DNA of 37,914 nucleotides from Lachnospiraceae bacterium (GTDB lineage: Bacteria; Bacillota; Clostridia; Lachnospirales; Lachnospiraceae), in NCBI GenBank assembly GCA_017548765.1, contig JAFYZH010000058.1, forward strand, positions 1-37,914. Direction: 5' to 3'. Positions 1 through 37,914 of this stretch are shown here, piece after piece (within the stretch, counting starts at the first letter, position 1; each line of letters opens with the position of its first letter). Below the pieces are notes generated by a model that was not told where the DNA came from, ran no database searches, and saw only the letters and a list, made by a program, of their open reading frames with translations. The translations under genes and the position numbers were made by a program.

Positions 1-27
1 GAGCCCGGGGAGGTCCTCCCCGGGCTC
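1..27 (-). terminator. Perfect GC-rich inverted repeat after the GNAT gene
   Basis: Positions 1-13 and 15-27 are perfect reverse complements (GAGCCCGGGGAGG and its partner), giving a very stable hairpin 27 bases after the stop codon of the acetyltransferase gene. It is probably its transcription terminator. The T-tract that would follow on the minus strand lies outside the window, so this cannot be completed. Confidence 0.7.
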
Positions 28-53
28 GAATTCTATTCAAATATCCGTTTTAC

Positions 54-1247
54 TTACTTTTTCTTCCACTGCTTCGGGAAATACATCTTCGGCAGTGTCT
101 TAAACGAGCGGTTGAACAACTCTGTCTCCTCTGCGGACAGCTCGGAATAGATCTCCGGCCATACCATGCGACCCGGCAACATCTCCAGTGCATGGGGCTT
201 CAGTTCGTAGCCCATCAGAGCTTCCGAGAACGTTCCGTCCTCCATGGTGATCATGAAATTATCCGTGGTCTTGAAACCGAGGCGTGGATAATACGTCGGC
301 TCGCCGAGGATGATCACGCCCGGATATTTGCCGTCCTTACGCACCATCTCCATGGTCTCCGTAAGCAGGATCTCACCGACGCCGCAGCCCTGCCACTCTG
401 CCTTTACGCACAGCGGCCCGAACGTCGCCACCGAATGCTTCACGCCGAACGCATCCTCCACGGCGGCCTCACCATACATGATCATGCCGATGATCTCGCC
501 ATCCTTCACAGCGACGCGCGAATAATGCGGCAAATACGCATCACTCTTACGCATCTTATGCACCAGCAAATGCTCGTCGCAGCCCGGCATATACTTATTC
601 CAGAAAGCCTCCTGGACCATCCGCTCGACCTCGTGGTACTCTTCCAAACGCTCCTCGCGGATCTCGATCTCGTCGCGCGTCACCTTCTTCGCCTTACGCA
701 GGAAGTACGCCATCTCGATGCGGACATTTTTCTTCTTCAAGTCATCGTTGCGATAACGGCAACTGTCGAAACCGCACAGCGTAAAGCCCTCGTGCAGGTA
801 GAACCCGAGCGCGTTCATGTTGCTCGACCGGAAGCCCAGCACCACGGCACGTCGCGACTCCAGGCGCGCCTGCTCCTTCGCCACTTCCAGCAGCGCATGG
901 CCGATGCCCATATTCCGATACTTCTCGTCGATCCAGATCTCCCAGATACGCAAGCGGTTGCTCCGCGTCTCCGAGCCGGTCTCGATCGCAGCGACCAGAC
1001 GGCCGTCCTTCACCACGCCCCACGCACACGCATCCGGAACGAACGGCGCATATAAGCAGTTCTCCATGGCGATCGGCGCCTTCTTCTTCACGATCGGCTC
1101 CTCACTCGTCGCCATGCGGAAAGAAACGTCGAAACCGCCCTCCACCGGGCTGATCGCAACGTCCATATAATCATTGGACGTATAATCCATGGGAAGCTGA
1201 TAGCCCTCCCAGTGTTCTTTCGGCAAATGTATAATATCAAATCCCAT
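54..1247 (-). CDS. Tandem-domain GNAT family N-acetyltransferase
   Basis: This 397-residue protein carries two GNAT (acetyl-CoA-dependent N-acetyltransferase) folds. The first has the acetyl-CoA pyrophosphate-binding loop RNMGIG at residues 111-116, followed by the typical NxxALGFYLHEGF strand-helix at about 144-156. The second, from about residue 195, has the matching loop QGCGVG at 286-291 and a PRLGF element near the end of the fold. The family transfers an acetyl group to amines on small molecules, antibiotics or proteins. Nothing in the sequence fixes the substrate. The start ATG follows GAGGAAAG at a suitable distance. The gene lies downstream of the LRR operon with about 100 bases between them and no convincing terminator there, so it may be partly read from that operon. 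It ends at the hairpin at 1-27. Confidence 0.85.
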   Translation of the reverse strand: MGFDIIHLPKEHWEGYQLPMDYTSNDYMDVAISPVEGGFDVSFRMATSEEPIVKKKAPIAMENCLYAPFVPDACAWGVVKDGRLVAAIETGSETRSNRLRIWEIWIDEKYRNMGIGHALLEVAKEQARLESRRAVVLGFRSSNMNALGFYLHEGFTLCGFDSCRYRNDDLKKKNVRIEMAYFLRKAKKVTRDEIEIREERLEEYHEVERMVQEAFWNKYMPGCDEHLLVHKMRKSDAYLPHYSRVAVKDGEIIGMIMYGEAAVEDAFGVKHSVATFGPLCVKAEWQGCGVGEILLTETMEMVRKDGKYPGVIILGEPTYYPRLGFKTTDNFMITMEDGTFSEALMGYELKPHALEMLPGRMVWPEIYSELSAEETELFNRSFKTLPKMYFPKQWKKK

Positions 1248-1351
1248 AATCTTTCCTCACTTTTCGAAGCGCCGGCCGCAGCCATCCCGCCTACTATGTA
1301 CTACTTACAGTGTACTCTTTTCGGAAGGTTTTTTCAAGAACGAAATGACGA

Positions 1352-3247
1352 TCATTTATATCTGACGATACTTCCGATTTCAGTGATCTTACCATTGAGT
1401 ACCTTGAAGTAAAGAGTCATTTTGCCGTTATCATCGCTCAACTTGGCTTTGATCTCCTGGGCACTGCTCGCAAAACCATTGTGATAATACTCCACCTGTT
1501 GCGCCAGCGGAAGTTTTGTTACCTTCCTGTCCAGATACACCACATTTTTCTTGGCTCTTCCCGCCACCAGATTAGTGGTCAATGAATACTTCCCATATAG
1601 TACCAGATAGTCTTCCTCGATTTCGGCCCTGTCGCTTTCCGACCTCCAATGATATGTATCATCTTTCAGGAGGAGGATGTTTGTCTTCTCGTCCAGCTCG
1701 CCGGGAACTTCCTCCAGAACAAAGGTCTCCTCGCCATAAACAGTCTCCCACGGGATCGTTTCCTGTTCAGGCGTTTCCACTTCAGGTGTTTCCTGTTCAG
1801 ACGTTTCCTCCTCGTCCCAGATAACACGGACCCCGGGATCGCATTCCAGGTATATCGGATCCATGTGTGCGTTTTGGCTCAGATCCAACGTGGTCAGTGC
1901 ATTATCCGTGCACATCAGGTAACTCAGATCCTGACAGGCGGTCACATCCAGAGCAGTAAGCTTAGAGCCGACACACCACAAGCTCCCCAATCGCGGACAA
2001 CTGTATAAACCCAGTATTCCCAGATCATTACGAGAACAATCCAGCACGTCTAGCCTCGTCATTTGGCCCAGATTCAGTTCCTTCAGGCCGCATCCGGAAC
2101 AGTATATCTCTGACAAAATCGTATTATTACGCACATCCAGTCTATTCAGAGGATTTCCGCTGCAGTCCAAATTAACCAATTCCGTAAGCATGCTGATATC
2201 CAGTTGGCTCACTTTATTTCGACTCTCATCCGGATCGTACACATCGTGCGTATAATAATCTATATAACAACCCAGATTAAGATATTCCAATACCGTGTTA
2301 TGGCTTAAATCCAGGGCGGTCAGGCCGCAGTTACTACAATCGAGATACCGAAGCGACGTGTTGTGACTCAGATCCAGTTTTTCCAACAAATTCTCACTGC
2401 AGGTCAAATTTTCTAACGCCGTATTCCTGCTCACATCCAGTGAAGTCAGCTTTGCGTTTCCGCAATCGAGTTTATTCAATGAAACACATGCACTTATATC
2501 TAATTGAGCAATGGGAGTTTCTTTGCAAATCAGGTGCACCAGATTTGTGCAACCGCTCACATCCAGTTGCTCCAGCTTGTTATTTGAACAATCAACCTCG
2601 ATCAGCTCCGTGTTCTTACTCAGATTCAGTTCGGCCAATCTGGTCCCGCTACATTTCAACACTTTTAATGCCACGTTCTTACTCAGGTCCATTGCAGATA
2701 CAAGGGATTCACTGCAATCGATTTCTTCCAGGCATATCAGATACTCGATCCCCGTGACATCGTAAACGTATCTGCCCGGCATGCGGAGTATTGTAGCTGC
2801 CCGGATCTCTTCCTCATCCAGTCCCCCGTCACCGTTCGTATCATATCTCCTTTGAACCAGTGCTCGAAACTCCTTATCCGGGAAATTCTTCTCATCGATC
2901 GCCACACCATCGCCGGTATACACATCCGTCTGCGCTACGGTCGTTGTTTCTGTTGCTGTCGCCTCTACAGTTGTCGTCTCTTCGGTCGTAGTCTCTTCGA
3001 TCGTAGTCTCTTCGGTCGATGCCTCCGCTGTCGTCGGCTCCGCCTCCTGGGTCGTAGTTTCGCTCGTGGTTTCTGCTGTTTCACTCGCGATACTCGCTAC
3101 CTCAGTCGAATCTTCCGGTTTTTTCTCCCCGGATCCGAATACAGCCCACAAGATAGCCGCAACACCACCGCCTACGACCAGCACCACCAGCAATATAACT
3201 ATCAGCGGGTTAATGCCTTTTCTGTTTGAATTCTCGTTATTCTCCAT
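1352..3247 (-). CDS. Membrane-anchored cysteine-ladder LRR protein with EF-hand and Thr/Glu stalk
   Basis: The 631-residue product begins with a short cytoplasmic segment and one membrane helix (about 15-37), so it is probably a type II surface protein. Residues 45-108 form a Thr/Glu-rich stalk made of ETTT-like repeats. A NFPDKEFR motif leads into a canonical EF-hand loop, DTNGDGGLDEEE (136-147). Residues 170-480 are 21-residue leucine-rich repeats of the type LxxLDLSxNxxLxxLxCxxN, the cysteine-ladder form known from Listeria InlJ. Another Glu-rich linker (ETPE repeats) and a unique C-terminal domain of about 110 residues follow. LRRs of this kind bind proteins or glycans; the ligand is unknown. 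I chose the ATG at 3247 because GGAGGAGA precedes it; an earlier in-frame ATG at 3283 overlaps the upstream gene. It is the last and most divergent gene of the LRR operon. Confidence 0.82.
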   Translation of the reverse strand: MENNENSNRKGINPLIVILLVVLVVGGGVAAILWAVFGSGEKKPEDSTEVASIASETAETTSETTTQEAEPTTAEASTEETTIEETTTEETTTVEATATETTTVAQTDVYTGDGVAIDEKNFPDKEFRALVQRRYDTNGDGGLDEEEIRAATILRMPGRYVYDVTGIEYLICLEEIDCSESLVSAMDLSKNVALKVLKCSGTRLAELNLSKNTELIEVDCSNNKLEQLDVSGCTNLVHLICKETPIAQLDISACVSLNKLDCGNAKLTSLDVSRNTALENLTCSENLLEKLDLSHNTSLRYLDCSNCGLTALDLSHNTVLEYLNLGCYIDYYTHDVYDPDESRNKVSQLDISMLTELVNLDCSGNPLNRLDVRNNTILSEIYCSGCGLKELNLGQMTRLDVLDCSRNDLGILGLYSCPRLGSLWCVGSKLTALDVTACQDLSYLMCTDNALTTLDLSQNAHMDPIYLECDPGVRVIWDEEETSEQETPEVETPEQETIPWETVYGEETFVLEEVPGELDEKTNILLLKDDTYHWRSESDRAEIEEDYLVLYGKYSLTTNLVAGRAKKNVVYLDRKVTKLPLAQQVEYYHNGFASSAQEIKAKLSDDNGKMTLYFKVLNGKITEIGSIVRYK

Positions 3248-3279
3248 ATGTCTCCTCCACATAAGAAAGGGACCATCCA

Positions 3280-5277
3280 TCAATGATCCATAATTTTAAC
3301 ATCATCCCCAACACCGATCAACGAAACTCCTTCATCCACATAAATTGACCCTTTCGAAAGGGTTCCGCTCAAGTTCAACTCCTGAAAGAGGTTATTGCTG
3401 CAACTCAAATAATTCAAAGCCGGAGTTTCGCTCAGATCCAATTCAGACAGTCGGTTACCGCCACAGCCTAGCCAGCTAAGGGATACGCATCCGCTCACAT
3501 TGAGGCTCTCTAACTGATTATTGTTGCAAAAGAGTTCTTTCAACTTTGGACACATAGCTACATTCAACGTTTCTAAACTATTGTTATTGCAATCAACATT
3601 CCGCAACACGGGTTTATTACTTAGGGCCAGCTCCTTTATCTCGTTATCTTCACAATTCAAAATTTCCAGGTCGTGGCATTGACCGATATCCAGTTTCTTC
3701 AGTTTATTTTCAAAACACATAACTTCTTTCAAAGCGGTACACCCGCTCAGATTCAGTTCTTTCATGTCATTACGGGCACAGGAAACAATCTCCAAAAGTT
3801 CATTTCCACTCAAATCTAAACTCTCGATCGAATTACCATTGCACCATAGTTCCTTTAACTTCGGGTTACCACTCACATCCAGATTGCTTAGGATGTGACC
3901 ACAATAAGCACAATCCAAATATTCCAACTCCGGAACCTGACTTAGATCCGGACTGCTTCGTAGGTATTCACTTTGATGAAAGCCCAAATGTTTTAGCCTC
4001 GGAACCTGACTTAGATCCAGACTCCTTAAATAATTCCCCCCGCAGTTCAAAGCCACTAACGCCGGATTATGACTTAGATCCAGTTCTTTCTGGCGCAATC
4101 CTTCACAGTTCAATTCCTCCAAAGCGGGACATGAACTCAGATCCAATTCTTTCAGTTTGTTCGCTCCACATTTGAGGGTAGTCAACATCGGCGTATAACT
4201 CAGGTCCAATTCTTCCAGTTCGTTAGATCCGCATATGAGGGTAGTCAACATCGGCGTATAACTCAGGTCCAATTCTTTCAGTTTGTTAGATTCGCACATG
4301 AGGGTAGTCAACTTTGGATTATGGCTCAGATTCAAATGGTCTATGTCAGTACCGGCTATATCCAGATATTCCAAATTCGGAAACATACCCGGATCCGGAG
4401 GACCCTCGGAACTCCACCCTATGCTCAGCTCTTTCAAAACATCACTGGGGTTTATATTCAGAGACGTATAAACGCCGCAGTAAATGCTCTCCAACTTAGG
4501 ATTTGATCTCACATCCAGGTTTTTCACAGAATACTCGCTTTTGATATACACTAAGTTCGGGCAGCTGCTTAAGTCCACTTCTTTAAACGATTGGTAAGAC
4601 AGATCCAAACGTTCCAAAGAGGTGCAACCATCCAAATCCAGTTCCCTCAATTCACCCTTCTTTGGATAAGGCCCCCCGAGAAAAATCTGTTTCCCTCCGC
4701 AGACATCCAAATACTTCAGCTTCTTTTTTCCGTGCACATCCAGACTCATCAGAGGATTAAACGAGCAGTCTAAGTATCCCAATTTCGGGCAGCCGCTCAG
4801 ATCCAAATTGATCAGGCTGTTGCAAGAGCAGTCGAGCTCGATCAACTCCTTACATCCGGTTACATCCAACATGACCAGCGGTCCGTACTCTTGCCAGTCA
4901 AGGGTTTGTATCGAAATGACCGCTCCTTTTACATGCAGATGCTTCAGGCGGGTATTCTTGCTGACATTCAACTTACGAATCGGATTGAGCGAGCAGTCCA
5001 GCTTCTCGAGATTTGGGAAATACTCGATCCCCTGTAAGCTTTGTATCTCCTTTTGGCTTACCAGGCAATCCTTTACCGCCCGCCGTTCGTCCGGGGTGAG
5101 TATCCCGTCGCGGTCTGTATCATAATTTTCCGAAACATAGGTCCGAAAGACTGCATCCGGAAAATTCTGTTCATCTATGGTGATGGAACGCTCCGGCTTT
5201 CCTACGATCCACACGATCACGCCTGCCAGCGTCAAGACCGCGATCACACACAGGGGCCACATCATCCTTTTCATCAT
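3280..5277 (-). CDS. Long LRR protein of the duplicated cassette (copy 1)
   Basis: A 665-residue protein with an N-terminal membrane helix or uncleaved signal (about 7-26), then the motif ITIDEQNFPDAVFR and an EF-hand loop DTDRDGILTPDE at residues 53-64. The rest is a long run of 21-residue cysteine-ladder leucine-rich repeats (LxxLDLSxxPxLxxLxCxxN) ending in a short cap with the sequence VDEGVSL. There is no sorting motif or C-terminal membrane segment, so anchoring is by the N-terminus. Its paralogue at 6051-7796 has the EF-hand at exactly the same residues (53-64) and nearly the same start, showing duplication. Three consecutive repeats near 4174-4312 are almost identical in DNA, indicating recent expansion. 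The ATG at 5277 follows AGGAGG. The ligand and role are unknown; cell-surface binding is inferred from the family. Confidence 0.83.
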   Translation of the reverse strand: MMKRMMWPLCVIAVLTLAGVIVWIVGKPERSITIDEQNFPDAVFRTYVSENYDTDRDGILTPDERRAVKDCLVSQKEIQSLQGIEYFPNLEKLDCSLNPIRKLNVSKNTRLKHLHVKGAVISIQTLDWQEYGPLVMLDVTGCKELIELDCSCNSLINLDLSGCPKLGYLDCSFNPLMSLDVHGKKKLKYLDVCGGKQIFLGGPYPKKGELRELDLDGCTSLERLDLSYQSFKEVDLSSCPNLVYIKSEYSVKNLDVRSNPKLESIYCGVYTSLNINPSDVLKELSIGWSSEGPPDPGMFPNLEYLDIAGTDIDHLNLSHNPKLTTLMCESNKLKELDLSYTPMLTTLICGSNELEELDLSYTPMLTTLKCGANKLKELDLSSCPALEELNCEGLRQKELDLSHNPALVALNCGGNYLRSLDLSQVPRLKHLGFHQSEYLRSSPDLSQVPELEYLDCAYCGHILSNLDVSGNPKLKELWCNGNSIESLDLSGNELLEIVSCARNDMKELNLSGCTALKEVMCFENKLKKLDIGQCHDLEILNCEDNEIKELALSNKPVLRNVDCNNNSLETLNVAMCPKLKELFCNNNQLESLNVSGCVSLSWLGCGGNRLSELDLSETPALNYLSCSNNLFQELNLSGTLSKGSIYVDEGVSLIGVGDDVKIMDH
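4174..4312 (-). repeat. 63-bp near-identical LRR units inside the long LRR gene
   Basis: GAGGGTAGTCAAC recurs at 4174-4186, 4237-4249 and 4300-4312, exactly 63 bp (21 codons) apart, with nearly the same bases between. It marks three recently duplicated leucine-rich repeats. Confidence 0.88.
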
Positions 5278-5301
5278 TGCCTACCTCCTACTTCTGTGCC
5301 T

Positions 5302-5994
5302 CTACCGCAGGATCGTTGTCCCCTCATCCTCCGGATAGCTTTGCAATCGATCACAATCCCTGATATCCAGAGTGATCAATGGAGCACCATTGTAGTACAG
5401 TGATTCCAACACAGGGCAATTATGCGCATCCAGGCTCTCCAACGCTCCGCCAAGGCAATTCACCCACTCTAAAAAAGGGTGGTTGCTTATATCCAGTTCC
5501 TTAAACTCAAAACCACTACACTGTAGTGTTTTCAACTTCGTACAGCCCTTAACATCCAAACTCGTTAGCGGTGTGCTACGACATACCAAGTATGTCAGTT
5601 TCGTGTTGTTACCCAGTTTCAACTCCTTCAGCGGAGTATAGCTGGTGTCCAGATCTTTCAACGCCCTGTTGTTGCTCACATCTAAGCTCTCAAGTTCACA
5701 GCTACTACAGTTCAGCCTCTCCAGGTAGATCAGAAACTCGATCCCCTTCAGGCTTCGAACCTCCATTTCTTTCGGAGCACAGTTCTTCGCAGCCCTTATT
5801 TCTCTCTTGTCGAGCACTCCGTCATCATTCAGGTCATAATAGTCCGAAACATACGCCCGGAAGATCTCATCCGGGAAGTTCTCCGCATCGATAGCGATCT
5901 TCCGACCGGATCCTCGGGTCCACCAAAAGATCCCGGCCGCCGCTACGGCCAGTAACGCCACCAAACATATAAACACTAAGGTCTTTTTCTTCAT
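5302..5994 (-). CDS. Short LRR protein of the duplicated cassette (copy 1)
   Basis: This 230-residue protein has a membrane helix (about 5-25), a NFPDEIFR motif, an EF-hand loop DLNDDGVLDKRE at residues 54-65, and about six cysteine-ladder leucine-rich repeats. It ends in a conserved short tail, TILR. The ATG at 5994 is preceded by AGGAGA; a GTG two codons upstream also lies in frame but sits closer to that site. The gene is followed 24 bases later by the long LRR gene, exactly as its paralogue at 7821-8591 is followed by the other long one. The pairing suggests the short and long proteins act together, for example as a surface complex; that is inference. It differs from its paralogue by having two tryptophans where the other has a glycine-cysteine at the end of the membrane helix. 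Confidence 0.8.
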   Translation of the reverse strand: MKKKTLVFICLVALLAVAAAGIFWWTRGSGRKIAIDAENFPDEIFRAYVSDYYDLNDDGVLDKREIRAAKNCAPKEMEVRSLKGIEFLIYLERLNCSSCELESLDVSNNRALKDLDTSYTPLKELKLGNNTKLTYLVCRSTPLTSLDVKGCTKLKTLQCSGFEFKELDISNHPFLEWVNCLGGALESLDAHNCPVLESLYYNGAPLITLDIRDCDRLQSYPEDEGTTILR

Positions 5995-6050
5995 GTACAC
6001 ACATCTCCTATACTCTGCCTACTGTGTACTATTCCCGGATGGTTTTTATG

Positions 6051-7796
6051 TTAATAACGCCAAATATCAACATCCTCCCCGAGCCCGGTCAGTGAAACAT
6101 CCTCATCCACATAGAGTTCATTCACAGGGATCCCTGTCAGATCCAGTCTCCCTAGCCGGTTTCGGCGGCAATCGATATATTTCAAATTTGAACACTTGTC
6201 TACATCCAACGTATTAAGAGAACAGTCCGTACATCTCAGGTAGAGCATCGCGGTATTATGACTCACGTCCAGATCATATAACACATTTTCACTGCAATAC
6301 AGTTCTTCCAGGCTTATGCACTGGCTGATATCCAGTTCCTTCAGCCAATTCTTCGAACACCGAAGCACTTTTAAAGCCGTCTTCCCGCTCAGATCCAGTT
6401 CCGACACCCGGTTGTATGAACAGGAAAGCACCTCCAGCAGATCATTGTTGCTGATATCCAGCTCCCCGATCTCGTTATCATCACATAATAATTCCGTTAG
6501 TATCGGGTTTTGGCTCACATCCAGGTCTTTCAGCCTATCATGTAAGCAGCATAAGTATTTTAACCCCGAAGCCCGGCTTACATCCAGACTCCGGATGTTG
6601 TTTTCCGAACACGCTAAAGTCACCAGTGCAGGATTATGGCTCAGATCCAGTTTTTTCAATTTCAAATACTCACACCGCAATTCTTCCAGATCGGGGCATG
6701 TACTCAGATCCAATTCCTCCAACTCGTTACTATCGCAGTTCAGGACGGTCAGCTTCGGATTTTGGCTCAGGTCTAATTCTGTCAGATAGTTAGACTGGCA
6801 TCTGAGGATCCTTAGTTCCGGGTTGTGGCTCACATCCAGGTGATCTATATTTGTGCAAGCTACATCCAGTACCTCCAGGTTCGGAAACATGCCCGGATCC
6901 GGTTCATACGAATCACAATATTGCAGATCCAGTTCTTTCAAAACAGTACTGCTTTTTATGGTCAGAGTTTCTAAGCTCATGTAGTACCATCCGCCACAGA
7001 TGAGGCTCTCCAACTTCTCATTTGAACTCACATCCACGTTCTCCAGGGAAAACTTGCATCTCAGGCTCACCAGGTTCGGTAATCCGCTTACATCCAGTTC
7101 CTTTAACGGTTGGTAAGACAGATCCAAATGTTCCAAAGCGGTACATCCATCCAGCTTCAACTCTCTCAGTTCCCCCTGTTCCGGAACAACCACGGCGGCC
7201 GACATGGTTTTGCCTCCACAGACATCGACGGTCTTCAGTTTCTTCATTCCGCTCACATCCAGACTCATCATGGGATTAAACGAGCAGTCTAAGTATCCCA
7301 GATCCGGGCAACCGCTCAGATCCAGACCGACCAGACTGTTACATGCACAGTCGAGTTCGAGCAGCGCTTCACATCCACTCACATCCAGCATGATCAGCGT
7401 GCCGTTTTCGTACTTGATATAATCATCTTTCGTTACTTCTCCGCCTCTCACGTTCAGGCTCGTCAGGCGGGTATTCTTGCTGACATTCAACCTGCGGAGC
7501 GGATTGAGCGAACAGTCCAGTTTCTCGAGATTCGGAAAATGCTCGATGCCCTGTAAACTTTGTATCTCTTTCCGGCTCACCAGGCACTCTTTTACTGCCC
7601 GTCGTTCGCCCGGTGTGAGGCTCCCGTCATGGTCTGTATCGTAGTTTTCCGAAACATAGGCCCGAAAGACCGCGTCCGGAAAATTCTGTTCATCTATGGT
7701 AATGGCGCGCCCCGCCTTGCTTACGACCCACACGATCCCGGCCGTTAAAACCAAAGCCGCGATCACGCCCAGGGCTCCGATCATCCTTTTCTTCAC
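6051..7796 (-). CDS. Long LRR protein of the duplicated cassette (copy 2)
   Basis: With the GTG start at 7796 the product has 581 residues. I prefer this start because AGGAGG lies six bases upstream and the resulting N-terminus aligns with the paralogue at 3280-5277; an ATG eight codons earlier sits ahead of that site. Layout: membrane helix (about 7-26), ITIDEQNFPDAVFR, EF-hand loop DTDHDGSLTPGE (53-64), then cysteine-ladder leucine-rich repeats to a VDEDVSL cap. It is about 84 residues shorter than its paralogue, a difference of roughly four repeat units. It is the second gene of the operon, 24 bases after the short LRR gene. Probably displayed outside the membrane with calcium stabilising the EF-hand; ligand unknown. 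Confidence 0.82.
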   Translation of the reverse strand: MKKRMIGALGVIAALVLTAGIVWVVSKAGRAITIDEQNFPDAVFRAYVSENYDTDHDGSLTPGERRAVKECLVSRKEIQSLQGIEHFPNLEKLDCSLNPLRRLNVSKNTRLTSLNVRGGEVTKDDYIKYENGTLIMLDVSGCEALLELDCACNSLVGLDLSGCPDLGYLDCSFNPMMSLDVSGMKKLKTVDVCGGKTMSAAVVVPEQGELRELKLDGCTALEHLDLSYQPLKELDVSGLPNLVSLRCKFSLENVDVSSNEKLESLICGGWYYMSLETLTIKSSTVLKELDLQYCDSYEPDPGMFPNLEVLDVACTNIDHLDVSHNPELRILRCQSNYLTELDLSQNPKLTVLNCDSNELEELDLSTCPDLEELRCEYLKLKKLDLSHNPALVTLACSENNIRSLDVSRASGLKYLCCLHDRLKDLDVSQNPILTELLCDDNEIGELDISNNDLLEVLSCSYNRVSELDLSGKTALKVLRCSKNWLKELDISQCISLEELYCSENVLYDLDVSHNTAMLYLRCTDCSLNTLDVDKCSNLKYIDCRRNRLGRLDLTGIPVNELYVDEDVSLTGLGEDVDIWRY

Positions 7797-7820
7797 TGCT
7801 CTCCTCCTACATCTGCGCAT

Positions 7821-8591
7821 CTATCTCAAGACCGTTATTTCCTCTTCCCACGAAATTTGATCCGGCTGATAGTCCTGCATATGGTCACAACCTGTCAGAT
7901 TCAAAATGGTTATGGGATTTTGGTAGTAAATGATACTTCTCAGGGCCGAACATCCATGCAGGTCCAAACTCGTAAGTGCGTTTTCTTCACACCTCAAGTT
8001 TTTTAGTGCTGGGCAGTCGTGCGCGATCAAGTTCGTCAACAGCCCGCTTGAGCACTGCACCTCCACTAACGAGGCGTGACCGCTTATATCCAGTTCCGTA
8101 AACTCATATCCACTGCAATACAGCGTTTTCAGGTTAGTGTTGCTCTTCACATCCAAACTCTTTAGCGGCGTGCTGTAGGATACGAAGCCGGTCAATGCGG
8201 GGTTTGTACTCAGGTCTATCTCCGCCATCGGATTCAGCGAGACATCCAGAAATACCAGTTTTGTATTTTTACTCACATCCAAATGTTCCAGTTCATTTCC
8301 TGTGCAGTTCAGTCTCTCCAGTTCTGTCAGCCATTCGATCCCCTCTAAACTCCGGATCGCCAGATTTTTCGGCGCGCAGTTTTTTGCACTCCGGATCTCA
8401 TTCTTATCGAGCATTCCGTCATCATTTCGGTCATACAAGTCCGCAATGTACGCCCGGAAGTTTGCATCCGGAAAATGCTCCGCATCGATGGCAATCGTAC
8501 TTTTGGAACCACGGGCACACCCAAAGATCCCGGCCGCCGCAACGGCCAGTACTGCCACTATACATATAAAAGCTAAGTTCTTTCTCTTCAT
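7821..8591 (-). CDS. Short LRR protein of the duplicated cassette (copy 2), first gene of the operon
   Basis: The product from the ATG at 8591 has 256 residues. The open frame runs further upstream to 8813, but that part overlaps the MATE gene end and the operon promoter, and GGGGAG stands just before 8591. The protein has a hydrophobic N-terminus ending in IFGC at residues 22-25, a possible but imperfect lipobox, then NFRAY and an EF-hand loop DRNDDGMLDKNE at residues 54-65, the same position as in the paralogue at 5302-5994. About seven cysteine-ladder leucine-rich repeats follow, ending in the tail TVLR. As first gene it is served by the promoter at 8641-8669. Confidence 0.8.
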   Translation of the reverse strand: MKRKNLAFICIVAVLAVAAAGIFGCARGSKSTIAIDAEHFPDANFRAYIADLYDRNDDGMLDKNEIRSAKNCAPKNLAIRSLEGIEWLTELERLNCTGNELEHLDVSKNTKLVFLDVSLNPMAEIDLSTNPALTGFVSYSTPLKSLDVKSNTNLKTLYCSGYEFTELDISGHASLVEVQCSSGLLTNLIAHDCPALKNLRCEENALTSLDLHGCSALRSIIYYQNPITILNLTGCDHMQDYQPDQISWEEEITVLR

Positions 8592-8640
8592 GCACACATC
8601 TCCCCGTTTCCCACTCGGAAGTACTGATAATACTACTGAA

Positions 8641-8669
8641 ATCATACCACGTTTGGGGCTGGATTTCAA
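8641..8669 (-). promoter_or_regulatory. Promoter of the LRR operon
   Basis: On the minus strand TTGAAA (8664-8669) and TATGAT (8641-8646) are separated by exactly 17 bases, each matching the sigma-A consensus at five of six positions. Transcription would begin near 8634, about 40 bases before the first LRR gene. The -35 box starts directly after the terminator of the MATE gene. Confidence 0.7.
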
Positions 8670-8670
8670 A

Positions 8671-8699
8671 TAAAAAGGCAGGGAAAACTCCCTGCCTTT
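8671..8699 (-). terminator. Rho-independent terminator of the MATE gene
   Basis: An 11-bp perfect stem (8674-8684 with 8689-8699) and an AAAC loop, followed on the minus strand by a T-rich tract. It begins four bases after the MATE stop codon and separates that gene from the LRR operon. Confidence 0.88.
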
Positions 8700-8703
8700 G
8701 CAT

Positions 8704-10089
8704 TTATTTATCTTCTTCCACAAGCCGTTTTCCGGTCCATTTGCGGCTATGCCAACGTCCCATGGTGATGAGGCCGCGGATGCACTCGTCAAACGCGGTG
8801 CCCATGAACACACCCGCCAGGCCGAAGCCGATCACATTGCCCCAGATGTAACCCATCGGAACGCCGATCAGCCACATCGTAAGCAGGCCTACGATCAGGG
8901 GGAACATATAGTCGCCGGCGGCCTTCAAACTGCTGACGAATGTCATGTTCAGACAGCGGCCGATCTCGATGAAAATATCGACGAACATGACCCAGAACGC
9001 GAGTTTGATCACTGTATCGTTCGACTTGAATATCAGCATGGTCCACGGGCTGATGAGCCAGTTGACCGTGGCCAGGCCGACCGTGATGGGAAGAGTCAGT
9101 TTAAGCGTCGCAAACACGCGCCGATAGGCGGCGTCTTCCTTACCTGCGCCGACTAGGTGGCCGGTGATGATCTGCGTCGCCATCGCCGCTGAGTTGGAGA
9201 ATACCATGGCAAATGCGATCAATGTGTTGCACAGCGCCCTCGTGTTGCTGGCGTCGCCGCCCATCTGGTTGATGAACGAAAGCAGGACCATCTGGTAGAT
9301 CGTATAAGACATGTTCTCACCCGCGGAAGGCAGACCCACGCGGATCATGCGGAACAAAAGGTTCTTCGGGAAGGGACGCAGCTTCGAAAGCTGGATCTTA
9401 CCGACTTTCTTCTGGTAGAAATAGATCATGGCCGCCGCGAGGGCTACCACACGGGCCACGGCCGTCGAGATCGCAGCGCCGGCAACGCCCAGGTTCAGGA
9501 ACGCCAGCGGGCCGTACAGGAAGACGTAATTGCCCACGATGTTGATCACATTGATCGCCACTGAAATATACATGCCGACTTTGGAGTAGCCGTTGCAACG
9601 CAGGATCTGCAACATGACGTTGTAGACCGCCTGCAGGAACAGACTGCCGCCGACGATGTTGATGTAGACACAGGCATCCGCACGCATATTTTCCGGCACC
9701 TTCAGAAGCGCCAGCATCGGGTTTTTCGCCGCCACGATGAGCACGCTGAAGAACACACCGGATACCAGGTTCACCATGAAGGCCAATGAATATATGGTAT
9801 TCATCCGGTCGTACTGTTTTGCGCCGAGGTACTGCGCCACCACGACCGATGTCGCCGTCGCGATGATATTGAACATCAGGATCATGAGCATCAGGATCTG
9901 GTTCGCATTGCCGACCGCGCCGGGCGCATTTTCCGAATAGTTGCTGAGCATGATGGTGTCGATGTTGTTGACCAGGATGTTCAGAAACATCTCCAGGAAC
10001 ATCGGCCCCGCCAACAGCATCAGCGGCGTCTTCTCATTGATCACAAATGTTTTGATCTTCTTCTCACTCTTTTTTTGAAACTCTTCCAT
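8704..10089 (-). CDS. MATE family multidrug/metabolite exporter
   Basis: The 461-residue product has the length and about twelve membrane helices of the MATE family, which exports cationic drugs or metabolites using a sodium or proton gradient. Typical features are the entry segment TPLMLLAGPMFLEMF near residue 20, the LMLMILMFNII and VVAQYLGA segments, and a second half that repeats the first with ATQIITGHLVGAG. The ATG at 10089 follows AGAGAGA and gives a normal N-terminus; the open frame extends to 10200 but that part includes the promoter. It is a single-gene transcript: promoter at 10172-10200, terminator at 8671-8699. A hairpin with a tiny reading frame lies in its leader. The exported compound cannot be told from the sequence. 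Confidence 0.9.
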   Translation of the reverse strand: MEEFQKKSEKKIKTFVINEKTPLMLLAGPMFLEMFLNILVNNIDTIMLSNYSENAPGAVGNANQILMLMILMFNIIATATSVVVAQYLGAKQYDRMNTIYSLAFMVNLVSGVFFSVLIVAAKNPMLALLKVPENMRADACVYINIVGGSLFLQAVYNVMLQILRCNGYSKVGMYISVAINVINIVGNYVFLYGPLAFLNLGVAGAAISTAVARVVALAAAMIYFYQKKVGKIQLSKLRPFPKNLLFRMIRVGLPSAGENMSYTIYQMVLLSFINQMGGDASNTRALCNTLIAFAMVFSNSAAMATQIITGHLVGAGKEDAAYRRVFATLKLTLPITVGLATVNWLISPWTMLIFKSNDTVIKLAFWVMFVDIFIEIGRCLNMTFVSSLKAAGDYMFPLIVGLLTMWLIGVPMGYIWGNVIGFGLAGVFMGTAFDECIRGLITMGRWHSRKWTGKRLVEEDK

Positions 10090-10138
10090 ACAATCTCTCT
10101 CTTTTTCCCTGACAGGATGGCACAGCGCCGTCCCGACC

Positions 10139-10164
10139 TTATGCGGCACAACACCTCCGCATAA
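10139..10164 (-). promoter_or_regulatory. Leader hairpin with an eight-codon reading frame upstream of the MATE gene
   Basis: TTATGCGG (10139-10146) pairs perfectly with CCGCATAA (10157-10164) in the untranslated leader between the MATE promoter and start codon. The same bases encode ATG to TAA (10162 to 10139) for a peptide MRRCCAA, starting only a few bases after the likely transcription start. A role in expression control is possible but unproven. Confidence 0.35.
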
Positions 10165-10171
10165 TGAACGT

Positions 10172-10200
10172 ATTATACTCACCTCTATCAGAAAATACAA
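10172..10200 (-). promoter_or_regulatory. Promoter of the MATE gene
   Basis: A perfect -10 box TATAAT (10172-10177) is preceded by TTGTAT (10195-10200) with 17 bases between them on the minus strand. The leader to the MATE start is about 75 bases. Confidence 0.75.
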
Positions 10201-10251
10201 TGGACTTTTCTATTCAAAAATAGAGCATTTCTATTTATACCTGTATAGAAT

Positions 10252-10295
10252 CATTGCCCGATCCTTGAGTTTCACGGGCTCAAAATCGGGCAATG
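10252..10295 (-). terminator. Long hairpin after the zinc-ribbon gene
   Basis: CATTGCCCGAT (10252-10262) pairs with ATCGGGCAATG (10285-10295), and an inner TTGAG/CTCAA stem extends it. It lies just past the stop codon of the zinc-ribbon protein gene and before the MATE promoter. There is no good T-tract on the minus strand, so termination is likely but not certain. Confidence 0.55.
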
Positions 10296-10300
10296 CTCTT

Positions 10301-10963
10301 TTATTTCACTATGTATCTGCCATCCAGGCCGACCACGGTGATCGTGCTGCCGACCGGGTAGGTCAGCTCCGTCACCGACGCGGGCGCGTTCAGCAGGATG
10401 CATGTCTCTCTTCCGTTGATATCGGCGAGGACTTTCACCTGTGTCTTCAGGATCGAGTGGACCGTATGCGTCTCGCCGGACGTAAATGTAAAAGGTTTAT
10501 GGCCGTAGCCCAAAACGATCGCCGGGTACTCGCGTCCTTGTGCCAGGATCTTATCATAACCACCGCTTTTGCTCGAGGACATAATTGCTGTGCCAAAACC
10601 GACGATACCGAAGATGGCCATTCCGAACGGAACGATCGCGAAGATGGGGCCTGCTCCAAACGTGAGCGCCGAAACACCTATGCCGATGGTGACGACGCAC
10701 CACAGAACCAAAAACGCACCACCCATGACCTGACCTGCAGCCGCCCCGGGCTGCGGAGGCTCGACCTCCGAGATGATATCCACCTTACGATCATCCCTTT
10801 GCGTATTCGGCGCTACCGGCACATCATCGACTTCCTCGATGATCCGCTTCGTCTGTATCATAGAGCAGCCGCAGTAGTGGCAGGCCGCTTCCTGACCCAC
10901 ACGGGGTGCTCCGCAACTCGGACATTTTTCCAACAATACTTCCACGGTTGTTTGTTTCTTCAT
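10301..10963 (-). CDS. Zinc-ribbon membrane protein, partner of the Fic gene
   Basis: A 220-residue protein of unknown function. Near the N-terminus it has a zinc ribbon with cysteines 14, 17, 28 and 31 (CPSC and CHYC knuckles). Two membrane helices follow at roughly residues 75-125, and then a soluble domain of about 80 residues rich in beta strands, with no further recognisable motif. The zinc ribbon is probably cytoplasmic. Its start codon is six bases after the Fic stop codon, and its ribosome binding site AAGGAG lies inside the last codons of Fic, so the two are almost certainly cotranscribed and translationally linked. It could be a substrate, a membrane tether or a modulator of Fic; none of these can be shown from sequence. 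Confidence 0.75.
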   Translation of the reverse strand: MKKQTTVEVLLEKCPSCGAPRVGQEAACHYCGCSMIQTKRIIEEVDDVPVAPNTQRDDRKVDIISEVEPPQPGAAAGQVMGGAFLVLWCVVTIGIGVSALTFGAGPIFAIVPFGMAIFGIVGFGTAIMSSSKSGGYDKILAQGREYPAIVLGYGHKPFTFTSGETHTVHSILKTQVKVLADINGRETCILLNAPASVTELTYPVGSTITVVGLDGRYIVK

Positions 10964-10969
10964 TTTTCT

Positions 10970-12028
10970 TTACTCCTTATCCCAATTCCATGTATAGAAG
11001 GTATAACGGCCTCCTCCGTTTTTAACGATCTCGCCTTTATCGAGCAATTCTTTTAATGTACGTTCTACCGTCTTCTGACTGATATCCGGGCACTGATCCA
11101 TGATCTGCGCTCTTGTGATTTTTCCGATGGTAGTACGAATGATTTCTCGTACACGCTCCGATTTTGAAAGACCTTTCGTTATCAAAATATCCACTCGTGA
11201 GATGAATTCCCGATATGCCGCGATCACCATGCCCAGCATATAACGAACGAACGGAAGGTAATCATTATCCCCTTCATGCCATCCGGTCGAACTATCCTGA
11301 AGGATCTCATAGTAGGTATCCTTCGTGTCGGCGATCAACTTCTCAATGCTGACATACTTGCCGACAACATATCCCGCCCGATAGAGAAGCAACAGTGTAA
11401 GAAGACGACTCATACGTCCATTCCCATCACTAAAAGGGTGAATGCAAAGGAAATCAAGGATGAACATCGGAATTATAAGTAAAGGATCCAATTCCGGGTT
11501 CGTTAGTGCTTCCTGAAATGCATTACACAAAGTTTCCATCGCATCTGGTGTTTCCCATGCAGGAACCGGTTGAAAACGAACTCTTCTCGTTCCGTCGGGC
11601 AGTTCCTCAGCGATCACATTATCAGATTCCTTGAAAGTTCCACCCGTGGACGAATTACTGAATTTAAAGAGATCACGATGTAGTTGTAAGATCATCCCAG
11701 GGCGAATTGGAATATAATCATAGTTTTCATGGATTGTATTCAAAACATCTCGATATCCTGCGATCTCACGTTCGCTTCGGTTTTGAGGTGTTGTTTTATC
11801 CAACACGATCTTCTTCAAGCGATCATCTGTAGTTATGATTCCCTCTATTCGGTTCGATGCTTCCGTGCTTTGAATCCTGGCGATCTCAAGCAGTTCAGAA
11901 AGAGCGTCTTTATGTGCCTCGATAAGGAGATTCTGCTGTCCCTTCATTTCGTGGATCTGAGCCAAGTAGGAAACGATCTCCGGTGAAAGCAGTTTTTTGT
12001 ACTCTGTACAATAGTTAAATGTCCTCAT
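10970..12028 (-). CDS. Fic family protein (AMP transferase type) with C-terminal winged helix
   Basis: The 352-residue product has the complete Fic active site HPFSDGNGRMSR at residues 197-208, with the catalytic histidine at 197. Fic enzymes usually attach AMP from ATP to a hydroxyl side chain of a target protein. The N-terminal part holds SNRIEG (58-63), matching the (S/T)xxxE(G/N) inhibitory motif that blocks the nucleotide site in class II Fic proteins, so activity is probably self-restrained. Residues 287-347 look like a winged-helix DNA-binding domain (ITRAQIMDQC then KTVERTLKELLDKGEI, and a GGGRYTFY wing). ATG at 12028 follows GAGGAGA. The protein probably binds its own promoter, where four copies of a 12-bp site flank the core elements. 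Target protein unknown. Confidence 0.9.
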   Translation of the reverse strand: MRTFNYCTEYKKLLSPEIVSYLAQIHEMKGQQNLLIEAHKDALSELLEIARIQSTEASNRIEGIITTDDRLKKIVLDKTTPQNRSEREIAGYRDVLNTIHENYDYIPIRPGMILQLHRDLFKFSNSSTGGTFKESDNVIAEELPDGTRRVRFQPVPAWETPDAMETLCNAFQEALTNPELDPLLIIPMFILDFLCIHPFSDGNGRMSRLLTLLLLYRAGYVVGKYVSIEKLIADTKDTYYEILQDSSTGWHEGDNDYLPFVRYMLGMVIAAYREFISRVDILITKGLSKSERVREIIRTTIGKITRAQIMDQCPDISQKTVERTLKELLDKGEIVKNGGGRYTFYTWNWDKE

Positions 12029-12051
12029 TTAATCTCCTCATTTCAGAGTTT

Positions 12052-12063
12052 AATATAGTCATT
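12052..12063. promoter_or_regulatory. Fic operator copy 1 (AATATAGTCATT)
   Basis: A 12-bp copy of the AATATAGYCATT sequence located between the likely fic transcription start and its start codon. Its place downstream of the promoter, with three further copies upstream of the -35 box, fits repression of fic by a DNA-binding protein, most simply Fic itself. Confidence 0.6.
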
Positions 12064-12086
12064 TCGATGATGTATGTCGTAGTTAA

Positions 12087-12115
12087 ATCTTAACAGAAAG
12101 ACCGACACATGTCAA
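12087..12115 (-). promoter_or_regulatory. Promoter of the fic gene
   Basis: A perfect -35 box TTGACA (12110-12115) and a -10 box TAAGAT (12087-12092) are 17 bases apart on the minus strand. Transcription would start near 12080, about 50 bases before the Fic ATG. Confidence 0.75.
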
Positions 12116-12118
12116 TCC

Positions 12119-12172
12119 AATATAGCCATTCTTGCTTAAAATGACTATATTGAAACCTGAAATGGCTATATT
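12119..12172. promoter_or_regulatory. Three phased operator copies upstream of the fic promoter
   Basis: Copies of the 12-bp sequence AATATAGYCATT lie at 12119-12130 (one orientation), 12140-12151 and 12161-12172 (the opposite orientation). Start-to-start spacing is exactly 21 bp each time, two turns of the DNA helix, so bound proteins would line up on one face. The first ends three bases from the -35 box of fic. Confidence 0.65.
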
Positions 12173-12193
12173 GGGGAAAGCAGAAATCTGTTT

Positions 12194-12552
12194 TTACGCG
12201 CATATTTGCGAAACACTTCGTTTTGCGCGTAATGTTCCTGCCCAGATCACCCTATTCTTACGCGTAAATTTACGAAAAGCTTCCTTTTGCGCGTAATGAT
12301 CCCACTTCGGGACCTCTATCCTTACGCGCATATTTACGAAAAGCTTCCATTTGCGCGTAGCATTCCCGCCCGGATCACCCTATTCTTAAGCGCATTTTCA
12401 TGAAAAACTTCGTTTTGCGCGTAACGTTCCGCCGCCGGGACCTCTCTTCTTACGCGCAGTTTCAAGAAAAACTTCATTTTGCGCGTAACGCTCTAGCCTG
12501 GATCACTCTATCCCTACGCGCATTTTCGTGAAAAGCTTCCTTTTGCGCGTAA
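12194..12552. repeat. Six-unit tandem hairpin array with an exact 64-bp period
   Basis: Six 39-base inverted-repeat units begin at 12194, 12258, 12322, 12386, 12450 and 12514, exactly 64 bp apart. Each runs from TTACGCGCA to TGCGCGTAA, with a conserved centre of the form GAAAAGCTTC. The 25-base linkers fall into two alternating types: GGATCACCCTATTC-like (linkers 1, 3, 5) and GGGACCTCTATCC-like (2, 4), so the true period is 128 bp. Several arm changes are not compensated within a unit. I do not recognise the family. It could be a protein-binding array, a REP-like element expanded in tandem, or structured RNA. Confidence 0.9.
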
Positions 12553-12645
12553 CGCTCCCGATGGCCCCCTCTTGTTTTTTCATCCAAAATAGTGCTAAAT
12601 GCTAAAATTTTCATAAATCATTGTGTTTAGTGTGCAAATCGACAG

Positions 12646-12660
12646 AATTCATGTTATAAT
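12646..12660 (+). promoter_or_regulatory. Extended -10 promoter of the Cys-rich surface protein gene
   Basis: TGTTATAAT ends at 12660: a perfect TATAAT (12655-12660) with the TGn extension that can replace a -35 box. No good -35 box was found. The leader to the start codon is about 50 bases, and GGGGG (12706-12710) serves as ribosome binding site. Confidence 0.6.
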
Positions 12661-12718
12661 TGGAGTAGCAACTGACTTTGAGATTCTATCAATCCAATAC
12701 ATATAGGGGGAACTGACT

Positions 12719-15220
12719 ATGAAACAGAGAAAAAAACTCCGAATATTCTTATCTGCACTCCTCTCCCTGACCCTGATCTCCGGGACGCTTGCCTTACCGA
12801 CGGCGGTCGCGGAAGCGAAGGAAATGGAGGAATGTTATCACTGTGGCAAGACCGGTGAATTTCACTGCGACGGCTGTAACAACACTGGCACCGTGGTCTG
12901 CGATGGCTGCGGAGGCAGCGGCCACTGGGTATGCCCCGGACAGGATGATAAAGGTCCTTGCAACAACGGTTGGTACACCTGTCCGAGCTGCGGCGGTGAC
13001 GGATTAGGCCGGCCGATCCCTGCGGATGGCAATGCCGGCCCTTGCGGCAACTGCGGCGGTTCCGGAAAACTGGAATGCATCCGCTGTCATGGAACCGGCG
13101 GCGGCGACTGCGACCGCTGCCACGGCACGGGCCGCGCGGAATGCCAGCGTGGCGACTGCCAGTTAGCCCGCCAGTACGGTTACAAGTGCCCTTACTGTAA
13201 GGGTACCGGCTTCCTCGGTGTCGGCAGCTTCAAGCCGGAATGGAACGACGGCGTGCACAATGTGCCGGAAGTCGGCGACCACATCATCACGGATGCAGCG
13301 ACCTGGAGAGGCTATACCTATGGCGGCGATCCCGATCCTGAGCCGGTCTATCCGCTCGGCAGAGATCCGAAGACCGGACGTGATTATGTCTGGTTTATCG
13401 ATCTGGGCTCCGGAACCTGGGAAGTCGGCGGACGCACCATCACCGCTTTCCGTAACGGCGCTCCGGTATCTGGCGTTGTAGACCTGAAGTACAACGACCC
13501 GCTCCAGCTGAACGGTATCAACGACCTGCGCGACGCGCAGATTTTCCTGGTCACTTCCGACGGAACCAGGATCGAGCTCAAGCTTCTGAACGGCGACGGC
13601 GAGACCTCCGTTGCGACGAATGTCATGAATACCGACCAGATCCCGTTCAAAAACCTTTCCATCGTCATTGAATACACAGGCTCCGGCGACGAGCCCGGCC
13701 CGGATGAACCCGGTCCAGGGCCTGATGTTCCCGGTCCTGACGAGCCCGGCCCCGATGAGCCTGAGCCCGGCCCCGGCCCCGATGAGCCTGAGCCCGGTAC
13801 GGAAGAACCCGATCCTGAAGGATCCAAGCCCGCGTGGTATCCGCAGCTCCCCGGAAACCGGAATTCCGATTTCGATATCCCACTTCCCGATAACCTGACC
13901 GCAGTTCGTCCCGGCGGTCTCCGCGTGGAGATGGGGGCAATGAACGCCACCCAACAGAAATATTATGCAGGCCTTTCGGACGAGGAATTGTTGCGGATCC
14001 TGTATAACGTTCAGACGATCGTAACATCGGCCGAACCCGGCCGGTCCGATCCTGAACTCGATGCACTCCTCGAAGCATTGGCCAGAAGAAATGGCTTTGA
14101 GTCATTGCAAGACGGAAGACTCTACCCTCTGTATTTTGAGGGCCATCAGGAGGTCGGCTTCCCGGTACATGTATCGGTTCATCTCCGCAAGGGCGACCTG
14201 GACGGAGGCCACGAGATGTTCGTTTATCACGTTGCAGCCGACGGCCATCTCGAGTTTCTGGGCGGGGCGGAATACGGAACCTACGACGACGGCTCCATCG
14301 AGCAGATCTCGTTCTACACCGCTTCCTTCTCCTCCTTCTTCACAACGAAACAAGAGCTGAAACTTGACATCGAGGACAAGCCGGAAACGCGGGAGCCGGG
14401 CGAGGACCCGAACCCGATCGGCGGCGATCCCGACACTCCGAACCCTCCGATCTCCGGCGATCCGGGCAATGAACCTCAGGGCGGCAACGAGGCGAATCCT
14501 CCCGAGCCGACGAAACCGGCGGATATGTCCCTGGTTCCGAAGGACCGGAAATCCGATTTTGACATTCCGGTGGAAACGAATGGCGGCCAGCCTGCGAAGG
14601 CGACAGCTCGCGTTGAAGTCGGCAAAATGACGGAAAATGAGCAGCTTCTCCTGGAACGGATCCCGGAAAAGGATCTCGCACAGACATTGACCAATGTCCG
14701 CTCCATCGTGGAGAGCGCCGAGCCCGGCAAAACGGCGCCCGAGACCGAGCAGGTCCTGCAGGCCGTAGCCGAGGAAAATGGTTTCAAGAACATCGAAGAA
14801 GGCAAGATCTACCCTCTGTATTTCGAGGGGCATCAGGAGATTGGCTTCCCCGTACGCGTCACCGTCCAGATCGAGAAGGGCACGCTGAGCGGCGGCAAAG
14901 ATCTCTATGTATACCACATCAAGGATGACCTGAAAGTCGAGTCCCTCGGCAAGGCGGATGTAACGACGGCCGATGATGGTTCGATCGAGAGCATCTCCTT
15001 CTACACCAATTCGTTCTCCTCCTTCTTTACGGCGGAGCAGGAACTGAAGACCGATGTGAAACTCGACATCACAACTCCGGGCACGGACCTCAAGGGTGAA
15101 CCGGAGCCGGACGACTACAGGCCCATCCTCCCGATCCTGATCGGAGTTTGCGTTGGCGTGATCGTCTTAGTGATCGTGGTCATCGCGGTTCGGTCGAAGA
15201 AAAAACGCAAGGCCGACTGA
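12719..15220 (+). CDS. Secreted membrane-anchored protein with eight CxxCxGxG motifs and a duplicated domain
   Basis: An 833-residue protein with a signal peptide (cleavage likely after AEA at 31-33). Residues 39-165 carry eight CxxCxGxG-type motifs (for example CYHCGKTG, CDGCGGSG, CIRCHGTG, CPYCKGTG), the zinc-binding pattern of DnaJ, which normally has four. A domain without a recognised family follows (about 170-320), then a Gly/Pro/Asp/Glu linker (about 322-372). Two related domains follow at about 383-543 and 611-774; both start with SDFDIP and contain YPLYFEGHQE(V/I)GFPV and SFSSFFT. A membrane helix (about 801-823) and a lysine-rich tail end the protein, so it is anchored outside the cell with the Cys-rich part distal. 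Function unknown. It is the only plus-strand gene in the window. Confidence 0.85.
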   Translation: MKQRKKLRIFLSALLSLTLISGTLALPTAVAEAKEMEECYHCGKTGEFHCDGCNNTGTVVCDGCGGSGHWVCPGQDDKGPCNNGWYTCPSCGGDGLGRPIPADGNAGPCGNCGGSGKLECIRCHGTGGGDCDRCHGTGRAECQRGDCQLARQYGYKCPYCKGTGFLGVGSFKPEWNDGVHNVPEVGDHIITDAATWRGYTYGGDPDPEPVYPLGRDPKTGRDYVWFIDLGSGTWEVGGRTITAFRNGAPVSGVVDLKYNDPLQLNGINDLRDAQIFLVTSDGTRIELKLLNGDGETSVATNVMNTDQIPFKNLSIVIEYTGSGDEPGPDEPGPGPDVPGPDEPGPDEPEPGPGPDEPEPGTEEPDPEGSKPAWYPQLPGNRNSDFDIPLPDNLTAVRPGGLRVEMGAMNATQQKYYAGLSDEELLRILYNVQTIVTSAEPGRSDPELDALLEALARRNGFESLQDGRLYPLYFEGHQEVGFPVHVSVHLRKGDLDGGHEMFVYHVAADGHLEFLGGAEYGTYDDGSIEQISFYTASFSSFFTTKQELKLDIEDKPETREPGEDPNPIGGDPDTPNPPISGDPGNEPQGGNEANPPEPTKPADMSLVPKDRKSDFDIPVETNGGQPAKATARVEVGKMTENEQLLLERIPEKDLAQTLTNVRSIVESAEPGKTAPETEQVLQAVAEENGFKNIEEGKIYPLYFEGHQEIGFPVRVTVQIEKGTLSGGKDLYVYHIKDDLKVESLGKADVTTADDGSIESISFYTNSFSSFFTAEQELKTDVKLDITTPGTDLKGEPEPDDYRPILPILIGVCVGVIVLVIVVIAVRSKKKRKAD

Positions 15221-15245
15221 TAGAACGCGGATTACATCATACAAA

Positions 15246-15275
15246 AAAGGAGCGCACCAAAAGGTGCGCTCCTTT
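15246..15275. terminator. Bidirectional terminator between convergent genes
   Basis: A perfect 13-bp stem (15246-15258 with 15263-15275) with an AAAA loop, preceded by an A-run and followed by a T-rich tract, so it works in both directions. It lies between the Cys-rich surface protein gene and the sulfhydrylase gene. Confidence 0.9.
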
Positions 15276-15316
15276 AATTTCAGGGATTATTTCTCGAGTT
15301 GCAAGTTGATCTGCGA

Positions 15317-16603
15317 TCAACCTACTACAGCATTAAAACCATTCTGCAGATCTGCGATGATATCGTCGATGTGCTCGGTTCCGATGGAGAGACGGATGGT
15401 GCTCTGGCTGATGCCGGCCTTTGCCAGCTGCTCTGGAGTCATCTCTGCATGTGTGGTGTCATAAGGATGGATCACAAGGCTCTTCACGTCCGCAACATTG
15501 GCCAGAAGTGAGAACAGTTTGAGACCGTCGATGAACTTGTAAGCCTCTTCCTTACCGCCCTTGATGTCGAAGGTGAAGATCGACGCGCCGCCGTTCGGGA
15601 AGTACTTCTCGTACAATGCGTGCTGCGGGTGGTTCGCGAGTGACGGGTGGTTGACCTTAGCAACCTGCGGATGGTTCGCCAGGAATTCTACGACCTTCTT
15701 CGTGTTCTCAGCGTGGCGCTCGAGACGCAGGGACAATGTCTCCAGGCCCTGCAGCAGGATCCATGCATTGAACGGTGAGATCGCTGCGCCGGTGTCACGA
15801 AGCAGGATCGCACGGATGTAGGTAACGTAAGCAGCAGGTCCTACCGCCGCTACGAAAGATACGCCGTGATAGCTCGGGTTCGGCTCGGTGAACTGCGGGA
15901 ATTTGCCGGATGCGTTCCAGTCGAACTTGCCGCCGTCAACGATGATGCCGCCGAGGGTCGTGCCGTGGCCGCCAATGAACTTCGTCGCGGAGTGAACCAC
16001 GATGTCCGCGCCGTGCTCCAGCGGACGGATCAGGAACGGAGTTCCGAAGGTATTGTCGATCACCAGCGGGATCTGGTGCTTATGCGCGATCGCTGCGATG
16101 GCGTCGATATCCGGGATGTCGGAGTTCGGATTACCCAGGGTCTCGATGAAGATCGCCTTCGTCTTATCGTCGATCGCTGCCTCGACCTTAGCGAGGTCGT
16201 GAATGTCTACAAAATGTGTACCGATGCCGTAAGCGGGAAGCGTGTTGTCCAGCAGGTTGAAGCTACCGCCGTAGATGGTCTCCTGCGCTACGATGTTGTC
16301 ACCGGCATGTGCCAGCGCCAGGATCGCGTAAGTTACGGCCGCCGCGCCTGCGGAAACCGCCAGGGCTGCAACGCCGCCCTCCAAAGCTGCGACGCGCTCT
16401 TCCAACACACCCTGTGTGGAATTCGTAAGTCTTCCGTAGATATTGCCCGCGTCACGAAGATTGAAACGGTCTGCAGCGTGCTGTGCGCTGTGGAATACAT
16501 AAGATGTGGTCTGGTAGATCGGAACGGCTCTGGAGTCCGATGCCGGATCTGCTGTTTCCTGTCCTACATGTAACTGTAATGTTTCAAAACGATAATTGCT
16601 CAT
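15317..16603 (-). CDS. metY: O-acetylhomoserine sulfhydrylase (aminocarboxypropyltransferase)
   Basis: This 428-residue enzyme belongs to the Cys/Met-metabolism PLP-dependent family. It makes homocysteine from O-acetylhomoserine and sulfide, a direct route to methionine, in the cytoplasm. The PLP-binding lysine is K208 in SATKFIGGHGT (205-215). Other family marks are YGRLTNST (56-63), the SAGAAAVTYA cofactor loop, and VIDNTFGTP (181-189) with the aspartate that contacts the pyridine nitrogen. The length matches MetY enzymes of Bacillota, which are longer than cystathionine gamma-synthases (about 380). A good ribosome binding site (GGAGGT) precedes the ATG. It has its own terminator and probably its own promoter; a LysR regulator gene lies just upstream in the same direction and is a plausible regulator. 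Confidence 0.92.
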   Translation of the reverse strand: MSNYRFETLQLHVGQETADPASDSRAVPIYQTTSYVFHSAQHAADRFNLRDAGNIYGRLTNSTQGVLEERVAALEGGVAALAVSAGAAAVTYAILALAHAGDNIVAQETIYGGSFNLLDNTLPAYGIGTHFVDIHDLAKVEAAIDDKTKAIFIETLGNPNSDIPDIDAIAAIAHKHQIPLVIDNTFGTPFLIRPLEHGADIVVHSATKFIGGHGTTLGGIIVDGGKFDWNASGKFPQFTEPNPSYHGVSFVAAVGPAAYVTYIRAILLRDTGAAISPFNAWILLQGLETLSLRLERHAENTKKVVEFLANHPQVAKVNHPSLANHPQHALYEKYFPNGGASIFTFDIKGGKEEAYKFIDGLKLFSLLANVADVKSLVIHPYDTTHAEMTPEQLAKAGISQSTIRLSIGTEHIDDIIADLQNGFNAVVG

Positions 16604-16659
16604 ATTCTTGTACCTCCGTAGTTTAAATTCGTTATTTGCTATTTATGTGCTTGGTTGTT

Positions 16660-16727
16660 TTCAACCTGGTCACATCATAACACGGGCAATGCGTTTTGAA
16701 AATTACATAAAAATTCGACCTGGTTAT
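16660..16727 (-). promoter_or_regulatory. Probable metY promoter flanked by direct repeats
   Basis: TATGAT (minus strand, 16674-16679) is a likely -10 box; no strong -35 was found. ACCTGGT repeats occur at 16664-16670 and 16718-16724 (plus-strand reading), each within a similar TTC(A/G)ACCTGGT(C/T)A context and 54 bp apart, so they flank the core promoter. They may be regulator sites. No SAM or T-box riboswitch pattern was seen in the leader. Confidence 0.4.
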
Positions 16728-16754
16728 AAGTTTGACCTATAGCACTGTTCGAGA

Positions 16755-16794
16755 ATCAAAACGCCCGCCCGGGGCTCCCGGACGGGCGTTTGAT
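16755..16794 (-). terminator. Terminator of the LysR gene
   Basis: A long GC-rich stem (arms about 16755-16772 and 16778-16794, one mismatch and one bulge) just after the LysR stop codon, with a modest T-tract on the minus strand. Confidence 0.75.
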
Positions 16795-16802
16795 CTATTC
16801 AC

Positions 16803-17711
16803 CTACAAGATCGACTTCTCGTACTTCTTCATTTCTTCAACGAAGGTCTTGGCGATCGGCGATAACTGGCGGTCGTCGCGGACCACGTAGCCGATGTGCA
16901 TGACCTCCTCGCTTTCGAGGGGCACGGCCACATAACCGCTTCCGTTCAAGCTTTCACAGATAATGCCGCTGCACAGGGTAAATGCGTTCAGCAGCGTCAT
17001 CATGTTCAGCGCGGACGCGCGGTCATTGACATGGATGACCTTGCGGTACGGGTAGGTGCTCAAAACCTCCTCCGAAAAATAGAAGGAATTCTTCGCGCCC
17101 TGGTCGAAGGAAATGCACGGATATTCATCCAGGTCCCGAAGCGAGACCATCTCCTTCTTCGCCAGCGGGTTCGTCGCGCTCATGTAGACGAAGGTCTTGC
17201 ACGAGAACAGTTCGTGGAACTCGAGGTTATTTTCCGCAAATTCCGCCGTCAGCACGCGCTCGTTGAAATCGTTCAGATAGAGGATGCCGATCTCGCTCCG
17301 CAGGTTCTTCACGTCCTCGATGACTTCGTGGGTACGCGTCTCATAGATCGCGGAGTCGTATTCGTCCATGCCCTCTTTCTTCAGCGTCTTGGAAAATGCC
17401 TCAACGGCAAATGTATAGTGCTGGGTGGACACGAAGAATTTCTTCCGCGTCTCCTTCCGCGCCAGGTAGCGGTCCTCCATGAACCGATACTGCTCCAGCG
17501 TCTGGCGGGCATAGCCCAGGAACTCGCTCCCCTCCGTCGTCACCTTGATGCCGCGGTTGCTGCGTGTGAAGATCGTGATCCCGATCTCCTTCTCCAGCTC
17601 GCGAATGGTTCCGGACAATGACGGCTGTGAGATATACAATGCTTTTGCCGCCTCATTCATGGAGCCGCGGTCCGCGATCTCCACCACATATTTCATCTGC
17701 TGTAAAGTCAT
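16803..17711 (-). CDS. LysR family transcriptional regulator
   Basis: A 302-residue regulator from the ATG at 17711, which follows AAGGAG. The open frame runs upstream to 17810 but includes the promoter. Residues 1-60 form the LysR winged helix-turn-helix (MNEAAKALYISQPSLSGTIR, then LEKEIGITIFTR). The rest is the periplasmic-binding-like effector domain used to sense a small molecule. Such proteins bind as tetramers upstream of target genes. The sulfhydrylase gene lies directly downstream and has a repeat pair around its promoter, which suggests control of sulfur or methionine metabolism; this is inferred from position only. The effector domain resembles no named regulator closely enough for me to give a symbol. 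Confidence 0.88.
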   Translation of the reverse strand: MTLQQMKYVVEIADRGSMNEAAKALYISQPSLSGTIRELEKEIGITIFTRSNRGIKVTTEGSEFLGYARQTLEQYRFMEDRYLARKETRKKFFVSTQHYTFAVEAFSKTLKKEGMDEYDSAIYETRTHEVIEDVKNLRSEIGILYLNDFNERVLTAEFAENNLEFHELFSCKTFVYMSATNPLAKKEMVSLRDLDEYPCISFDQGAKNSFYFSEEVLSTYPYRKVIHVNDRASALNMMTLLNAFTLCSGIICESLNGSGYVAVPLESEEVMHIGYVVRDDRQLSPIAKTFVEEMKKYEKSIL

Positions 17712-17792
17712 TACCAGCTCCTTAATCCCGTGTATCGCATCACAGAATGCCTTTTTCCGACGCAGCGGTCGTCTGTTTTTTGTGTCAGACCC

Positions 17793-17821
17793 ATTATACA
17801 CAAAGATCACAAAACTGTCTA
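17793..17821 (-). promoter_or_regulatory. Promoter of the LysR gene
   Basis: TAGACA (17816-17821) and a perfect TATAAT (17793-17798) lie 17 bases apart on the minus strand. The leader of about 75 bases leads to the ATG at 17711. Confidence 0.75.
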
Positions 17822-17843
17822 TACAACCCGAACCCTTGTATTT

Positions 17844-19202
17844 TTATTCCTTTGATACCAATACCATATGTAAAGAGTTTTTTTTCAGGCTTAGGCAATA
17901 CAGAACCGTAAAAATCGCAAACAAGGCATATACAGTTAGTGAAACACAAACTGCTGTCAAGAGCATCCGTCCCGGGAGAATAAAAAGCTGTATGCCATCG
18001 CTCTTATTCAAGGCACTCGCCAGAACTTCAAGTGATCCGATGGAAAGTGCCATCCCCGTAAGCATCGCTATTCCTGCCGTGATCAAAAGCTCCCAAAGCG
18101 ATATCTTTATTATATCTGAAACTCGCATTCCGCATATAAGATACATTCCGGAGATCCTTTTTCTCTCCGTCAAATTCGTCCGGATCATCAGCAAAAGATG
18201 GAACAACATCGCCAACAATACCGGTGTACCGAACATGGAGAACACGATCCGAACCAGTGCCGAGGCCTGCGACAGCGTTAATGCCTGTGTAAAATAATCA
18301 TTTCTGTATCTCAGTTGAATACCTTCGATCGAATCTGCAGCCCGTCCTGCTTTAGCCAGCGTTTTATATTCCGGGATCCCGAACCGATAACACAGAGTTT
18401 CGACTTTGTATTGTTGGAACATAGTAGGTCCGCCGAAGACCAGGATCTGAGGAACTTCCCGCAGACTTTCGCAGTAAAACAGATTTCCGTCCACTATTCC
18501 GGTAAGAGTATACCCGCTCAGTATTTCCCGTTCCTCACAAAAAAACACAAGTTTCTGTCCGAGCAAGCCTTCAAAATCCTCCGGCGCGTAGCCAAACGCA
18601 CGAAGATAATGATCCGAAATCATCATTTCACCTTCCGATACAGGTTCCCGTCCGCACACCAAGCCTCCCGCAGAGAAACTTCCCGGAAAATGATAACGGT
18701 ACTCTTCCAGCTCATTTTCGCCGATCAACCCCGAATATCTCAGTATCCCGGTCCGAAATGGTATCGCCTTACTTTTTAAAGTGTTGTCAAACGGATCCGA
18801 CAGGCCATAACGCCAAGAATGATCATCCGTTCCCTGACGGACATCATCACCGACCTTAAGATATATGTGTGAGATATTTACAAAACTCCAATCTTCTTCT
18901 TTTTCCAGATACCTTACCCAGTCGATCCTTCCAAACGCGGTCCGTGTAACCTTCTCTTCAATCTTCTCAGACACCATCTGGTATGCACGCTCCGCAAGCG
19001 CCTCCTGCTGCAGTTTGATCTCCGCCTCCAACATACACATGGAACGACGTCCCAACAGGATATCATCCTGCGACGAAGCAAGTGCCAGTCCCAGTTGGGT
19101 CCATGATAAAAGGACAGCAAAAACGACCCCGAAACCCAACAGCATGTGAAGTGCATGTCTCTTTTTTCGCGTCAGATTTTGTACAGCCAGTTTCAGACAC
19201 AT
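17844..19202 (-). CDS. ABC transporter permease, FtsX-like (second permease)
   Basis: A 452-residue membrane protein with the MacB/FtsX layout: a lysine/arginine-rich start and membrane helix (about 18-40), a large extracellular domain (about 45-300), then three membrane helices at about 305-445. The family does not move substrate through a channel in the usual way; it couples ATP use to mechanical work on lipoproteins, peptides or cell-wall enzymes. The ATG at 19202 lies two bases after the stop of the preceding permease gene and follows GAGGG; a TTG further upstream gives a less likely start. Together with the permease at 19205-20362 and the ATPase at 20359-21033 it forms one transporter. 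Substrate unknown. Confidence 0.83.
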   Translation of the reverse strand: MCLKLAVQNLTRKKRHALHMLLGFGVVFAVLLSWTQLGLALASSQDDILLGRRSMCMLEAEIKLQQEALAERAYQMVSEKIEEKVTRTAFGRIDWVRYLEKEEDWSFVNISHIYLKVGDDVRQGTDDHSWRYGLSDPFDNTLKSKAIPFRTGILRYSGLIGENELEEYRYHFPGSFSAGGLVCGREPVSEGEMMISDHYLRAFGYAPEDFEGLLGQKLVFFCEEREILSGYTLTGIVDGNLFYCESLREVPQILVFGGPTMFQQYKVETLCYRFGIPEYKTLAKAGRAADSIEGIQLRYRNDYFTQALTLSQASALVRIVFSMFGTPVLLAMLFHLLLMIRTNLTERKRISGMYLICGMRVSDIIKISLWELLITAGIAMLTGMALSIGSLEVLASALNKSDGIQLFILPGRMLLTAVCVSLTVYALFAIFTVLYCLSLKKNSLHMVLVSKE

Positions 19203-19204
19203 AA

Positions 19205-20362
19205 TCAACCCTCATCCTCATTCAGTCTGCGTCCGAGTCTCTTCTCATCGTACTGCCTCGCGGACGGGAGACAGGATACAGCGATCAAAAGCACTACTGC
19301 TCCGAAAAACAGAAGTGAACGAGTGGACCACACGGAAAATGTCAGATCCAAATACGGAATCTGTTCCTCGATCTGCCTCTCCAATTTTTCCAGAAATGCC
19401 GGGGAAAGCAGTATTGTCGGCAGAGCCGCTACGGCATAAACACAGAGAAACAATAAAAACATCAGCCCATAATAACACCGCCGGTTTAAACCTTGCGCCT
19501 TCAGGACAGCAAAAAAATACAAACGTTTCTGATGATAAAAACGCATCATGTCATAGGTAAGACCAAACAAAAGCAGGAAAACCAGAAAAGCGACCGCAAA
19601 TACGGCGTACCGGATGATCCGGATGCTCTTCATAAAATCCTCCTGCACAGACAGGATATAGATTCGCTCTGCCCGTATCTGACTTAGAACTCGAAAGAAC
19701 TGCCGGCTGTTTTCGGTATGAATCGTATAACAGACACCCGCGATCGATTCATATTCCGTGCCGGCAAGCATCGACCAAACGGTTTCTCCCGGCAGCCAGG
19801 CATCGAACTCGTCAAATGAATCATCCAGAATCCCGGTCAGTATAAAGGGTTTTCTGCAGTCCGGATATCCCGCATATACCATACTTCCGATCGAAGCCCC
19901 CAACTCTGTAGCGGTCGAATTTTTAAGCCAAATGCTATCACTTAAAGCATCGGCCGGTTCCGGCGCTCTTCCTTCCAGCATATATCGATTCATCGTATCC
20001 ATCCATATATTTATCCGATTCTCAGGATAGAAAATCAAGCCGCATTCTGCGTCTTTCCCTTCTGATACACCATCAAGTCGGATCTGCTGAAGTCTGCCAT
20101 CCAGAAAATATCCTCCTCCGCCGTTTATCGGAAGAGATGCGATTCGTTCCCATTCTTCTTTTGTTCTTACCTCGACTGAGAAGTTCAACAACCTCCGTTT
20201 TTCAGCATAATCCTCCAAATCTTTCGGTAGTTTCGATACGGTGAGGAAAACACAAAAGGATGAAAGCAACAGAAAAAAGGCCACCACGGCAAACAAAGTA
20301 AGCATCCGCCACTGTGTCCTAAGTTCATATATCGCCAGTTTCATAAAACGGAGATGTTTCAT
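19205..20362 (-). CDS. ABC transporter permease, FtsX-like (first permease)
   Basis: From the ATG at 20362 the product has 385 residues. This start overlaps the ATPase stop codon (ATGA), a classic sign of translational coupling; the open frame reaches further upstream only because it shadows the ATPase. It has one N-terminal membrane helix (about 18-40), an extracellular domain of about 200 residues and three C-terminal helices, as in the MacB/FtsX family. It is shorter than its partner at 17844-19202 and only distantly like it, so the transporter is probably a heterodimer of permeases. Confidence 0.83.
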   Translation of the reverse strand: MKHLRFMKLAIYELRTQWRMLTLFAVVAFFLLLSSFCVFLTVSKLPKDLEDYAEKRRLLNFSVEVRTKEEWERIASLPINGGGGYFLDGRLQQIRLDGVSEGKDAECGLIFYPENRINIWMDTMNRYMLEGRAPEPADALSDSIWLKNSTATELGASIGSMVYAGYPDCRKPFILTGILDDSFDEFDAWLPGETVWSMLAGTEYESIAGVCYTIHTENSRQFFRVLSQIRAERIYILSVQEDFMKSIRIIRYAVFAVAFLVFLLLFGLTYDMMRFYHQKRLYFFAVLKAQGLNRRCYYGLMFLLFLCVYAVAALPTILLSPAFLEKLERQIEEQIPYLDLTFSVWSTRSLLFFGAVVLLIAVSCLPSARQYDEKRLGRRLNEDEG

Positions 20363-21033
20363 TTCTCCATCCGCCTTCCATCCTTTAGCTGAAGAATGCG
20401 ATCCGCGCGTTTTGCCTCCTCTTCGCTGTGTGTAACCAGTATGATCGTGATTCCTTTGCGGTGAAGGTCGTCCAACAGATCCATGACCATCGCCGTGTTT
20501 TCCGAATCCAAATTTCCGCAAGGTTCATCCGCCAGAATGATTTCCGGACAGTTAACGAGTGCTCGGGCCAGGCAGACACGCTGCTTTTCACCTCCGGACA
20601 GTTGGGAAGCCTTGTGTTTCATACGCTCTTCCAGGCCAACCTGTTTGAGAACCTCCAAAACCCGTTCTTCCCGTTTTGATTTTTGAACACCAGCCACCAA
20701 AAGCGGCACTTCCACATTCATAAAGACCGAATACACCGGCTCCAGATAAAAGTTCTGATAAATGTAGCCGATATGCTTATTTCGAAGCATCGCTTTTTCC
20801 TTTTCGGAGAGTTCTTTCGTATTCCTCCCGAAGAGCTCCACATCGCCCGATGACGGTATGTCTGTCAGACCGATCATGTTTAACAGAGTGGATTTTCCAC
20901 TTCCGGATTTGCCGATAACGGCCAAATATTCCCCCTGCTTTACAGACAGCGAAACATGATCCAGTGCACAAATATCCTTATCTCCGGATCGGTACATCCG
21001 GGTCACTTCTTTGCAGATCACCATATCCTTCAT
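20359..21033 (-). CDS. ABC transporter ATPase (LolD/MacB type)
   Basis: A 224-residue ATP-binding subunit. Walker A is GKSGSGKST (41-49), the signature LSGGEKQR (145-152), Walker B IILADE (165-170), and the switch histidine lies in LVTHSEEE. It belongs to the LolD/MacB/FtsE group that works with FtsX-like permeases. One small oddity is PCGNLDS after Walker B where most members have PTGNLDS. The start at 21033 is a normal ATG; a second in-frame ATG three codons later is also possible. The gene is 21 bases after a lipoprotein gene and overlaps the next permease gene by four bases. Confidence 0.9.
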   Translation of the reverse strand: MKDMVICKEVTRMYRSGDKDICALDHVSLSVKQGEYLAVIGKSGSGKSTLLNMIGLTDIPSSGDVELFGRNTKELSEKEKAMLRNKHIGYIYQNFYLEPVYSVFMNVEVPLLVAGVQKSKREERVLEVLKQVGLEERMKHKASQLSGGEKQRVCLARALVNCPEIILADEPCGNLDSENTAMVMDLLDDLHRKGITIILVTHSEEEAKRADRILQLKDGRRMEK

Positions 21034-21054
21034 CCTTCATAATGTGCGGTGTAT

Positions 21055-21531
21055 TTATTCCTGAAGCCAAAACTTAATATCCGAACCGACCGCATCAAAG
21101 AAAATATAACCCTTTTCTGTGTAATAATGGAAGTAAAACGCCTGTGTTTTATCCTCCTGCCAGACCAAATATTCGTAAACCCTCGAAAGCTCGTCATACT
21201 CGATCTCAACATGTTTAAAGTCCGCATTTATATAAGACGAAACATCTAATTCCTCTATATACTCTTTACGGATCCGTTCAAACTCCTCATTTGACATGAT
21301 CTCGCCTTCATCCCATTTTCTAAAATACTCAAGCCCGGCCAGTTCCAAAGCCAGATACTCTTTCAGATAGTCCTGACTCATGTCCGAAAACGTGACTTCT
21401 TCATCATCCAATATAATACAGCCTGTTTTCTCCGCTTCAAACCGGCCTGACGGGAAAGAATCTTTTTTGGCACACCCGATGAACAAGCACATAAGGATGA
21501 GCACTAATCCCTTAAATCTATATCTCTTCAT
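21055..21531 (-). CDS. Lipoprotein, paralogue of the next lipoprotein upstream
   Basis: A 158-residue lipoprotein with lipobox LFIGC, lipid-modified cysteine at residue 20. The mature part is acidic and has no family I recognise. It starts with a segment FPSGRF...ILDDEEVTF and ends with EKGYIFFD, both matched by the lipoprotein at 21734-22204 (YPTGTF...VIDDEKVHF and GKGYIDFD), so the two are paralogues of similar size. It lies 21 bases before the ABC ATPase gene and is probably cotranscribed with it. A role as substrate or accessory part of the transporter is plausible but inferred only from position. Confidence 0.78.
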   Translation of the reverse strand: MKRYRFKGLVLILMCLFIGCAKKDSFPSGRFEAEKTGCIILDDEEVTFSDMSQDYLKEYLALELAGLEYFRKWDEGEIMSNEEFERIRKEYIEELDVSSYINADFKHVEIEYDELSRVYEYLVWQEDKTQAFYFHYYTEKGYIFFDAVGSDIKFWLQE

Positions 21532-21652
21532 CTAACCGAACCTCAGTTTGCCAAATTGTTTACAAGTAATATCTGAGAGCTGTTTTTGATATATACTCAA
21601 ACAACATTGATATACATCTCATCTTCAATCCGGAGTACATCATCGCGGAGCA

Positions 21653-21690
21653 ATAACCTAAGTCGGAGCATATACTCCGACTTAGGTTAT
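21653..21690 (-). terminator. Perfect 16-bp inverted repeat between the two lipoprotein genes
   Basis: ATAACCTAAGTCGGAG (21653-21668) and its exact complement (21675-21690) are separated by CATATA. It lies in a 202-base gap. There is no T-tract, so it may be a terminator, an mRNA-processing hairpin or a dyad protein site. No confident promoter was found for the downstream lipoprotein gene. Confidence 0.5.
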
Positions 21691-21733
21691 ACATAAGCGA
21701 ATACAGTCTGCAATACTCACAAACTCCTTCAGT

Positions 21734-22204
21734 TTACTTTGCCAGATAGAACTTTTCTCCATCAAAGTCTATGTAACCTTTGCCTACATAATAAATGAAA
21801 TCAAAGCCGAAAATATCCTCTTCTGAATTGCCACCCGAAAAGGCATAGAGATCATTACTTTCCTGTTCACATTCGTACGCCCACGAAGAATTGACAAAAT
21901 CCATAACATCAAACGTATTCCGATACTCTTTTCGGTATGTTTCCATCTCCTCGGCTGTCATCTTCTGGCCTTCATGGATGCGTCGGATGCTTTCGAGTGC
22001 AGTCTGGCATGTGCAGATGTAATTCTCTAAAAAATCCGGATCCATTTTTTCAAAATGAACTTTCTCATCATCGATGACGATAGTTCCTACGGTATCAGAT
22101 ACAAACGTCCCGGTCGGATATGGAGAAGCCTTCCGGCAGGAAGTAAGCATCATAACCCCTGCAAGCAAGCCGCATATTAATGCAAAAGAAATTCTGGCTC
22201 TCAT
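21734..22204 (-). CDS. Lipoprotein downstream of the beta-xylosidase
   Basis: With the ATG at 22204 the product has 156 residues, a signal peptide and a lipobox MLTSC (cysteine 23). CGGAGAG stands at proper distance before that ATG; an upstream GTG at 22225 would overlap the GH39 stop. The mature protein is acidic, and shares its beginning and its end with the lipoprotein at 21055-21531. No known domain was recognised. It starts 17 bases after the GH39 gene, so both are likely on one transcript. Location: outer face of the cytoplasmic membrane. Function unknown. Confidence 0.77.
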   Translation of the reverse strand: MRARISFALICGLLAGVMMLTSCRKASPYPTGTFVSDTVGTIVIDDEKVHFEKMDPDFLENYICTCQTALESIRRIHEGQKMTAEEMETYRKEYRNTFDVMDFVNSSWAYECEQESNDLYAFSGGNSEEDIFGFDFIYYVGKGYIDFDGEKFYLAK

Positions 22205-22221
22205 TGCAAATTCTCTCCGTC

Positions 22222-23718
22222 TCACATCGGATATTCGTATCCGCGGTCCGGCGTAAAGTTGCGCTTGCGGATCTCGAAGTAGATCACGCCGTTTTCCTTC
22301 ACGCTCAGATCGAACTTCAGACCGCCCTTCGCGTCCAGGTTCTCCGAAGTGATCGCCGGCACTGCCGCCGCGCGCAGCAGTTTTACCTGCTCCTCAGACA
22401 GATGGGAAGGCTCGCCCAGATCATGCCAGATCTTCAGCGGGTTGCAGGTGGTCTCGTCCACGGTCTTGCAGACCATGCTATAGTTGCCGTCTTCAGCATC
22501 TACGTTCACGGACAATTCTTTCACCTTGCGGTCCTCTGCCTTCTCGCAGAAATTCCATGCGATGCCGCGGAGCACGCCGTCATCGCCCTTCACCAGGATC
22601 ATGTCGTCGTCGCGGAACACACATTGGCCGCCCTTTAACTTCTTGTAAAATGCAAATGTGTAGAAGGTCGGCTTCGGGATGCAACGGTTTGCGACCATAC
22701 CGAAACCGCCGTGGAACGGGGTGAACGGCACGCCCTTCTCCTCGAAGATGTCGCCGAAGGTCCAGTACGAATAGGAGGCGTTGTCATCGCCCAGGCGGGA
22801 CAGATGGTGCGCCAGATACGCCGCGTTCAGGTTCGTGTCGTGGATGACGCAATCCGGTGAATAGGACGTGTTGAACTCGGTGATGTGGATGGGCAGGCCG
22901 CGGTACGCCTCGTAACGATCCACGATCTCACGGGTCGAGTGCAGGTTGTTGAAACGGAACTCCGGATCCTCCAGTTCTGCGTAGGTGTAGTGGCCCTTCC
23001 AGTCATGCTGCTTCGTTGTATAGTGATGGCGGGTAATGAAATCCACCTTCAGGCCTTCGCTCGAGATAAACTTCATGAACTCGTCGATCCAGAACTCATC
23101 CTTTACGCCGCAGATCGTGGGACCGCCGACTTTGAAACGCTCGTCGAGAGCCTTGATCGCACAGAATGTCTCTTTGAAGAGTTTGAAGTATTCCTGCATG
23201 TCGGCGCCCTTCCAGAAGCCCGGCAGGTTCGGCTCGTTCCAGACCTCGATGGGCCAGGTTACGACTTCCTCGGTGCCGTAGCGCTCGCACAGGTGCTTCA
23301 GGGTCGCAACGACCAGGTCACACCATGCTTCGTAGGACTTCGGCGGGGTAACATTGCCCCTCCAGTAGAAGATTGTCTGATCTCCGCTGGCCAGCTTCTT
23401 CGGCATAAAGCCCAGCTCCAGGAACGGCTTCAAACCAACTTCTTTATATGCGTCCATAACGAGATCCAGATATGTGAAATTATACTCGATCTTCGTCTCA
23501 GTGTCTTCCCAATGCTCTTTGTATTCCTGGAAGATCGCCATGTCGTCCGAGAACAGACCGTGGCCGCGGATGTGCGAAAAACCGATCTCATCCTGGACCA
23601 GTTTCAGCTGCTCCTGGTACTCCTTCTGGAGCGCCAGACCCATGCGGCCCGTGCCGACACAGTAATCGACCTGATTGTTAAATGCTACTAGATTAGAAAG
23701 TGATACCTTTTTCTCCAT
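22222..23718 (-). CDS. Glycoside hydrolase family 39 beta-xylosidase
   Basis: A 498-residue enzyme of GH39. The acid/base glutamate is E162 in VWNEPNLPGFW and the nucleophile E281 in HITEFNTS, close to the positions in the Thermoanaerobacterium XynB enzyme (E160 and E277). The N-terminal part is a TIM barrel (FSHIRGHGLFSDDM, then FTYLDLVMDAY) and the C-terminal part a beta sandwich. Members release xylose from xylo-oligosaccharides by a retaining mechanism. There is no signal peptide, so it acts in the cytoplasm on imported sugars. The ATG at 23718 follows AGGGAA. The promoter lies inside the terminator of the preceding gene. The lipoprotein genes that follow are close behind; a link to the ABC transporter is uncertain. 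Confidence 0.92.
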   Translation of the reverse strand: MEKKVSLSNLVAFNNQVDYCVGTGRMGLALQKEYQEQLKLVQDEIGFSHIRGHGLFSDDMAIFQEYKEHWEDTETKIEYNFTYLDLVMDAYKEVGLKPFLELGFMPKKLASGDQTIFYWRGNVTPPKSYEAWCDLVVATLKHLCERYGTEEVVTWPIEVWNEPNLPGFWKGADMQEYFKLFKETFCAIKALDERFKVGGPTICGVKDEFWIDEFMKFISSEGLKVDFITRHHYTTKQHDWKGHYTYAELEDPEFRFNNLHSTREIVDRYEAYRGLPIHITEFNTSYSPDCVIHDTNLNAAYLAHHLSRLGDDNASYSYWTFGDIFEEKGVPFTPFHGGFGMVANRCIPKPTFYTFAFYKKLKGGQCVFRDDDMILVKGDDGVLRGIAWNFCEKAEDRKVKELSVNVDAEDGNYSMVCKTVDETTCNPLKIWHDLGEPSHLSEEQVKLLRAAAVPAITSENLDAKGGLKFDLSVKENGVIYFEIRKRNFTPDRGYEYPM

Positions 23719-23757
23719 AATTTTCCCTAGCGGTAAACCGCCCCTTTCTCACAAAAA

Positions 23758-23792
23758 AATAGTGCGTTCATTATACCACAGAACGCACTATT
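23758..23792 (-). terminator. Terminator of the lipoprotein/two-TM operon
   Basis: A 12-bp perfect stem (23758-23769 with 23781-23792) with an 11-base loop, followed on the minus strand by seven T. It starts nine bases after the stop codon of the two-TM protein gene. Confidence 0.9.
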
Positions 23793-23798
23793 ATACAA
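23770..23798 (-). promoter_or_regulatory. GH39 promoter embedded in the upstream terminator
   Basis: A perfect TATAAT (23770-23775) lies in the terminator loop and TTGTAT (23793-23798) stands exactly 17 bases upstream on the minus strand. Transcription of the GH39 gene would start inside the distal terminator arm. Confidence 0.65.
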
Positions 23799-23801
23799 TC
23801 T

Positions 23802-24419
23802 TTACTTTATCTTCCAAACGACATCCGCCGGGCAATGCGCGCGGATATAATCGCACAGCCAGTCCATATCCTCCGGCACCGCATAGGCCTCGTTATGCCC
23901 GCCGCCGACCAGTTTGATCACGTGGCGGCGCCGCCGTACGATGATCTTCTTCAGCCGGTTAAACTCCGTTGTAGAGGACATCTTCGTGCTGGAAGTCATG
24001 CCGATGCCAACCGTCGTCGGGTTCTTCGCCAGAGCGCCCACGACTGCGGTCACTGCCGAAACTTTTCTGGCCTTCTCTTGCTGGCGCGGCACCTGTGTGT
24101 GCACCAGTTTCGTATCCGTCATCGTGAAATCCACGATGTAGAAGCCGCCCATGATCATCGCATAGACCAGGTAACCGATGAGCGTCAGCACGAATATGAT
24201 CGCAAAAACGATCCCGATCGTCTTCCAGCTATTAACCAGCGGATCCCAGGATTCGTCGACGATGCACAGGATCGGCGTCATGACCACCCAAATGCCCACG
24301 CATGTTCCCAAAAGGACCTTAAGGACCAGAATAAAGATACTGGGATTTTTGATCAGGTTCATATGATATGTCCAGCGGTAAATGCCGTCCTCACATAGTG
24401 TAATGCGATTATTTTCCAT
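23802..24419 (-). CDS. Two-TM membrane protein of unknown function
   Basis: A 205-residue protein with two membrane helices (about residues 27-50 and 67-92) linked by a short loop containing DESWDPL. The C-terminal 110 residues are soluble and basic, with a VRRRRH segment. The arrangement of two helices followed by a small beta domain recalls bacterial PH-like membrane proteins, but I cannot show that homology. AAGGAGG precedes the ATG at 24419. It lies 39 bases after the lipoprotein gene at 24459 and shares its transcript, ending at a strong terminator. Confidence 0.75.
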   Translation of the reverse strand: MENNRITLCEDGIYRWTYHMNLIKNPSIFILVLKVLLGTCVGIWVVMTPILCIVDESWDPLVNSWKTIGIVFAIIFVLTLIGYLVYAMIMGGFYIVDFTMTDTKLVHTQVPRQQEKARKVSAVTAVVGALAKNPTTVGIGMTSSTKMSSTTEFNRLKKIIVRRRRHVIKLVGGGHNEAYAVPEDMDWLCDYIRAHCPADVVWKIK

Positions 24420-24458
24420 AAAGATCCTCCTTTCCGGAAAGCCGGTCTTCTAACTTCT

Positions 24459-25103
24459 TTATTTCTCGTTGTAGTCGTAGTTGTTCCAGGAGATCTGTGA
24501 GATCTTTCCGGTGTCATCCACGATAAACTCAAAACCTCTGTATCCGGATGAATACTTGTAAGTCGTATACTCCGGCAACAGGTCGCTCTTTTCGTTCTTA
24601 TGCGTGAAATCCGGCTCGCCCAGAGCTTTCACGATATCCTCGTAAGTCCCGCCCAGCTTAAGACCGCCATAGAACTCGATGTTCAGCGCCAACGTTTCTT
24701 CCGGGATCCTCGAGCTATTGTAGGAACCAACCGTAAAGCCGCCGAGTTCGCCCTCCGAATACTTCACCTTCGCAGTTCCTGTATTCAGAGTTCGCACCTG
24801 GAACAGCGTCTTTCCGTCCGCGTTCTTCATGTCGATATCCGTGGAGTAACGATTTGCAGGAAGTTCCTGGTCTCTCTTCTTATCGCTCATGATATAGCCC
24901 GCCTTCTCGAGATCTTCGATCTTCGCGCCTACGCCGAAGTTCTGGTCGCCGATCTTTACGAAGTAGAGGCGGTTGTCACGGATGTTCACGGATCCGTCTT
25001 CCTGTGTCGCCGCCACCGTCGAGCCTTTATCCCCGCCGCCACAGCCTACCATGGACAATGCCATCATGCCGGCCATCAAAAGTGCCGCAATCCTCTTTTT
25101 CAT
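24459..25103 (-). CDS. Lipoprotein with BamE/SmpA-like C-terminal segment
   Basis: A 214-residue lipoprotein with lipobox SMVGC (cysteine 21) after a typical signal peptide. The mature protein is about 190 residues. A late segment, GGLKLGGTYEDIVKALGEPD, resembles the helical GxxxxxVxxxLGxPD motif of SmpA/OmlA-type small lipoprotein domains, and is followed by two strands (YKYSSGYRGFEFIVDD). Such domains bind other proteins at the membrane surface. AAGGAG precedes the ATG. It has its own promoter (25160-25189) and is followed by the two-TM protein gene. Confidence 0.8.
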   Translation of the reverse strand: MKKRIAALLMAGMMALSMVGCGGGDKGSTVAATQEDGSVNIRDNRLYFVKIGDQNFGVGAKIEDLEKAGYIMSDKKRDQELPANRYSTDIDMKNADGKTLFQVRTLNTGTAKVKYSEGELGGFTVGSYNSSRIPEETLALNIEFYGGLKLGGTYEDIVKALGEPDFTHKNEKSDLLPEYTTYKYSSGYRGFEFIVDDTGKISQISWNNYDYNEK

Positions 25104-25159
25104 ACCTTTTCTCCTTAAATCCCTTGTTTTTACGGCTTCGTTTGGAAGCCATCACTGTC

Positions 25160-25189
25160 AATATAACACAGGATATGTAATGCTGTCAA
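25160..25189 (-). promoter_or_regulatory. Promoter of the lipoprotein/two-TM operon
   Basis: A perfect TTGACA (25184-25189) and TATATT (25160-25165) are 18 bases apart on the minus strand. The -35 box lies two bases from the palindromic repeat at 25192-25235. Confidence 0.65.
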
Positions 25190-25191
25190 AC

Positions 25192-25235
25192 GTGACAGGT
25201 GACAAAAAGAACCGTCCCCACTGTCACGCTGTCAC
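25192..25235. repeat. REP-like palindrome with the GGGGACGGTTCTTTTTGTCA core
   Basis: Outer arms GTGACAG (25192-25198) and CTGTCAC (25229-25235) enclose GGGGACGGTTC followed by TTTTTGTCA on the minus strand. Short elements with this core are scattered in many bacterial genomes, often linked to REP-associated tyrosine transposases; that association is from memory and was not checked. The stop codon of the histidine kinase falls inside the outer arm. It may also end the kinase transcript. Confidence 0.6.
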
Positions 25236-26503
25236 GCCGCCACGAGCACGACCGTCACTTCCATGCCGTTCTCGGTCGGGTTCGCGAACACCTCGCCGCC
25301 CATGCGGTTCATCAGTTTGCGGGAAATGTACAGTCCCAGACCGCTGCCGGTCCGCGTGCCCACGTTCGAGCCGCGGTAGAAACTGTCGAAAATGTGCTCC
25401 ACCTCGCCCTCCGGCACGGGCTCGCCGGTGTTCGCTACGGTCAGGAGCGACGCCCCGTCTTCGGTCGAATATTTCAAAGCGATCTTCCGTCCGTCGCCGT
25501 ATTTGATCGCATTTTCCATCAGGTTCTGCAGGACCTCCACCAAGCGGTCGCGGTCGCCCCGCAGCAGGCGGTTCGGGTACTCATCCACCACGAACTCCGT
25601 GCCGATTCCGCTCAGTTTGTCGCTGTAGTACGCGCGGATCTCCTCCACCACATCGGCCAGGAAAAACTCCTCCTGCCGCACTGTGAAATCCAGGAAATCC
25701 TCGCCGGCCGCCTGCACCAGTTTGCTCACGTAGCCCTCGATCTCATCCGCCTTCTGCGCGATCTGCTCCACCGAATGCTGCTTCTGCTCCGGGTCCTCGT
25801 ACAGGTTGCGCTTCAGCGCCGCCGAGTACAGTTTGATCGCCGACAGCGGCGTCTTCAGGTCATGGGACAGCGACAGCAGCATGACGTTGCGGTCGCGCGT
25901 GAACTCCAGGTTCTTCTCGCGCTCGGCCTGCAGCGTCTCGCGCAGCATGTCCAGACCCCACACGAACTTGCGGAAATACGGGCTCCGCGACTGCGTCAGC
26001 GGCGCCGTCAGGTTGCCCTTCGCCAGCATCTCCGGGTACTTCGACACCTTCGAGAACGGGGCAATGATGCTCACGAACACGTATAACAGGAAGACCAGCA
26101 CCAGGACGCCGAGGATCACCAGCACCAGGTCCATTCGATGAAGGATCGAGCGGACGCGCGCGTCGTCCCCGATCACATAATCCATGCGGTACAGTGTGCC
26201 CTCGATATCGAACATCGAGTAGGTCGTCTCACTGTCGAAAAACTTCTCCTGCCCGTCGTTTCGCACGATCTGGTCCAGGTTCGGATATTTTCCCGCGAGT
26301 TCCGAAAGCGCCGCCGAAGCCTCGGCCGCGGTCATCGCATTGACCTGCTGCGCACGGATCGCATCGGCCGCGCGATCCATCTCCACGCGGTAGATCTTCG
26401 AACTGCTCTTCGTCGCGCCCAAATGCACAAAAAGTGCCGACAGAACGATTCCTGCCGACACGATCAGTCCCAATAGTATATATCGCATCCTTACTTTACT
26501 CAA
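25232..26503 (-). CDS. Sensor histidine kinase of the ABC-transporter operon
   Basis: A 423-residue kinase (TTG start at 26503; an ATG five codons later is possible). Two membrane helices (about 7-28 and 124-146) bound an extracellular sensor of about 95 residues. A HAMP-like linker follows, then the phosphoacceptor H-box SLSHDLKTPLSAIK with H214. The ATPase domain shows the N-box NLMENAIKYG and G-boxes ANTGEPVP and GSGLGLYIS. It passes phosphate to the response regulator whose gene it overlaps by eight bases. The sizeable extracellular domain differs from BceS-type kinases, which have almost none, so it probably senses its signal directly. The C-terminus and stop codon run into a palindromic repeat. 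Confidence 0.9.
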   Translation of the reverse strand: MSKVRMRYILLGLIVSAGIVLSALFVHLGATKSSSKIYRVEMDRAADAIRAQQVNAMTAAEASAALSELAGKYPNLDQIVRNDGQEKFFDSETTYSMFDIEGTLYRMDYVIGDDARVRSILHRMDLVLVILGVLVLVFLLYVFVSIIAPFSKVSKYPEMLAKGNLTAPLTQSRSPYFRKFVWGLDMLRETLQAEREKNLEFTRDRNVMLLSLSHDLKTPLSAIKLYSAALKRNLYEDPEQKQHSVEQIAQKADEIEGYVSKLVQAAGEDFLDFTVRQEEFFLADVVEEIRAYYSDKLSGIGTEFVVDEYPNRLLRGDRDRLVEVLQNLMENAIKYGDGRKIALKYSTEDGASLLTVANTGEPVPEGEVEHIFDSFYRGSNVGTRTGSGLGLYISRKLMNRMGGEVFANPTENGMEVTVVLVAA

Positions 26504-27158
26504 ACCGATACCCCTTTCCCCAAACGGTCACCAGCCGCTTCGGATTCTTCGGATCGTCTTCGATCTTCTCGCGCAGATACTTGATGTGCACGGTCAATGT
26601 CTGCATCTCCGAGTCGCTGTCCGACCCCCAGACGGTGTTGAACAGGAACTCCTTCATCAGTGTCTGGCCTTTATTCTCCATGAAGAGCTTCAGCAGTTCG
26701 AACTCCTTCAGGCCCAGATCCAGGACCCGTCCGTTTTTGATCACCTGCTGCTTATTCACATCCAGGACCAGGTCGCCGTCCGTCACCGTGTCCGTGGCCA
26801 GCCGCCGCTTGAAGATGCCTCGGATCTTCGCGATCAGGATGTCGATGTCGTACGGTTTCTCGATATAGTCGTCTGCGCCCGCCAGGATCGCGTTTAGTTT
26901 GTCATCCTTGGCATTCTTCGCGCTCACGACTAAAACCGGCGTATTCGCGCTCTTACGCACGTGATTGAGCACCGCCAGCCCGTCCATCTGCGGCAAACAC
27001 AGATCCAGCACAAGAAGCCTTGCGCCGTACTTATCATACAGCGACAAGGCTTTCTCTGCGGTCTCTACACAGCTCACGACGTAATTCTCCGCACGCAGGA
27101 AATCCGTCAGCAGCTGTCCCAGATCTTTTTGATCTTCCACGATCAGGATATCGACCAT
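26496..27158 (-). CDS. OmpR-type response regulator
   Basis: A 220-residue two-domain regulator. The receiver domain has acidic residues E8/D9, the phosphorylated D52 in LLVLDLCLPQMDG, S79 and K101 (EKPYD). Residues about 125-220 form the OmpR/PhoB winged helix (LGLKEFELLKLF, then YLREKIEDDPKNPKRL and WGKGYRF). It binds promoter DNA when phosphorylated. GAGGT precedes the ATG. The gene follows the ABC ATPase gene by ten bases and overlaps the kinase gene, so the two-component system is expressed with the transporter and most likely controls it. Confidence 0.93.
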   Translation of the reverse strand: MVDILIVEDQKDLGQLLTDFLRAENYVVSCVETAEKALSLYDKYGARLLVLDLCLPQMDGLAVLNHVRKSANTPVLVVSAKNAKDDKLNAILAGADDYIEKPYDIDILIAKIRGIFKRRLATDTVTDGDLVLDVNKQQVIKNGRVLDLGLKEFELLKLFMENKGQTLMKEFLFNTVWGSDSDSEMQTLTVHIKYLREKIEDDPKNPKRLVTVWGKGYRFE

Positions 27159-27168
27159 AATCTACCTC

Positions 27169-27936
27169 TTACCAACCCTGCTCCATGAGCCAGTTACTCA
27201 GGCTCCGCTCACGGTCACGCAGGTTCGAATTCGCTTCATATCTGCCTAAATTATACTCGGCCTTGATGTTGCCGTCAACGATAAACAGCAGGCGGGAGCA
27301 CTTCGCAGCGACCTTCACATCGTGGGTAACGAGCATGATCGTCGTGTCCTCGCGGTTGAGTTTCGCGAGTTCCTCCATGACCTCGTCCGATGCCGAACGG
27401 TTCAGCGCGCCGGTCGGCTCGTCCGCGAAGATGATCTTCGGGTTGTTGATCATGCTGCGGGCAATGCATGCTCGCTGGAGCTGGCCGCCGGAGGCCTCGG
27501 ATGTATCATTGTCCGCGATCTGCGCTACATCGAACTTACGCAGCAGGCTGCGGCCACGCTCCTCGATGTCCTTCTTGCTGACGCCGCTTCTTTTCGCCTT
27601 GATGCCGGGCAGGATGACATTGTCCAGGATGGACAGGTTACGCATCATGTACATCTGCTGGAAGATGAAGCCCATCTTCGTAAGACGCAGGTCGGACAGT
27701 TCGTTGTCCGAAAGCTTATCCATCTGCTTGCCTTCGAAGAAGACCTCGCCCGCCGTCGGGCGGTCCATGCCGGAGATCGAATATAACAGGGTCGATTTAC
27801 CGGAACCGGAGGGACCCATGATCGCGACCATCTCGCCCTCCTCGATCTTCAGGTTCACATTCTTAAGAACATTGTTCTGCTTTTTATTTACGATATATGT
27901 TTTGCAAAGGTCCTTTGCTTCCAATACTGTACTCAT
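27169..27936 (-). CDS. ABC transporter ATPase, peptide/envelope type
   Basis: A 255-residue ATP-binding subunit: Walker A GPSGSGKST (41-49), signature ASGGQLQR (148-155), Walker B IIFADEP (168-174), switch histidine in LVTHDVK. The signature begins with ASGG instead of the common LSGG. It is of the MacB/LolD/BceA group. The C-terminal 30 residues (NLGRYEANSNLRDRERSLSN) resemble the tail of ATPases in peptide-antibiotic transporters. It pairs with the large permease encoded 33 bases upstream and is followed by the two-component genes. Confidence 0.92.
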   Translation of the reverse strand: MSTVLEAKDLCKTYIVNKKQNNVLKNVNLKIEEGEMVAIMGPSGSGKSTLLYSISGMDRPTAGEVFFEGKQMDKLSDNELSDLRLTKMGFIFQQMYMMRNLSILDNVILPGIKAKRSGVSKKDIEERGRSLLRKFDVAQIADNDTSEASGGQLQRACIARSMINNPKIIFADEPTGALNRSASDEVMEELAKLNREDTTIMLVTHDVKVAAKCSRLLFIVDGNIKAEYNLGRYEANSNLRDRERSLSNWLMEQGW

Positions 27937-27969
27937 ATCTTTATCTCGCTTTCTTTGAACTGATTTTGG

Positions 27970-30336
27970 CTATTCGACATCAGCTGTATCCACAGCCTGA
28001 ATATGCTTCGTATAAAGTGCTGTCAGGAAGGCTGCCGCCACGGTCACGCCGAGGAGGATGAGCGGGTAGGCCACGAATACTTCCATCGGTCTGATCTTAT
28101 AGCGGATGCCCTTACCCGCGCCCATGACCGCGAAGATCGCATCCATGAGGTGTGTCGCCGGGATGCAGAAGATCATGGCCAGGATCAGCGAGATCAGCAA
28201 CATGAACATAAAGCGGAGCGCGTGGTGCACGAGCACGTCGCGGCTGCGGATGCCCAATGCCTTCGACAGGGCGATCTCGCGGCGCTCGCGGCTGATGAAG
28301 GAACGCTCCATGAGGGCCGTCATCAGGAAGATAACGCCGATCGTAATGATGAGCAGCAGGTTCTTCAAAGCGGAAATCATGGGTGCCGCCTTCGTCGAAG
28401 ACTCTACGAAACCGTCGACTTCGAGCAGCTCCTGCGGCTGGAACAGTTCACGGATGCGGTCGAAACGACGCTCCAGTTCCTTCCCGGAAACCTTCTCATC
28501 GAAATCGATCTGGAAGGGATAACCCGAGGAAATATCCTGCGAATGCACATCCACATCCGGGTGGAGACGTCCGACCTGACCCAGCTGGGAGAGACTGATC
28601 ATCGATGCGGTGATGCGGTACTCTTCGCGCTGTCCGTTAATGGTGATCCAAATCTTATCGCCGATCTCGGCGCCGAGGTCCTTCAGAAGAACTTCGCCGA
28701 GGGCGATCTCATATTTATTCTCCGGAGCGTAACCGTCCGTGTACTCGTAGTCGGTCGTCTTCGTCTCCGCACAGTGCAGGAACTGGACCTGGCTCTTTCT
28801 TCCGTTAAACTCGACCGGATACTTGTAGAATATCTCGACGTATACATTGGCCGGCATGTCATTTTCCGCGAGAACACGTTCGATCTCTTCCATCTCGTGC
28901 ATCAGCGCGTACGGATCGTCGGAAGCCATCGCCTTCATGGTCGAGTCAGTCAATGTCATGTACGCGTCGCTTTCGGTTACGGAAAGCAGCGGAGCCAGAT
29001 TACCGCTTCTCAGTGTATTGGCCGTATTCGCCAGAACCATGATCAGGACCATCGCCATCGCGAAGATCAGGATGATCATGCTGTACTGCCGGGGCGATGC
29101 CGTGATGTCGTTCGCTGCCATGTAGGAATTGAACGGCAAATGACTTTTCGCCAGGGACAGCAGGCCTTTCTTGTGGTAGCGCTCGCCGGGCATTCCGTTA
29201 CGCATCGCGTCGACCGGCGAAAGTTTCTTAACTTTGCGGGTGCTGTGGTAGCAGAACAGCAGAACGACCGCAACGATGAGGACCGCCATGAGGATGCGGA
29301 TCAGGATGAGGTTGTCACTTCCGAAGACCATGTTTCGGGATGCCTCTTCCAAAAGCGCATGCTCAAACGGGATGCTTAAGAAGAAACCGATGACCGTTCC
29401 GACGATGGCCAGGCCCAGATATTTCACCAGGAACAGGCCGCGGATCGCGCGGTTCTTCAGGCCGACCGCCTTCATAACGCCGATCTCACGGAACTCTTCG
29501 ACCACCGAATATTTGATCGTGTGACCCAGCAGGACGAAGGCGATCAGCAACAGGCCGATACTTAAGAGCACTACCATGCCAGCTACGATCATATCCATGA
29601 TGTAAGTCGTCTTGATCATCTCGATATCGCCATCGAAGAGGATGCCGGACTGGAGACCTAAGTAATCCTTAACCTCAGTGACATTCGTGCTGTTCAGGTA
29701 AACACGCGTTCCGAGGTAAGGCTTGATGCCTTCCGCGGCACGTACTCTTTGGTAATCCGCGTCGCTCATGATCAGGCTCGGATTACCCATGGCCGATGTT
29801 CCGAAGATCGCATCCTTCGCATATCCGGCCACCTTCAAGGTGATCGTCTCGTTTGCAAGTGTCAGTTCGAAGGTCGATCCGACCTTGAAATCCTCATCCG
29901 AGACCAGAGGCCCGCTGATGTAGACCTCTCCTTCCGCCAACTCTTTGATGACCCTGTCCGAACGATCGAAGTAGTTGATGATCGTGCCGGATACCGGAAA
30001 TCCCATGACGGCGTTTGACACATCGGACACACGCTCGCCGTTCTTAAGCAGGCAGGTGGATGAGAAGAAGAAGATCTCCTCTTTCTTGCAGTTTGTCACA
30101 CTGTCCATCGCAGACAGGTCGGCGATCCACTGGTCGGCCAGCTCGCTGTTACGCGTCAGCACGATGTAGTCCGGTGCCTCCGCCTTCTCCATATAGTAGT
30201 CCAGTCCTCCGAAGACCGACACCGCACAATCGGTGCCGCTGATCGCGAACGTGGACGCCAGAATGATAAACACCAGCAAGATGATGTTCATCGTCTTCTT
30301 ACGTTTCAGATCTTTCCTCAGTATTCGAAAAAACAT
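27970..30336 (-). CDS. Large FtsX-like ABC permease with two extracellular domains
   Basis: A 788-residue permease with duplicated FtsX architecture: membrane helix (about 15-35), extracellular domain (about 40-250), a block of helices (about 255-365), a further helix (about 420-440), a second extracellular domain (about 450-670), and three final helices. Conserved FtsX patterns appear in both halves, such as EFREIGVMKAVGLKNR and RREIALSKALGIRSRD. This differs from BceB permeases (about 650 residues, one extracellular domain). The first gene of the four-gene operon; AGGAGA precedes the ATG. A possible -10 box TATGAT lies at 30399-30404. Likely roles are defence against antimicrobial peptides or envelope maintenance; substrate unknown. 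Confidence 0.9.
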   Translation of the reverse strand: MFFRILRKDLKRKKTMNIILLVFIILASTFAISGTDCAVSVFGGLDYYMEKAEAPDYIVLTRNSELADQWIADLSAMDSVTNCKKEEIFFFSSTCLLKNGERVSDVSNAVMGFPVSGTIINYFDRSDRVIKELAEGEVYISGPLVSDEDFKVGSTFELTLANETITLKVAGYAKDAIFGTSAMGNPSLIMSDADYQRVRAAEGIKPYLGTRVYLNSTNVTEVKDYLGLQSGILFDGDIEMIKTTYIMDMIVAGMVVLLSIGLLLIAFVLLGHTIKYSVVEEFREIGVMKAVGLKNRAIRGLFLVKYLGLAIVGTVIGFFLSIPFEHALLEEASRNMVFGSDNLILIRILMAVLIVAVVLLFCYHSTRKVKKLSPVDAMRNGMPGERYHKKGLLSLAKSHLPFNSYMAANDITASPRQYSMIILIFAMAMVLIMVLANTANTLRSGNLAPLLSVTESDAYMTLTDSTMKAMASDDPYALMHEMEEIERVLAENDMPANVYVEIFYKYPVEFNGRKSQVQFLHCAETKTTDYEYTDGYAPENKYEIALGEVLLKDLGAEIGDKIWITINGQREEYRITASMISLSQLGQVGRLHPDVDVHSQDISSGYPFQIDFDEKVSGKELERRFDRIRELFQPQELLEVDGFVESSTKAAPMISALKNLLLIITIGVIFLMTALMERSFISRERREIALSKALGIRSRDVLVHHALRFMFMLLISLILAMIFCIPATHLMDAIFAVMGAGKGIRYKIRPMEVFVAYPLILLGVTVAAAFLTALYTKHIQAVDTADVE

Positions 30337-30398
30337 GTGAGTATCTCCTCTCCGCAGGGCGTATTCTAAAGCATCTCCCGCCCTGTTGAGTTGATCTT

Positions 30399-30404
30399 AT
30401 CATA
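30399..30404 (-). promoter_or_regulatory. Candidate -10 box of the permease/two-component operon
   Basis: TATGAT on the minus strand, about 60 bases before the permease start codon, in an A+T-rich stretch. The -35 region (TTTAAG or TTAAGG) is weak, which would fit a promoter that needs activation by the response regulator, but no operator repeat was identified. Confidence 0.4.
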
Positions 30405-30465
30405 CCATATATTAAAAAATCCTTAAACCGGATTCGGCACTTTCTCCGGCAGGTCCCGCGAAATA

Positions 30466-30500
30466 CAAAAAGGCCGCCGGTGAATGTCTCACCGACAGCC
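30466..30500 (-). terminator. Terminator of the esterase gene
   Basis: GGCCGCCGGTGA (30472-30483) pairs with TCACCGACAGCC (30489-30500) with two mismatches, followed on the minus strand by TTTTT. It lies 31 bases after the esterase stop codon. Confidence 0.85.
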
Positions 30501-30531
30501 TGTCTTGTTTATTCTATTTCGGTATATTCCC

Positions 30532-31614
30532 TCAACCCTGGAAGATCCTGGGCAGGAAATCGTGGATACAACGACGCCATACGCTCCAGTCGTGGCCGCC
30601 CGGGAAGGTCGTACGGTAGATGTTGACTTCCTTCGTCTCGAGCATCTTATCGTCCTTATCAAAACTGTTGAAGTACGTATCCTCGGTACCCATCGCGCGA
30701 TAGAATACGCGGAAGCTCTCATTGAACTTCTTCGGATCGTCGAGGAGTGCCAGATGCTGGTCCGGCGACGGCCAAGGCGAAGACATAAATCCGCTGAATA
30801 CGCCGACATAACCGAACAGATCCGGATGTGTCATGGTGATGATACTGGTCTGGTAGCTGCCCATGCTGAGGCCTGCCATCGCACGATTCCACTTATCGGT
30901 CAGTACCGGATAGTGCGACTCGATGAACGGGATCAGGTCGTCCAGCAGGATATGCTCAAATGTGTCGAAGCGAGGGAACGGGCCGTCCTTCTGCTCCACC
31001 TGCGGCATACCATTTGCCATAACGATGATCATTTCCTTCATCTTACCGTCTGCGATCAGATGATCCGCGATGCGGCCTGCGTGCCCCTGGTAGATCCAGC
31101 CGATCTCGTTCTCGCCGTAACCGTGCTGCAGATAGAGCACCGGATACTTCTTATTCGGATCAAAAGCTGCCGGCTTATAAACCAGGCAGATCTCGTGCTT
31201 ACCGGTCGTCTTCGACATATAGTAGTGACGTGTTACGGAACCATGAGGGATATCGGAAAGGGAGTCCCAATCCTCTTCGCCGGGCACCGGCACATCCACA
31301 AAGTTCATCGGACGGCAGCAACCATAACCGATCGGGAAATACGGGCACAAAACGTCAGCGCCGTCGATCTTCAGGAAGAAATACTGGAAACCACGTCCCA
31401 GGTATACTACCTCTTCCCACATATCATCGCTGACCTTCTTCAGCGGGTGCAGATTGTTGAACTGGTCGATAACCACCTCTTTTGCGTTCGGGGCCTTCAC
31501 ACGGAACTTCACGCCGCCATCCGGCATGTATTCAAAGCCCTGGTCACCGTCGCGGTTCGGCTCGCCGAAATACGGGTCGAACGACAACGTCAAATCGAGT
31601 ACTGTCTTCTTCAT
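30532..31614 (-). CDS. Alpha/beta-hydrolase esterase with N-terminal E-set domain
   Basis: A 360-residue enzyme (ATG at 31614 after AGGAGG). Residues about 30-110 look like the immunoglobulin-like E-set domain found in front of many esterases (VKFRVKAPNAKEVVI). The C-terminal alpha/beta-hydrolase domain has the nucleophile S250 in GLSMG, preceded by YLQHGYGENE (oxyanion region), and the catalytic histidine 341 in FPGGHDWSVW. This is the putative-esterase/feruloyl-esterase type, which in gut Clostridia often removes phenolic or acetyl esters from plant xylan or acts on siderophore esters. There is no signal peptide, so it is cytoplasmic. Not far from the GH39 xylosidase, which fits a role with plant oligosaccharides, though not in the same operon. 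Confidence 0.87.
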   Translation of the reverse strand: MKKTVLDLTLSFDPYFGEPNRDGDQGFEYMPDGGVKFRVKAPNAKEVVIDQFNNLHPLKKVSDDMWEEVVYLGRGFQYFFLKIDGADVLCPYFPIGYGCCRPMNFVDVPVPGEEDWDSLSDIPHGSVTRHYYMSKTTGKHEICLVYKPAAFDPNKKYPVLYLQHGYGENEIGWIYQGHAGRIADHLIADGKMKEMIIVMANGMPQVEQKDGPFPRFDTFEHILLDDLIPFIESHYPVLTDKWNRAMAGLSMGSYQTSIITMTHPDLFGYVGVFSGFMSSPWPSPDQHLALLDDPKKFNESFRVFYRAMGTEDTYFNSFDKDDKMLETKEVNIYRTTFPGGHDWSVWRRCIHDFLPRIFQG

Positions 31615-31692
31615 CCTATAACCTCCTGGGTTTTTATTTGATACAATTACGTACCTGGCTCGGTCCTTTGCGACCAAACATTCTCACGGAGT

Positions 31693-31701
31693 ATTATAGC
31701 A
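31693..31701 (-). promoter_or_regulatory. Extended -10 promoter of the esterase gene
   Basis: TGCTATAAT on the minus strand: a perfect -10 box (31693-31698) with the TGn extension, about 75 bases before the start codon. No clear -35 box. Confidence 0.6.
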
Positions 31702-31724
31702 TACTTCATCAGTTTTTACCACGC

Positions 31725-33965
31725 TTATTTCTTCTTTTTCATCTTAATGGCAGCCACCGTCGCGCCACCGATACCGACCACTCCTAATACCACGGTCAGC
31801 ACGATCCGCATGGTGTTTCCGCCCTTATCTTCCGTCTTTTCATCGGTGATCTCAGCTTCCGTAGAAGCTGCTGTCGTCGTTTCACGAACGGTCGCCTGCG
31901 TCGGTGCTTCGGTCAATGCTTCGGTAGGCGCCTCTGTCGGTGCCTGCGTCGGTGCCTGTGTCGGCGCCTCGGTCGGCGCTTCCGTCGGTGCTTCGGTCGG
32001 CGCTTCGGTCAGCGCTTCCGTCGGCGCTTCCGTCGGCTTCGGTCCGGCCAATGCTTCCTCGATCAGCTCGCCGGCCTCCGGCAGTTTCAGTTCCTCGCGT
32101 ACCTCCGTGAGCAACTGCGTATTCGCATCTATAGCCGCCTGTATCGCTGCATCCCGCGTTTCAAGCATTTGCTTCGGGATCGGCTGGCTCATCAACGGTT
32201 CGATATTCCATATACCGGAGAATTCGGCCATCAGCGTGTTCGTCTCGAACGGTTCGACAATAAAAGCATTTTCCTGAGGCCCGCCCCATATGTTGATCTT
32301 AAGCCAATCATTTTCGGTTTTCTCATTATACGCTTCGATGCTTTTCACAAAGCTTTCCACCGGATATGCATAGCCCCAATACAGGGTCAGGATCGGGATC
32401 GGCAACACATCCTTCAGCGGCTCTTCGCAAGGAGCCACGGAATATTGCGCATCCCAACCCTTCCACTCTTCCGGCGTGGACTCCTCCAGATCTTTCAACA
32501 ACATGTCGAAAGGATAGATCTCGGTCTCGTCATAACCGAAATTCGCATACGTATACCATCTATATTCCCCATCCGTTACCTGCAACGCACGGGCGATCTC
32601 ACTATCACTCTTAAGGATCTGCGAGCGTACGACAGCCTTCACACGAAGCGCATCCAAGTAATTCCGGAACGCATCCGTATCCTCTGTCACACTGTCCGAA
32701 AGGTAAATGATCCTGTATTTATCCTTATCTTCACCCCAGTACCTCTCAAAAATGGAATGTTCCAGCAACGACATTTCTTCTGCCGGCGAGAGTGTATACG
32801 AGCGTCCTTCATTCGGAGTGTATGAAGCGACCAGCTGCTCTCCTTTAAGATCTGGCTGCGCAGTATACAAAACCACATATACTGCCGTTTCTTCTGAGCA
32901 GACCATGGCGTTAAAGGCCGGCGAATTATAAAATGTATTCGGCTCATACGGATCGGTTTGTTCCTTATCCTTTGACAGATACCAGAGCAGATCATCCAGA
33001 ATGATATCCGTCCCATATGCCGAAGTCTCCCGCGGCATAGCCCGATAATAATCCAGTTGTTCCTTCGTATAATCGCCGGTCAGCTCGCCGTAGTTTCTGT
33101 TTTTATCATAGTACTGGAGTTTCCCGACGATATAGTCCACATCCTCCTGTGGTAACTTCAGACCGAATTCCAAATACAGTTTTACCTTCGTAACGATCGC
33201 GCCGTCATATGAGGAATCCATATATACAAAGTGTTCTTCCAATGTCGGATCTGAAAACCATTTACGGTAATTCTCCGCGGTGAACCTGGCCATCGTAACA
33301 TCCGCTCCGGTCTCCTCACGCTCCGTGATCCAGTTTATCAGATCTATATGCGTCGTTCGCGAAATATACACACGATCCAACAACCGGCTCACCAAAAAAT
33401 CATCCAGTATCACACTGATCCGATTATCCGCCACCGTATAACTCATCGGTTTAATATCATCCACCAGGATCAGTTCATACAGAGGCATGTCGACCGACCA
33501 CTCCAGGTGACCGATCCGGTCGTTGAACTGTCTCGAAAGCTGTCGAAGGTCGAACGCGAGCACATTCTGGTAGTTTAAGTTTTTCGCCGTTTTATACGCG
33601 TAAGAAAGTCCGGCATATCCCCCGGCTTTTACAGCCAGTGTCACCACGCCGCCCTTCACCGCGATCTCCTCTCCGTCTTTCGTTCTCACGGCCAATGCTT
33701 TTCTGTCGATCCCGGCTGAGATCTCCGGCAGGGCAAACGTAACCTCCGCGTCCTCTTCACCATTGTTTCTGAGAACCAGCTCGGAAGTCACCATCTCCGT
33801 CTGCGTATCGATATGGACCTCCATGGACAGCACCGAAATGTCGGCATTGTCCGCGGAAAGCGTCGGCGCTGCCGACGACGGAAGCGGTGCTAAGCCGATC
33901 ATCACCAAAAGTAATGCCAAAAATGCTGCTAATGCTTGTTTCCTGCGACTTTTACACTTCGTCAT
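31725..33965 (-). CDS. Surface protein of the tandem family, copy with PTEA-repeat stalk
   Basis: A 746-residue protein from the ATG at 33965, preceded by GGGGGA. It has a signal peptide (cleavage after SSAA near 32), an N-terminal beta-rich domain (about 40-130) with ELVLRNNGEEDAEVTFALPE, a long unidentified region, a PTEA/PTQA-repeat stalk (about 641-690), a membrane helix (about 722-740) and a KKKK tail. The N-terminal domain resembles a VIT-type sandwich, a suggestion from pattern only. The strictly conserved core DLRQLSRQFNDRIGHLEW is shared with the two neighbouring proteins. An insert of about 65 acidic, coiled-coil-like residues seen in the other two (after SRTTH) is absent here. It has its own extended -10 promoter. 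Function unknown. Confidence 0.82.
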   Translation of the reverse strand: MTKCKSRRKQALAAFLALLLVMIGLAPLPSSAAPTLSADNADISVLSMEVHIDTQTEMVTSELVLRNNGEEDAEVTFALPEISAGIDRKALAVRTKDGEEIAVKGGVVTLAVKAGGYAGLSYAYKTAKNLNYQNVLAFDLRQLSRQFNDRIGHLEWSVDMPLYELILVDDIKPMSYTVADNRISVILDDFLVSRLLDRVYISRTTHIDLINWITEREETGADVTMARFTAENYRKWFSDPTLEEHFVYMDSSYDGAIVTKVKLYLEFGLKLPQEDVDYIVGKLQYYDKNRNYGELTGDYTKEQLDYYRAMPRETSAYGTDIILDDLLWYLSKDKEQTDPYEPNTFYNSPAFNAMVCSEETAVYVVLYTAQPDLKGEQLVASYTPNEGRSYTLSPAEEMSLLEHSIFERYWGEDKDKYRIIYLSDSVTEDTDAFRNYLDALRVKAVVRSQILKSDSEIARALQVTDGEYRWYTYANFGYDETEIYPFDMLLKDLEESTPEEWKGWDAQYSVAPCEEPLKDVLPIPILTLYWGYAYPVESFVKSIEAYNEKTENDWLKINIWGGPQENAFIVEPFETNTLMAEFSGIWNIEPLMSQPIPKQMLETRDAAIQAAIDANTQLLTEVREELKLPEAGELIEEALAGPKPTEAPTEALTEAPTEAPTEAPTEAPTQAPTQAPTEAPTEALTEAPTQATVRETTTAASTEAEITDEKTEDKGGNTMRIVLTVVLGVVGIGGATVAAIKMKKKK
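31895..32040 (-). repeat. In-frame 12-bp repeat tract encoding the PTEA stalk
   Basis: About a dozen imperfect 12-bp units of the type GCYTCNGTCGGY encode PTEA/PTQA/LTEA repeats. Such tracts change length by slippage without shifting the frame. Confidence 0.8.
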
Positions 33966-34018
33966 AGAGCATTCCCCCAATTCTTAGATTTTCGTTACCA
34001 GAAACCTTCGTTTGCTCT

Positions 34019-34027
34019 ATTATAGCA
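34019..34027 (-). promoter_or_regulatory. Extended -10 promoter of the 31725-33965 gene
   Basis: TGCTATAAT on the minus strand with perfect -10 box at 34019-34024, about 54 bases before the ATG. It lies between two tandem paralogues, so this copy can be expressed separately. Confidence 0.6.
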
Positions 34028-34056
34028 CATTTTTCATCGATTGTTTTCCGTTTGGA

Positions 34057-36315
34057 TCAACTCTTTTGACGTTTTCGGATGATCACCGCAATCGCGGTCG
34101 CACCCGCCATAACCACGAGGACGACTCCGAGGATGATCCAAAGCAACGGTCCTCCGTTCGCGGGATCAGTTTCCGCCTCTTTCACGGCAGGTTCGATCGT
34201 CGTTTCCACGGGCTGTGTAATGCCCTCGGTCTCCTGTGTTGCTTCAACCGTCGACTCCTCCGTCAGCGTTTCCGTGGGTTCGGGAACAGACGTTGTTTCC
34301 TCGACAGGTGCTTCTGTCGGCTCTTCCGATATGACCGGAACGCCCATCTGCTCCGGAGTAGGAAGATTCAACTGCCGGCGCACATCATTTATTTCCTTCA
34401 TTCTGTCTCTTACCAGGTTCTGTCTTGCCGTGGATCCTTCTTGCAGTTTGGCATTCTTATACAACTCCATCATAAACGTATCGAGATTATCCGAAGTTAC
34501 AAATGAAAACGCATATGGATCCACATTCACAGTGCCGGTATGCGAAGGCTCCCCGTATACTTCTCCCCAATACTGCGTAAAGATCGGGATCGATAACAAA
34601 TCCTTAAGCGGCTCTTTACAGCGAACCAATGTATTGGAACTGACTTCACTCAGTCGTGCTTTAAACTCTTCGTAGAGAATGTCATCAAAAATACTTGCAC
34701 CGGACGCATCATACCCAAAATACTGTTCATAATTTCCCATGGTAGCCCCGGAATACGGACTGTAAAACCTTCCCTCGAATATCTCCGCTAAAGCGCTGTC
34801 TTCCCTAAGGATCTGAACACGAATGACTGCCTTTACATTCAGTGCAGTCAGATAATCTTGCACCATTTCCGGGTCATCAAAATCGCTTTCGAAAAGATGA
34901 ATAAATCTGCGTCCTCTAGGTAATACTTCACCAAGACTTACTTCGATGCTTTCTGACACCCGATTCGCCGTTTCGCCGTCCCAGCCTGTTTCAAAATATA
35001 TACCCGTTCCTTCTATCCCCGGAGCAGAAGGCAGTAATGCATAGATCGAATTCACGGGGTTCAACGTGGCCTCAAATGCCGGGCATAGTTTTAGCCACGA
35101 TTCCCCATTATTATTCCCATCTTCATGTAAATCGTAGAAAAGATAATAGAGTAACCGGTCGGAAAACAAGCTATATTCCAGCCAAGACCCTTGAAGGTTC
35201 GGTAATCCCGGGATCGTTTCGATGGAAAGCGGGTGTTCTTCGATAAACTGATCAAATGTACATGCCTTGCTCACATCAGGGTTTCTTCGATCTTCGATCC
35301 ACTTAAGCAGAGCCTCCCGGTCCTCTTTACGCCCCTCCTGATCATAATACATATTTAAAAGAGTGATCAAATAACTGTTGAAAGAGTAATCCAAGTTGAT
35401 CCAATGATCTCTGACCCACTCGGGATCGCGGTACCATTTTCGATAGTTCTCGAGGAGAAAACGTTCACAAAAGCACCATGCCATACCCTCTTCAAATTCC
35501 CAGCTGTAATCCATCCATTGGTCGCTCAGATAATCATACTCTTGCCAGGTATCGTCATCCATTTCCGACATATTATCGTTGTCTATCTCGTACTTTTCTA
35601 CAAATGCATCGAGTTCTTTTTCCGCTTCCTCCATGAACTCCTTATCTCTCACCAGCCGCTCTTCCGCATTTACCAGTTCTTCCATCAGATCCTTATGCGT
35701 TGTGCGGGAAAAAGAGACCCGGTTCAACAACCTGCTGACCATGAACTGATCCAGTTCAACGCAAATACGATGTCCGTTTACCGTAAACGTTCCCGGTTGG
35801 ATATCATTTACCAGAATGAATTCGTACGCCGGCATATCCACCGTCCATTCCAGATGTCCGATGCGATCATTGAACTGCCGTGACAACTGCCGCAGATCAA
35901 TGCCGATGGCGCCCTCATACGCGAGGTTCTTCTTAGTCTTGTATGTATATGTGATCCCGGCAAATCCGAGGCCTTTGACTCTCAGCGGCACTCGTCCGTC
36001 CACCGCCTCGATCTCGCTTCCGTCACTCGTTTTTACGGTCAATGTATCCAGATCGATCCCCGCAGAGATCTCCGGCAGGGCATACGTGATATCTTGATAA
36101 CTTCCGCTTGCATTTTTCAAGATCAGCTCCGTGAAAACCATCCCGGTCTCGGTGTTTACATTGACCGTAATGGACAGAACGGAGATGTCATCGTGGTCTT
36201 CCGCTGTCTCCTCAGGCGCGGCCAGTGCAGGAACGACCGGAAGGCTGAGCAGCACCAACAGCAGCGCCATCAGCGCTGCTGTCGCATGTATCAACATCGA
36301 ACTCCGTTTTTTCAT
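34057..36315 (-). CDS. Surface protein of the tandem family, middle copy
   Basis: A 752-residue protein: signal peptide (cleavage after ALAA near 33), VIT-like N-terminal domain with YALPEISAGIDLDTL, the core DLRQLSRQFNDRIGHLEW, then an acidic insert rich in Glu/Asp and aromatic residues (about 215-290) that may form a coiled coil. A region with WYRDPEWV and two RFIHLFESDFDDP-type segments follows, then a Thr/Glu-rich stalk (EEPTEAPVEETT), a membrane helix (about 725-747) and a basic tail. No enzyme motif was recognised. It lies nine bases after the next upstream copy and follows GAGGATGAG, so those two are cotranscribed. No clear terminator was found at its end. Confidence 0.82.
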   Translation of the reverse strand: MKKRSSMLIHATAALMALLLVLLSLPVVPALAAPEETAEDHDDISVLSITVNVNTETGMVFTELILKNASGSYQDITYALPEISAGIDLDTLTVKTSDGSEIEAVDGRVPLRVKGLGFAGITYTYKTKKNLAYEGAIGIDLRQLSRQFNDRIGHLEWTVDMPAYEFILVNDIQPGTFTVNGHRICVELDQFMVSRLLNRVSFSRTTHKDLMEELVNAEERLVRDKEFMEEAEKELDAFVEKYEIDNDNMSEMDDDTWQEYDYLSDQWMDYSWEFEEGMAWCFCERFLLENYRKWYRDPEWVRDHWINLDYSFNSYLITLLNMYYDQEGRKEDREALLKWIEDRRNPDVSKACTFDQFIEEHPLSIETIPGLPNLQGSWLEYSLFSDRLLYYLFYDLHEDGNNNGESWLKLCPAFEATLNPVNSIYALLPSAPGIEGTGIYFETGWDGETANRVSESIEVSLGEVLPRGRRFIHLFESDFDDPEMVQDYLTALNVKAVIRVQILREDSALAEIFEGRFYSPYSGATMGNYEQYFGYDASGASIFDDILYEEFKARLSEVSSNTLVRCKEPLKDLLSIPIFTQYWGEVYGEPSHTGTVNVDPYAFSFVTSDNLDTFMMELYKNAKLQEGSTARQNLVRDRMKEINDVRRQLNLPTPEQMGVPVISEEPTEAPVEETTSVPEPTETLTEESTVEATQETEGITQPVETTIEPAVKEAETDPANGGPLLWIILGVVLVVMAGATAIAVIIRKRQKS
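34299..34365. repeat. 67-bp identical segment, copy 1
   Basis: Identical base for base to 36570-36636. It encodes the LPTPEQMGVPVISEEPTEAPVE region at the start of the stalk in the two neighbouring paralogues, whose flanking sequences differ. Confidence 0.9.
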
Positions 36316-36324
36316 AACTCATCC

Positions 36325-37914
36325 TCACTTCTTGGACTTCTTTTTTACCACTACGGTTGCGGTTGCAGTCGCCGCTCCGACAACGATCACGCCTGCTACG
36401 ACAGCGATCAGCAGGATCATGGGACCCTTATCGGACGGATCCTGCGTATCCTTCGATGCAAAGGTCTCCTCTTCAGAAGATACAGCGGTTGTTGATGCGT
36501 CCTCGAGTTCCTCTGTGGAAACCTCAGCGGTCGTTTCGATCAATGCCTCCGTGGTTTCTTCTAAAGTTCCCTCGACAGGTGCTTCTGTCGGCTCTTCCGA
36601 TATGACCGGAACGCCCATCTGCTCCGGAGTAGGAAGGCCCAGCATTTCCCGCGCTTTATCGATCTCGTTCTTTATGGAGTCCTCAAGTGCTTGCCGTTGT
36701 GCGTTTCGTGCCATTAATACAGCGCTTATATTTTTTTCTTCCATCAGCCGGTCGAGCGCATCGGTAGCATATGATGAAAACGGAAGTCTTCGCACAGACC
36801 AATATCCTTCATCATCCTGCAAGTAGGCTTTCCCCCAAAACAGTGTGAAAACCGGAATCGATAGATGGTTTGCCAATGGATCCTCATAATGATACAGTGT
36901 ATTATCTCTGACCACCTCGTTAAGCTTACTCTGGAAATCCTTAAACGAGCAATTTCCGAATTCATCAAATCCAAAATATTCTATCGGTGAATAGCTCCCG
37001 AGTACAAAATATTCGTCTCCCTGGAAGAGAAGTGCACGCATGACCGCTTGAACATGCAGGGCATCCAGATAGTCATTCACCACTTGGGGATCGTTAAAGT
37101 CGCTCTCAAAAAGATGAACATATCTGCATCCCGATATTAAAAGACGATCCATTATCATTTCAACGTTCGCGGAAGAATGAAAAGCCTCATCTCCGAATTC
37201 ATTACCATACCTGATTTTAGTTCCTTCTACATGCGGAGCCGAAGGCACCAAAACATATAAAGATCGATTCGAGTTTTCCTTTGCGTCATAAGTCAGGCAA
37301 TCCTGCAACCAATAGTTATAACCTTCGCTCAAGTTCGTAATGTGTATAAGGTAATTATATAAACGATTAGGCATTTCGAGCAGCTCTATCCAAGGATTAT
37401 ACTCCGGCACTTCCTCCATTCCTGGATAAAGCGGATGGCTTTCCACAAAACTATACATTTCCGCTCCATGGTTTTGTGCATACCATTGAACAAAAGCCTC
37501 TTGAGCCTCCGTTCGTTGCATATGAGCATAAAATAAATTAAACAGGGTCCACTCTGAATTATCCGCATCGATCCAATATGCTTTGAACCACTCGGGATTA
37601 CGATACCATTCCCGATAGTGTTCAAGAATGAACCGGCCCCAAAAACAACCGGAGCGCGTATTTGAGTACTTCCATTCCGCCTCATTATATTCGTCCTCGG
37701 CAGAATAATACTCATTTACGGCGTCATCTTCTAACTCATCCTCAAAAATATACTCATCAATTCCGTATTTTTCTTTGACCTCTTCTAATCTGCTTTTTGC
37801 ATGTTCTGCGTTCTCTTTATATCTAGGCAGATTTTCTTCTTCTGTGGCCAATGTATTCAGCATCTCCTGATGCGTAGTACGGGACAGATAAACCGTGTTC
37901 AGTAATCTACTGAC
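36325..37914 (-). CDS. Surface protein of the tandem family, upstream copy (cut by window end)
   Basis: The reading frame is open to the last base of the window, giving 529 C-terminal residues; the true start lies outside. Its first visible residues SRLLNTVYLSRTTHQE match SRLLNRVSFSRTTHKD of the middle copy, so the ATG at 37863 is internal, not the start. The acidic insert, WYRNPEWF segment, RYVHLFESDFNDP segment, LPTPEQMGVPVISEEPTEAP segment, Thr/Glu stalk, membrane helix and KKKSKK tail are all shared with the middle copy. A 67-bp stretch is identical in DNA between the two. Function unknown. Confidence 0.82.
   Translation of the reverse strand, partial: VSRLLNTVYLSRTTHQEMLNTLATEEENLPRYKENAEHAKSRLEEVKEKYGIDEYIFEDELEDDAVNEYYSAEDEYNEAEWKYSNTRSGCFWGRFILEHYREWYRNPEWFKAYWIDADNSEWTLFNLFYAHMQRTEAQEAFVQWYAQNHGAEMYSFVESHPLYPGMEEVPEYNPWIELLEMPNRLYNYLIHITNLSEGYNYWLQDCLTYDAKENSNRSLYVLVPSAPHVEGTKIRYGNEFGDEAFHSSANVEMIMDRLLISGCRYVHLFESDFNDPQVVNDYLDALHVQAVMRALLFQGDEYFVLGSYSPIEYFGFDEFGNCSFKDFQSKLNEVVRDNTLYHYEDPLANHLSIPVFTLFWGKAYLQDDEGYWSVRRLPFSSYATDALDRLMEEKNISAVLMARNAQRQALEDSIKNEIDKAREMLGLPTPEQMGVPVISEEPTEAPVEGTLEETTEALIETTAEVSTEELEDASTTAVSSEEETFASKDTQDPSDKGPMILLIAVVAGVIVVGAATATATVVVKKKSKK
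36570..36636. repeat. 67-bp identical segment, copy 2
   Basis: Identical to 34299-34365, inside the neighbouring paralogue. Points to gene conversion or a recent duplication. Confidence 0.9.

Follow-up and report, generated by a model that had tools for sequence, protein, structure and literature searches.

The described system that comes closest to the one reported here is the REPtron, in which REP or REPIN repeats are combined with a RAYT transposase; in REPtrons, RAYT genes are flanked by REPs, single-stranded REP is cleaved at GTAG, and enzyme and repeat co-evolve (PMC3733652, PMC8266576). Clusters of REPs, known as BIMEs, are likewise inverted-repeat clusters located between genes. The arrays described below resemble REPtrons in that the repeats are short, palindromic and intergenic, and occur as several families per genome, every family apparently having a linked enzyme gene as its partner; repeat and enzyme appear to diverge together. 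They differ in that the enzyme is PD-(D/E)XK-like while that of REPtrons is HUH/Y1, in that the units are mostly tandem at helical-turn steps, and in that the one-sided changes in their arms point to double-stranded DNA and not to a folded single strand; from BIME clusters they are distinguished by the linked enzyme and the rigid period. With regard to spacing, the ComK boxes are phased operator pairs, in which alternative spacer lengths differ by whole helical turns. The alternatives in site spacing here likewise differ by whole turns, although ComK boxes are two promoter sites, whereas the present arrays reach up to 19 units at one place and are dispersed through the genome. Unlike in a CRISPR array, the interiors drift and the spacers are related within an array instead of being unique, and no cas name was found among 12 flanking proteins scanned by Pfam. 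In the open-licence PMC literature, preprints not included, no description of nuclease-linked phased palindrome arrays was found, and what follows looks like a previously undescribed repeat-plus-enzyme system, best read as a functional counterpart of REP/RAYT that employs another enzyme.

The window, by which we mean the whole stretch of DNA analysed, comprises 37,914 nucleotides of a Lachnospiraceae genome (contig JAFYZH010000058.1). Its array, at 12194-12552, consists of six 39-bp units of the form TTACGCGCA-21-TGCGCGTAA, i.e., two arms enclosing an interior that is 21 bp in every unit. Unit 1 (12194..12232) carries TTACGCGCA, the 21-bp interior and TGCGCGTAA; it is followed by unit 2 (12258..12296, left arm TTACGCGTA), unit 3 (12322..12360, right arm ending in TAG), unit 4 (12386..12424, left arm TTAAGCGCA), unit 5 (12450..12488) and unit 6 (12514..12552, left arm CTACGCGCA), all steps between unit starts being 64 bp, and none of these features carries a strand assignment. 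The first 25-bp spacer (12233..12257) keeps its length while its sequence drifts; the others, also 25 bp, lie at 12297..12321, 12361..12385, 12425..12449 and 12489..12513, and a unit, not a spacer, closes the array. TRF independently reported the array at 12194-12560 with a period of 64 and at 12194-12559 with a period of 128, the latter because alternate spacers are more alike. Both the unit starts and TRF agree with the first-pass annotation, which had described six 39-base inverted repeats exactly 64 bp apart in a gene-free gap, and indeed no ORF of at least 60 aa is listed inside the array. The array had no Rfam match, and a tRNA or tmRNA identity was rejected.

The array lies between two divergent genes, namely a fic gene (10970..12028, minus strand) and a gene for an 833-aa Cys-rich, probably secreted protein (12719..15220, plus strand), which adjoins the array in two congeners (G003 and G005) as well. 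The 833-aa protein has a signal-like N-terminal stretch, many CxxC-type motifs, linkers rich in Pro, Gly, Asp and Glu, and a C-terminal hydrophobic anchor, with no Pfam match. Just upstream of fic, at 12039-12174, are several AATATAGYCATT-like inverted repeats, perhaps the operator region of fic itself. Beyond fic lies a 220-aa ORF (10301..10963, minus strand), which borders the array on that side in G003, G005 and G004. Elsewhere in the window, a direct repeat of 63 bp in 2.8 copies was found at 4134-4312; it may be coding for leucine-rich repeats, an LRR protein being located a few kb away.

Copies of the unit were sought in the window's own genome (G000) and in five congeners (G001-G005). 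Using an 18-base pattern with 21 free bases and at most 3 mismatches, G000 gave 60 matches and the reversed-pattern control none, and on this comparison a chance origin of the units was rejected. The units occupy at least 12 contigs and at least 11 intergenic arrays, nearly all in 64-bp steps; of 48 steps, 44 measure exactly 64 bp and the remaining four 63, 65, 58 and 73 bp, the last two of which involve doubtful end units. On the question of whether copies are single or tandem, about 57 of the 60 units in G000 are tandem, while single units were seen in G004 and, in two instances, in RM5, a genome of another genus. With at most 2 mismatches, 57, 31, 46, 54, 4 and 76 units were counted in G000 through G005, respectively, and among 145 genomes searched at this threshold four outside the genus had a match, with one or two each. 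The strict form of the pattern was found in 4 of 397 genomes of the family, three of them belonging to the genus and one with a lone match. In genome_contigs, the exact pattern was present in 32 stretches, mostly of four Lachnospiraceae MAGs of the genus (from rumen, where stated), with more arrays in RM5, RUG12614 and RUG13328, all of other genera, and four lone matches in other phyla that look like chance. Two G000 contigs, C73 and C80, apparently end in one array, because they have units in common as reverse complements. Contig ends inside or right beside arrays were also noted for G005 (C74, C83 and C51) and G001 (C57); since contigs end in this manner, short-read genomes probably under-count the arrays. 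The arms are common to all arrays, whereas interiors and spacers are specific to each locus. The GAAAAGCTTC-like center that had been pointed out in the first-pass annotation is a feature of the window array and its G003 orthologue, but many other arrays have different centers.

Comparison of flanks revealed that the arrays occupy orthologous loci across the genus. At the window locus, G003 keeps the order of secreted protein, array, 220-aa ORF and MATE transporter, as does G005, where it is spread over two contigs, each broken off at the array; the stretch from G004 contains the array, the ORF and the MATE side. The fic gene was found in none of these three orthologous stretches, and is therefore not part of the system; as to whether the position next to fic is conserved, which the first-pass annotation had asked, the place of the array is conserved but fic is not there. 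The number of units at this locus varies, with 6 in G000, 11 in G003, 3+4 in G005 and 1 in G004. A purely local expansion, which would have been the conclusion had no relative carried the array, is contradicted by the roughly 60 units in G000 and by the five congeners with arrays at syntenic loci. Because array positions are syntenic among congeners, mobility must be old or rare. The only lineage-specific array that was traced, the G000-specific one on C7, offered no clean empty site: its flanks are recognizable in G002, and partly in G004, and the intergenic part has diverged.

Palindromic, intergenic, dispersed repeats with a linked gene raise the question of an ordinary REP/REPIN family spread by a RAYT (Y1, HUH) transposase. 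A RAYT in the same genome was expected on that account; however, PF01797, the Y1/HUH transposase family, had no match in G000, G001 or G004, and the units are mostly in phased tandem arrays. Furthermore, PF01797 had one match each in G002, G003 and G005, and these genes have a different repeat on both sides. This separate REP-like repeat of about 35 nt, GTGACA...GAACCGTCCCC...TGTCAC, occurs at many places in the congeners among the matches listed; it adjoins the Y1_Tnp genes of G002, G003 and G005 on both sides (L078, L079, L080), and it also flanks the G000 C7 array (L032:5859-5901 and 6249-6286). Since the genus has its own REP-like repeat beside Y1 genes, two kinds of repeats coexist. The REP-like character that had been proposed is retained by analogy, but descent from an ordinary RAYT-driven family is scarcely credible.

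When ORFs near arrays were compared between genera, one neighbor was found to be close on both sides. This was a nuclease-like ORF, located 34 bp past the array on contig C99 of G000 and 201 bp past an array of RM5, the two proteins being 57% identical. The RM5 gene is located at L120:6192-6989. The G000 gene (G000:C99:11437-12240) encodes a protein of about 265 aa, and in five of the six genus members (G000, G001, G002, G003 and G005), as well as in RM5, one array lies just upstream of its orthologue. In G000 and G001, a RelA/SpoT-domain (YjbM-like) gene, at L042:5246-5932, directly precedes the array-nuclease pair. A point against this pairing is that in RUG12614 and RUG13328, which also carry TTACGCGCA arrays, no full-length nuclease match exceeds 34% identity; RUG12614 has a further nuclease fragment at a contig end. 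The protein had no Pfam or NCBIfam match over the curated cut-off and no PHROG family, and a sequence search of the PDB revealed no convincing relative (best E 0.11). Nonetheless, six residues in its C-terminal half (E162, E179, P192, D193, E208 and K225) are invariant in 19 homologues, and they form an E...PD...E...K active-site pattern, which we take to be a mark of the PD-(D/E)XK nuclease superfamily. Among the PADLOC profiles, PDC-S68 matched all 19 homologues (best 9e-33) and HEAT_CxxC_PD-DEXK matched 13 of the 19 (best 7.2e-7). In both cases, part of the profile matches the C-terminal half of the protein; it is to be noted that PDC-S68 models span about 1200 positions, whereas the present protein has about 265 aa and an N-terminal half of its own. 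Judged from these sequence features, it is PD-(D/E)XK-like and a putative nuclease.

The PADLOC matches bring up an anti-phage or anti-plasmid system, in which the nuclease would attack invaders while the arrays store, titrate or mark self. The resemblance of the nuclease domain to the C-terminal part of the defense candidate PDC-S68 would suit such a role, as would the 4-7 nuclease matches per genome in the array-bearing genus. However, the exact pattern had 0 matches in viral_contigs, where the two nucleases tried had no relative either, the interiors and spacers are related within arrays, and no partner genes came to notice; a defense function therefore appears to be quite improbable. A phage origin of the system was rejected on the same search of viral_contigs; three unannotated fecal 'Bacteriophage sp.' records do resemble the nuclease, one of them over 84% of the protein. 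A plasmid origin was rejected as well, the five plasmid records all matching the C-terminal part inside AAA family ATPases.

The nuclease has relatives, many of which are preceded by arrays with other arms. A protein search of 25 chosen genomes retrieved 57 places in 15 genomes, and those besides the orthologues and a remnant in G004 are homologues at 25-49% identity. Examples of other-arm arrays upstream of homologues are TTACGGCTG at 52 bp, TTACAACTG at 53, GGCTAACAA at 74, GCGAACAA at 74, GTACCTAA at 96 and TATGCCTAA at 85. In most of them, one can read an inverted pair that measures 34-41 bp from end to end, although the view in which unit and spacer are exchanged is also possible. We examined 56 of the 57 places, the remaining one overlapping L162; omission of L161, L162, L166, L174 and L191 (shorter than 200 aa, L166 also having only 6 bp upstream) left a discovery set of 51 loci, which include orthologues of one gene and are not independent. 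Upstream regions of 127 mechanical ORFs of at least 250 aa from G000 and RM5 stretches, which are not confirmed genes, served as controls, those overlapping TTACGCGCA arrays having been excluded beforehand. A tandem array was found upstream in 41 of 51 homologue loci, as opposed to 7 of 127 controls. In a second sample, a profile search of 118 genomes of the class, 15 genomes had a match, with 55 places; 5 of these were from the own genome, 23, namely all full-length ones outside the genus, formed the validation set, 9 were weak partial matches and 18 were left out. By the arm test, which demands three or more inverted units and allows a unit length of 34-41 bp, 38 of 51 discovery loci and 11 of 23 validation loci were positive, compared to 3 of 127 controls; the tandem test was positive in 9 of the 23 validation loci. 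The enzyme gene is thus abutted by repeats as in REPtrons, with a different enzyme. The three control matches (L121, L035 and L032) are dispersed phased palindrome arrays, with periods of 52, 75 and 61, that have the arms of homologues L185, L184 and L190, respectively. The linkage of arrays to the nuclease gene across paralogous families is, therefore, directly supported. It does not extend to every locus: 13 of the 51 discovery loci and 12 of the 23 validation loci lacked three inverted units, the 11 positive validation loci belong to two families while a third family had 0 of 3, and none of the 9 weak partial matches had three units.

Arms were then compared with enzymes in 34 of the 41 array-bearing loci, seven with unclear arms being left out; the arms, like the periods used below, were compiled by hand. 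The arms were alike in 22 of 23 nuclease pairs with at least 70% identity, in 11 of 74 pairs with 50-70% identity, and in 0 of 464 pairs below 50%. The Mantel correlation between nuclease and arms was r=0.71 (0/5000), much of which could be explained by joint descent of linked loci; when nucleases were collapsed at 55% identity, leaving 13 rows, r fell to 0.20 (299/5000). As the correlation is weak among representatives below 55% identity, an arm code is apparent only among close relatives. Arms of other families also recur in trans. In G000, GGCTAACAA-like units are found beside the nuclease on C3 and in trans on C7, C22, C38 and C47, and GCGAACAAA units beside the nuclease on C53 and also on C47 and C70. 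Units, phasing, arm conservation and this dispersal in trans are matters of direct observation, and that the dispersed arrays keep mainly arms and phase is, in our opinion, the strongest sign of a putative trans-acting reader. Arms of the L190 and L184 families are found in G000 arrays, too; the G000 paralog closest to L190 (on C11) is accompanied by different arms, and L184 does not group with any G000 paralog in the tree. Thus, arrays can exist without an obvious cognate.

The architecture of the units was examined in the fetched loci, comprising 259 units in 43 arrays, a number that includes a few false partial units and repeats on overlapping contig ends. The interior was exactly 21 bp in 241 of 259 units, and the step exactly 64 bp in 201 of 216. 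Between adjacent units, arms diverged by 4.9%, interiors by 18.8% and spacers by 29.9%. The ratio of period changes to substitutions inside arrays was 1:147 (14 changes in 215 adjacent pairs), whereas the ratio of gap openings to mismatches in aligned flanks, coding sequence included, was 1:33. The 39-bp unit is kept in the other genera, with steps of 63-64 and 74-75 in RM5, 52-53 and 63 in RUG12614, and 74 and 72 in RUG13328; some single arrays of these genomes mix step lengths, and the lengths are about 11 bp apart, which is one helical turn. For 35 periods, R was 0.879 at a fitted 10.85 bp, a value reached in 0 of 4000 simulations, and after collapse to 20 values it was 0.870 (again 0/4000). 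In the validation set, 14 steps gave R=0.934 at the preset 10.85 (0/20000), steps of 323, 104 and 76 having been left out and an alternation of 51 and 53 entered as 52. The spacing is restricted to whole helical turns, as it is in a helix-phased binding array, and the proposal that spacing itself is constrained is borne out by the scarcity of period changes and by the steps near helical turns elsewhere.

Within the units, AA/TT steps recur at 9.5-10 bp; the periodicity, determined on one unit per array for 43 arrays, peaks at 9.5 bp with a z of about 23 over shuffled interiors. Columns 9-12, 19-21 and 27-30 of the unit are A/T-rich. Weighted over the 43 arrays, AAA stands at columns 19-21 in about 24, TTT in 6.5 and ATT in 5.4, a pattern more in keeping with a bending tract than with a site read base by base. 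With their phased A/T tracts and helical spacing, features that suit a bending protein, the arrays might also be satellite-like DNA bound by a general nucleoid protein of the HU/IHF type, or by a partition-like protein, the nuclease gene adjoining them by chance or hitch-hiking. On the other hand, each family has arms of its own, which among close relatives go with the linked nuclease, and the arm-test linkage in both samples far exceeds that in controls (38/51 and 11/23 against 3/127); we consider this alternative improbable. A binding array indeed fared best of the three ideas initially offered, but the partner suggested by our results is a nuclease family and not a known partition or nucleoid protein; overall, the first-pass interpretation is partly supported.

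Each unit can fold as a hairpin, and the arrays might accordingly be transcribed and processed into small hairpin RNAs. Of 239 units, 101 have fully complementary arms, and in 8 units C-G replaces the T-A that is usual at the outer pair, both sides having changed. Nevertheless, at least one arm pair is mismatched in the other 138, and pairs 8-32, outer and 9-31 are rich in one-sided changes: pair 8-32 is C-A in 15 and T-G in 15 units and T-A in none, the outer pair is C-A in 71 and T-G in 28, besides the 8 with C-G, and pair 9-31 is A-C in 11, G-T in 3 and T-A in 1. Given these mismatches, either strand would carry many of them when folded. In addition, interiors have A-tracts facing A-tracts, and, as mentioned, Rfam gave no match. 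The arm-pair pattern thus speaks against a conserved single-strand or RNA stem; an RNA-level element appears very improbable, and the arrays probably have their role at the level of DNA. The original argument for such a role, namely that arm changes are uncompensated, stands insofar as the changes are mostly one-sided, but about half of these are still G-U compatible on one strand or the other.

The sixth member of the genus, G004, offers a natural experiment in that only a C-terminal piece of its nuclease gene is left (residues 219-267, 80% identical). An array unit runs straight into this remnant at about codon 219, and the start of the Sua5 gene comes thereafter, as in the congeners. G004 has 6 pattern matches at up to 3 mismatches, 4 of which are array units; these intact units number 1, 2 and 1 at three orthologous loci, where other genomes have 6, 11 and 3+4 at the first, 2-5 at the second, and 4-12 at the third. 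One of the three loci has units with shortened or lengthened interiors, and one further unit, with a 20-bp interior, is located at the nuclease locus. Deletion of the nuclease together with small arrays is, therefore, directly seen in one species, and it fits a loss of upkeep after nuclease loss; it is to be noted that this is a single case in an 88% complete assembly of about 260 contigs, and that G001:C48 also has only 2 units.

These findings bear on the main rival explanation, in which the arrays are regulatory operators. The linked protein, or another regulator, would then control the nuclease gene and the genes beside the arrays, the nuclease domain would be irrelevant to upkeep, and growth would occur by replication slippage. 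Helically phased operators are a known arrangement, 38 of the 41 tandem arrays stop 11-190 bp short of the start codon of the nuclease, and the window array itself sits between two divergent genes. Taking mechanical ORF lists as a guide, however, arrays of G000 lie between co-directional as well as between divergent ORFs, the 19 units at one place are much for an operator, and the small arrays beside the nuclease loss in G004 suggest a link to upkeep. We regard regulation as the sole function to be unlikely, though deserving of attention. Instead, a dedicated PD-(D/E)XK-like nuclease, whose gene lies elsewhere in G000, probably has about a dozen dispersed arrays as its double-stranded DNA targets, and the window array would be one of them.

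Under the target-array interpretation, binding, bending, cleavage, autoregulation and amplification are what we infer from the sequence comparisons. The protein of about 265 aa would bind the 9-bp arms, which hardly vary, as inverted pairs across the 21-bp interior, and a dimer or higher form would read two inverted arms about 30 bp apart over DNA bent by the interior A/T tracts that recur every 9.5-10 bp. Since units are a whole number of helical turns apart, the bound complexes are proposed to line up on one face of the DNA, where cooperative assembly would be possible. With an array directly in front of it, the nuclease gene would come under the control of its own protein. If arrays are cut or nicked, subsequent recombination or gene conversion may add or remove units, and this nuclease-driven turnover would preserve the uniformity of arms and phase and, on occasion, give rise to new arrays. 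A broader generalization, the chances of which we judge to be evenly balanced, is that throughout Clostridia each member of a fast-diversifying PD-(D/E)XK nuclease family reads its own 8-9 bp code in helix-phased double-stranded palindrome arrays and builds and maintains these in trans across the chromosome, the arrays decaying once the enzyme has disappeared.

The finding connects a conspicuous repeat with an unnamed family of nucleases. Because several homologues and arm codes are found in one genome, target specificity may be readable from sequence, and the co-evolution of enzyme and DNA, phase-dependent assembly, and the birth and death of dispersed repeats become directly testable. Compact nucleases with different apparent 8-9 bp specificities may also be of practical interest. 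If the broader generalization above holds, these arrays and their nucleases would represent a second, independently evolved solution to the job of REP/RAYT, or else a new chromosome-marking or selfish genome element.
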